From: Planctomycetota bacterium
Lineage (GTDB): Bacteria > Planctomycetota > Planctomycetia > Gemmatales > Gemmataceae
Direction: 5' to 3'
Length of the DNA: 39,278 nt
Assembly: GCA_017306025.1 (NCBI GenBank)
Contig: JAFKJJ010000545.1
Span: 1 to 39,278 of the forward strand
Shown here: piece by piece, positions 1-39,278 of the stretch
Layout of the letters: the number at the start of each line of letters is the position of its first letter
How positions within the stretch are numbered: position 1 is the stretch's first letter
The notes under the pieces: generated by a model
Seen by the model: only the letters and a program-made list of their open reading frames with translations
The model's database searches: none
What the model was told of the DNA's origin: nothing
Translations under genes and position numbers: made by a program

Positions 1-915
1 CAGTTGGTCGAAGGTGACCTCGGCGGAGTCGCCCAGGTAGGTCGCGACGCCGTCCTCGTCGAGCTTCTTGCCGTTGCCGGCGTGACGCTTCGTCTGGCTC
101 AGGATCAACTGCGGGATGCCCACCACGCACAGTTCCGGCGACCAGGCGTCGCCGGCCGTGAGCGCGAAGTGGACCCTCACCAGCCGCGTCATCAGCTCCT
201 TCGGCTCGGTGACGACTTCGACCTTCCCGCCGCTGTTGTCGGCCAGCGCCAGCATGTCGTCGTAGCGCGGGTGGTGCGTGCGGGTCGCGATCGTCACCTT
301 CGAGACCTTCTCCATATGGAGGAGCTGCTCCGTGCGGGCGATCGCCTCGCCGCGGAGGTCGTCGTCTCCCATCGCGACCATCGCGCGGAACGGGGCCGGC
401 GGCTCGGTCGCGCGGATCGTCCGCTGGCGGCGAAACACCCCGCGGCACAGCGCGTAGCGGCCGCCGAGCAGCATCTGACACCCGGGCTCGACCCGATACG
501 CCTTCCGCGTCGGCCACAGGAGCGGGTTCACGAGCAGGTCGGCCGCGAACTTCATTTCCGCGGTGCTGTCGAAGGCCACCACCAGCGCGCCGGTCGCCTT
601 CAGTTCGCGAAGGTCCTCCGCGGTGTAGTTCGGCCCCGCGACGACGACCGCGGCGGCGTTGATCTTCCGCGCCTGAGCGATGGTGGCGCCGAGGTCACCG
701 GGCTCGCCGATGCGCGTCTCGCACGGCACCCAATCGTTGTTCCCGCGGTTGATGACGGTCGCGAGCGAGAGCGGGTCGAGGTAGCTGAGGAAGTGCGTGC
801 CGCGGCGCCGGCGCTGGAGGGCCGCCGCCAGCGAGAGGCACTGGTAGAGGGGCTCCCAGCCGAACTCGGCCGTGCCGTCGCAGCGAAACAGAATGGGGCC
901 ACGAGTCGCGTCCAT
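1..915 (-). CDS. PseG/SpsG-like sugar hydrolase or glycosyltransferase-fold protein, 3' end outside window
   Basis: The first 305 residues of a protein are visible; the C-terminus lies beyond the left edge. The ATG at 915 is preceded by AGGAG about 9 nt upstream. The N-terminus (MDATRGPILFRCDGT, then CLSLAAALQRR) follows the opening of PseG/SpsG, the nucleotide-sugar hydrolases of pseudaminic acid and spore-coat polysaccharide synthesis, which have a two-domain GT-B fold. The later stretch AGDAWSPELCVVGIP with LILSQTKRHAGNGKKL matches the MurG-like nucleotide-binding site. Oddity: the GHxxR catalytic-histidine motif expected near residue 18 reads FGWEPLYQCL, so the usual histidine is missing and the chemistry may differ. 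The fold assignment is moderately sure, the substrate unknown. It is divergent from parB, separated by about 530 bp. Confidence 0.6.
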   Translation of the reverse strand, partial: MDATRGPILFRCDGTAEFGWEPLYQCLSLAAALQRRRRGTHFLSYLDPLSLATVINRGNNDWVPCETRIGEPGDLGATIAQARKINAAAVVVAGPNYTAEDLRELKATGALVVAFDSTAEMKFAADLLVNPLLWPTRKAYRVEPGCQMLLGGRYALCRGVFRRQRTIRATEPPAPFRAMVAMGDDDLRGEAIARTEQLLHMEKVSKVTIATRTHHPRYDDMLALADNSGGKVEVVTEPKELMTRLVRVHFALTAGDAWSPELCVVGIPQLILSQTKRHAGNGKKLDEDGVATYLGDSAEVTFDQL

Positions 916-1449
916 GCGCACCTACTCCTGCACGAACCTGGGATGAGAGGCGCCAACGCTTCCGACGGACCGCGGTGGCAGCGGCGGCCCGTGAGAATCG
1001 TTCGCGCGTTCCGGTTGGTGTGGAGTGTTCGACCGCGGGATTCCGTGCGCGGGCGGAGCCGCGCGGGCGGTCGCGTTCCTCGACACCTCTTCTCCGGTGG
1101 GCCGAGTGTCGGCCCGACCGCACGTCACCGGGTTCCGGTCCGGTGCCGCACGGTGCCCGGTCGAAGGGTTCCGGTCCTTCAACCGAACGGGCGGAGCCTA
1201 CTTCAGTTTTCTCGCAACCGACAAGGCCATTTTCCGCGTGCCCGATCACACTGGAAATCGGTGGGGAAATGTCCCGCCCGGCCGGTACCGACGCGCACGG
1301 TTACGGCGAGTTTGACGGTCGTGCCGAAAAGTTGCCACGTGGCAACTCGACCCGGGCTCACATTGCCGCTGCCGGCCTAGTGAATCGCCGGGTGGCGGCG
1401 GCACGGTTAGCACGTCCGATTCCACTTCTCCAGGTTCCGCGAGGTTGCT
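916..1449. other. 534-bp divergent intergenic region upstream of parB
   Basis: This stretch separates the minus-strand PseG-like gene from parB. I see no convincing gene in it: the open frames lack family resemblance and are typical of GC-rich shadow frames. It should contain the promoters of both flanking genes, but I cannot pick out a clear -35/-10 pair. The one strong feature is the 18-bp palindrome at 1330-1347, listed separately. Confidence 0.6.
1330..1347. promoter_or_regulatory. 18-bp perfect palindrome, parS-like ParB-binding candidate
   Basis: AGTTGCCACGTGGCAACT is a perfect palindrome with a CACGTG centre, 102 bp before the parB start. Canonical chromosomal parS is a 16-bp palindrome, TGTTTCACGTGAAACA, with the same CACGTG centre. 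The outer half-sites differ, so this is either a lineage variant of parS, an operator autoregulating parB, or a site for an unrelated factor. Only one copy was noticed in the window. Confidence 0.5.
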
Positions 1450-2367
1450 ATGACCCTGCCCGAATTGATGAAGGCTCTCGGAGAACCCCGCATGGAAGCG
1501 ACCGCCAAGCAGCCCCGCATGGCCCGTGGGCTCAACGCCCTTCTGGGCGACGTGTCCGCCCCCGCAAGCGGCCCGACGTCCAGGCTGCAAATCGAGAAAA
1601 TCGGGTTCAACCCCTACCAGCCGCGGAAGCAGTTCGACGGCGAGGAGCTGGCCGCCCTCACGGCGAGCATCAAGAACCACGGCGTTCTTCAGCCGCTCGT
1701 CGTGCGGCAGGTCGCGGACACCTACCAACTCATCGCGGGCGAACGGCGGCTCCGCGCCGCGAAGGAAGCCGGCCTCGCGGAAGTGCCGGTCCACCTCGTC
1801 GCGTTCGACGATCAGCAGGTGTTCGAGGCGGCGCTCGTCGAGAACATCCACCGCAGCGACCTGAACCCGATCGAGAAGGCGCAGGGCTTCAAGGAGTACA
1901 TGGAGAAGTTCGGGATCAAGCAGGAGGAACTGAGCGCGCGGCTCGGGCTCTCGTCCTCGGCCGTGAGTCACCTGCTCGGGCTCTTACACCTGCCCGAAGA
2001 GGTCCAGGCGGCGGTGCGGAGCGGCCAGCTCACCCTGGGCCACGCGAAGGTGCTCAAGAGCGTCTTCGATGCGGCGCAGCAGGTCGCGTTCGCCAAAGAG
2101 GCGATCATGAAGAACTACTCGGTCCACGCGCTGGAGATGCTGGTCAAGCAGAACAAGCTCGCCGGCATCCCCGCGGCCCCGGCCGAACAGGTGAAGCGCG
2201 AGCCGGCCGAGAAGACCGCGCACGTGAAGGGTCTGGAGGACGACCTGCGGCAGCGGTTAGCGGTAAAGATCGAAATCAAGGTGCGGGAGAAAGACAAGGG
2301 GCAGATCGTAATCAAGTTCGACTCCAACGACGACTTCGAGCGCATCATTCAAGCACTCCAGAAGTGA
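1450..2367 (+). CDS. parB: ParB/Spo0J-family chromosome partition protein
   Basis: This 305-residue protein is a ParB CTP-dependent DNA clamp that loads at parS, spreads along DNA and works with the ParA ATPase in origin segregation. Visible motifs, in order: the N-terminal ParA-contact box RGLNALLGD (about 26-34); NPYQPRKQF (54-62), the typical start of the ParB/Srx domain; the CTP-binding GERRLRAA (97-104); ENIHRSDLNP (131-140); a helix-turn-helix around 154-180 (LSARLGLSSSAVSHLLGL); and a C-terminal dimerisation region. Length is normal. The ATG at 1450 is preceded by GAGG; an internal ATG 14 codons on would still keep the N-terminal box. No parA is adjacent in the window. A strong terminator follows and a parS-like palindrome lies just upstream. 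Confidence 0.95.
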   Translation: MTLPELMKALGEPRMEATAKQPRMARGLNALLGDVSAPASGPTSRLQIEKIGFNPYQPRKQFDGEELAALTASIKNHGVLQPLVVRQVADTYQLIAGERRLRAAKEAGLAEVPVHLVAFDDQQVFEAALVENIHRSDLNPIEKAQGFKEYMEKFGIKQEELSARLGLSSSAVSHLLGLLHLPEEVQAAVRSGQLTLGHAKVLKSVFDAAQQVAFAKEAIMKNYSVHALEMLVKQNKLAGIPAAPAEQVKREPAEKTAHVKGLEDDLRQRLAVKIEIKVREKDKGQIVIKFDSNDDFERIIQALQK

Positions 2368-2391
2368 TCGCGGAGCCAACCTGAAACGCTC

Positions 2392-2433
2392 ACCGCCCGC
2401 CGGTCCCGAAGGACCGGCGGGCGGTCTTCTTTT
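2392..2433 (+). terminator. Intrinsic terminator of parB
   Basis: A perfect 15-bp stem (2392-2406 pairing with 2411-2425) closes on a CGAA tetraloop and is followed by CTTCTTTT. It starts 25 bp after the parB stop and is a clear rho-independent terminator. Confidence 0.85.
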
Positions 2434-2492
2434 CGTGGGGCCGGCCGGGCGGCCGGTCTACTGTTCGGCAAGCCGGGCGACCGGCCCCACGA
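2434..2492. repeat. Second inverted repeat after the parB terminator
   Basis: CGTGGGGCCGG at 2434-2444 pairs with CCGGCCCCACG at 2481-2491, with partly complementary sequence inside (GGCGGCCGG against CCGGGCGACC). There is no T-tract. It resembles other GC-rich palindromes in this window (37303-37371 and 38638-38716), which may be a family of dispersed intergenic palindromes. Confidence 0.5.
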
Positions 2493-2572
2493 GCAACAGA
2501 CCGCCCTGCCTTGCCCCGCCCGTCCGGTTCCGTTACGCTGATCGTCGTTCGGAATCCACGGAGGGGTTTCCC

Positions 2573-3055
2573 ATGAGGGCACGGATCGTCGCGCTTGTCG
2601 CGCTGGTGGCGCTGATCTCGGGCGCGTCGGGACAGGAGTTTCAGCAGTTCGCATCCACCACGGGCTGGTACAAGACCACCGACATCGACGCGGGCAAGGA
2701 CAAGCTCAAGTTGACGCTCGATTCCGTGGAACTGAAGGGCGACACGACCTTCCTGGTGAGTTTCGTGGACGCCACCGACGAGGTCGCGAAGAAGCCGGCC
2801 GGGCCGCGGCTCGACAAGGTCCGGGACGGGAACAAGGGGACCAACGGCAAGGTGATCGAGGACAAGGAGATCGAAGTCGGACCGGAGAAGTACCCCGGCC
2901 GCGACATCCTCATCGAGTCGCCCGGCGGGTACATCCGCAACCGGGCCGTGATCGCGGGCAACCGGCTCTATCAGGTCATGGTCCAGGGTACGAAGGACGT
3001 GGTCACGTCGCCGTCGGCGGACAAATTCATCAACTCGTTCGAGATCACCAAGTAA
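2573..3055 (+). CDS. Secreted protein, tandem paralogue 1 of 3
   Basis: This 160-residue protein begins with a cleavable signal peptide (MRARIVALVALVALISGASG, then Q). The ATG at 2573 is preceded by GGAGGGG; an open upstream extension has no signal peptide and is not used. The mature part shares a pattern with the next two genes: a KYPGRDI or LPGREF motif near residue 105, a GNRLYQV motif near 130, and a C-terminal FINSFEITK. I recognise no named family; the layout suggests a compact alpha/beta domain exported to the periplasm or cell surface. Spacing to the next copy is 11 bp, so the three are probably co-transcribed. Confidence 0.8.
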   Translation: MRARIVALVALVALISGASGQEFQQFASTTGWYKTTDIDAGKDKLKLTLDSVELKGDTTFLVSFVDATDEVAKKPAGPRLDKVRDGNKGTNGKVIEDKEIEVGPEKYPGRDILIESPGGYIRNRAVIAGNRLYQVMVQGTKDVVTSPSADKFINSFEITK

Positions 3056-3066
3056 GGGTCCGGAGC

Positions 3067-3579
3067 ATGAGAGCCGCCGTCGTCGGGGTCGCACTGGTCG
3101 CGTTCGTCGGCGTCGCGGGCGCACAGCCCCGCGACTACGCGTCGGACGAAGGGGCGTACCGCGTCAAGTTCCCCGGCGCGCCGAAGCTCGTCGCGCAGAA
3201 TGCCAAGAGCGCGGTCGGCGACCTCACGGTGAACATCGCGACGTACGCGGACTCCGGCGGCAACGTCTTCATGGTGAGCTACACCGACTTCCCCGAGGCC
3301 GCGACCAGGCCCGCGAACCACGCGACGCTTTTCGCCGGCGTCCGCGACGGGGTGAAAGGTAAGGACGGAAAGGTCCCGGGCGAGGAGAAGACGATCGAGT
3401 TCGGCCAGAGCAAGCTGCCCGGCCGCGAGTTCACAATCGAGAAGGGGAAGCAGCGGATTCGGTACCGGGTGGTCCTGAGCGGCAACCGCATGTACCAGGT
3501 CGCGGCGATCGGCACCGAAACGTTCGCCACCGGTAAGGAAGGGACCGCGTTCTTCGACTCGTTTCAGATTACCAAGTGA
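3067..3579 (+). CDS. Secreted protein, tandem paralogue 2 of 3
   Basis: This 170-residue protein has a signal peptide (MRAAVVGVALVAFVGVAGA, then Q). The mature part starts YRVKFPGAPKLV, an opening seen in many uncharacterised exported bacterial proteins, and contains LPGREFTIEKGKQRIRYR, then SGNRMYQVAAIG, and ends FFDSFQITK. These line up with the genes on either side, so the three arose by tandem duplication and then diverged strongly. The ATG at 3067 has GGAGC just upstream. Function is unknown; no catalytic residues stand out. Confidence 0.8.
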   Translation: MRAAVVGVALVAFVGVAGAQPRDYASDEGAYRVKFPGAPKLVAQNAKSAVGDLTVNIATYADSGGNVFMVSYTDFPEAATRPANHATLFAGVRDGVKGKDGKVPGEEKTIEFGQSKLPGREFTIEKGKQRIRYRVVLSGNRMYQVAAIGTETFATGKEGTAFFDSFQITK

Positions 3580-3603
3580 TTCGGAACTCCCACGGAGGAT
3601 GTA

Positions 3604-4107
3604 ATGCGGACGATTCTCGCGGTCACGGTGCTGGCGGTGTGCGCCGCCGGGCTGACCGGGCAGGACGACAAGAAGTACGAGAAGGAGGGGAAGTTCACCG
3701 CGAAATTCCCCAGCGCCCCGATACAAGACACGAAGTCCGCGGGCGGGCTGACGCTCCACATCTTCCTCGCGGACTATGAAAAGGGCAAAGGCGGCTTCCT
3801 CGTCATCTACTCCGACCTGCCCGCCGACAAGCTGAAGGCGCCGACGCCGGATCAGGTTCTCGACAGCGGCAAGAAGGCGCTGGAAGACGACTTCAAACTG
3901 AAGAACGTGAAAGCCGAGCCGACCGCGGTGGGACCGAAGAAGTACCCGGGGCGCACGATCTCCGGTGACCGCGAAGAGCTCAACCTGCGCGGGCAGATCG
4001 TGCTCGTCGGTAACCGGCTGTATCAGGTGTACGTGTTCGGCCCGAAGGACTTCGTGACCGGCAAGGAGGCGGACGACTTCCTCGCATCTTTCAAGATCAC
4101 AGACTGA
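3604..4107 (+). CDS. Secreted protein, tandem paralogue 3 of 3
   Basis: This 167-residue protein has a short signal peptide (MRTILAVTVLAVCAAGLTG) and an excellent ribosome site, GGAGGATGTA, before the ATG at 3604. It contains FTAKFPSAPIQDT near the start, then KKYPGRTISGDREE, then VGNRLYQVYVFG, and ends FLASFKITD. The shared PGR, GNRxYQV and SF-I-T blocks make it a paralogue of the two genes before it. It is the last gene of the run: a weak 6-bp hairpin and then tRNA-Pro follow. Function is unknown. Confidence 0.8.
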   Translation: MRTILAVTVLAVCAAGLTGQDDKKYEKEGKFTAKFPSAPIQDTKSAGGLTLHIFLADYEKGKGGFLVIYSDLPADKLKAPTPDQVLDSGKKALEDDFKLKNVKAEPTAVGPKKYPGRTISGDREELNLRGQIVLVGNRLYQVYVFGPKDFVTGKEADDFLASFKITD

Positions 4108-4180
4108 ACCTTCCCTACCGGTCGGCCTTCTCGATTGGTAGGATAGGCGAGTCGGGTGGCGCGAGCCGCCCGCACCGGTT

Positions 4181-4255
4181 CGGGGCGTAGCGCAGCCTGG
4201 CTAGCGCGCCTGCCTTGGGAGCAGGAGGTCGTGGGTTCGAATCCCGCCGCCCCGA
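4181..4255 (+). tRNA. tRNA-Pro (anticodon TGG)
   Basis: A full cloverleaf can be drawn: acceptor CGGGGCG (4181-4187) with CGCCCCG (4248-4254), D stem GCGC/GCGC, anticodon stem CCTGC/GCAGG around the loop CTTGGGA, and a T arm GTGGG-TTCGAAT-CCCGC. The anticodon is TGG, reading CCA and other proline codons. The discriminator base is A, and CCA is not encoded. Confidence 0.96.
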
Positions 4256-4288
4256 CTGAGCACATCCCGTCACGCACGGCGACCATTC

Positions 4289-5434
4289 GTGACGACCACA
4301 CCCGTCATTTCACACCCACGGTTCCTGCCGTTCTTCCTGGTCGCGCTGGCCGCGCGATTCGGAACGATCGCCCTCGGACTGGTCCTCGCGACCGTCCCGC
4401 CCGACCCGTACAGCGACCCGGAAACCCCGACGCGAGTCCGTGACGAGATTCGGACCGGGAGCGCGCGACTCATCGAGCCGTGGTACCGCTTTGACGCGAC
4501 CTGGTACGCGGACGTGGCGCGGCGCGGCTACGCCGGCTCGCAGGGCCGCAACGGACAACTCGGGGTCGCGTTCATGCCCGCACTGCCCGCGACGATGGCG
4601 GCCGCCGACGCGCTCGGTCTCAACATGTTTTGGGTCGGGCTGCTCACAACGAACCTGGCCGGGGCGGTTGGGACCGCGGTGCTCGCACGGGTCGCGGCGC
4701 GGCAGTTGGGCGACCCCGCGGCCGGTTGGGGAACGCTCGCACTGTTCCTCGCGTTCCCCACCGCGTTCTTTTGCTCCGCACCCTACAACGAGTCCTTCGG
4801 ACTGCTGTTTGCCGCCCTCACCCTCGCCGCCTGGCAGGCGAATCGTCCGGTCGTGGCTGGTGTGTGCGCGTTCGGCGGATCGCTCGCGCGGCTGACGGGC
4901 GTCGCGTTCGGAATTGCCGCTGTCGTCGATTGGTTCACCGCCCGCGACCGCAGCACCCTTCGCCGCGCCCTGTGGGTCACGATCGGCAGCTTCGCCGGGG
5001 TCGCTGCGTTCTGGGGCTTCCTCTGGTGGGCCGTGGGCGATCCGCTGGCGAACCTGAAAGCACACCGGAGTTGGGGGCGCCCGGATTTATCATGGAAGAA
5101 CCCGCTCCGCACGATCGAATCAATAAACGATCCTCTCGTTCCGCACAGATGGGAAGCCGTAGTGGTCCTCGGCGCCACGATCCTCGGCGTTCGCGCCTGG
5201 CGAAAGCGCGGCGCGTTCTGGGGGCTCGTCGCGCTGGTCCCGGTCGCACAGATGTTCGCTTCCGGCACACTTCTGAGCGCGCACCGGATCATTCTCGCGG
5301 CGCTGCCGGCGTTTATTGAACTCGCCGATCTGCTCCGCGGGCGCCGGGTACTGCTCTGCGCGACCCTCCTGGTCTTCGCGTATGCTCAGCTCACTCTCGT
5401 TAACCGCTTCGTTCACTGGCAATTCGCGGGCTGA
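4289..5434 (+). CDS. PIG-V-like multi-pass membrane glycosyltransferase (GT-C type)
   Basis: This 381-residue protein has roughly eight to nine hydrophobic segments. The first lumenal-type loop carries YRFDATWYADVARRGY followed by VAFMPALPATM, the pattern seen in PIG-V mannosyltransferases and their bacterial relatives, where an acidic residue in this loop is the catalytic candidate. Such enzymes move a sugar from a lipid-linked donor on the outer face of the membrane. The GTG at 4289 is the only plausible start near the hydrophobic N-terminus; its ribosome site is weak. It lies 33 bp after tRNA-Pro. Donor and acceptor are unknown, and a transport or scaffold role cannot be excluded. Confidence 0.65.
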   Translation: MTTTPVISHPRFLPFFLVALAARFGTIALGLVLATVPPDPYSDPETPTRVRDEIRTGSARLIEPWYRFDATWYADVARRGYAGSQGRNGQLGVAFMPALPATMAAADALGLNMFWVGLLTTNLAGAVGTAVLARVAARQLGDPAAGWGTLALFLAFPTAFFCSAPYNESFGLLFAALTLAAWQANRPVVAGVCAFGGSLARLTGVAFGIAAVVDWFTARDRSTLRRALWVTIGSFAGVAAFWGFLWWAVGDPLANLKAHRSWGRPDLSWKNPLRTIESINDPLVPHRWEAVVVLGATILGVRAWRKRGAFWGLVALVPVAQMFASGTLLSAHRIILAALPAFIELADLLRGRRVLLCATLLVFAYAQLTLVNRFVHWQFAG

Positions 5435-5593
5435 CCCTTCCGGTCGCGCTAACTATCCCTTACACTCCAGTTGCCGCGCACGCTTTTTGGGCGATTCCTG
5501 TCGGTTTTCCTTGCAGCCCTCGGTTCCCGCTCTAGATTCTTGGCCCCCGTCTTGCTTATTCTTCCGACATCGCCCGCGCTCACGGACCGTCGG

Positions 5594-6418
5594 ATGAACC
5601 GCCGCACCTTCCTCCGAACCGCCCTCGCCGCGACCGTTCCCGGTTCCGCGACGGCCGCGTCGTACGGCCTCTACGAAGCGGGCTGGGTCGAGGTCGTCCG
5701 CCCGACGCTGCCGCTGCCGCGCCTGCCCCGCGCCTTCGACGGGATGACGGTCGCGTTTCTCACGGACCTGCACCACGGCCCGTTCACGTCGATCGACTAC
5801 ATCGTCTCGGTGGTGCGAACGACCCTGGCCCTCCGCCCGGACCTGATCCTTCTCGGCGGCGACTACTCCCTCAAGGACGCGAAATACATCCGCCCGTGCT
5901 TCGACGTGCTGGCCGGGCTGAAGGCGCCGCTCGGTGTGTTCGGCGTACTCGGGAACCACGACTACTGGCACGGCCTGGACGAGACACGCGCGGGGTTCGC
6001 AAGTGCCCACGTCAGCGAGCTGACGAACCGGGGTGTGTGGCTCGAACGCGGCGGCAGCCGGTTCCGCCTCGCGGGCATCGACGACCTGTGGATGGGCCGG
6101 GTGAACGTGGACGCCGCGGTCGGCGACGCACGGCCCGACGACGCCTGTCTGCTCCTGAGCCACAACCCGGACGTTACCGAGAAGCTCCGCGACCCGCGGG
6201 TCGGACTGGTACTCAGCGGGCACACCCACGGCGGACAGATCGTGTTCCCCGGCGGCGCGCCGTTCGTGCCGAGCCTCTACGGCCAGAAGTACCTCCACGG
6301 CGTCTGTCGCGGTCCGCTCGCGACCGTTTATGTGTCGCGCGGGCTGGGGTGCATGAGCGTCCCGGTGCGGTTCGGAAGCCGGCCGGAACTGACCCTCGTC
6401 ACGCTGCGGAGCGCGTAG
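5594..6418 (+). CDS. Tat-exported metallophosphoesterase (YaeI type)
   Basis: This 274-residue protein starts MNRRTFLRTALAATVPGSA, a twin-arginine signal (RRTFLR), so it is probably exported folded with its metals. The calcineurin-like motifs are complete: TDLHHG (D-x-H), GGDY, GNHDYW, SHNPD and GHTHGGQI. They ligate a two-metal centre that hydrolyses phosphomonoesters or diesters. The order and length match the YaeI-type phosphodiesterases. I chose the ATG at 5594 because it gives the Tat signal; the frame is open further upstream. The next gene starts 2 bp after its stop, so the two are probably co-transcribed. Confidence 0.85.
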   Translation: MNRRTFLRTALAATVPGSATAASYGLYEAGWVEVVRPTLPLPRLPRAFDGMTVAFLTDLHHGPFTSIDYIVSVVRTTLALRPDLILLGGDYSLKDAKYIRPCFDVLAGLKAPLGVFGVLGNHDYWHGLDETRAGFASAHVSELTNRGVWLERGGSRFRLAGIDDLWMGRVNVDAAVGDARPDDACLLLSHNPDVTEKLRDPRVGLVLSGHTHGGQIVFPGGAPFVPSLYGQKYLHGVCRGPLATVYVSRGLGCMSVPVRFGSRPELTLVTLRSA

Positions 6419-6420
6419 GG

Positions 6421-6999
6421 ATGTTGCTCCTCGATCACCTCGCGTTCCTCGACAAGATCCGCGAGAACCCCGCCGACCTCGCCGCCTGGCTCGTTTACGC
6501 GGACTGGCTAGACGAACAGGACGATCCCACCGGGACGTTCGTCCGGTTCTCGCTCGACTTCACCGCGGGCCGGGTGCCGGTCCGAGCGCACTCCGGCCAC
6601 GTGAAGCGGCTCCACGCGCTCGCCGCTCGCGCCCACGCCGAGACGCGCGGACTGATGGGGGTGTACCGGACCGGCCTCCCGCTCCGGCTACAGGTCTGTG
6701 AAACCGCCCTGGTCGGTCACGAGCGGGCGCGCGACATGTTCGGTTACCCGCGAACGTTCGTTTTCGTTGCCGTCCTCTCCGGCCGGCTGGTTCGCGGAAT
6801 GTGGCTGCGAGCCGAAGACGAAACGTGGCGCCCGGACCGGCCGGTGCTCGGGATGGCGCTCGACCGTAAGGCGATCGACATCGTGGACGCGGGCACCACG
6901 AGCGGCACCGTCAGCCTGTACTACCTCAATCACCACAAGATCCCCGACGGCACGATCCTCGTCGAAGGCCCGCCACCTGAACTCGACGTCCTCGCCTGA
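6421..6999 (+). CDS. TIGR02996-domain protein with EF-Tu domain-II-like C-terminus
   Basis: This 192-residue cytoplasmic protein begins with FLDKIRENPADLAAWLVYAD followed by WLDEQDDP, the TIGR02996 signature common in Gemmata-type planctomycetes. Residues about 105-190 line up by eye with translation-factor domain II: SGRLVRGMWLR resembles GRVERGIIKVG, a DRKAIDIVDAG segment resembles the FRKLLDEGRAG region, and YLNHHKIPDGTILVEGP resembles GIKREEIERGQVLAKPG of EF-Tu. No GTPase domain is present, so this would be a free-standing beta-barrel. The ATG follows the phosphoesterase stop by 2 bp. TIGR02996 function is unknown. Confidence 0.75.
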   Translation: MLLLDHLAFLDKIRENPADLAAWLVYADWLDEQDDPTGTFVRFSLDFTAGRVPVRAHSGHVKRLHALAARAHAETRGLMGVYRTGLPLRLQVCETALVGHERARDMFGYPRTFVFVAVLSGRLVRGMWLRAEDETWRPDRPVLGMALDRKAIDIVDAGTTSGTVSLYYLNHHKIPDGTILVEGPPPELDVLA

Positions 7000-7056
7000 T
7001 ATACCATTCCCGGCCCGCGATCCGCGCGGGCGAACTTCCACTCACGAGGAGTAACC

Positions 7057-7485
7057 ATGCGCACGCTGCTCGCGCTGGGACTGGTAGTTGCGGCGTTCGG
7101 GGTGTCCGCGGCGGACGACAAGAAGGACCCGACCGCGGGGAAATGGGTGATCGAGTCGGTCACGCGCGACGGGAAGGCCGTGGACGCGCTGAAGGGAGCG
7201 GTCCGCGAGCACACCGGCGGCAAGTACACGCTCACGCCGGCGGCCGGTTCGAAGGCGGCCGCGACCACGGGCACGTACACGATCGACGCGACCAAGTCGC
7301 CGATCGCCGTCGACATCAAACCGAAGGGAGGCACCTACGACGGCAAGACGCTCCTGGGCATCGCAAAGGTAGAGGGCGACACGCTGACCGTGGCGTTCGC
7401 GGAGCCGGGGAAGGACCGGCCGAAGACGTTCGAGAGCAAGGAGGGCAGCGGCGTCGTGGTCGCGGTCCACAAGAAGGCGAAGTGA
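7057..7485 (+). CDS. TIGR03067-type secreted protein
   Basis: This 142-residue protein has a signal peptide (MRTLLALGLVVAAFGVSA, then ADDKK) and a strong ribosome site, GAGGAG, before the ATG. The mature part has the TIGR03067 layout: GKWVIESVTRDGK near the start, GTYTIDATKSP, VDIKPKGG, and a late PKTFESKEGSG. This planctomycete family probably folds as a small beta-barrel; no activity is known. Two relatives lie at 25684-26115 and 26134-26580. A free-standing gene after the TIGR02996 gene, 57 bp downstream. Confidence 0.85.
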   Translation: MRTLLALGLVVAAFGVSAADDKKDPTAGKWVIESVTRDGKAVDALKGAVREHTGGKYTLTPAAGSKAAATTGTYTIDATKSPIAVDIKPKGGTYDGKTLLGIAKVEGDTLTVAFAEPGKDRPKTFESKEGSGVVVAVHKKAK

Positions 7486-7564
7486 CGCGCCGCGGGTAGG
7501 CACTGGCACCCCGACACCCGGACTGGTACGCTGCAGTGACTTTCACGGTCCGCGGAGGCGAATC

Positions 7565-7945
7565 ATGTTCCGGGTGCCGGCGGTGAGTGCGTTGTGTGCG
7601 GTGCTGCTCGCACTGAATGCGACCGGCGCCCCGGTCCCGCGCGAGAGCATGCGGCCACCGGTCCCGCTCGCCGGGAGCGTGTGGGAGGGCGACGGGGTCG
7701 ACGGCCCGACGGTCTACGAGTTCCACGAGACGGGGCGGATGTCGACGACGTACCCCCGTCAACGGTCCGAAAACATCGGGACATGGCAACAGGACGGAAC
7801 GCGGATCTACTGGGAGACCTGCGACCACTACTGCGAGTTCGAGGGCACCCTCTCAGGGACCGCGATCACCGGCCGGGCGTGGAACAAGCCGGGCGGGAAG
7901 TGGACGCTCACCTTCAAGCGGAAGAGCTCTCAACCGGCCAAGTGA
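7565..7945 (+). CDS. Small secreted beta-rich protein, unknown
   Basis: This 126-residue protein has a signal peptide (about 1-22, ending ALNATGAP) and GGAGG upstream of the ATG at 7565. The mature part reads like a small lipocalin-like or META-like barrel: GSVWEGDG, YEFHETGRM, GTWQQDGTRIYWE, FEGTLSGTAITGRAW, GKWTLTFKRK. Two cysteines (WETCDHYCEF) sit close enough to form a disulphide. I recognise no named family. Its stop codon is inside the stem of the strong terminator that also ends the convergent haem-protein gene. Confidence 0.75.
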   Translation: MFRVPAVSALCAVLLALNATGAPVPRESMRPPVPLAGSVWEGDGVDGPTVYEFHETGRMSTTYPRQRSENIGTWQQDGTRIYWETCDHYCEFEGTLSGTAITGRAWNKPGGKWTLTFKRKSSQPAK

Positions 7946-7987
7946 AAGAAGAAGGGCGGAGGCACAAGCCTCCGCCCTTCTTCTTTC
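7944..7987. terminator. Bidirectional intrinsic terminator
   Basis: A perfect 20-bp stem (7944-7963 with 7968-7987) closes on the loop ACAA. One arm starts GAAAGAAGAAGG, so transcripts from both strands end in a pyrimidine run (CCTTCTTCTTTC). It sits between two convergent genes and serves both. Confidence 0.9.
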
Positions 7988-7992
7988 ACCGG

Positions 7993-10900
7993 TCACTTCT
8001 TCGGCGGCTCCTTCAAACTCGACAGGAACTCCACCAGGTCCCGCAACTCGCGCCGCGAGAGTTTCTTGTGCAGATCGTCGGGCATCGCGCTCGGACCGGT
8101 GCGCCGACCCACGATGTCGTCCGCGGGGATCGTGAGCTCCTTCGCCTCCGCGGTGACCAGCTTCACCTGCTTCTTGTCCTCGCCCTTGATGATGCCGCTC
8201 ACCACGCGGTCGTCGGCGAGCGTCAGCACGACGGTTTCATAGCCCTTCGCGATCTTCGCGTTCGGATTCACGATCGCTTCGAGCAGGTAACGCCGGCCCT
8301 TCTCCTTGTCGGCCGCGATCCCGTTCAACTGCGGTCCGACCTCGCCGCCCTGACCGTCGAGCTTGTGACACCGCTGACAGTACACCGCAGAGTTGTTCAG
8401 GAAAATGCTACGGCCCTTCTCCGCGTCGCCGCCTTCGAGCGATTCGAGGTGCGCGGCGAGCTTGTCGCCCTTCGGATCGCTCGCGACCTTGCTCCGACCC
8501 GCGCGGTACTGGTCCACCTTCGACTTGAGCGGCGCGAACAGCTTCAGCTTGTCGGTCTTCGCGCGCGTCTCGGCCGCGTCGAGTACGTCCAGCACCAGCG
8601 CGCCGGGCACAACGCCCGCGTTCGCCCGATCGAGCCACTCCGCGAGCAACGTATCGACGTCCGCGGACGCCTTGTACGTCGCGAGGACCGCGAACGCGCC
8701 CTGCTTCTCCGCGAGCGACACCTTTTCGTCCTTTAGTAAAGCGGGCAGTGCCTTCAACACCGCGTCCGGGTCGATCTTTGCCTGAACGCTCCGACCGGCG
8801 GCGCGGAGTTTGGGCTCGTCGGAGCCGAGCGCGAACGCGGCCAGGTTCTTCAGGTCGGGGGCCTTCAACGCCTCGGCCGCATACAGCGCCTCGACGCGCG
8901 TTCCGACGGGGGTCTTCACGTCCCGGACGAGCGCGGCCATCGCGGGACCGAATTCCTTGATGCCCAATTTCGCGGCCGTTTGTGCGGCCTCCTTGCGAAC
9001 AAGATCGCTTCCGACGAAGACCCCTTCCGCCTTCAGCAGCACGTCAACGACCACCTTCGGATCGCGGGTCGGGAGGTCGAGCGTCAGTCCGGTGATCGGA
9101 TCGCGCCGCGGCGGCTTCGGCCAGTCCGCGAGCAGCTTCAGTGCGAACGCGCGAACGTGATCCGCTTCGCTCTGCCGCGCGGCGAACTGTGCGACGCGGG
9201 CCGCGGCTTCGGACGTGCCCAAGTGGTAGTTCGCGGCCAGCGCGCGGAAAATGATCGCATCAGCCTGCTTGGGGCGAAGGCCGACGAGCGCCGCCAACTT
9301 CGGCATTCCTTCGGTGAGCCGCTCATCGTACACCGCACGGGCAACTTCAACGGCGATCTTCTCGTCCGGGTCGCCGATGAACTCGCCGACCAGCGGAGAC
9401 TTCATCTTCCGCAGCGCGAGCAGCACGCCCAAGCGAACGGGAGGCACGTCGTACTCGCCCCTAGCCTGCTCCCGCACCACCTTCCACACGTTCGCCAGAT
9501 CGGCCGGGTTGTGTACGCTATAAACCAGCCCCATCACGGCAGCGTGCCGAAGGTACGGATCGCGGTCGTTGTTTTTCTTGAGGAGATCGAACAGAGGGAC
9601 GTAATAGGTCAATTCACCAACCGGTTTCTCGGCGAGCGGCGGCTTTCCGATCTTGCCATAAGCGACCGCTGCCGCCGCTTTTACCCGATCGCTCGTATCC
9701 GTCATCAGTTCCTGAAGAGCCTTTTGAACCTCGGCCACGTGCGGAACCGAATCCACTCCGAGGTTACTCGTCAGGAACGCGCCTAACTGCTCGATCGCGG
9801 CGCGTTTCACCTCCGAATCTCCGTCCTTCAACGCGACGAAGAGGTGCGCCTTTACCCCCTCGCGATCCTTCCGCGCCACCATCCCCAAGCCCCACACCGC
9901 ATGCAGCCGCGCGAGTTGATTCTTCGAGCCCTTCAGCACGCCCGCGAACGCCTTCGTCGCATCTTCCGGCTTCCGCGCCGCCAGCTCGAACTGCGCCTCT
10001 TGCCTCACCAACTGGTGCGGGAACTCCAACAGCTTCACCAGTTCTTCGACGCTCTTCTTCTCGAAACCCTCCGCGAGCAAATTCTGCGCCTCGGCCACCT
10101 GCGGATTCTTCATCGCCTCGGGGTCGGTGACGCGGAAAATGCGCCCGCGGTTCTGCGGCGCCCACCCGCCGACCCAGTCGGACCAGTAGAACGCCCCGTC
10201 CGGGCCGAACTCACAGTCGGTCGGCACCATGCCCTTCACGAACGGCTGCGGGCTCGACACCTCGAAGCCCGTCCCCTTCGGCTTCACCGACAGCGACCAG
10301 ATCACGCTACTGTTGGGGTCCGAGGTGAAGTCGCACGCGAAGAAGTGGTCCTTGTACTTGTCGTTGAGGCCGATGCCGGGGTAATGCGTCATGCCGGCCG
10401 GGCCGTTGCCGAAGTTCAGCAACGGCGGGACGATCCACGCGGGTTGCCCGTCGTGCTGCGGGAGCCACAGCTTCTCGACGTTCCACGCACCACGATTCCC
10501 CTGCGGCACGCCCGGCGTGTGATAGAGCGTGCCGTACTGGAACCCGCCGCGCCACCCGCTGTCGCCGCCCTCGACGATGTACACCCACCGCGCCCGGTCG
10601 CCGCTGTCGCAGTTGTTGTCAAAGGTGAACAGGTTGCCAAAGTCGTCGAACGCGATCTCCTGCGGGTTCCGCAGTCCGCTGTGAACAACTTCCAGGTTGC
10701 CGCCGTCGGGGTCGCACCGGAGCACGGCGCCGGTGTTCGGGTACTGAAGGAGCTTCCCCTCCTTCGTCTTCACGTTGAACCCGCGGTCGCCCATGCTGAA
10801 GTAGAGCTTGCCGTCCGGCCCCATGCGGAGGCCGTGGAGGTCGTGCCCGAGGAACTGCACGGTCGGCCCAAAGCCGGTGAACAGCGACGTCTTCACATCG

Positions 10901-11460
10901 GCCTTGTTTTCGCCCTTCGTGTCCTTCAACACGTACAGGTCGGGGATGCACGTGAGGTACACCTGCCCCTTGCGGGCGAGCACGCCGGCCGCGAGCCCGT
11001 CCTGCGGGCGGTTGAACCCGCCGGCGAACACGGCGCTCTTGTCGGCCCTTCCGCTGCCGGTGCTGTCCCAGACCACCCGCACCTGATCGTCGTATTTCTC
11101 GAACCCCTCGTACTTGTGCTTCTTGTACATCGCGAGCAGGTCGTCGATGGAGCGGTTCGCGAGGTCCTCGTCGAGCCACTTCATGTGCCCGCGCGTGTCG
11201 GGCACGCCGTGGTCGAACCGCGTCGTCTCCGCAACGAAGGCGCGCCCCTTCTCATCGAAGCAGAAGCTGACCGGGTTCGCCATGAGGGGTGCGGCCGCCC
11301 ACACCTCGACCTTCACGCCCTTGTCGGCGAACCGCACCTGCGCGAGCGCGCCGGCGTTGTCCTTGTCCCGTTTGGCCTTCTCGGCCGGGTCGGTCGGTGG
11401 AACGGCAAAGGCCAGCGCGGCCGCGACAAATAGCGACAGCGCGAGAAGACAGCGACGCAT
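7993..11460 (-). CDS. PVC-type CxxCH haem-binding dehydrogenase-like protein with HEAT repeats
   Basis: This 1155-residue exported protein has a signal peptide (MRRCLLALSLFVAAALAFA). Residues about 40-440 form a propeller like that of soluble sugar/PQQ dehydrogenases (TIGR02604-like), with segments such as GHDLHGLRMGPDGKLYFSMG, SGLRNPQEIAFDDFGNLF and DCEFGPDGAFYWSDWVGGW. The middle (about 480-960) is helical and HEAT-like. The C-terminus is a cytochrome c-like module: CQRCH at 1028-1032 binds haem, and a methionine in PSAMPDD near 1126 is a likely distal ligand (TIGR02603-like). These multidomain proteins are abundant in planctomycetes and verrucomicrobia, where a role in polysaccharide breakdown is suspected; the substrate is unknown. 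GGAG precedes the ATG. Confidence 0.9.
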   Translation of the reverse strand: MRRCLLALSLFVAAALAFAVPPTDPAEKAKRDKDNAGALAQVRFADKGVKVEVWAAAPLMANPVSFCFDEKGRAFVAETTRFDHGVPDTRGHMKWLDEDLANRSIDDLLAMYKKHKYEGFEKYDDQVRVVWDSTGSGRADKSAVFAGGFNRPQDGLAAGVLARKGQVYLTCIPDLYVLKDTKGENKADVKTSLFTGFGPTVQFLGHDLHGLRMGPDGKLYFSMGDRGFNVKTKEGKLLQYPNTGAVLRCDPDGGNLEVVHSGLRNPQEIAFDDFGNLFTFDNNCDSGDRARWVYIVEGGDSGWRGGFQYGTLYHTPGVPQGNRGAWNVEKLWLPQHDGQPAWIVPPLLNFGNGPAGMTHYPGIGLNDKYKDHFFACDFTSDPNSSVIWSLSVKPKGTGFEVSSPQPFVKGMVPTDCEFGPDGAFYWSDWVGGWAPQNRGRIFRVTDPEAMKNPQVAEAQNLLAEGFEKKSVEELVKLLEFPHQLVRQEAQFELAARKPEDATKAFAGVLKGSKNQLARLHAVWGLGMVARKDREGVKAHLFVALKDGDSEVKRAAIEQLGAFLTSNLGVDSVPHVAEVQKALQELMTDTSDRVKAAAAVAYGKIGKPPLAEKPVGELTYYVPLFDLLKKNNDRDPYLRHAAVMGLVYSVHNPADLANVWKVVREQARGEYDVPPVRLGVLLALRKMKSPLVGEFIGDPDEKIAVEVARAVYDERLTEGMPKLAALVGLRPKQADAIIFRALAANYHLGTSEAAARVAQFAARQSEADHVRAFALKLLADWPKPPRRDPITGLTLDLPTRDPKVVVDVLLKAEGVFVGSDLVRKEAAQTAAKLGIKEFGPAMAALVRDVKTPVGTRVEALYAAEALKAPDLKNLAAFALGSDEPKLRAAGRSVQAKIDPDAVLKALPALLKDEKVSLAEKQGAFAVLATYKASADVDTLLAEWLDRANAGVVPGALVLDVLDAAETRAKTDKLKLFAPLKSKVDQYRAGRSKVASDPKGDKLAAHLESLEGGDAEKGRSIFLNNSAVYCQRCHKLDGQGGEVGPQLNGIAADKEKGRRYLLEAIVNPNAKIAKGYETVVLTLADDRVVSGIIKGEDKKQVKLVTAEAKELTIPADDIVGRRTGPSAMPDDLHKKLSRRELRDLVEFLSSLKEPPKK

Positions 11461-11570
11461 GGAGAAGTGCTCCGGAGGCGGGAATTCGGCGATAAAGTGA
11501 GGCTACCGCAGACGGGCAAACGCGGCAACCAAAGGCGAGCAACCGGTACGAGCCGACTGGGCGCACTGCG

Positions 11571-11933
11571 CTACGGCCGCGGATCGTTCCGTAGGAGGTG
11601 AAGCATGTCTTCAATAACGCGGTCCGAAGCGAGAGCAGATTTCCGAGCGACCACAAACAAACGAGCGAACGGAGCGGCCCCTTGAAAACCTTCTGTCACG
11701 TCGTCCTCGCTGACGACTCGCCCCTGAGCGTCGGAAACCTGTACGGAATACGTCGCACGGGGATAAAACCGATCTGCGTCGTCTGATACTTCCGTCGACC
11801 CACGCTGAATGTGCAAATACCCAGACCCGATCTTCGCACGGAAAGATTCGGAATCAAATGCCGTCCACTCCAACCTGCCGCGCTCGGTCTCTTTAACCGC
11901 CGCCTCGATCAGTTCAAGCAACTTAGTGTCCAT
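11571..11933 (-). CDS. Small soluble hypothetical protein of a two-gene module
   Basis: This 120-residue protein has no signal peptide or membrane segment. It opens with an amphipathic helix (LLELIEAAVKETERGRLEWT), then FRAKIGSGYLHIQRG and TYSVQVSDAQGRVVSEDDV, and ends in a helix with VIEDMLHLLRND. The pattern resembles small uncharacterised proteins of about 100-120 residues that pair a helix with a beta-sheet, but I cannot name the family. Its ATG overlaps the last codons of the upstream membrane protein by 11 bp, so the two are translationally coupled and probably act together. Function is unknown. Confidence 0.65.
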   Translation of the reverse strand: MDTKLLELIEAAVKETERGRLEWTAFDSESFRAKIGSGYLHIQRGSTEVSDDADRFYPRATYSVQVSDAQGRVVSEDDVTEGFQGAAPFARLFVVARKSALASDRVIEDMLHLLRNDPRP

Positions 11934-12474
11934 GATCGACCTCGGACTGGATACCGGTTACTCTACCCTCGACGCGATGAAGTGCGATGATCGCGCCGTC
12001 GAGTGCGAGAAGCACGCCCTCCGGCACCTCACCCTTTCCCTCTTGCGAAGTCCGCTTCGACCTCAACCGCGTTACACAATCCTGCAAACCCGCCGACACG
12101 CCCCGCAACTCGGTCTGAATTGCCTCGTCCGCCGCGGGTTGGGCAAGTACTTTCGCAAGCTGTTCATTTGCCAGCAGACACAATTCGGCAGCGCGCGACC
12201 AGCGCTTTCCGTTACACACCTCTCGCGCCAACTCCAATGACCGGATTGTGGCAGTAACACCACTTTGAAGGACCGCTCGGGCCACTCGTCGAACTTCATC
12301 GCGAGCGGCCATCGCCGCCTTTGTGGCGGCATCTTCGAGCCGCTTACTGATATCCCGCTTGGCCAACCACCACGACAACCAGATCGAGAACAACCCCAGG
12401 ACAACACCCGCAACGCCCGCCACGTCGAAAACGTTAGGCGACTTCCAGAACAGCTCTGCGTCAGCGAAAAGCAT
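11923..12474 (-). CDS. Single-pass membrane protein with cytoplasmic coiled-coil, unknown
   Basis: This 183-residue protein has one membrane helix at about 16-38 (VFDVAGVAGVVLGLFSIWLS), followed at once by basic residues (WWLAKRD) that point the rest into the cytoplasm. Residues about 42-75 look like a coiled coil (ISKRLEDAATKAAMAARDEV), and the remainder is helical (LCLLANEQLAKVLAQ, TELRGVSAGLQDCVTRLR). The stop overlaps the start of the 120-residue partner. Base composition is less GC-rich than in the flanking haem protein and dehydrogenase genes. I do not recognise the family; a membrane-anchored scaffold or sensor is possible. Confidence 0.65.
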   Translation of the reverse strand: MLFADAELFWKSPNVFDVAGVAGVVLGLFSIWLSWWLAKRDISKRLEDAATKAAMAARDEVRRVARAVLQSGVTATIRSLELAREVCNGKRWSRAAELCLLANEQLAKVLAQPAADEAIQTELRGVSAGLQDCVTRLRSKRTSQEGKGEVPEGVLLALDGAIIALHRVEGRVTGIQSEVDHGH

Positions 12475-12534
12475 CAGGGCGATTCTCTCTTTCGCTCTGG
12501 TAATGCTCTCACGAGGTGCGCCTTACGCCTTCGT

Positions 12535-14334
12535 TCAGAACTTCGCAATCACCGCCTTCGCGCTCGCCAGTACCGAAACGTCGTCGTTGTCGTCCAGCCC
12601 CGCAAAGCGCTCGCGGACGCGACGAAACGCCAGCTTCAGGAAGTGCTTCCCGGCCATCGGATCGGCATACGGATCGACCGCGGCCGGTTTGCCGTTGCCC
12701 GACTTGGAAGCGAGCAGGTAATCGAGCCGCGCCAGCACGCACGCCGAAACGTACAGGTCGATCGCGATGTCCGCGATCCGCTCGTGGACCAGTTCCGACA
12801 CCGCGAAATTCTCCTCCGTCTTTGCGGCCATGAAGACGTGCGGCAGCTTCAACCCGAACTCCCGCACCAGACGCGCGAGCTGATACGCGTCGTCGCGCAG
12901 GTCCGGCGACTTCACGGGAACCTCCGGCGTACCGGTCGTGAGCCACGGGGCGGCGAGCTTGCCCACCACGCCGAGCGACTGCCCGATCTTCCGCAGGCTC
13001 CACCGGCCGCCGAGCATGTCGTCCTGAAGGCCCTTCAGATACATCCCCGGTCCGCGGCTACCCACCACCGCGATGAACGCTTTCAGAACGTCGTTCGCGC
13101 CCTCGCCGATCGTGTTGATGCGCGCGTCACGCATCCAGCGCTCGATGGGCTGGTCGCAGAAGTACCCCTTCCCGCCCCACACCTGGAGCGTGTCGTTGAC
13201 GATCGTCCACAGGTGTTCGGTCGAAAACACCTTCAGGATGGCCGTTTCGAGCATGTAGTCCGGCGCGCCGCGGTCGATGAACGCCGCGCACTCCGCGGTC
13301 GCGGCCTCCATCGCGAAGCAGTGCGCCGCGGCGAACGCGATCTTCTTCTGAACGAGGTGGAACTCACTCAGCGGTTGCTGGAACTGCACCCGGCGCTTCG
13401 CGTGTTCGGTCATCGCCTTGATGCACACCTTCGCGTGACCCGTACACGTTGCGCCGAACGTCACGCGGCCGTAATTGAGCACCGTTAGCGCCGCCTGAAG
13501 CCCCCGGCCGACTTGCCCGAGGACGTTCTCCTTCGGCACGCGCATGTTCGTGAACCGCATCTTGCCCGTCGCGGTCCCCCGAATGCCGCACTTCTCTGCA
13601 CGAGCCTCAACCACCTCGAAACCCTGCATGTCGGGCGTCACAAGGAACGCCGTCACCTTACCCTTCGGGTTACTCGGATCGGGCGTGCGCGCCATCACCG
13701 TCAGGACGTGTGCGATGCCGCCGTTCGTGATGTAGTGCTTGGTGCCGTTGAGGACGTAGGCCGACCCGTCCTCGGTGGGCGTGGCCGTGGTCTGCACGTT
13801 GCCGGCGTCGGAACCGGCTTCCGGCTCGGTGAGCGCGAAGGCACACAGTTTCGATCCGTCGTACAGCCCCGGCAGCCATTTCGCCTGCTGCTCTTTCGTG
13901 CCGAACAGCACCAGCGCCCGCACCCCGATCGAGTGGTGCGCGTTCACGAACACGGCGGTGCTCGCGCAGTGTCCGCCGAGGATCTCCATCGACTTCAGAT
14001 ACTGCTGCTGGCCGAACCCGAGCCCGCCGTACTCGCCGGGGATGGTGAGCTTGTACATGCCGATGTCGGCCAGCCCCTGAACCACGCTGTCCGGGATGCG
14101 GGCCTCGCGGTCGATCTTCATGTCGTCGATGTGGGCGTCCGCGAACGCCCGCACCTTCGCCGCGACCTCGTCCGCGGCGGCCTGCTTGTCCGCCGGCAGT
14201 ATCGGGTACGGGTAGAGCAACTCGCCCTTGAACTTGCCGAAGAACAGCGCCTTGGCGAAGCCGACGTCCGGACCGGCGATCATCTCCTCCACGTCTTTGC
14301 GCTGTTCCGCAATCTGCTGCGCGGTGAGAGCCAT
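12535..14334 (-). CDS. Acyl-CoA dehydrogenase
   Basis: This 599-residue FAD enzyme has the length of the VLCAD/ACAD9-type subfamily and performs the first oxidation of fatty-acid beta-oxidation. Visible are the N-terminal helical domain (IPGEYGGLGFGQQQYLKSME), the FAD/substrate motif CAFALTEPEAGSDAGNVQT, KHYITNGGIAHVLTVMART in the beta-domain, and the C-terminal domain with LQVWGGKGYFCDQPIERWMR. The catalytic base is the glutamate of IGEGANDV, in the position used by VLCAD-type enzymes. A C-terminal extension of about 150 residues (from LGVVGKLAAPW) matches the membrane-associating extension of that class. I chose the ATG at 14334 because AGGGG lies 7 nt upstream and the frame extension beyond it is unlike the family. 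It is divergent from folE. Confidence 0.93.
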   Translation of the reverse strand: MALTAQQIAEQRKDVEEMIAGPDVGFAKALFFGKFKGELLYPYPILPADKQAAADEVAAKVRAFADAHIDDMKIDREARIPDSVVQGLADIGMYKLTIPGEYGGLGFGQQQYLKSMEILGGHCASTAVFVNAHHSIGVRALVLFGTKEQQAKWLPGLYDGSKLCAFALTEPEAGSDAGNVQTTATPTEDGSAYVLNGTKHYITNGGIAHVLTVMARTPDPSNPKGKVTAFLVTPDMQGFEVVEARAEKCGIRGTATGKMRFTNMRVPKENVLGQVGRGLQAALTVLNYGRVTFGATCTGHAKVCIKAMTEHAKRRVQFQQPLSEFHLVQKKIAFAAAHCFAMEAATAECAAFIDRGAPDYMLETAILKVFSTEHLWTIVNDTLQVWGGKGYFCDQPIERWMRDARINTIGEGANDVLKAFIAVVGSRGPGMYLKGLQDDMLGGRWSLRKIGQSLGVVGKLAAPWLTTGTPEVPVKSPDLRDDAYQLARLVREFGLKLPHVFMAAKTEENFAVSELVHERIADIAIDLYVSACVLARLDYLLASKSGNGKPAAVDPYADPMAGKHFLKLAFRRVRERFAGLDDNDDVSVLASAKAVIAKF

Positions 14335-14495
14335 TGCGAACCCCTGATGTGCGGTCCGGGGAGAGGTCGGGTGAGCGGGACCGCGATACGGTATTCTATC
14401 CGATTTCACGCGCCCCCGCGGCCGGCAAACGGTGTCCGATCCGGACCGGCGCCTAGAATGCCCATACTTTCCGCCCCTCTCCCGGAGCCGAACCG

Positions 14496-15134
14496 TTGGC
14501 CGCACCCGTCCGCAGCGACCTGACCGATCCCGGCGACGACGCGCCCGTGGCCGGCGCCTTACCGCCACTCGCGGTCGACCACGAGCGGGTCCGGCGCGCG
14601 GTGCGCGAGATCCTCATCGCGATCGGCGAGGACCCGGACCGCGAGGGGCTCGTCGACACGCCCGACCGCGTCGCCCGGATGTACGCGGAGGTGTTCGCGG
14701 GGCTCCGCACCGACCCGGCCGTTCACCTGCAAAAGACGTTCACGCAGAAGCACGACGAAATGGTGCTGGTAAAGGACATCGAGTTCGCGTCGTGCTGCGA
14801 GCACCACCTGCTGCCGTTCTTCGGCAAGGCGCACATCGCGTACCTGCCGAACGGGCAGATCGTCGGGCTGTCGAAACTGGCCCGCGTGGTCGACGCGGTC
14901 GCCCGGCGCCCGCAGGTTCAGGAGCGCATGACGGAGGCGATCGCGGACCTCATCATGAAGCACCTGAAGCCCCGCGGCGTCGCCGTGATCGTGGAGGCGA
15001 GCCACTCGTGTATGACCATCCGCGGCGTGCGGAAGCCGGCCGCGATGACCATCACCAGCTCGATGCGCGGCGGGTTCCTCGAACACCCCGCGACGCGGAA
15101 CGAACTGATGTCACTCGTGTTCGGCGGAAAGTAG
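14496..15134 (+). CDS. folE: GTP cyclohydrolase I
   Basis: This 212-residue enzyme converts GTP to dihydroneopterin triphosphate, the first step of folate and pterin synthesis. The catalytic core is complete: [15 protein letters not shown], the zinc and active-site segment [30 protein letters not shown], and the second zinc cysteine in [11 protein letters not shown]. The start is TTG at 14496, supported by CGGAG 8 nt upstream and the lack of any ATG or GTG before the conserved core; the first 25 residues are not conserved. The next gene starts 9 bp after the stop, so the two are likely co-transcribed, though no functional link is obvious. Confidence 0.95.
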
Positions 15135-15143
15135 CGGGGTGCC

Positions 15144-18100
15144 GTGCTCGACGAGAAGCAACTCACCGACGACCTGCGCGGCCGGTTCCGGGGCCGGTTC
15201 CACTTCGACCGGCTCACGCGCGGGCTCTACTCCACCGACGCCAGCCCGTTCCAGATCGAACCGCTCGCGGTCGCGGTCCCCGAGGACGCCGAGAGCATCT
15301 CGGCGCTGGTGGGCCACTGCCACGGCCACAACGTCCCACTGATCCCGCGCGGGGCGGGTACCGGCCTGGCGGGCGAATCGCTCGGCCCGGCGATCGTCCT
15401 CGACCTGAGCGTTCATTTCCGCCGCGTGCTCGCGGTCGGACCCGACACGGTCACCGTTCAGTCGGGCGTGGTCCTCAACGACCTCAACGCGGAGCTGGCG
15501 AAGATCGGCCGCCGGTTCGCCCCGGACCCGGCCAGTTCCGCGACCTGCACCGTCGGCGGGATGATCGCGACCAACGCCAGCGGAGCCAACGCGTTCCACC
15601 ACGGCTACACGCGCGACTACGTGAGCGGGCTGGGCGTGGTATGGGACAGCGGTGAGGTCGATCGGGTGGGGGCGCGAACGGGGAACCTAACCCCCCGGCC
15701 CCCTTCCCTGTTTGGGAGGGGGAACCCAATGTTCCCCCTACGACCCCCTCCTCGGAAGGGGGAGCAAGCACTTGAAGCCATTGCAGATTCGCATGGCGGG
15801 GTAGCGAAAGCGAATTCCGAAGGTCTTTCTCCCCCTTCCGAGGAGGGGGTCGTAGGGGGAACATTGGGTTCCCCCTCCCAAACAGGGAAGGGGGCCGGGG
15901 GGTTAGGTCCTCCACGAACCGATTCAATCACGCGAGCCGTCAACGAGTTGCTGAGCGGCAACGCGGAACTCATCGCGACCACGCGCACGCGCACCTCGTT
16001 CGACCGGTGCGGCTACCAGCTCCACGGCGTACTCACGTCCGACGGCCCCGCCCTCGCGAAGTTGCTCGTCGGCTCCGAGGGCACGCTCGCGGTCGTCACG
16101 GAAGCGACGCTCCGCACGGTCCCGCTCGCCGGCGGAACGTGCCTGACGCTCCTCGGCTTCCCCACCCTCGACGCCGCGGTGCGGGCGGGCCTCGCCTTGA
16201 GGCAACACGGCCCCGTCGCGTGCGACCTGCTCGACCGCCGGCTGCTCGCGGTCACGCGCGGCGCCAACCTGCCCAGCGTCGGGGCGGCGCTGTTCGTCAC
16301 GTTCGAGGCCGACACGGAGCGCGCGGCGACCGAGCGCGCGTGGGGCGCCGTCGAGGCCCTGCGCCGCGAGCACGTGCTCCGCGCGCTCGCCGAGCCGACG
16401 TGCGACCCGGTCGGCACGGCCCAGATCCGCAAGGTGCGCGACGCGGCGGTATCCGGCCTGTACGCGGTCAGCGGGCCGCGCCCGGTCCCGTTCGTCGAGG
16501 ACGTGGGCGTTCCGGTCGACGCGCTGCCGGAATTCCTCACCCGCGTTCAGGACGTCCTCAAGCGGTTCGAGACGAGCGGCACGTTCCTCGTTCACGCCCT
16601 CACCGGTCAGGTCCACACGCGCCCGCTCATCGACCTCAACGACCCGGTCGACCGCGCGAAGCTCTGGCCGCTCGCGGAAGCGGTCCACGGGCTGGCCCTG
16701 TCGCTCGGCGGCACGGTGAGCACACAGCACGGCACCGGCATCGCCCGGACGCCGTGGGTCGAGCGCCAGTACGGCCCGCTCGTGCCGGTTTTCCGCGAAC
16801 TCAAGCGCATCTTCGACCCGAAGGGCGTTCTGAACCCCGGCAAGATCATCGGTCCCGACCCGAGCCGCGAGGCGTGGCCCCTGCGGCCCGAGATCAGAGG
16901 GCAGAAAACAGAGGACCGAAGCCCGGAGCCCGAGCCGCACGGCGAACCTGCTGAACTGACCGCCGATCTCAGCGCCCGGGCCTCTCTGCTCGTGTGGAAC
17001 GACTCGCCCGAAGCCGAGGTCAAGCGGTGCAACGGGTGCGGCGACTGTCGAACGCGAACCGTCCCGGAGCGGATGTGTCCGACGTTCCGGGCCACCGGGG
17101 ACGAGGCCGCGACCCCGCGCGGCATGACGAACGTGCTCCGCGTCCTCGCCGACCCGCAAGCTGCGACGCCCGACGAGGTGGAAGCGGTCGCGGAGCTGTG
17201 CATCAACTGCAAACAGTGCCGCGACGAGTGCGACGCGCGCGTGAACGTTCCCAAGCTGATGCTCGAAGCGAAGGCCCGGCTCCACGCCGAACACGGCCTC
17301 GACCGCGCCAACTGGGCGCTGGCCCGCGCCGAGTCCCTGGCCGCCATCGGCAGCAACTTCGCCCCGCTGGTCAACGTGCTGCTCGCGCGCCGGTCGGTGC
17401 GCTGGGTCGTCGAAAAGGTGTTCGGCGTCTCGCGCCGGCGCCGGCTGCCGAGCTTCGCGCTGCGCAACTTCTTCCGCCGCGCCCGCGGGATGGGACTCAC
17501 GAAGAAGCGCGGAGCACCGCAAGAACCGGACGTTCTGTCTTCGCCCCCCGCCCCCCGCTCCGGGTTTCGCGCTGAGAAAGTGGCCCTCTTCGTCGACGTC
17601 TTCGCGGCGTACAACGACCCGCTCATCGGCACGGCCGCGGCCGAGGTGCTCCGGCACAACGGCGCCGAGGTGTTCGTGCCGCCGCGACAGACCGGGAGCG
17701 GGGCCGCGGCGCTATCGCGCGGTGACCTCGATTCCGCGCGCGAGTCGGCACTGCGCAACGTGCGGGTGCTCGCCGACCTCGCCCGCGAGGGCTACCGCAT
17801 CGTGTGCCCGGAGCCGACCGCCGCGCTCATGCTCACGCAGGACTACCTCGATATCCTCGACGACCCGGACGCGGCCACGGTCGCCGCGCACACGGTTGAA
17901 CTCACCCGATACCTGGGCGAACTCCACGCGGCCGGCCGGCTCCGGACCAACTTCCACAAGCTCGACGTGACGCTCGGCCACCACATCCCCTGTCACCTGA
18001 AGGCGCTCCGCGGCCCGACGAGCGCCCCGGGGCTGCTGTCGCTCGTGCCCGGCCTGCGGGTCCACACGATCGACGCCGGCTGTTCCGGCATGGGCGGCAC

Positions 18101-18344
18101 CTGGGGGCTGAAGGCCGAGAACCACGCCACCTCGCTCGCCGCGGGAGCGGGAATGTTCGCGGAACTGGACCGCCCGCGGGTACTGTTCGGCTCGACCGAG
18201 TGCAGCACGTGCCGGCTCCAGATGCAGGAGGGCACCGGCAAGCGGACTTTGCACCCGGTACAGTACCTCGCGTATGCTTACGGGTTGTTGCCCGAACTCG
18301 AACCGCGGCTCCTCCGCCCACTCGGCCGCCTGGTGAGTGACTGA
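15144..18344 (+). CDS. GlcD-GlcF-like FAD and Fe-S oxidoreductase with in-frame palindromic insert
   Basis: This 1066-residue fusion joins an FAD-binding D-lactate/glycolate dehydrogenase to a GlcF-like iron-sulphur subunit. The N-terminal FAD domain shows VPLIPRGAGTGLAGES and CTVGGMIATNASGANAFHHG; the FAD-oxidase C domain ends near VSTQHGTGIARTPWVERQYG and IFDPKGVLNPGKI. Two 4Fe-4S motifs follow (CNGCGDCR...CP and CINCKQCRDEC), then two CCG-type motifs (HIPCHLKAL with GCSGMGG, and STECSTCRLQMQ). Residues about 180-255 are a foreign insertion from a perfect inverted repeat (15685-15908) that keeps the frame; it lies between SGLGVVWDSGEV and SITRAVNELL, a surface region in homologues. The start is GTG at 15144. 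The enzyme is probably still intact. The exact hydroxy acid is not determinable. Confidence 0.9.
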   Translation: MLDEKQLTDDLRGRFRGRFHFDRLTRGLYSTDASPFQIEPLAVAVPEDAESISALVGHCHGHNVPLIPRGAGTGLAGESLGPAIVLDLSVHFRRVLAVGPDTVTVQSGVVLNDLNAELAKIGRRFAPDPASSATCTVGGMIATNASGANAFHHGYTRDYVSGLGVVWDSGEVDRVGARTGNLTPRPPSLFGRGNPMFPLRPPPRKGEQALEAIADSHGGVAKANSEGLSPPSEEGVVGGTLGSPSQTGKGAGGLGPPRTDSITRAVNELLSGNAELIATTRTRTSFDRCGYQLHGVLTSDGPALAKLLVGSEGTLAVVTEATLRTVPLAGGTCLTLLGFPTLDAAVRAGLALRQHGPVACDLLDRRLLAVTRGANLPSVGAALFVTFEADTERAATERAWGAVEALRREHVLRALAEPTCDPVGTAQIRKVRDAAVSGLYAVSGPRPVPFVEDVGVPVDALPEFLTRVQDVLKRFETSGTFLVHALTGQVHTRPLIDLNDPVDRAKLWPLAEAVHGLALSLGGTVSTQHGTGIARTPWVERQYGPLVPVFRELKRIFDPKGVLNPGKIIGPDPSREAWPLRPEIRGQKTEDRSPEPEPHGEPAELTADLSARASLLVWNDSPEAEVKRCNGCGDCRTRTVPERMCPTFRATGDEAATPRGMTNVLRVLADPQAATPDEVEAVAELCINCKQCRDECDARVNVPKLMLEAKARLHAEHGLDRANWALARAESLAAIGSNFAPLVNVLLARRSVRWVVEKVFGVSRRRRLPSFALRNFFRRARGMGLTKKRGAPQEPDVLSSPPAPRSGFRAEKVALFVDVFAAYNDPLIGTAAAEVLRHNGAEVFVPPRQTGSGAAALSRGDLDSARESALRNVRVLADLAREGYRIVCPEPTAALMLTQDYLDILDDPDAATVAAHTVELTRYLGELHAAGRLRTNFHKLDVTLGHHIPCHLKALRGPTSAPGLLSLVPGLRVHTIDAGCSGMGGTWGLKAENHATSLAAGAGMFAELDRPRVLFGSTECSTCRLQMQEGTGKRTLHPVQYLAYAYGLLPELEPRLLRPLGRLVSD
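15685..15908. repeat. MITE-like palindromic element inserted in frame in a coding gene
   Basis: Two 80-bp arms (15685-15764 and 15829-15908) are perfect inverted copies around a 64-nt centre. The arms start ACCTAACCCCCCGG and contain GGGGGAACCCAATG and CGACCCCCTCCTCGG. Translated in the host frame, the first arm reads LTPRPPSLFGRGNPMF; the reverse strand also carries this peptide. The 5-bp direct repeats CGAAC at 15675-15679 and 15915-15919 are 240 bp apart (80 codons), so a 235-bp element with a 5-bp target duplication would explain the preserved frame. No transposase is present. Similar palindromes translated within genes are known as Rickettsia palindromic elements. Confidence 0.9.
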
Positions 18345-18437
18345 TTCTGTAAGTCACAGGTCATCAAGTCGAAGGTCATAACGTCGGCGGTCCATGCTTT
18401 GACTCCACGACCTTCGACCGACGAGTGAGTGACTGAA

Positions 18438-18683
18438 ATGCTGATCCGCGTAAAACTGTTCGCCGCAATGCGCGACCTGACCGGAGACGAGGTCGCGAAG
18501 GTCGAACTGCCCGACGGCGCAACCGTCGGCGACCTGCGGCGCGAACTCGGCAAGCAGCTCCCGCTCGCCCGGAGCCTGCTGCTCCGCTCCGCGATCGCGG
18601 TCAATCACGACGTCGCGGAGGCCGACCGTGTCCTCGCCCCCACCGACGAATGCGCGGTCATCCCCCCCGTCAGCGGCGGATGA
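18438..18683 (+). CDS. moaD: Molybdopterin synthase sulphur-carrier subunit MoaD
   Basis: This 81-residue ubiquitin-fold protein carries a thiocarboxylate on its C-terminal Gly-Gly and gives sulphur to precursor Z in the MoaD-MoaE complex. It starts MLIRVKLFAAMRDLTG, contains LPDGATVGDLRREL, and ends in the required VSGG. I chose the ATG at 18438, which matches the normal MoaD N-terminus; an in-frame GTG three codons earlier is possible. The 93 bp before it contain a 10-bp inverted repeat (GTCGAAGGTC at 18368-18377, GACCTTCGAC at 18409-18418) that looks like a repeat remnant. It opens the moa cluster. Confidence 0.93.
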   Translation: MLIRVKLFAAMRDLTGDEVAKVELPDGATVGDLRRELGKQLPLARSLLLRSAIAVNHDVAEADRVLAPTDECAVIPPVSGG

Positions 18684-18720
18684 GGGCCGCCCGCGCCTGC
18701 GCTGCCGCGGCGTTCCCGTA

Positions 18721-19101
18721 TTGACCGCCGCCTGGGTGGTCACCGCGGTCGTTTTCGCGTTCGTCCTCACGCGCCCGGTGAATGCCGTCTGCGCGCGCCG
18801 GGACCAGTCGAACAACGTCAACTATCAAAGCTACGACCCGTACGTTCTGTACGTCCGTGACCGCTCGGAGTGGTGGAACGTGTTCGATCGAAACCGTCGG
18901 TGCGAAATCGGAGTGGTGGCCGCCCGTCACGGCGAATTTCTTTACGGCCACTGGGTCACGTACGACTTCCAGAACCACACGAACGAACCGGACTACTTCG
19001 CGCGGTGCGCCGTCACGTGGGCCACCGACGGCGTCACCGTTACGGAACCGACCGGGCACCGACTTTTCATCCCGAAGAATGCGTTCGTCGGGGGGCGCTG
19101 A
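18721..19101 (+). CDS. Small exported or membrane-anchored protein in the moa cluster, unknown
   Basis: This 126-residue protein opens with a hydrophobic segment (TAAWVVTAVVFAFVLTRPV) that is a signal anchor or signal peptide. The rest is polar and aromatic-rich: YDPYVLYVRDRSEWWNVF, CEIGVVAARHGEFLYGHW, PDYFARCAVTWATDG and HRLFIPKNAFVGG. Three cysteines follow the hydrophobic segment. The start is uncertain: TTG at 18721 puts the hydrophobic segment at the N-terminus, whereas GTG at 18628 would overlap moaD by 56 bp and add a proline-serine-rich leader. I recognise no family. Its position between moaD and moaE suggests co-transcription, but nothing in the sequence links it to molybdopterin. 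Confidence 0.55.
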   Translation: MTAAWVVTAVVFAFVLTRPVNAVCARRDQSNNVNYQSYDPYVLYVRDRSEWWNVFDRNRRCEIGVVAARHGEFLYGHWVTYDFQNHTNEPDYFARCAVTWATDGVTVTEPTGHRLFIPKNAFVGGR

Positions 19102-19119
19102 CGCGGTACACTTCTAAAT

Positions 19120-19548
19120 ATGTTCCGGCTCACGCGCGACGCCATCGACTACCACGCCCTCACCGAGTCGGCGCGCGCGCCGCACTGCGGCGCGGTCGTG
19201 CTGTTCCTCGGCACCGTCCGCGACCTCACCGGCGAGCACGTCACGGCGTTCCTCGAATACGAGGCGTACGCGCCGATGGCGGAAAAGAAGCTCGCCGAGA
19301 TCGAGGCCGAGGCGCGCCGGCGCTGGCCCGTCGGCGAGATCGCCATCGTCCACCGCCTCGGCCGGCTGGAAGTGGGCGAGGTCAGCGTCGCGGTGGCGGT
19401 CTCTTGCCCGCACCGCGCAGCCGCCTTCGACGCCTGCCGGTACGTGATCGACACGCTGAAAGAGCTCGTTCCGATCTGGAAAAAGGAGAACGCACCGGAC
19501 GGAACCGGGGAGTGGGTCCACCAGTCCGCCAAACCTGGAGCACCATGA
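19120..19548 (+). CDS. moaE: Molybdopterin synthase catalytic subunit MoaE
   Basis: This 142-residue protein is the large subunit of molybdopterin synthase, which with MoaD inserts the dithiolene sulphurs into cyclic pyranopterin monophosphate. Family motifs are clear: GAVVLFLGTVRD, LEYEAYAPMAEKKL, HRLGRLEVGEVSVAVAV, HRAAAFDACRYVIDTLK, and the active-site lysines in VPIWKKE. Length is normal for the family. The ATG at 19120 lies 18 bp after the preceding gene. Its last codons overlap the start of the histidine phosphatase gene by 4 bp (ATGA), showing translational coupling. Confidence 0.95.
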   Translation: MFRLTRDAIDYHALTESARAPHCGAVVLFLGTVRDLTGEHVTAFLEYEAYAPMAEKKLAEIEAEARRRWPVGEIAIVHRLGRLEVGEVSVAVAVSCPHRAAAFDACRYVIDTLKELVPIWKKENAPDGTGEWVHQSAKPGAP

Positions 19549-20117
19549 GCGCCCTCCCGACGATCTACCTCGCACGACACGGCGAAACCGAGTGGTCGCG
19601 ATCCGGACAGCACACCGGCCGAACCGACCTGCCGCTTCTGTCGAGTGGCGAGGAGGACGGCCGGCGGCTCAAAAAGCGGCTCGAAGGGATCACGTTCGCG
19701 CGGGTGTTCAGCAGCCCGCTCTCGCGCGCCCGCCGCACCGCAGAACTGGCCGGCTTCGTGCCCGAAGTGGACCCGGATTTGCTCGAATGGGATTACGGCG
19801 AGTACGAGGGACTCAAGAGCGCCGAGATCGCCGCCCGGAACCCCGGCTGGAACCTCTTTCGCAACGGCGCGCCGGGCGGCGAGAGCCCGGCCCAGATTAT
19901 CGAGCGCGTGGACCGGCTCGTCGCGAAGCTCAAGGGGCTGACCGGCAACGTGATCTGCTTCGCCCACGGGCACATCCTACGGTGCGTCGCGTCGCGGTGG
20001 ATCGACCAGTCGTTGACGCTCGGTACCTGCATGCTGTTGGGCACGGCCACCATCAGCACCCTCAGTTTCAACCACAACCGACTCGAAGAACCGGCCATCA
20101 AGGTGTGGAACAGTTGA
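19545..20117 (+). CDS. Histidine phosphatase family protein (phosphoglycerate-mutase fold)
   Basis: This 190-residue protein has the phosphohistidine motif LARHGETEWSRSGQHTGRTD at residues 9-28, the second arginine in FSSPLSRARRTAE, the acid in WDYGEYEGLKSAEI, and the C-terminal histidine in CFAHGHILRC. All catalytic residues are present. Members include phosphoglycerate mutases, alpha-ribazole phosphatase and broad-range phosphatases; substrate cannot be read from sequence. The ATG overlaps the moaE stop, so it belongs to the moa transcript. A repeat-like palindromic stretch begins just after its stop. Confidence 0.88.
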   Translation: MSALPTIYLARHGETEWSRSGQHTGRTDLPLLSSGEEDGRRLKKRLEGITFARVFSSPLSRARRTAELAGFVPEVDPDLLEWDYGEYEGLKSAEIAARNPGWNLFRNGAPGGESPAQIIERVDRLVAKLKGLTGNVICFAHGHILRCVASRWIDQSLTLGTCMLLGTATISTLSFNHNRLEEPAIKVWNS

Positions 20118-20118
20118 C

Positions 20119-20258
20119 GAGTGCGGAACCCGGAACGCGGAGTGCGGAACGAAGACCGAAGAACGGAACGAAGCCGTGAGCGCACGAATCCCGCTACAAC
20201 TGACAACCGACGGCATTTCGGTTCTTCACTCCGCGCTCCGCACTCCGCGTTCCGCGCC
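20119..20258. repeat. Imperfect inverted repeat spanning the moaA start
   Basis: A purine-rich arm (about 20119-20167, with CGGAACGCGGAGTGCGGA) is inversely repeated at about 20218-20258 (with TCCGCACTCCGCGTTCCG). The 18-bp core is perfect and the rest about 75% by eye. Each arm is internally repetitive, with units of GCGGAGT and GCGGAAC. The left arm is intergenic; the right arm is translated as the N-terminal HSALRTPRSAP of MoaA. It looks like a dispersed repeat that has extended the gene's 5' end. Confidence 0.65.
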
Positions 20259-21249
20259 CGAGGGTCCCGCACTCACCGACCGCTTCGGCCGCGTTCACAA
20301 CAACCTGCGCATATCGGTAACGGACCGCTGCAATCTGCGCTGTACGTACTGCATGCCCGAGGACGTAACCTTCCGCGACCGGTCCGAGTTGCTCACGTTC
20401 GAGGAGATCGCGGCGTTCGTGCGCGTGGCCGCGACGCTCGGGGTGGACAAGGTGCGGCTCACCGGCGGCGAACCGCTCGTGCGGAAGGATCTGCACAAAC
20501 TCGTGCGGATGCTCGTCGCGATCCCCGGAATTCGGGATGTCGGGCTCACGACGAACGGCGTTCTGCTCGCCGAGCAGGCCGGGGTACTTTTCGACGCGGG
20601 GCTGCGGCGGCTGAACGTGTCACTCGACACGCTCGACCCGGAACGGTTCCAGCGCCTGACGCGCCGCACGGGCGTCGAAAAGGTGCTCGCGGGGCTGGCC
20701 GCGGCCAAGCGGGCGGGCTTCGACCCGATCAAGGTGAACGCGGTCGCGATCCGCGGATTCGCGGAACACGACGTCGTTCCGCTGGCCCGCTACTGCCGCG
20801 ACAACGGCTTCGAGTTGCGGTTCATCGAGTACATGCCGATCGGCGCGGAGCAGTGGGAGCGCGACAAGGTGTTCTTCGCGCACGAGATCTTGGAGCGGAT
20901 CGGACGAGAGGTCGGTGCATTACGGCCGGCGAATCACGACCCGTCGGCTCCTGCGCAGGATTACACTTACACGGACGGTGGCGGTACGGTGGGCGTCATC
21001 GCGTCGGTGTCGCGGCCGTTCTGCGCGAACTGCAACCGCCTCCGGCTCACCGCGGACGGAAAGCTGCGGAACTGCCTCTTCGCCCTCGACGAGACCGACG
21101 TGAAAGGATTGCTCCGGGCTCCCGTTATTCATGATGAGGCGATCGCGGAGGCACTTCGCCGGAGCGTGTGGGCCAAGTGGGAGGGCCACGAGATCAACGC
21201 CGCGACGTTCGTCAAACCCGACCGCACCATGCACGCCATCGGCGGTTGA
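20176..21249 (+). CDS. moaA: GTP 3',8-cyclase MoaA
   Basis: This radical-SAM enzyme starts molybdopterin synthesis by cyclising GTP. The SAM cluster motif CNLRCTYC is at residues 52-59, the GGEP motif follows in VRLTGGEPLVRKDL, and the second cluster uses CANCNRLRLTADGKLRNC. The protein ends in the Gly-Gly tail (HAIGG) needed for activity. With GTG at 20176 it has 357 residues, about 25-30 more than usual; the extra N-terminus (to about residue 31) is encoded by a repeat arm and shows no conservation. The core starts LTDRFGRVHNNLRISVTDR. No ATG or GTG lies between the GTG and the core, so this start is the best available. Confidence 0.94.
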   Translation: MSARIPLQLTTDGISVLHSALRTPRSAPEGPALTDRFGRVHNNLRISVTDRCNLRCTYCMPEDVTFRDRSELLTFEEIAAFVRVAATLGVDKVRLTGGEPLVRKDLHKLVRMLVAIPGIRDVGLTTNGVLLAEQAGVLFDAGLRRLNVSLDTLDPERFQRLTRRTGVEKVLAGLAAAKRAGFDPIKVNAVAIRGFAEHDVVPLARYCRDNGFELRFIEYMPIGAEQWERDKVFFAHEILERIGREVGALRPANHDPSAPAQDYTYTDGGGTVGVIASVSRPFCANCNRLRLTADGKLRNCLFALDETDVKGLLRAPVIHDEAIAEALRRSVWAKWEGHEINAATFVKPDRTMHAIGG

Positions 21250-21268
21250 GCGCTGCCCCGGAGCCCCC

Positions 21269-21562
21269 ATGAGCCGCTACGACGATTACGACAGCCCGGA
21301 CGGGTCCGAAGACACCGACCCGACCATCCACGAGCTGCGCACGGAGATTATCCGCCTGGAAGCGCAGCTCGATCAACTCGCGGCCAGCGTCCGCGAGCGC
21401 ACCGAGGAAACGGCGCTCATTTCGGCCCAGTTAGCGGAACTGAAAGTGTGGGTCGCGCGGCTCGAAGCCCGCCGCCGGCGCGACGGGAAACTGCTGCTCC
21501 TCGCGTGGGTGATGGCGGTCACGTCGCTGGCGATGACGGTGTACGCGTACCTCACGATGTGA
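21269..21562 (+). CDS. Small tail-anchored coiled-coil protein, unknown
   Basis: This 97-residue protein has an acidic N-terminus (YDDYDSPDGSEDTD), a coiled coil at about 20-68 (LRTEIIRLEAQLDQLAASV, ISAQLAELKVWVARLEA), a basic RRRRDGK, and a C-terminal membrane helix (LLLLAWVMAVTSLAMTVYAY). It should be anchored by its tail with the coiled coil in the cytoplasm. GGAG precedes the ATG at 21269, 19 bp after moaA. I know no family; low complexity makes homology hard to judge. Confidence 0.7.
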   Translation: MSRYDDYDSPDGSEDTDPTIHELRTEIIRLEAQLDQLAASVRERTEETALISAQLAELKVWVARLEARRRRDGKLLLLAWVMAVTSLAMTVYAYLTM

Positions 21563-21636
21563 CTGTTGGCGTTGTGCCTCTCCCCGCCTCACGGCTACAA
21601 TTCGCGCGGTTCGCCAAACTTACGGAGCTTCACGCA

Positions 21637-22116
21637 GTGCCCTTTCGCGTTGGGAGCGGACACGACACGCACCGGCTGGTCGAGGGCCGGCCGCTGATCC
21701 TCGGCGGGGTCATCATCCCGCACACGAAGGGTCTGGCGGGCCACTCCGACGCCGACGCGGTACTCCACGCGGTCACCGACGCGCTCCTGGGCGCTGCGGC
21801 GCTGGGCGACATCGGCGACGCGTACCCCGACACCGACCCGAAGTGGAAAAACGCCGACTCGCGGCTTTTTCTCACGGAAGCGCTCGCGAAACTGAACCAG
21901 TTAGGCTGGCGGCCCGTCAACCTGGATGTAACAGTGTTCGCGGAGCAGCCGAAACTGGGACACGTGAAGGCAGCGATCCGCGACAGCCTCGCGCACCTGC
22001 TGAACGTCCCACCGGACTGCGTGAACGTGAAGGCAAAAACCGGCGAGAAGGTCGGGCACATCGGCCGCGGCGAGGCGATCGGCTGCCACGCCGTTGTGCT
22101 TATTGAGAAGAGTTAG
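21637..22116 (+). CDS. ispF: 2-C-methyl-D-erythritol 2,4-cyclodiphosphate synthase
   Basis: This 159-residue trimeric enzyme makes the cyclodiphosphate intermediate of the MEP isoprenoid pathway. Metal ligands are in GHDTHRL (D-x-H) and the histidine of GHSDADAVLHAVTDALLGAA; the CDP-binding end TGEKVGHIGRGEAIGC is complete. The start is GTG at 21637, with ACGGAG about 10 nt upstream, giving the usual short N-terminus MPFRVGSGHD. Length is normal. No other MEP genes are in the window. An inverted repeat lies between its stop and cysS. Confidence 0.95.
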   Translation: MPFRVGSGHDTHRLVEGRPLILGGVIIPHTKGLAGHSDADAVLHAVTDALLGAAALGDIGDAYPDTDPKWKNADSRLFLTEALAKLNQLGWRPVNLDVTVFAEQPKLGHVKAAIRDSLAHLLNVPPDCVNVKAKTGEKVGHIGRGEAIGCHAVVLIEKS

Positions 22117-22193
22117 CCAGGGATGAACACAGATAAAACAGATCAGATTCAATGAATTGTTCTGAATCCGTGTTATCTGTGTTCATCCGTGGC
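22117..22193. repeat. AT-rich inverted repeat between ispF and cysS
   Basis: GGATGAACACAGATAA (22121-22136) is inversely repeated as TTATCTGTGTTCATCC (22173-22188); outer CCA/TGG extends the arms to about 20 bp with one mismatch, and partial pairing continues inside (CAGATTCA with TCTGAATC). Its low GC content stands out. It could fold as a terminator-like hairpin, but it looks more like a dispersed repeat. Confidence 0.7.
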
Positions 22194-22213
22194 TCTTTGC
22201 GAAGGATTCGTTC

Positions 22214-23770
22214 ATGGCCCTGCGTGTGTACAGCACGTTGACCCGCGAGAAGGCGGACTTCGAGAAGATCACCGGGAAGAAGCCCGGCGACGTGGTCACG
22301 ATGTACGTGTGCGGGCCGACCGTCTACAAGCCGAGCCACATCGGGCACATGGTGGGACCGGTCATTTTTGACACCATCAAGCGCTACCTCACGTACCTCG
22401 GCTACAAGGTGAAGTGGGTCGTCAACATCACGGACGTAGACGACAAGCTCATCAACCGCGCGAAGGAACTGAACACGACGGTGCCAGAACTGTCCGCGAA
22501 AATGACGGAGGACTACTTCGCGTGCCTGAAGGCGCTGAACGTCACCGGCATCGACCACTTCCCGCGCGCGACACAGCACATCGAGGGAATGATCGACGTC
22601 ATCAGCGCACTCGTCAAGAAGGACTACGCCTACGAACTCGATGACGGCGTCTATTTCGACGTGTCGAAGGACGAGGACTACGGCAAACTCACGAACCGCG
22701 ACCCGGAACAAATGGAAGCGGGCGCGCGGTTAGAGCCGAACGCCAAGAAGCGGAACCCCGGCGACTTCGCGTTGTGGAAGTCGAAGCCGGGCGAACCGAA
22801 GGAGGTGCAGTTCGAGAGCCCCTTCAAGTGCGGCCGCGGCCGTCCGGGGTGGCACATCGAGTGCACCTGCATGGCGATCAAGGAACTCGGTGAAACGCTG
22901 GACATCCACGGCGGCGGGTTGGACCTTCAGTTCCCGCACCACGAGAACGAACTGGCCCAGAGCGAGAGCTGGACCGGCAAGCCCTTCGCGCACGTCTGGA
23001 TGCACAACGGGCTGCTGAAGCTCAAAAGCGGCAAGATGGCCGGCTCGCTCGGCAACGTGCTGAACGTGGCCGACGCACTTAAAGCAGTCGGGGGCGATGC
23101 ACTACGGTTCTTCACACTCAGCACGCACTACCGCTCGCCCATTGATCTCGGCGATTGGGAACCTAAGCCGGGTTCGATTCCGACTGGCTTGGAATCCGCA
23201 AAAGCTGCTCACGATAGCTTCGTGCGGTTCGCCGAGCGTGTCCAGCGTATCAGTGGTAGACCGTTCGCTGACCTAGCCGCTCCCACCCGCACCGAAATAG
23301 CGCGGAGATTCGAACACTTATCGTTTACAGAGCATTACCGACAATTTTGCGCCTACATGGACGATGACTTCAACACTGGCGGAGTCACGGGCGTTTTATT
23401 CGACCTCGTGACTTTCTTAAACCGGAAGGTCGATACTGCAAAACTTGAAGACCCCGCAACGAACAACCCCGCGGCGAAGGCGGAGTTCGTCGAAGGGGCG
23501 ACGCTGGTGAAAGAGATCGCGCAGGTTCTCGGCCTCACGTTCACAGCGGAAGCGAAGACCCTCGACGGCGGAAACGAACTCGTCGCGGGTCTGATGCAGC
23601 TCCTCCTCGACCTGCGGAACAACCTCCGCACCACCGCGAAGGAGGCCGCAAAGGACAACCCGCTGAAGAAATCGCTCTTCGACCAGACGGACCTGATCCG
23701 CAAGCGGCTGGGCGAACTCGGCGTCACGCTCGAAGACCGCCCCGGCGGCACCACGTGGCGCGTCGGCTGA
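22214..23770 (+). CDS. cysS: Cysteinyl-tRNA synthetase
   Basis: This 518-residue class I synthetase charges tRNA-Cys. The zinc cysteine and HIGH motif lie in YVCGPTVYKPSHIGHM (31-46); the other zinc ligands are in GWHIECTCMA and in HGGGLDLQFPHHENE. The KMSKS loop reads KMAGS (274-278, in SGKMAGSLGN), so the second lysine, which helps ATP activation, is replaced by glycine and the first serine by alanine. The rest of the catalytic core is intact. A stretch at about 23150-23460 has clearly lower GC and more A/T-ending codons than the flanks. Start is ATG at 22214 after AAGGA. Confidence 0.94.
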   Translation: MALRVYSTLTREKADFEKITGKKPGDVVTMYVCGPTVYKPSHIGHMVGPVIFDTIKRYLTYLGYKVKWVVNITDVDDKLINRAKELNTTVPELSAKMTEDYFACLKALNVTGIDHFPRATQHIEGMIDVISALVKKDYAYELDDGVYFDVSKDEDYGKLTNRDPEQMEAGARLEPNAKKRNPGDFALWKSKPGEPKEVQFESPFKCGRGRPGWHIECTCMAIKELGETLDIHGGGLDLQFPHHENELAQSESWTGKPFAHVWMHNGLLKLKSGKMAGSLGNVLNVADALKAVGGDALRFFTLSTHYRSPIDLGDWEPKPGSIPTGLESAKAAHDSFVRFAERVQRISGRPFADLAAPTRTEIARRFEHLSFTEHYRQFCAYMDDDFNTGGVTGVLFDLVTFLNRKVDTAKLEDPATNNPAAKAEFVEGATLVKEIAQVLGLTFTAEAKTLDGGNELVAGLMQLLLDLRNNLRTTAKEAAKDNPLKKSLFDQTDLIRKRLGELGVTLEDRPGGTTWRVG

Positions 23771-23866
23771 TCGCGCGGTGGGAATCGCTCAGTTCTGACA
23801 TTCCGGGGGACGCCCGCCCCGGCTATCAGCGGAGAAACCCTTTATCCGCGTCGGGACCGTTCCCTG

Positions 23867-24502
23867 ATGAACCCGCCTACCACACCCGCGACCCCCTCTC
23901 CGCGCCGCGTCCTCGGCCTCGACCCCGGTCTGCAAACCGCCGGATATGGCGTGCTCGAATACTCCGACCGCGGCCCCCGTGTCGTCGATGCCGGAGTTAT
24001 CCGTTCTGCCGAAGGGCGCGATCCTGCCGACATGGCACGCCGACTCAAGACGCTTTACGATGGTTTGTGTGAAGTGCTCGACGAGTGGCGGCCGGCCGCA
24101 ATGGCCGTCGAACAGCTCTACGCACACTACGAGCACCCGCGCACGGCCATCCTCATGGCCCACGCGCGCGGGGCATTCCTGTTGGCCGGGGCGCAGTATA
24201 GTATACCCGTGATCAGTTACGCCGCGACGAAGGTGAAGAAGCTCGTGACGGGCAGCGGCCGGGCCAGCAAGGAGCAGATGCAGTACGCGATCGCCCGCGA
24301 ACTCGGGCTCGCCGGCCCGCCCGAGCCGCACGACGTCGCCGACGCCCTCGGCATCGCGCTATGCCACTACTTCGCCACCGCGGGCACCGGGATCATGGGT
24401 GGGGCGCGGGCCGCGACGTTCACCGGCGTCAACATGCAGGCGCTGCTCGGCGAAACCGAACCCGACCCGGATGATCTCACAGACGAAGACAACCGGAGCT
24501 GA
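23867..24502 (+). CDS. ruvC: Holliday junction resolvase RuvC
   Basis: This 211-residue endonuclease cuts Holliday junctions presented by RuvAB. The four acidic residues of the RNase H-like site are present: D in VLGLDPGLQTAGYG, E in MAVEQLYAHYEHPRTA, and two D in HDVADALGIALCHY. The basic ATKVKKLVTGSGRASKEQM segment for DNA contact is also present. About 35 residues after the core (from MGGARAATFTG) make it longer than usual. The ATG at 23867 adds about 13 residues before the core. It lies 5 bp before ruvA, so the two are co-transcribed. Confidence 0.93.
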   Translation: MNPPTTPATPSPRRVLGLDPGLQTAGYGVLEYSDRGPRVVDAGVIRSAEGRDPADMARRLKTLYDGLCEVLDEWRPAAMAVEQLYAHYEHPRTAILMAHARGAFLLAGAQYSIPVISYAATKVKKLVTGSGRASKEQMQYAIARELGLAGPPEPHDVADALGIALCHYFATAGTGIMGGARAATFTGVNMQALLGETEPDPDDLTDEDNRS

Positions 24503-24507
24503 CTCGC

Positions 24508-25239
24508 ATGATTACGAAGATGACCGGCGTCCTGACGCGCTGCCGGCACGACGAGGACGACGTGCGGCTCCAGGTCGGGCCGATCGAGTACCAGATCCTC
24601 GTTCCCGAAGCCGTGCGCCGACAGATTCAGCTCCGCACCGGCCAGGAAATGACGTTCCACATCACGGAGTATCTGGAGGGCAACTCGTCGGGCAACCGGT
24701 TCGTTCCGCGGCGCGTCGGGTTCCTGCACGAACACGAACTGGAGTTCTTCGAGCTGTTCTGCACGGTGGAAAAGATCGGCGTGAAGAAGGCCCTCAAGGC
24801 GATGGCGTTCTCCGTGAAGACCATCGCCGACGCGATCAGCCGACAGGATTCGAAGTGGCTCTCGGCGCTGCCCGGCATCGGCCCGACGACTGCGGAGCAG
24901 ATCGTTACCACACTGAAGCGAAAGGTGACGCCGTTCATCATGCTCAGCGCGCAACCGGCACCCGCGGCCGAACCCGTCGCCCCGAACGCGGTGGTCGAGG
25001 AGAAATCGAACGGCAAGAAGGGGAAAGCCGCCAAGAAAGCAGAGCCGGAACCCACTGCACCGGAGCCGCTCGTCACCGCGGCCGACGGCAAGCTGATCGA
25101 GGACGTTTACGAAGCACTGATGGGCCTCGGCCACAACCCAATCGAGGCGCGGGCGAAGCTCGACGCGCTACTCATGTGCGGCAAGCCGTTTCGCTCGATG
25201 CAAGAGGCGATCACGCTGATTTACAGCACGAAGGGGTGA
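24508..25239 (+). CDS. ruvA: Holliday junction DNA helicase subunit RuvA, with long linker
   Basis: RuvA tetramers bind the four-way junction and load RuvB. Domain I starts MITKMTGVLTRC and includes LQVGPIEYQILVP. Domain II has two helix-hairpin-helix units, the second being LPGIGPTTAEQIVTTLKRK. Domain III is at the end (LIEDVYEALMGLGHNPIEA). At 243 residues it is about 40 longer than usual because the flexible linker (about 150-190: PAPAAEPVAPNA, then NGKKGKAAKKAEPEPTAPEP) is extended and charged. The first HhH (FCTVEKIGVKKALKAM) is divergent from the usual GVGPK form. It follows ruvC by 5 bp. Confidence 0.9.
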   Translation: MITKMTGVLTRCRHDEDDVRLQVGPIEYQILVPEAVRRQIQLRTGQEMTFHITEYLEGNSSGNRFVPRRVGFLHEHELEFFELFCTVEKIGVKKALKAMAFSVKTIADAISRQDSKWLSALPGIGPTTAEQIVTTLKRKVTPFIMLSAQPAPAAEPVAPNAVVEEKSNGKKGKAAKKAEPEPTAPEPLVTAADGKLIEDVYEALMGLGHNPIEARAKLDALLMCGKPFRSMQEAITLIYSTKG

Positions 25240-25243
25240 GCCG

Positions 25244-25678
25244 ATGCGCGACCCAAACCGCATCGACCGGGTTATTGAGAAACTCCGGGAAGTCTGGAAG
25301 GCACACCCGGACCTGCGCCTCGGTCAACTGTTAGTGAACGTGATTCGACCGAGTCAGCCGTGCCCGCAGATCTTCGGCGTTGAAGACACGTTCACCGAGC
25401 AGCAATTGAATCATTGGCCCGATCCGAAGGGCGAGCGCTACACCGAAAACGAAGTCACACTCGATCTCAGCAAGGCCGAAGCGATTGTCCTCCTCGCGTT
25501 CGTCATGCGATTCCGCGACAGGGAGAAGCTCAAGATCGAACACGAGGCGGAAGCCCAAATTCTCTGGGACGTGTGCGCGCTGCTCGAACGCCACCTCGGC
25601 AACGAACTTCGCGATCCGGCGTGGCAGCGGTTGTTAGACGACGCCCGCGGGACCGTTCAGGACTCGTCAAACGGATAG
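25244..25678 (+). CDS. Hypothetical protein in the ruv cluster, two-part
   Basis: This 144-residue protein has an N-terminal part that follows a small-protein pattern, RDPNRIDRVIEKLREVW then HPDLRLGQLLVN, which resembles DUF1040-type proteins; I am not certain of the name. The C-terminal part (LSKAEAIVLLAFVMRFRD, AEAQILWDVCALLERHLG, AWQRLLDDAR) resembles a helical domain found in many uncharacterised bacterial proteins. No signal or membrane segment is seen. It starts 4 bp after ruvA and the next gene starts 5 bp after its stop. Nothing ties it directly to recombination. Confidence 0.7.
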   Translation: MRDPNRIDRVIEKLREVWKAHPDLRLGQLLVNVIRPSQPCPQIFGVEDTFTEQQLNHWPDPKGERYTENEVTLDLSKAEAIVLLAFVMRFRDREKLKIEHEAEAQILWDVCALLERHLGNELRDPAWQRLLDDARGTVQDSSNG

Positions 25679-25683
25679 CTCTC

Positions 25684-26115
25684 ATGCGCCGACTCGTGAC
25701 CGCCGTCCTCCTGACGTTCGTTTCCACCGCACTGGCCGCGGAGCCGGCGGGTGATCTCAAGACGCTTCAGGGCACGTGGGTCATCGCGGAAGCCACCCTC
25801 GCGGGCCGCGACCACACCGACGACTTCAAGGACATGAAACTGACCGTTACCGGACAGTCCTACACGATCGACTTCGGGAAGAACTCCGAGAAGGGGGCGC
25901 TCAAGCTCGACGTGGCGAAGAAGCCCAGGCAAATCGACCTGACGACCTCCAAAGAGGGACCGTTCAAGGGCCGCAACCTGCCTGGCATTTACGAACTCAA
26001 GGGCGATACCATCGTCCTATGCCTCAACTCGGAAAAGCAGGAACGGCCGACCGCGTTCGAGGCGAAGGAGAAGACGCCGTTGATGCTCCTCACCTTCCAG
26101 CGCGAGAAGAAGTAA
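25684..26115 (+). CDS. TIGR03067-type secreted protein, copy 2
   Basis: This 143-residue protein has a signal peptide (MRRLVTAVLLTFVSTALA, then AEPAG). The mature part has the family blocks: LKTLQGTWVIAEATLAG, YTIDFGKNSEKGALKLD, KPRQIDLTTSKEGPFKG, PGIYELKGDTIVLCL, and RPTAFEAKEKTPLMLLTF. It lies between ruvA and ruvB, 5 bp after the preceding gene and 18 bp before its relative. Function is unknown; compare 7057-7485. Confidence 0.85.
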   Translation: MRRLVTAVLLTFVSTALAAEPAGDLKTLQGTWVIAEATLAGRDHTDDFKDMKLTVTGQSYTIDFGKNSEKGALKLDVAKKPRQIDLTTSKEGPFKGRNLPGIYELKGDTIVLCLNSEKQERPTAFEAKEKTPLMLLTFQREKK

Positions 26116-26133
26116 CCCCAACCCGGAGTGCCC

Positions 26134-26580
26134 GTGCGCAGTTCCCTGCCGTTCACCGCGTTCGCTCTGTTCCTCGCTGCCCCGGTCGCCGCGGACGAGA
26201 AATCCGATGCAGACCTGAAGGCGATGGTCGGAAAGTGGAAGGTCGAAAAGGCCGTGATGGCCGGGAAGGACGTGACCGAGCGCGTGGCGAGCATCATGAA
26301 GTTCGAGATCCGCGAGGGCGGAAAGTACACCACCCAGATCGGCGACCAGAAGGAGGAGGGGGCGTTCACGATCGACCCCACCAAGAGCCCAAAGGAAGTG
26401 GACGTCAAGCCGACCGGCGGGCCGAACAAGGGCAAGACCGTGAAGGCCATTTATAAGCTCGACGGAGACACGTTCACCGCGTGCTACAACTTCGACGCGG
26501 ACAAGGGCGCGCGGCCGGAGAAGTTCGAGAGCAAAGAGGGCACGACGCACCTCCTCATCGTCTACAAGCGCGAGAAGTAA
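26134..26580 (+). CDS. TIGR03067-type secreted protein, copy 3
   Basis: This 148-residue protein has a signal peptide (MRSSLPFTAFALFLAAPVAA, then DEK). The start is GTG at 26134 because GGAG is 5 nt upstream; GTG at 26128 overlaps that site. Blocks include LKAMVGKWKVEKAVMAGKD, GAFTIDPTKSPKEVDVKP, AIYKLDGDTFTACY and PEKFESKEGTTHLLIVY. It is closer to the 7057 copy (shared FTID-TKSP and FESKEG blocks) than to its neighbour, so the pair is not a simple recent tandem duplication. It ends 80 bp before ruvB. Confidence 0.82.
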   Translation: MRSSLPFTAFALFLAAPVAADEKSDADLKAMVGKWKVEKAVMAGKDVTERVASIMKFEIREGGKYTTQIGDQKEEGAFTIDPTKSPKEVDVKPTGGPNKGKTVKAIYKLDGDTFTACYNFDADKGARPEKFESKEGTTHLLIVYKREK

Positions 26581-26660
26581 ACCCGACGGGCCGCGACTGC
26601 GGCAAGCAATACACGTTCGCCGGCCGCGCCCGCTCAGACAAGACACTCAGGAACTAACCG

Positions 26661-27701
26661 ATGGCCCGCGAGAAAGTCATCACCACCGTCCCGGCCGACG
26701 AGGTCAAGCAGCACGACGCGGCGCTGCGGCCGAAATTGCTGAAAGAAGTCATCGGCCAGCGCAACGTCGCGGAGCGGTTGGAGATCGCCGTCCGTGCGTC
26801 GAAGAAGCTCAACGAGCCGCTCGGGCACATCCTGTTCGATGGCCCGCCCGGTCTGGGTAAGACCACGTTCGCCACCGTGCTGCCGAACGAACTCGGCACG
26901 TCGATTCAACTGACGAGCGGACCGGCGCTCTCCAAGCCAGCCGACCTGCTCCCGTTCCTCACCAACCTCGACGAAGGGTCGGTGCTGTTCATCGACGAGA
27001 TCCACCGCATGCCGCGGGTGGTGGAAGAGTTCATCTACCCGGCGATGGAAGACTTCCGCATCGACATCGTACTCGGCGAGGGCATGAGCGCGCGGACCAT
27101 TTCCATGAACCTCAAGCGGTTCACACTGATCGGCGCCACGACCCGCAGCGGGATGCTGTCCGGTCCGATGCGCGACCGGTTCAAGATGCACGAGCACCTG
27201 GAGTTCTACAGCGTCGAGGAATTGGCCACGATCGTCCGCGTGAACGCGGCGAAGCTCAACACGCCCATCACCGAGGCGGCCGCACACGAACTGGCGCGGC
27301 GCAGCCGCGGGACACCGCGAGTAGCCAACTCGCGGCTCCACTGGACCCGCAACTACGCCGCGGCGCTCCACGACGGCACCATCACCGAGCCGATCGCGCG
27401 GGCCGCGCTCGATAAGGCCGAAGTGGACCGTGACGGGCTCGACAAGAACGACCGCAAATACCTGGAGACGTTGATCGACCTGTATGGCGGCGGCCCGACC
27501 GGGGTGGAGGCACTCGCGGCCACGATCAACCTCGCGTCGGACACACTCTCCGACGAAATCGAGCCGTACTTGCTCCGCGAGCAGTACATCACGCGATCGC
27601 CGCGCGGCCGCGTCGCGATGCCGCGGGCTTACACGGCTCTCGGGAAGCTCCCACCGCGGCAGAAGCCCGACGACAAGCAGGGCGGCACGCTGTTCGAGTG
27701 A
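26661..27701 (+). CDS. ruvB: Holliday junction branch-migration ATPase RuvB
   Basis: This 346-residue AAA+ motor drives branch migration with RuvA. It has Walker A GPPGLGKTT, Walker B LFIDEIHRMP, sensor 1 in LIGATTRSGMLSGPMRDRF, sensor 2 in RSRGTPRVANSRLHWTRNYA, and the C-terminal winged-helix DNA-binding domain (DLYGGGPTGVEALAATINL, REQYITRSPRGRVAMPRAY). Sensor 2 differs from the usual RIANRLLRRVRD form. The ATG at 26661 gives the usual length. ruvB is separated from ruvC-ruvA by three small genes. Its stop is 12 bp from the convergent gene. Confidence 0.95.
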   Translation: MAREKVITTVPADEVKQHDAALRPKLLKEVIGQRNVAERLEIAVRASKKLNEPLGHILFDGPPGLGKTTFATVLPNELGTSIQLTSGPALSKPADLLPFLTNLDEGSVLFIDEIHRMPRVVEEFIYPAMEDFRIDIVLGEGMSARTISMNLKRFTLIGATTRSGMLSGPMRDRFKMHEHLEFYSVEELATIVRVNAAKLNTPITEAAAHELARRSRGTPRVANSRLHWTRNYAAALHDGTITEPIARAALDKAEVDRDGLDKNDRKYLETLIDLYGGGPTGVEALAATINLASDTLSDEIEPYLLREQYITRSPRGRVAMPRAYTALGKLPPRQKPDDKQGGTLFE

Positions 27702-27713
27702 GGCCCGCGGCGC

Positions 27714-28289
27714 TCACTTCGCCGCATCGCAGGGGGCCTTGCCGTTGGTGCCGGTCGCCTTCGCGGGCGCGGGCTGTTCGCCCCCAGGGTGCCGCTTCCG
27801 CCGGCGCTTCTTCTTCCCCTTCCGCTCCTGTTCTGCCCTGTCTTGTGCGCGCGACGTCTTCTTCCGGGTGTGGTCCGCTTCTGCCTCCTCGATCGAGTGC
27901 GAGCACTGGAGGTCGCTCTCCTTCTTCGCCAGTTCCACCAGTTTGCGGAAGTGCGTGCGGAGGATCTTCACCTCGTCTTCGGTCAGCTCCTCGGCGCTGA
28001 TGAGCCGGTTGCTCGCCCAGGGGAGCGACGCGACCAGTTCGTTGAGCTTCAGGTGGATGGCCGCGCTGTCCTTGTTCTGCGCCCGCTGAATGAGGAACAC
28101 CATCAGAAACGTTACGATCGTGGTGCCGGTGTTGATGACCAGTTGCCACGTGTCCGAAAACCAAAAGATCGGCCCCGTGGCGCCCCACACGACGATCGTG
28201 CCCATCGCCAGCGCGAAGGCGAGCGACGAACCGGTCCACTCGGTCGCGGCCCTCGACATCCGCTCCAGCCATCCGCCTTTCGCGGCCAT
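27714..28289 (-). CDS. Low-affinity iron permease (FET4-like) family membrane protein
   Basis: This 191-residue protein has two membrane helices (SSLAFALAMGTIVVWGATG and WQLVINTGTTIVTFLMVFLI) followed by AQNKDSAAIHLKLNELVAS, the signature of the bacterial iron-permease-like family PF04120. Bacterial members are small and transport has rarely been shown. The C-terminus is longer than usual: an acidic then strongly basic tail (ERKGKKKRRRKRHPGG). The ATG at 28289 follows AAGGGGG. It is convergent with ruvB and divergent from the sigma factor gene, separated from it by 135 bp. Confidence 0.8.
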   Translation of the reverse strand: MAAKGGWLERMSRAATEWTGSSLAFALAMGTIVVWGATGPIFWFSDTWQLVINTGTTIVTFLMVFLIQRAQNKDSAAIHLKLNELVASLPWASNRLISAEELTEDEVKILRTHFRKLVELAKKESDLQCSHSIEEAEADHTRKKTSRAQDRAEQERKGKKKRRRKRHPGGEQPAPAKATGTNGKAPCDAAK

Positions 28290-28424
28290 ATTCGCCCCCT
28301 TCGAAGACAGTAGCCACGTGAGTAGCAAACGGGGTGCCGAAACGAATTCGCGCGAATCCGCCGACGCGCCGCGGCACGTGCGAGGATATACCGGAAGGAA
28401 GCAACCCCGCCCGCGGTAGACCAC

Positions 28425-30266
28425 ATGCGAACCGCCAAGCTCTCCGGCCTCGTCAACCGGTTCGGACACGACACCCCCCGCGACCCGCCAACCGTCACGG
28501 ACGCCGACCTCCTGGAACGATTCGTCGCGGCGCACGACGAGCCGGCGTTCGCGGAACTCGTTCGCCGCTACGGCCCGCTGGTGTTCGCAGTTTGCCGCCG
28601 CGTGGCGGGCGATCACCACCTGGCAGAAGACGCGTTCCAGGCCGTGTTCGTGGTGCTCGCGACGAAGGCCGCGACCGTTCGACCGACCGCCCTGCCCGGC
28701 TGGTTCCACCGGGTCGCCTGCAACACCGCGCTGAGGGCGCGTACCATGAACGACCGCCGCCGGCGCCGTGAAACGCCGACCGGGCACGCGCCCGAACCCG
28801 CCACGGCCGCCCCCGAATCGGCCGACGACCTCCCGGCCATCATCGACGAGGAAATCGCGCGGCTCCCGGACGCGCTGCGGGCCGCGGTGGTGCTGTGTGA
28901 ACTGGAGGGGTGCCCGCGAAAGGCCGCGGCGGAACGACTCGGCGTACCGGAAGGGACCGTGTCCAGTCGCCTCGCCGCGGCCAGAAGGGCTCTCGCCGCG
29001 CGCCTTCGAAAGCGCGGCGTCGCGCTCGGTGCCGCGGCACTCGCGGCCGCTCTGGCGCGTCAAACGACCGCGGGCGTACCCGCGAACCTCACCCGCCGGA
29101 CGGTGGCGGCCGCGACGTCGCCCGCCCCAGCCGCAAGCGCGGTTGCGGTGCTCTCGAACGGTGTGTTGCGGCTCATGTTCGCGCAAAAGCTAAAGGTCGC
29201 TGTACCGGTCGTGGCTCTGGCGCTCGGGGCGCTCGCCTTCGCATTGGCCGGCTCGCCCCCGCCAGAGGCCCCCGCGCCGAAGTCCCCTGCGGTCGCGTTC
29301 CGAGTCCCCCCGGAGGTCGCACCGCCGCCGAGGTTCGCAGCGCGGCGACCGCCGAAAGGTCCGAACCGCATCCTTCTGCGCCGTGACAACGGACTGTTCT
29401 GGCTCGACCCCGACGGAAAAAACGAGAAGGAGCTCCACGGAAAGAAGTCTGACTTCCAGGTGAGCGGGGCACAACTGTCCCCGGACGGCACGCGCTACGC
29501 GGCGCGGGTCCACAAGCGCCAGAATCCGGACGACGAGCCGACGGCTTCCCTTTACGTCCGCGCGCTCGACGAAAAGGAGCCCGGCACCGACCTCGGCACC
29601 GCGCCGGACCTCTACGTCTGGTCGCGCGACGGGACCGAGATCGCCTGCACCGAGATCGCAGAAGAAACGCCCGAGCGGTCGAGCGATGCGGCCCACTACA
29701 TCCTGAACGTGCGGACGAAAGAGAAAACGCCGCTCAAGATCCCGAGCGACCACCTCATCACCGGCTGGTCGCCGGACGGGAAACTCTTCCTCACGCTGCA
29801 AATGAACGACAAACCGGCTCCGTTCGCGCGGCTGTGCCTGATGAACCGCGACGGCTCCGAACACAAGGTTCTGACCCACGAAAAGAGGTACACCATCTGC
29901 GGCCGCCTCTCGCCCGACGGCACGCACGCCCTGTGCGCCGACATGCCGCTCCCGACACCCGAAAAGGGCAAAAAGGCCCCGCGGCTGGACCTGTCCGTCA
30001 TCGACGTCACAACCGGAAAAACAACGGAAGTGCGGGACGTGCCGCTCAACGCCGACCTGCTGGATTTTTGCTGGTCGCCCGACGGTAAGCAGATCGCCTA
30101 CATGTGGCGCCAGAGACGCGAGGGGCAGAACAAGGAAGAGGTGTTCAAGCTCGAAACCGAGTCGCACCTGATCGTTTGCGACCCGGACGGACGGAACCAG
30201 AAAACCGTCCTCTCCGCAAAGGGCACCGGCTACGGCGTGACCCTCTCGGAACTCGACTGGCGGTGA
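28425..30266 (+). CDS. ECF sigma factor fused to a transmembrane helix and an extracytoplasmic propeller
   Basis: Region 2 of an ECF sigma factor covers about residues 27-100 (LLERFVAAHDEPAFAELVRR, DAFQAVFVVLATKAATV, PGWFHRVACNTAL). Region 4 covers about 140-195 (LPDALRAAVVLCELEG, AAAERLGVPEGTVSSRLAAA). A membrane helix at about 257-276 (VAVPVVALALGALAFALAGS) is followed by a proline-rich linker and, from about 310 to 613, repeats of the TolB/WD40-like type (LSPDGT, WSPDGK). The layout implies DNA binding inside and a propeller outside: a one-protein signalling system without a separate anti-sigma factor. Such fusions are known in planctomycetes. The ATG at 28425 starts just before the sigma domain. 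Confidence 0.88.
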   Translation: MRTAKLSGLVNRFGHDTPRDPPTVTDADLLERFVAAHDEPAFAELVRRYGPLVFAVCRRVAGDHHLAEDAFQAVFVVLATKAATVRPTALPGWFHRVACNTALRARTMNDRRRRRETPTGHAPEPATAAPESADDLPAIIDEEIARLPDALRAAVVLCELEGCPRKAAAERLGVPEGTVSSRLAAARRALAARLRKRGVALGAAALAAALARQTTAGVPANLTRRTVAAATSPAPAASAVAVLSNGVLRLMFAQKLKVAVPVVALALGALAFALAGSPPPEAPAPKSPAVAFRVPPEVAPPPRFAARRPPKGPNRILLRRDNGLFWLDPDGKNEKELHGKKSDFQVSGAQLSPDGTRYAARVHKRQNPDDEPTASLYVRALDEKEPGTDLGTAPDLYVWSRDGTEIACTEIAEETPERSSDAAHYILNVRTKEKTPLKIPSDHLITGWSPDGKLFLTLQMNDKPAPFARLCLMNRDGSEHKVLTHEKRYTICGRLSPDGTHALCADMPLPTPEKGKKAPRLDLSVIDVTTGKTTEVRDVPLNADLLDFCWSPDGKQIAYMWRQRREGQNKEEVFKLETESHLIVCDPDGRNQKTVLSAKGTGYGVTLSELDWR

Positions 30267-30340
30267 ACGACACCGACGGTACCGACCGGCCACAAAGTCG
30301 GTCGTCGGTACATTTCCGACACCACGAACTGCGCCCTCAC

Positions 30341-30370
30341 TTCACAAGTCAACAATTTTTCCATTATAAT
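30341..30370 (+). promoter_or_regulatory. Candidate promoter, distal, for the DUF1559 gene
   Basis: TTCACA (30341-30346) and a perfect TATAAT (30365-30370) are 18 bp apart. They lie in the most AT-rich stretch of the window, about 180 bp before the DUF1559 gene. Confidence 0.45.
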
Positions 30371-30415
30371 AGCATTAACGGCCCATCGGTGTTTGCATAA
30401 AATTAAAACACCCTG

Positions 30416-30445
30416 TTGACGCGTCCGCACCGCCTTCGGTACATT
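30416..30445 (+). promoter_or_regulatory. Candidate promoter, proximal, for the DUF1559 gene
   Basis: TTGACG (30416-30421) and TACATT (30440-30445) are 18 bp apart, directly following the AT-rich block. It would give a leader of about 95 nt ending in a GAGGAGG ribosome site before the ATG at 30547. Confidence 0.5.
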
Positions 30446-30546
30446 GCGGGTGCCCTTTCAGGGTCGGCGGACTCGCATTCTCTCGCCGAACCAAATTGTG
30501 CCCAGGCCCGTTCTCGCTCCCCTCATTTCATTGCGAGGAGGTCGGT

Positions 30547-31590
30547 ATGTTTCGTTCTCGCGCGCCAAGTCCGCGCACCCGTACTCGCGCCTTTACGCTC
30601 ATTGAACTGTTGGTGGTGATCGCCATTATTGCGATCCTCATCGGGCTGCTCCTGCCCGCCGTCCAGAAAGTGCGCGAGGCCGCCGCACGCATGTCCTGCG
30701 GCAACAACATCAAGCAGATGTCACTGGCGCTCCACAACGCCCACGACACCAACGGGCGGCTGCCGCCGATGGCCGCGTTCCAGTACGGCGGGGCGTACTA
30801 CGCGCCGTTCTTCTTCCACCTGTTGCCGTTCATCGAACAGCAGAACGTGTACAAGGCGGCCACACCCGTGTCCTCCGGCGGCGTCATCCCGCTGTGGGAC
30901 ACGCCCGGACAGGGGGGCACGCAGTACCTGCGCCAGACCCGCATCAAGACGTACGTCTGCCCGAGCGACGCCACGATCGCGACGAACGCGGCGACCGACT
31001 GGACGCCCGGCGAGGCCAGCTACGCGCCCAACTTCCAGGTGTTCGGCAACCCGAACTTCAACACCGGTTCGGCCAACGCGAACGACTGGGACGGAAAGAC
31101 AACGCTCGTGGGCATCACCGACGGCACGTCGAACACGATCGCGTTCGCCGAAAAGCTGTCGTACTGCCCGGGGGTCACCCCGAACGCGGTCAGCGCACCC
31201 AACGTGAAGAACGGCAACAACTCGGCCGGCGGGTCGTGGTGGCTGCGGGGCATCTACCACGGCGGGGCGTTTACCGGCAGCGGCGCACCGCCCAACGCGG
31301 ACAGCTATCCCGGCGACCGCGTTTCGGCGGTGTTCGGCGGGGGCGTCAGCGGCGACGGAACCCGGTGGTACGTCGGCACGGACTCGAAGCCGTACATCTT
31401 CGGCATCCCCGGCAACAACACCACCAGCGGCATCTGTGACCGCGGGGTGGCGTCGTCGCCGCACTCGGGACTGATCCAGGTCGGGCTCGTCGACGGCAGC
31501 GTGCGCAGCGTCAACAGCGGGATCAGCGCGACGACGTGGTGGTACGCCTGCACGCGCAACGGGGGCGAGACCCTCGGCAGCGACTGGTAA
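30547..31590 (+). CDS. DUF1559 pseudopilin-like protein
   Basis: This 347-residue protein has a class III/pseudopilin leader: [20 protein letters not shown], where prepilin peptidase would cleave before FTLIE and methylate the new N-terminus. The helix is followed by [20 protein letters not shown] and, near the end, the H-x9-DG motif ([12 protein letters not shown]) diagnostic of DUF1559. The family is hugely expanded in planctomycetes and probably forms surface or type II secretion-like structures. It has its own promoters and ribosome site and ends at a bidirectional terminator, so it is likely a single-gene unit with strong expression. Confidence 0.93.
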
Positions 31591-31608
31591 CCGAACGAAG
31601 AGTAACGA

Positions 31609-31651
31609 CCGGGTTCACGGGCCGGACGACTTGTTCGGCCCGTGAACCCGG
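31609..31651. terminator. Hairpin terminator between convergent genes
   Basis: CCGGGTTCACGGGCCG (31609-31624) pairs perfectly with CGGCCCGTGAACCCGG (31636-31651) around an 11-nt loop. It follows the DUF1559 gene and overlaps the last codons of the convergent DUF454 gene. The T-tract is weak (TTCTTC) on the plus strand. Confidence 0.75.
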
Positions 31652-32025
31652 TTCTTCGCGCGCGGAATGGTCGGCACCACGAACACGATCGTGCAGACGC
31701 CGACCGCCGCCAGTCCGCCGATCACGCACTTCACCCACACCGGCAGTCCGCTCAGCACGATGCTCAGCGTCACGACGGTCACCACGAGGCACACGGCCAA
31801 CACCTTCACCGGCCGCCGGATGCCCCGGTGCTCCTCCCAGTCGCGCAGGAGCCGGCCGAACACCGGCGACCGCTTCAGCCACCGCTCTAGCCGCGGCGAC
31901 GAGCGCGAAAAGCAGTACCCCGCGAGCAGAACCCAGGGCGTCGTCGGCAGACCGGGCAGGAGTACGCCGAGGTAGGCCAGTCCCACGCACACCAGCCCGG
32001 CCGCGAGGTACAGCAGCCGCTTCAA
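31615..32025 (-). CDS. DUF454 (YbaN-like) inner-membrane protein
   Basis: This 136-residue protein has three or four membrane segments and the family core LAYLGVLLPGLPTTPWVLLA followed by CFSRSSPRLERWL and WEEHRGIRRPVK. These match YbaN/DUF454. The function of the family is unknown. The start taken is TTG at 32025, giving MKRLLYLAAG; the frame is open upstream with a proline-rich stretch (PPASPPRPP) but no ATG or GTG was found in it. The 3' end lies in the terminator stem. It is divergent from the HEAT-repeat lipoprotein. Confidence 0.8.
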   Translation of the reverse strand: MKRLLYLAAGLVCVGLAYLGVLLPGLPTTPWVLLAGYCFSRSSPRLERWLKRSPVFGRLLRDWEEHRGIRRPVKVLAVCLVVTVVTLSIVLSGLPVWVKCVIGGLAAVGVCTIVFVVPTIPRAKNRVHGPNKSSGP

Positions 32026-32179
32026 GCCCGTTGCGACCGGCGGGCGCGGCGGTGACGCGGGCGGGGCGCGTTCGTCCGGCTCGGTGCTGATGGCGGAACC
32101 TCTCGTTTCTGGTTCGTCACGCGGTATCGAGGTAGGATGATACGCGACGCGACCACTTCCCCCAACACCGGCTCACCCC

Positions 32180-34462
32180 ATGCGCTCCTCTGCACTTGCA
32201 CTTCTGATCGGCACCGCACTCGTCGGCTCCGGGTGCGGGAAGAAACAACAGCAGTCTCAGCCGGAAGCACCTCCGGATAAGGGCCAGGCAGAACCCAACG
32301 CCGACCCCGCGGCCGAGCGGAACAAGCAGCTCGCCGGGCTCAAGACCACCCGCCAGGAAACGCGTCGCGCCTCGATCGAGGAACTGTCGTGGCTCGCGGA
32401 AGACGACCCGGCGGTTCTGCCCGCGCTCGTCGAACTGCTCCGGGACAAGAGCACGGCCGGTGCCGGCAAGACGCTCGCGAACCAGATCAACAGCACCCGC
32501 GAGGCCGCGGCGCTCGCGATCATGGCCTGCACGAAGGGCGAGGCGGTGATGAAGGAGAAGGGCCTGGCCGTTCTCCGCGAGGGGCTGACCGACCCGTCGC
32601 CGGTGATCCGCGAGCACACCGCGTACACGATCGGACAACTCGGACCGGTCGCCCGGCCGCTCGCGCCCGACGTCCAGAAGCTCTGCACCGACCCGGACGC
32701 GAACGTTCGCGGGGCCGCGTTCGACGCGCTCCGCGTCACCGGCGTGGCCGACCCGGCCGCGCTGACGAAACTCCTCAAGCACGACAACGAGGAAGTCGTC
32801 CGACTGTCCGCGGAGCTGATTCCGCTGGTCGCCGAGATGCCCGCGGAAGCGGTCGCACCGCTCTCCGAGGCCCTGGGTAGCACCAATTCGAACGTGCGCG
32901 CCGCCGCGGCCGAAGGGCTGGCGCTCGCGGGTCCGAAGGCCGCGCCGGCGGCGCAACCGCTGGCCGACGTCATCAAAAAGAGCTACCCCGAGAAGTTCGA
33001 CCCGACGGCCCCCACGATGCGCCACGAGGGGCCAGAGCTGTCCTACTGGAAGGCGCTCGTCAAGATCGGCGAGCCCGCGGTCGGTCCGACCGCGAAGCTG
33101 TTGGAGCACCCGAACCCTCTGGTGCGGGCGCACGCGGCGCGCGTGCTCGGCGAGATCGGTCCGCCCGCGAAGGTCGCGGCAGACGCGCTAAAGAAGGCGC
33201 TCGGCGACACGTACGCGACCGTATGCGTGGAGGCCGCGGTCACGCTCTGCAAGCTCGGCGAGGCGAAGGACGACGCGCTCGCGCTCGTCAAGAAGGCGCT
33301 CGAAACGCCGACCCAGAACGTCGCGGCCACGGCCATCGAGGGCATCTACCGAATGGGCGCCGACGGCAAGCCGCTCGTCCCGCAGGCGCTCACGAAACTG
33401 AGCGACCCGAACCCGTACACGCGGCTCGCGGCCGTCACGCTCGCCGGATTGCTCCCGCCGGAAGAAGCCACGAAGGCGGCGGCGGACGTCGGCAAGCAGG
33501 CGACCGACGCCGAACCGGACATTCGCCGATGCGTCGGCCGCGTGCTGGAGCGCCTCGGTCCGGCCGGCGCGCCGGCCGCGGATGCGCTCGGCAAGGCCCT
33601 CCCCAACGAAAAGGAACTGGACATCCGCGATCAGTTCGTAGAGGCACTCGTCGCGATGGGGGCGGGAGCGAAGCCGGCGCTGCCGGGCCTTCTCCCGCTG
33701 CTCACACAGAAGGGGCTCGACGCCTCGCTCCGCACCCGCGCGCTCGCCGCGGTGGTGGCCGCCGATCCGAGTTCGCCCGAAGTGGCCGCGGCGCTCGTGA
33801 AGGCCGCGGCCGACGACGACCAGACCGTCCGCGCCGCCGCGGCCGCCGCGCTGGGCAAGCTGAACCCGCTCCCGCCCGACGCACTGGCCACGCTCCAGAG
33901 GATGGCGAAGTCGGACGCCCGAAACGGCCCACGGGTCGCCGCACTGCGAGCGATCACGGCCGCGGGTCCGCGCGCGAGGGCCGCGAAAGCCGACCTGGAG
34001 GCGATCGCGGGCGGTCCGCAACCCGGTTTGGCGCTGTGGGCGAAGGTCGCGTCGGCCGCGATCGACGGCGACGTGAAGCGGACCGCACCGACCGTGCGCG
34101 CCGGACTAGCCGACCGGAACGCACAAGCACGTTCGGCCGCGGCAGAGGCGCTGCTCGTGATCGGTCCGACGGACGCGGACCTTCCGATACTATTGAAGCT
34201 GATGAAAGACGTGGTTGGCACAACGCGGGCCGCGAGCGCGACGGCCGCGGGGCGGCTGGGCGCGTCGGCAAAGGACGCGGTGCCGCAGTTGCGGCGCCTG
34301 TTGGACGACCGCGAGGTCGAGGTCCGGGTTGCGGCGGCCGACGCGCTGGGTCAGATCGGCCCGGCGGCGCGACCCGCGATGGCGAAGCTCAACGAACTGC
34401 TCGCGGACCCGTCCGTCAAGCTCGCGGCTCAGCGGGCTCTCGACAAGATCGGGACGAAGTGA
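32180..34462 (+). CDS. HEAT-repeat lipoprotein
   Basis: This 760-residue protein has a lipoprotein-like signal (ALALLIGTALVGSGC, then GKKQQQ); the lipobox is imperfect. A polar linker follows and from about residue 60 to the end it is made of helical HEAT/PBS-type repeats, e.g. DPSPVIREHTAYTIGQLGP, HPNPLVRAHAARVLGEIGPP and DREVEVRVAAADALGQIGPA. Such solenoids are protein-interaction scaffolds. No catalytic domain is visible. The ATG at 32180 is the natural start. Just after it lies the integrase remnant. Confidence 0.88.
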   Translation: MRSSALALLIGTALVGSGCGKKQQQSQPEAPPDKGQAEPNADPAAERNKQLAGLKTTRQETRRASIEELSWLAEDDPAVLPALVELLRDKSTAGAGKTLANQINSTREAAALAIMACTKGEAVMKEKGLAVLREGLTDPSPVIREHTAYTIGQLGPVARPLAPDVQKLCTDPDANVRGAAFDALRVTGVADPAALTKLLKHDNEEVVRLSAELIPLVAEMPAEAVAPLSEALGSTNSNVRAAAAEGLALAGPKAAPAAQPLADVIKKSYPEKFDPTAPTMRHEGPELSYWKALVKIGEPAVGPTAKLLEHPNPLVRAHAARVLGEIGPPAKVAADALKKALGDTYATVCVEAAVTLCKLGEAKDDALALVKKALETPTQNVAATAIEGIYRMGADGKPLVPQALTKLSDPNPYTRLAAVTLAGLLPPEEATKAAADVGKQATDAEPDIRRCVGRVLERLGPAGAPAADALGKALPNEKELDIRDQFVEALVAMGAGAKPALPGLLPLLTQKGLDASLRTRALAAVVAADPSSPEVAAALVKAAADDDQTVRAAAAAALGKLNPLPPDALATLQRMAKSDARNGPRVAALRAITAAGPRARAAKADLEAIAGGPQPGLALWAKVASAAIDGDVKRTAPTVRAGLADRNAQARSAAAEALLVIGPTDADLPILLKLMKDVVGTTRAASATAAGRLGASAKDAVPQLRRLLDDREVEVRVAAADALGQIGPAARPAMAKLNELLADPSVKLAAQRALDKIGTK

Positions 34463-34531
34463 GACTCCCGGATTCGACCCACCGTGCCGCGCCCATGACC
34501 GACGAAATCGCCCTCCGCGGTCTGCGGGGCC

Positions 34532-34642
34532 GAAGTGGAGTGGCTCGGTCGCAAGGACGTGCGGACCACGGTGATTTATATCCACGTCTTGCACCGGAAC
34601 CCGGCCGGTGTGGTCAGCCCGCTGGATCGGCTCGCGCAATAG
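34532..34642 (+). pseudogene. 3' remnant of an integron-type tyrosine recombinase (IntI)
   Basis: The 36 codons read [20 protein letters not shown] then [16 protein letters not shown] and a TAG stop. This lines up with the last part of integron integrases ([20 protein letters not shown], then a GVRSPLD motif). The catalytic tyrosine of TTVIY is kept; the LGH histidine is arginine. Upstream, the frame is closed by TGA at 34496-34498 and no other integrase motifs are seen, so the first ~280 codons are gone. It points in the same direction as the cassette that follows, as reported for planctomycete and Treponema integrons. Confidence 0.8.
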
Positions 34643-34849
34643 GGCGACCGGCACGGGAAACCGTAACACGACCTCCCCGAACCGATCGGTCGAAAGATAC
34701 GAACTGGAAACCCGTTGCGACTGAGTGAGTGATCAGTTATTTTGTGCGTTAGTGAGACCGGGCGTGTATTAGGGCGACCGGATGGGTCGCCCCTAACGCG
34801 CAACGCTGGTCAAGCTAATACCTTGTTCGGCCGCAGAGGAGCGCGACGG
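34643..34849. other. attI-like region between integrase remnant and first cassette
   Basis: This stretch has no gene. It ends in a GTTCGGC at 34825-34831, a core-site-like heptamer (GTTRRRY with one mismatch), 18 bp before the cassette gene start. Inside lie a direct repeat TAGGGCGACCGG (34640-34651 and 34770-34781), an 11-bp inverted repeat TTGTGCGTTAG/CTAACGCGCAA (34742-34752, 34793-34803; one mismatch) enclosing the hairpin GGGCGACC/GGTCGCCC, and a palindrome ACCGATCGGT (34681-34690). Repeats next to the core site suit an attI, where the integrase binds several sites. Experimental proof is lacking. Confidence 0.55.
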
Positions 34850-35269
34850 ATGACGGAAGCGGCCGAGCCAGATGAAGTCGCTCCCCTCTGGCACACCCGA
34901 CTCGGCGCCTTGCGGTGGCACACAGCAGAGCAGTTGTGGTTTGCCGAGGTAGACCGAGTGCTGGTGCGGGACGGCCAAGTTGGCGTCGCCTCGCCCGCCG
35001 ACCTCGAACCGGCTGCCACGTTCCTCGACTGGCTCGGCGTCAACGGAGAGCTCTTCCGGACGCGGGCGGTGACAGCGATGTTCGATTACGACTTGGTATT
35101 GGACTACGACCTCGCGGAGAATGAGTTGGCTTCCAAGCTGGTGATCCACAGCCTTACTGTCCGCAACGGCACGACGCAGGCGTGGCTAGACACCGGTGGC
35201 GCGACGACAGGATATCTCTGCCCCATCCGTCTTGACAGTCAGCACCGCATCATCGGCATGGGGTTATGA
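34850..35269 (+). CDS. Integron cassette gene, hypothetical protein
   Basis: This 139-residue protein has no signal or membrane helix. It contains WHTRLGALRWHTAEQLWFAE near the start, AATFLDWLGVNGELFRTRAV, a short acidic FDYDLVLDYDLAENEL, and ends CPIRLDSQHRIIGMGL. The opening resembles small domains of the DUF2262 or DUF6985 sort, but I cannot assign it. A GAGGAG site precedes the ATG at 34850. The gene is exactly framed by an attI-type core (GTTCGGC at 34825) and an attC-like site starting 9 bp after its stop, the structure of a single-gene mobile cassette. Cassettes usually lack promoters; none is seen here. Confidence 0.75.
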   Translation: MTEAAEPDEVAPLWHTRLGALRWHTAEQLWFAEVDRVLVRDGQVGVASPADLEPAATFLDWLGVNGELFRTRAVTAMFDYDLVLDYDLAENELASKLVIHSLTVRNGTTQAWLDTGGATTGYLCPIRLDSQHRIIGMGL

Positions 35270-35277
35270 GCGACGAT

Positions 35278-35368
35278 GCCGAACCCGGCGCTGCACCTGA
35301 CACCGCCGGCTGACTTGGGACGCACTGCTCATCCGGTGATGGCGGTGCAGGTGAGCTGGTTGTTCGCG
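35278..35368. repeat. attC-like recombination site
   Basis: The outer boxes are GCCGAAC (35278-35284) and GTTCGCG (35362-35368), five of seven paired. Symmetric 5-nt unpaired spacers follow (CCGGC 35285-35289, TGGTT 35357-35361). Inside, a 16-bp stem joins GCT, CACCTG and CACCGCC (35290-35307) to GGCGGTG, CAGGTG, AGC (35341-35356), with two unpaired bases (G35293, A35300) on the left arm only. Extrahelical bases on one arm are the hallmark of folded attC. The fourth base of the core is C rather than a purine. The last six bases of the right box would belong to whatever follows the array. Confidence 0.75.
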
Positions 35369-35393
35369 CTGTGAAGTGCCACGGCCCGTTCCG

Positions 35394-36047
35394 CTACTTC
35401 GGCTCCGCTGCGAGCTGATCGACGACCTGCTTCACCGCCTCCGGCGCGCTCGTGCTGATCCCCGTGTACTGCCGGCGTGCGCCGGAGGCGGTGATCTGCA
35501 CCGAGGCGCGGAACACGTACTTTCCGTCCTCGCGATCCAGCGAGCGGTCCTCCGGCTTCACGCCGTACTTGTCGAGCTGCGCGTACAGCGGCGACACGCC
35601 CTCGGGCGCTTCCAGCGCTCCACCCGGTACGACGCCACCCGCCGGGACCAGCGGGACGCCGGGCGAATCGATCCGCAACCCTTCGTCGTCTTTTGTCCGA
35701 CCTGCGAGCGAGGCCGGTGTGCTCGTCTTGCCCGGAATGAACGTTCCCTTGAACCGCTCCGGGTCGTCGGTGTAGCCCGCCTTGCCGCCGGCCGGAGACG
35801 TGAGTGGGTCCGGCCGGCCCCGCGGACCGGTCGCCCGATCCGGCAGGGGGAGGTCTTGTTTCGGGATCTTCGTCGGCCCGTAAACGAGCGGGTCGCGATC
35901 CTTCCCACGCGAGACGCCGGTGCCCTGTGTCTCTCTGGTCGATTTGCACCCCACCAGAACGAGCAGAGCGGCCAAACAAACGCACGCGACCCACCGGCGC
36001 GCGGGTCGTCCGGTCGTTCCGTGTGTGTGTCGCGTGCAGGCCGTCAT
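35394..36047 (-). CDS. Lipoprotein of unknown function
   Basis: This 217-residue protein has a long basic N-terminus, a hydrophobic core and a lipobox (VACVCLAALLVLVGC, then KSTRE), so it is likely lipid-anchored. The middle is proline and glycine rich and looks disordered (KIPKQDLPLPDRATGPRGRP, VPLVPAGGVVPGG). The C-terminal domain, about 150-217, looks folded (LYAQLDKYGVKPEDRSL, KYVFRASVQITASGARRQYT, APEAVKQVVDQLAAEP). No family is recognised. ATG at 36047. It ends 25 bp after the attC-like site, convergent with the cassette. Confidence 0.75.
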   Translation of the reverse strand: MTACTRHTHGTTGRPARRWVACVCLAALLVLVGCKSTRETQGTGVSRGKDRDPLVYGPTKIPKQDLPLPDRATGPRGRPDPLTSPAGGKAGYTDDPERFKGTFIPGKTSTPASLAGRTKDDEGLRIDSPGVPLVPAGGVVPGGALEAPEGVSPLYAQLDKYGVKPEDRSLDREDGKYVFRASVQITASGARRQYTGISTSAPEAVKQVVDQLAAEPK

Positions 36048-36234
36048 CTTGACCCGCCTCCGGGGGCGGCTACATCAGCCATGCTCTCACTCCGCCACCT
36101 GTACTCTCCCCCGTCGCACGGCAGCCGTCTACGCGACGTGGGCAGAAAGCGGCCGCCCGGGTGCGGCACGAGTTCGGCGGGTGACCGGTGGGCAAACTTT
36201 GCGGGCGGAATAACCTCTTCGCGGGACGGGTGCA

Positions 36235-37296
36235 ATGGCGGTTCACAAGATCGCGGTGATCGGCGGCGACGGGATCGGGCCGGAGGTCATCGACCAGGCG
36301 GTTCGCGCGGCCGACGCCGCGGCCGGCAAACACGACCGGGCCGAACTCAAGTGGACCAAACTGCCCTGGAGCACCGCGTACTACAAGCAGCACGGCCGGA
36401 TGTTGCCCGAAGACGGGTGGGAGCAGCTCAAGGCGTATGAGGCGATCCTCTTCGGCGCCGTCGGCGATCCTTCGGTACCGGACAAGATCACGGTCCACGA
36501 GCTGCTGCTGCCGATGCGGCGGAAGTACGACCAGTACGTGAACCTCCGCCCGGCCTACCTCTTCGCGGGCGTGCCGTGCCCGCTCGTCGGCAAGAAGCCC
36601 GGCGAGATCGACATGCTCGTCTACCGCGAAAACACCGAGGGCGAATACGCCCCGGTGGGCGGGAACCTCTACCCGGGCACCGAGAACCAGATCGCGGTTC
36701 AGACCGGCGTGTTCACCTGGCGCGGGTGCGAGCGCATCCTCCGCGCCGCGTTCGACGCCGCCCGCAAGCGCCCGCGCAAGAAGCTCACCAGCATCACAAA
36801 ATCGAACGCGCAGGTGTACGGCCTCGGGCTGTGGGACGACGTGTTCAACACGGTGCGGAAGGACTACCCGGACGTGGACAGCAGCTCGCTTTTGGTGGAT
36901 GCCGCGGCAATGGACTTCGTCCGCAAGCCGGAGTCGTTCGACGTGGTGGTCGCGAGCAACCTGTTCGGCGACATCCTCACCGACCTCAGCGCCGCGGTGA
37001 CCGGGAGCATCGGACTGGCGAGCAGCGCGAACATCAACCCGACGAAGAAGTTCCCGAGCATGTTCGAGCCGGTCCACGGCAGCGCGCCGGACATCGCGGG
37101 CAAGGGAATCGCGAACCCGCTGGCCGCGATCCTCTCCGCCGCGCTCATGCTCGATCACCTCGGCCTCGCGAAGAGCGCTCAAGCCGTCCGCGATGCGGTG
37201 TCAAAGGTGCTCGCGTCGGGGGAAGTGAAGACGCCCGACCTCGGGGGCAAGGCGACCACAACCCAGATGGGCGATGCGGTGGTCGGCGCGGTTTAA
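36235..37296 (+). CDS. Isocitrate/isopropylmalate-family dehydrogenase, tartrate dehydrogenase type
   Basis: This 353-residue enzyme is a metal- and NAD-dependent beta-decarboxylating dehydrogenase of the IPMDH/TDH family. It has IAVIGGDGIGPEVIDQAV at the N-terminus, ILFGAVGDPSVPDKITVHEL, the arginines in RKYDQYVNLRPAYLF, YRENTEGEYAPVGG, the TKSNAQ lysine segment, the metal-binding SNLFGDILTDLSAAVTG, and the NAD site FEPVHGSAPDIAGKGIANPL. The pattern (PSVPDKITVHELLLPMRR, ENTEGEYAPVGG) fits tartrate or D-malate dehydrogenases better than LeuB, but substrate is not proven. ATG at 36235. A hairpin repeat follows. Confidence 0.88.
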   Translation: MAVHKIAVIGGDGIGPEVIDQAVRAADAAAGKHDRAELKWTKLPWSTAYYKQHGRMLPEDGWEQLKAYEAILFGAVGDPSVPDKITVHELLLPMRRKYDQYVNLRPAYLFAGVPCPLVGKKPGEIDMLVYRENTEGEYAPVGGNLYPGTENQIAVQTGVFTWRGCERILRAAFDAARKRPRKKLTSITKSNAQVYGLGLWDDVFNTVRKDYPDVDSSSLLVDAAAMDFVRKPESFDVVVASNLFGDILTDLSAAVTGSIGLASSANINPTKKFPSMFEPVHGSAPDIAGKGIANPLAAILSAALMLDHLGLAKSAQAVRDAVSKVLASGEVKTPDLGGKATTTQMGDAVVGAV

Positions 37297-37302
37297 TGTT
37301 CT

Positions 37303-37371
37303 CTGTAGCCGGCCCGCTGACACCGGGACCAGACGAATAGTGTCGCCCCGGTTTCAACGGGCCGGCTACAG
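37303..37371. repeat. Inverted repeat after the dehydrogenase gene
   Basis: CTGTAGCCGGCCCG (37303-37316) pairs perfectly with CGGGCCGGCTACAG (37358-37371); inner segments (CACCGGG with CCCCGGT) pair partly. There is no clear T-tract. It may act as a terminator and is similar in character to the other GC-rich palindromes here. Confidence 0.7.
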
Positions 37372-37515
37372 AAACCGGGGTCTGCCGTGCCGATCCGGGG
37401 TCGGGTGTAGGTCGAGGCGGCCCGCTCACCGCACCCGCCCGGGACCGGATGCAAGGGTGCCGGCCGTCATCTCGCCGAACGCAAAAGCACAACGAACCGA
37501 CGACGAGGACCAACC

Positions 37516-37902
37516 GTGCCCAACGGGCCGCAAATCATCCTGACGCTGAAGGTGCTCGTCGTCACGGTGACGATCCTGCTGTTCGCGTCACTCGTGGCAC
37601 TGCTACTGAAGCGCCCGCGGCTGCACGGGCACATCAACACCGCGTTCTTCGTACTGACGATGCTCACCGTCGTCGCGTTCGAGGCGCTGTTGCAGTGGGT
37701 GAACGTGTCGTCCACGTTCGACGACGCGGCGCGCCAGGCCCTCCGCACGCACCTGTTCTTCTCCGTCCCGTCGGCATTGCTCTTGCCCGCGATGATCGTC
37801 ACCGGCAAGATGCGGCGGAAGCAGTTGCACCTCGTGCTCGCGGCGGTGTTCCTGCTCCTGTGGACCGGTACCGTAATCACCGGCCTCGGCCTCCCGCACT
37901 GA
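37516..37902 (+). CDS. DUF420 membrane protein
   Basis: This 128-residue protein has four membrane helices (LVVTVTILLFASLVALLL, INTAFFVLTMLTVVAFEALL, HLFFSVPSALLLPAMIVTG, HLVLAAVFLLLWTGTVITG). The histidines in RPRLHGHIN, RTHLFFSVP and KQLHLVLA and overall length match DUF420, whose Bacillus members act near cytochrome oxidase assembly. The start is GTG at 37516. The next gene starts 6 bp after the stop. No oxidase genes are in the window, so the role is not confirmed by context. Confidence 0.8.
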   Translation: MPNGPQIILTLKVLVVTVTILLFASLVALLLKRPRLHGHINTAFFVLTMLTVVAFEALLQWVNVSSTFDDAARQALRTHLFFSVPSALLLPAMIVTGKMRRKQLHLVLAAVFLLLWTGTVITGLGLPH

Positions 37903-37908
37903 CTCGGC

Positions 37909-38637
37909 ATGACAACACCCGAAGACGGACCGTCCGAGCCGACCGACCCGCTCGCGCTGGGGCAGGCGGCCGCGTCGCAACTCGGCGGCGAGTGGCAGGT
38001 CGACACGTTCGAGGAGCTTCCCGCGGAAGCGAACGAGCCGCCGGTCGACGAGCGGGCCGCGCCGCTCGCGGCTCCGGCTCCTCCGGCTCCCACGTCTCCG
38101 CCGCACGCCCCGGAAGTCCCGCCGTCGCCCGAACAGCTCATCGAAGCGATGTTGTTCGTCGGCGGGCACCCGCTCGCGGCCGCGAACGCGTGTTCCGCGA
38201 TCCGCGGACTGACGCCCGAGCGCTTTCAGACCGCGATCGACGCGCTCAACCGCCGTTACCGCGAACAGTGGCGGCCCTACGCGGTCGAGCCGCGCGGCGA
38301 CGGCTTCGCCCTGGTCGTGCGCCCCGCGTACCGCAACCTGCGCGAGCGCCTCTTCGGCGGACCGCGCGAAACGCGCCTCAGCCAGCCGGCCCTCGACGTC
38401 CTCTCGGTGGTCGCGTACCGCCAGCCGGTCGGAAAGGCCGAAGTGGACGCGGTCCGCGGCACCGACTCCGGCGCGACGCTGCGGCAACGGGTGCGGCTGG
38501 GGCTGATCGCGGTGCAGCACCGCGCCGACGCGACCGGGCGCGAGGTGCGCTACGGCACCACGCCGCGGTTCCTCGACGTGTTCGACCTCGCGTCCCTCGA
38601 CGAACTCCCGCGGCTGGGCGACCCGTCACAGGTGTGA
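37909..38637 (+). CDS. scpB: Segregation and condensation protein B
   Basis: This 242-residue protein is ScpB, a winged-helix partner of ScpA in the SMC condensin complex. After a disordered acidic and proline-rich N-terminus (about 1-75) come the first winged helix (PEQLIEAMLFVGGHPLAAAN) and the second (LSQPALDVLSVVAYRQPVGK, then VDAVRGTDSGATLRQ), and a typical end (REVRYGTTPRFLDVFDLAS, then LDELP). The family's RGVDS-type segment reads RGTDSGATL. The N-terminus is longer than in most ScpB. No scpA is adjacent. ATG at 37909; the stop touches a palindrome. Confidence 0.88.
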   Translation: MTTPEDGPSEPTDPLALGQAAASQLGGEWQVDTFEELPAEANEPPVDERAAPLAAPAPPAPTSPPHAPEVPPSPEQLIEAMLFVGGHPLAAANACSAIRGLTPERFQTAIDALNRRYREQWRPYAVEPRGDGFALVVRPAYRNLRERLFGGPRETRLSQPALDVLSVVAYRQPVGKAEVDAVRGTDSGATLRQRVRLGLIAVQHRADATGREVRYGTTPRFLDVFDLASLDELPRLGDPSQV

Positions 38638-38716
38638 TGTGGTCCGGTCGCGGAGCGACCGGATTTCACCGCCCTCGTTACAACAAGACCTCCGGTCGCT
38701 CCGCGACCGGACCACA
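38638..38716. repeat. Nested palindrome between scpB and the bestrophin gene
   Basis: Two 26-nt arms (38638-38663 and 38691-38716) are perfect inverted copies around a 27-nt loop. Each arm also contains its own 9-bp hairpin (TCCGGTCGC-GGA-GCGACCGGA), so one long stem or two small hairpins can form. The right arm ends 14 bp before the bestrophin start, close to its ribosome site. Confidence 0.85.
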
Positions 38717-38730
38717 AGCGGAGGTCCGCG

Positions 38731-39278
38731 TTGGCCGACAACCGCCGGACGCTGTTGGGCTGGGTGTGGCCGCCGCCGCCGATCGCGGGGCGCCTGTGGG
38801 TCGCGGTCGCGGCCGCCGCGGGCTATTCCGCCCTGGTGTGGGCGGTCGAGCCGAAGGACGGGCTACTTCAGCCGCTGTGGTCGTCGCAGTTCGCGCTGTT
38901 CAACACCGCGATTCTCGGCCTGCTGGTCAGCTTCCGCACGAAGGTCGCCTACGACCGGTGGTGGGAAGGTCGAGTGCTGTGGGGGGCGCTCGTCAACAAC
39001 TCGCGCAACCTCTGCTTGAAGGTGCTCACGCTGGCGAAGCCCGACGCGACGGAACGTGCGGCGTTCGCGGCGCTGGTGACGGCGTTCCCGGTCGCGCTGA
39101 TGCGGCACCTCCGCGGCCCGCTGCGGCTCAACGAACTGGACGACTTCAAAGAGGACGACGCGACGCCCGAACACATCCCGGCACACATCGCCGGCCGGCT
39201 GATGGCCGCGGTCGCGGCGTGGCGGACCGCCGGACGCATCGACGGTCACGCGCACCAGATGCTCGACGCGAACCTCAA
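38731..39278 (+). CDS. Bestrophin-family ion channel, 3' end outside window
   Basis: The first 182 residues are visible. After a proline-rich turn and one membrane helix (LWVAVAAAAGYSALVWAV) comes LFNTAILGLLVSFRTKVAYD followed by RWWEGRVLWGALVNNSRNL, the core signature of bacterial bestrophins (PF01062), pentameric chloride or cation channels. The following stretch (FAALVTAFPVALMRHLRGP) also fits. The start is TTG at 38731 with GGAGG 6 nt upstream and no ATG nearby. The gene runs past the right edge with no stop. Confidence 0.85.
   Translation, partial: MADNRRTLLGWVWPPPPIAGRLWVAVAAAAGYSALVWAVEPKDGLLQPLWSSQFALFNTAILGLLVSFRTKVAYDRWWEGRVLWGALVNNSRNLCLKVLTLAKPDATERAAFAALVTAFPVALMRHLRGPLRLNELDDFKEDDATPEHIPAHIAGRLMAAVAAWRTAGRIDGHAHQMLDANL

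Follow-up and report, generated by a model that had tools for sequence, protein, structure and literature searches.

The window examined here, a 39,278-nt stretch of a Gemmata-group draft genome, carries on its forward strand a gene for an FAD/4Fe-4S oxidoreductase of 1066 amino acids with a GTG start (15144 to 18344), recognized by its open frame, Pfam matches over the cut-off, and orthologues in 19 of 19 genomes of the genus, to which Gemmata sp. IIL30 also belongs. The enzyme class proposed in a first-pass annotation of this DNA was upheld by these matches, which place FAD_binding_4 at residues 40 to 175, FAD-oxidase_C at 334 to 568, and the 4Fe-4S domain (Fer4_8) at 625 to 699. At about residues 181 to 256, between these recognized parts, the protein carries an insert encoded by a palindrome consisting of a left arm of 80 bp (15685 to 15764, forward), a center of 64 bp (15765 to 15828), in frame and open by sequence and translation, and a right arm of 80 bp (15829 to 15908, reverse). 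The arms proved to be exact reverse complements, as the same annotation had stated, and its further statement that the frame stays open through both arms and the center also held, the GTG ORF being uninterrupted. When a few mismatches are allowed, the repeat extends to 15680 to 15773 and 15820 to 15913 (94 nt, 95%), and no longer inverted repeat was found in the window. Each arm reads as a chain of three small hairpins, which in the left arm are a REP-like hairpin with a C-rich stem and a 4- to 5-nt loop (15699 to 15722, forward), common to most copies of the family described below; an overlapping hairpin with an 8-bp perfect stem and a 5-nt loop (15718 to 15738, forward), also found in the copies on contigs C365, C604, C474, C288, C60, and C587; and a third hairpin (15744 to 15762, forward), also found on C365, C288, and C60. 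The predicted folding energy of the RNA from 15680 to 15913 is -222.4 kcal/mol; 200 dinucleotide shuffles averaged -110.1 (SD 5.8), and none of them folded as well (0/200; z = -19.5). An Rfam search of the window returned only a tRNA, with no match at the palindrome.

An AlphaFold model built from 30 homologues, with an alignment that excludes two sequences bearing an in-frame stop (L227, L249) and four distant ones (L245, L247, L248, L250), gave the host protein a mean pLDDT of 81.5. The recurrent insertion loop, codons 179 to 255 (15678 to 15908, forward), is predicted to be disordered, with pLDDT below 50, and lies between a strand at residues 172 to 176 and a helix at 258 to 272; we count this predicted disorder among the established points. 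The next stretch predicted to be disordered covers residues 585 to 611 (about 16896 to 16976 in the window).

Elsewhere in the window, an inverted repeat at 20131 to 20254 (38-nt arms, 84%) stands just upstream of a gene that we take to be moaA-like from its reading LRISVTDRCNLR, and its GCGGAGTGCGGAACGCGGAA-type arms resemble palindromes in the RecD2 loop of two other species (G014 and G018). An imperfect 33-nt inverted repeat with a 5-nt center (37302 to 37372), terminator- or REP-like, follows the end of an ORF.

The repeat family in the window genome

Searching the window genome (G000; a 6.64-Mb draft of 707 contigs, 82% complete) with the element yielded 111 matching pieces, which collapsed into 40 places. 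The usual copy is a C-rich hairpin present twice in inverted orientation, with feet ACCTAACC...GGTTAGGT and a center that varies between copies; single palindromes of 53 to 59 bp also belong to the family. The expectation that the element would recur in frame elsewhere was confirmed, since at least 10 of these places are in frame inside Pfam-supported genes (10/40, the matches either flanking the copy or enclosing it in a single domain). Copies lie inside one Pfam domain in PSD1 (C36), DUF7133 (C229), DcuC (C216), Flavoprotein (C36b), and PseudoU_synth_2 (C560), and between domains of one protein in the FAD gene (C576), ApbA (C474), RecD2 (C475), RsmB (C370), and a ketosynthase-acyltransferase (C596). 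For four of the 10 (FAD, ApbA, RecD2, and RsmB), comparison with single-ORF orthologues provided a further check, and seven further in-gene copies (C523, C120, C353, C689, C661, C659, and C10) are plausible but weaker. The supposition that the element itself is a whole number of codons did not survive, because foot-to-foot lengths of copies in, or probably in, genes are 224, 140, 175, 178, 139, and 174 nt.

An ORF spanning a copy was rejected as proof of intragenic position, as the copy on C666 separates two genes in relatives. At that locus (L027), an intergenic palindrome with an open frame creates one long artificial ORF over both genes, which constitutes an annotation trap.

That such palindromes could be an artefact of assembling a metagenome bin is suggested by the fragmented draft state of the window genome; yet palindromes of the same type lie inside genes in assemblies that comprise one to three contigs (G002, a single contig, G004, and G018) and in the Gemmata sp. 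IIL30 draft, and the unusual inner part of the window arms recurs on other contigs of the window genome and in G006. We consider an artefact scarcely credible.

Across 1.72 Mb sampled from seven genomes (76 to 83% coding by codon-model gene calls), 169 palindromes of all families reached the threshold, of which 141 lay in intergenic DNA, 16 within genes, and 12 at gene edges; 200 kb of G015 contained none. A Y1_Tnp match was found in 16 of 19 genomes. G013 and G015 are without one, and their loops in FAD, RecD2, RsmB, MoeA, and SbcC are short and contain no palindrome, whereas G002 has palindromes and no Y1_Tnp match, which counts against a simple link between the two. The gene-borne families were not found beside a Y1 transposase at 30 Y1_Tnp loci, where a comparison of shared 13-mers on incomplete contigs gave scattered short matches only. 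One RAYT-like Y1 transposase gene of the window genome (L105, on C146) is flanked on both sides by a short repeat of its own, distinct from the window family.

Recurrence at the same loops across the genus

Alignment of homologues confirmed the segment as inserted DNA when compared with congeners whose loops are short. As to whether all homologues carry it, a point raised against the insertion in the first-pass annotation, most congeners are indeed palindromic at this place, but several have unrelated families and five have none. An inverted repeat scoring at least 14 occupies the FAD loop in 11 of 19 species (G000, G002, G005, G006, G007, G009, G011, G012, G016, G017, and G018); isolated hairpins or degenerate arrays, both of the C-rich type, occupy it in G001, G004, and G010, which are palindromic by eye only (site scores of 8, 11, and 10); and the loop is palindrome-free in G003, G008, G013, G014, and G015. 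None of 20 more remote homologues covered by the scoring (L217, L221, L226, L228 to L230, L232 to L237, L239, L240, and L242 to L247) reached 14 at this site. At least four unrelated palindrome families are represented, namely the C-rich type to which the window family belongs, GCCGC-TTGCGGC-type hairpins in G009 and G017, a third family in G007, and TCATTCGTCATT-type units in G011. The sites of G017 and G009 had been candidates for empty loops, and inverted-repeat scoring ruled this out by revealing their short palindromes of another family.

On a 19-species gene tree built without the loop, these distributions imply at least eight changes among five states, with states assigned by eye from the sequences, and the sister groups G006/G009, G016+G005/G017, and G008/G010 differ in state across starred branches. 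Descent of each site's palindromes from one ancestor, with divergence past recognition, would account for the cases common by descent, such as the right half common to G001 and G002 and perhaps the FAD spacers of G005 and G016, which are 66% identical, yet shuffled spacers reach up to 73%. The families, however, differ over the whole arm within the same starred sister groups, and their distribution already contradicts this explanation, which we regard as very improbable.

Recurrence extends to other genes, tested with three more in-gene copies from the window genome as starting points. Counting as strong any palindrome scoring at least 18 and as recurrent any within 40 amino acids of the reference site, RecD2 has strong palindromes in 10 of 17 other rows, RsmB in 6 of 17, and ApbA (ketopantoate reductase) in 4 of 6, all of them recurrent, while FAD has 8 of 18 with seven recurrent; G018 (15) and G011 (14) fall under the threshold at the FAD site. 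The eighth FAD case is G007, whose best palindrome sits in the second disordered linker, at about reference residue 602, and which carries a second repeat, scoring 25, at the reference site. Over the four genes together, recurrence holds for 27 of the 28 strong palindromes, and in a codon-shuffle control 3 of 310 reached 18 and none (0/310) exceeded it. Rows split over contigs were dropped (RecD2 of G006, RsmB of G012, and ApbA of G010), and an ApbA orthologue is present in 8 of 19 genomes only. Within each of these genes, the palindrome families vary among species.

As an independent check, two gene-borne palindromes were picked from random stretches of non-window genomes (G002 and G018). MoeA (reference G002) has two unrelated palindrome types at one site, with 4 of 16 rows scoring at least 18 (the rows of G000, G009, and G011, partial or paralogous, were dropped), and in an SbcC-like gene (reference G018) 1 of 19 genomes has a palindrome and the other 18 are empty. 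Sites thus recur often, but not in every gene. The SbcC-like ATPase gene bearing an in-frame palindrome in that one species (G018, L342:10345-13671) encodes an enzyme of a kind that cuts DNA hairpins.

These patterns bring in an alternative in which insertion is random and the same loops recur solely as the tolerant places, with no preference for palindromes and no exchange. The loops are predicted by AlphaFold to be disordered, SbcC is filled in one genome only, and occupancy tracks genome load, with no palindromes at the sites of G013 and G015 and none in the sampled DNA of the latter.

Entry, replacement, and arm uniformity

The CGAAC copies flanking the palindrome (15675 to 15679 and 15915 to 15919, both forward, spaced 240 bp apart) had been read as a target duplication, and this found no support. 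Among 17 two-footed copies, the longest direct match between left and right flanks averaged 4.06 nt, identical to the 4.06 nt of re-paired flanks, with 222 of 400 re-pairings reaching the observed value; in the homologue alignment the right CGAAC lies within conserved codons, coding an Arg kept by nearly all homologues and a Thr kept by many. Inverted similarity between flanks, in contrast, exceeded chance (mean of 6.35 versus 5.05 nt; 0/400 re-pairings reached it), and the palindrome often extends into copy-specific flank. Together, these flank results are more in keeping with palindromes that enter hairpin DNA, or are copied from it, than with cut-and-paste transposition with target duplication.

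An older, degenerate palindrome is common to G001 and G004 at the FAD site. The palindrome of G002, which is sister to G001, is new and near-perfect, lies between the same conserved flanks, and makes the stretch 48 bases (16 codons) longer. By sequence comparison, G002 has swapped the older palindrome for a new one in place, the one such replacement shown. In RecD2 and MoeA of G001, a further small palindrome reads as nested in the loop of a C-rich one. A new palindrome between the flanks where relatives have an older one, nested palindromes, and inverted flank similarity above the re-paired level all argue against purely random insertion into tolerant places, to which we accord odds only somewhat short of even.

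The arms are also more uniform than expected. For arms common to species pairs, differences amount to 3/88, 1/46, and 0/46, against 179/526, 65/249, and 69/152 at fourfold sites of the same genes, and the centers of those pairs differ at 16/46, 23/46, and 6/60; in the RsmB loop of G010 and G014 (L192 and L198), for example, the arms differ at 0/46 and the center at 6/60, with 45% of fourfold sites different. Arm conservation thus lies above the plain expectation of neutral decay. Possible causes are renewed arrival, conversion among copies, and selection acting on the hairpin, any one of which might suffice. Under the last of these, an mRNA or DNA palindrome would be useful at linkers, through translation pausing between domains or mRNA stability, and any arrival would be kept. 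Several sites do lie between domains, the unrelated sequences are alike only in being palindromes, and the low arm divergence would follow. Palindrome-free species (G013, G015, and others), however, retain the genes with short loops, some insertions fall within single domains, and homogenization between copies or repeated arrival would equally hold the arms alike, so we judge such selection unlikely.

Taken together, we favor, with a probability of roughly 0.74, the view that these are REP/REPIN-like mobile palindromes that survive in genes only within permissive loops, which become sites of repeated landing and exchange. The window element would be one copy of a REP/REPIN-like (BIME-like) family of short C-rich hairpins arranged as an inverted pair. 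Copies would land widely and mostly be purged from genes, persistence requiring a net multiple of three bases, a stop-free frame, and a disordered loop. Because few such loops would exist in Gemmata-group species, unrelated families would come to occupy the same ones repeatedly, and a palindrome already in place may be overwritten (seen once, in G002) or take a nested one (as read in G001). We infer that movement may proceed via single-stranded hairpin DNA, by HUH/TnpA-REP-like transposition or template switching, that existing palindromes may be preferred as targets, and that the insert is probably neutral for the protein. In a stronger form, tentative and well below an even chance, the palindromes would constitute an exchange system in which a loop palindrome is the preferred target or template, unrelated families swap at fixed positions with the frame intact, and conversion or template switching maintains the likeness of the arms; if true, protein loops would serve as inherited docking sites for selfish palindromes.

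Because filled, empty, degenerate, and replaced states coexist in one genus, two questions become testable, namely how REP-like DNA can enter a gene and leave it functional and whether palindromes preferentially target other palindromes. The loops also provide a natural map of where housekeeping enzymes tolerate inserts of 20 to 110 residues, and they carry a warning for annotation, as proline-/glycine-rich inserts such as LTPRPPSL...GKGAGGLG probably represent translated mobile DNA, not domains.

Comparison with known palindromes

REPINs and BIMEs are mobilized by TnpA-REP (RAYT). The present family resembles them in its short hairpin units, inverted pairing, and variable center, as family copies and fold indicate, in its many and mostly intergenic copies (40 places; 141/169 for palindromes of all families), and in that no target duplication was found. 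It differs from TnpA-REP-mobilized REPINs in that no RAYT was found adjoining the gene-borne families at the 30 Y1_Tnp loci on incomplete contigs, and from classical MITEs in that target site duplication did not rise above the re-paired level among the 17 copies. Intragenic REPs tagged with GTAG or CGTC, in the accessible part of their description, are short hairpins and inverted dimers, mostly intergenic with some in frame, including in repair genes, and linkers and loops are suggested there as tolerant sites (PMC3733652). That part gives the GTAG-tagged REPs as per-species lists, without same-site reuse by unrelated families (PMC3733652), and the foot of the window family, GGTTAGGT, has TTAG where that superfamily has GTAG; GTAGG does occur in the palindrome versions of G002, G004, and G012.

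REPs are described, in the portion of that report available, as targets of insertion sequences, that is, as palindromic landing sites for mobile DNA (PMC1525189), whereas here the incoming DNA is itself palindromic and settles on, or takes the place of, a palindrome within a gene. Long perfect inverted repeats also lie open within functional mitochondrial genes of Nematomorpha, but their arms, according to the available text, code conserved protein regions (PMC6649704), where ours code a loop predicted to be disordered. The Rickettsia palindromic elements and the protein-coding palindromes of Wolbachia are given in the accessible text as repeats of about 100 to 150 bp that keep the frame of the conserved genes in which they lie (PMC2229807). 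Such in-frame residence is common to the Rickettsia elements and our family (10 of 40 places being Pfam-supported), and the differences from both lie in the phylum, in a sequence unrelated by inspection, and in the presence of several unrelated families at one orthologue site, one of them replaced in place.

No published Gemmata case was found in the literature searched, with subscription journals and preprints outside its scope, and in the accessible parts of these sources no precedent was found for same-site use by unrelated families or for in-place replacement. Earlier in-frame palindromes were mostly scattered single cases, whereas here the same loops are used genus-wide by unrelated families. 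As far as the available portions of these accounts extend, the precedents are thus the in-frame Rickettsia palindromes and intragenic REPs, and what is new is the use of the same site by multiple families together with replacement.

Follow-up and report, generated by a model that had tools for sequence, protein, structure and literature searches.

Our analysis of a 39,278-nucleotide window of planctomycete DNA showed that positions 35278–35368 (forward strand) are a genuine attC site closing one gene cassette. Judging from the sequence of the locus, this site very probably belongs to the only cassette of a truncated planctomycete integron, inserted there at attI. The order of elements supports this reading: first a stump of the integron integrase (IntI), next a core resembling attI, then the 537-bp cassette with its 139-aa ORF, and the attC at the end. 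The arm sequences of the site also recur in arrays beside full-length IntIs, both in this genome and in its relatives. As a broken-down integron with a single attC, the locus falls within a known class of element and has a core typical of its lineage; the biology is ordinary, and the lineage a poorly described one.

Direct reading of the sequence gave, for the left half of the site, an R″ box GCCGAAC (35278–35284), a spacer CCGGC, and L″ GCT-(G)-CACCTG-(A)-CACCGCC (35290–35307). The right half consists of L′ GGCGGTG-CAGGTG-AGC (35341–35356), a spacer TGGTT, and R′ GTTCGCG (35362–35368). The stem has 16 bp (3+6+7), and the unpaired G (35293) and A (35300), with a spacing of 6, lie on the left (R″-L″) arm only. 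This reading confirmed the geometry given in the initial annotation (7-nt boxes, 5-nt spacers, a 16-bp stem, and two bulges on one arm). The bulges had been singled out there. They are present, but two or three extrahelical bases on the R″-L″ arm have been described for attC sites, so they belong to normal attC anatomy (PMC2727003, PMC3053210). A spacing of six has been reported to give the most efficient excision, and T-N6-C sites to be excised well by several integrases (PMC3053210). The site shares further traits with known attC sites (Bouvier 2009, PMC2727003; Larouche and Roy 2011, PMC3053210): the AAC and GTT triplets, here in GCCGAAC and GTTCGCG, an unpaired central spacer, two extrahelical bases 6 apart on the R″-L″ arm, a variable terminal loop, and a location directly after a small ORF. 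It differs from them in two respects. At position 4 of the core it has C (GTTCG) instead of the consensus R, and its extrahelical bases, read on the bottom strand, are T-N6-C instead of the G of most described sites. Folded as a single strand, the bottom strand gave z = −2.46.

Upstream of the cassette, 34538–34642 (+ strand) encodes what is left of an integron integrase, a C-terminal stump. It comprises the last 32 aligned residues and the stop codon (TIGR02249 positions 284–315, E = 4.4e-7), which is only about 10% of the protein, so the attI at this locus has no intact intI beside it. The stump matched 16 related IntIs at 53–69% (tblastn, best E = 1.5e-10) and retains the catalytic Tyr, with LLGH altered to WLGR. 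It is followed by an attI-like site (34793–34831, + strand) with CTAA-N6-GTTCGGC at 34815–34831, which matched the attI region of a related genome (G008) at 83% over 42 nt (34793–34834). Related loci totalling 485 kb contain CTAA-N6-GTTCGGC 12 times, nearly always directly downstream of IntI. The heptamer at 34825 is, by its sequence context, probably the core of this attI-like site. An imperfect hairpin, TAGGGCGACC-GGAT-GGGTCGCCCCTA, lies upstream of the core (34770–34795, + strand), and several related attI regions have an inverted repeat at a like position.

The cassette (34826–35362, + strand) is bounded by the attI core and R′ of the attC; its terminal core, GTTCGCG, is imperfect. Its ORF (34850–35269, + strand) has AGAGGAG 8 nt upstream and a stop codon 8 nt ahead of the attC. 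This ORF is an orphan: it had no significant match in Pfam or NCBIfam and none in 58 relatives. Neither a consensus promoter nor a consensus terminator was found within the integron element. The left boundary is the crossover core GTTCGGC (34825–34831, + strand), whose reverse complement is identical to the R″ box of the attC at 7 of 7 positions, as compared with 5 of 7 between R″ and its own R′. In other arrays, among the 39 informative cassette pairs (those in which the two cores differ), R″ equalled the preceding core exactly in 21 and its own R′ in 2. The window therefore bears the expected mark of cassette insertion. The initial annotation had rightly pointed to this heptamer on the other side of the cassette. 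GTTCGGC by itself is common (17 occurrences on the + strand, 37 on both strands), so the weight of the one at 34825 comes from its attI context and its exact match to R″. GTTCGGC is also contained in a strong hairpin at 31590–31657 (arm ACCGGGTTCACGGGCCGGAC), which was rejected as an attC for want of the bulge geometry, despite a weak match at 31590–31639 (17.3 bits, E = 0.018) to R2, a covariance model built from 28 family sites with the window site left out.

The element lies between a HEAT-repeat protein gene of 760 aa (32180–34462, + strand; Pfam HEAT_2, E = 4.6e-55) and a lipoprotein-like gene of 217 aa (35394–36047, − strand), which stands upstream of leuB in congeners with 48–64% identity. 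These two genes and leuB are conserved neighbours across the genus. The gap between the convergent pair is 932 bp in the window, of which 831 bp (34538–35368) are integron-derived, as compared with 60–226 bp in nine congeners. Both the covariance models and the hairpin scanner found one attC at this locus. The window and the stump are together on one 45-kb contig of G000, a fragmented draft genome of 6.64 Mb in 707 contigs (82% complete). Between the corresponding two genes, genome G001 has a different 1.6-kb insert (L212:5573–7220) with a 27-nt attC-like left arm (6442–6468) and further degenerate pieces. An integron may thus have been present at this position before. Downstream of leuB, the window contains an inverted repeat whose 26-bp arms match perfectly across a 27-nt loop (38638–38716).

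GC-rich DNA contains many inverted repeats, and with GTTCGGC alone so common, a chance hairpin, a terminator or a REP-like element might be mistaken for an attC. We consider such an origin of the site exceedingly improbable. It is the sole 13/13 stem that the hairpin scanner found in the window, and the same scanner found no hairpin equal to it in 200 Markov shuffles of the window. On related loci the scanner returned 84 matches in the real sequence and 0 in the reversed sequence. R1, a covariance model trained on 18 attCs of GTTRRRY-like type (A or G as the fourth base), none of them planctomycete, ranked 35278–35368 first (33.7 bits, E = 1.8e-6) and gave 101 matches at E ≤ 1 in related loci; R2 scored the site at 65.2 bits (E = 2.8e-15). 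Over 98 nt that include the loop, the site shares 97% identity with one attC of genome G002. In the consensus attC structure of the relatives, 9 pairs have changed on both sides, and the covariation score was 0.330 versus 0.079 when shuffled, a value inflated by the preselection of these sequences for pairing. Together with the cassette context, the shuffles and the covariance models bear out the attC identity first proposed from the letters alone.

A genuine attC could also belong to a solitary cassette that an integrase encoded elsewhere in the genome placed off-target, where no integron had ever been. The genome does have an intact IntI on contig C574, and other contigs carry solitary or weak attC matches. 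We regard this as very unlikely, since the stump and the attI-like site stand directly upstream of the cassette in the expected order and spacing. A variant of the truncated-integron reading concerns its origin: the fragment may have arrived already truncated, by transposition or illegitimate recombination, and not have decayed in place. The chance of this seems only a little short of even. Most congeners have no insert at the locus, and the stump is closer to the IntIs of G008 and G037 (67–69%) than to the C574 IntI of its own genome (55%). The different insert of G001 with its attC-like arm, on the other hand, fits an older resident integron.

For the truncated integron, known integrons suggest the following course. 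A circular cassette would once have been joined to attI by the integron integrase, which would have cut the folded bottom strand of the attC within GTT, the choice of strand being made by the two extrahelical bases. Most of intI would have been lost after insertion, leaving a remnant presumably unable to move by itself. Whether the intact C574 integrase could still act on the window attC in trans is, in our estimate, about an even bet. This integrase is accompanied by six attCs on its contig. It has the residues R138, H261, R264, H287, and Y296, which we take to be catalytic and which are all invariant in the alignment.

The genome has 14 matches to the site at E ≤ 0.1, and the relatives have arrays beside integrases. 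The repeat is thus not unique, and it follows small unrelated genes as anticipated (median of the preceding genes 125 aa, by longest ORF). On one chromosome of G002 (C1), attC matches number at least 103 and make up a very large, scattered set of cassettes, grouped around 1.35–1.38 (L064 = 1366001–1386000), 4.38–4.41, 5.16–5.23, 5.50–5.51, and 7.59–7.62 Mb. Large planctomycete cassette arrays are thereby indicated; no description of them was found in the literature searched, where a search for integrons with Gemmata returned nothing relevant. In G035 there are two integrase loci, L047 and L048, whose attI cores differ (GTTCGGC and GTTAGGC). The first cassette of L048 has R″ GCCTAAC, matching its GTTAGGC core, and the two loci form a natural pair for the study of core preference.

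Sedentary chromosomal integrons with intI directed towards attI are known from Treponema (PMC3607928). The present locus is from a different phylum, has a different core, and has intI reduced to a stump. Among 16 related integron loci, intI is directed towards the array in 14, and only L058 and L061 show the usual divergent layout. In L078, L100, and L121 (labelled Acidobacteria or Thermoanaerobaculia) the attCs are on the intI strand; in nearly all other phyla found they are on the opposite strand. CALIN elements, which are attC clusters without an integrase (PMC8618304, PMC9024848), share with the window a cassette without an intact local intI. Unlike them, the window has one attC only, and the intI stump and attI remain. 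By default, IntegronFinder 2.0 counts CALINs from two attCs upward (PMC9024848), so it would not report this lone attC.

GTTCGGC is the usual core in this lineage and not an oddity. Among 95 related attCs (matches with well-matched outer boxes), position 4 is C in 92, the core is GTTCGGC in 84, and T-N6-C is present in 79. In other phyla the core begins mostly with GTTA or GTTG, and GTTCGGC is occasional (Gallionella, Rhodocyclaceae, Acidobacteria). The full GTTRRRY core is absent from the window site, position 4 being C in both GTTCGCG and GTTCGGC. The initial annotation was therefore correct about the C, but not about its being unusual. As sequence conservation of attC sites is limited to AAC and GTT (PMC2727003) and C occupies position 4 in nearly all related sites, we did not treat GTTRRRY as defining. 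The related expectation that tools built on GTTRRRY may miss the site holds for a literal string search. It does not hold for structure models, since R1, built without C-core sites, found it. Most attCs of this planctomycete family would escape a strict GTTRRRY string search but are found by structure-based models.

The idea that attC sites might be translated at the ends of planctomycete proteins was supported for some cassette proteins, in another frame than the one proposed. Counts of longest ORFs by position suggested tails in all three frames, but these are mostly spurious in GC-rich DNA. Where an upstream frame was open, a coding-like GC3 signature was found in 18 of 47 frame-0 cases and in 1 of 82 cases in the other frames. 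By codon score, 26 of 69 cassettes had a confident gene; 19 of these genes stop before the attC and 7 run into it. All seven do so in frame 0, with AEPxAAPD at or near the end, and none has NPALHLTPP, the peptide suggested at first. NPALHLTPP was rejected as a real protein tail because GC3 and codon scores leave frame 0 only; in the window it is in the frame of the cassette ORF but beyond its stop codon. A 32-codon ORF from the ATG at 35276 spans the window attC, and there is no evidence of its use. The bodies of the seven tailed proteins showed no similarity to one another; one of them, encoded on C574, belongs to the GrpB family (E = 6e-41, residues 7–167 of 194). These data suggest that the attC is translated in frame 0 (AEPGAAPDTA) at the ends of some cassette proteins.

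We tentatively suggest, as a possibility somewhat less likely than its negation, that the family has an integron dialect of its own: a near-fixed GTTCGGC in attI and attC, T-N6-C, intI mostly directed towards the array, more than 100 attCs in one genome, and a frame-0 AEPxAAPD tail on unrelated proteins. The altered core may have been accompanied by co-evolution of the integrase, and selection may act on the reading frame. The tailed proteins offer a concrete, predicted example of how a single recombination site can add an identical C-terminal peptide to proteins that are otherwise unrelated.
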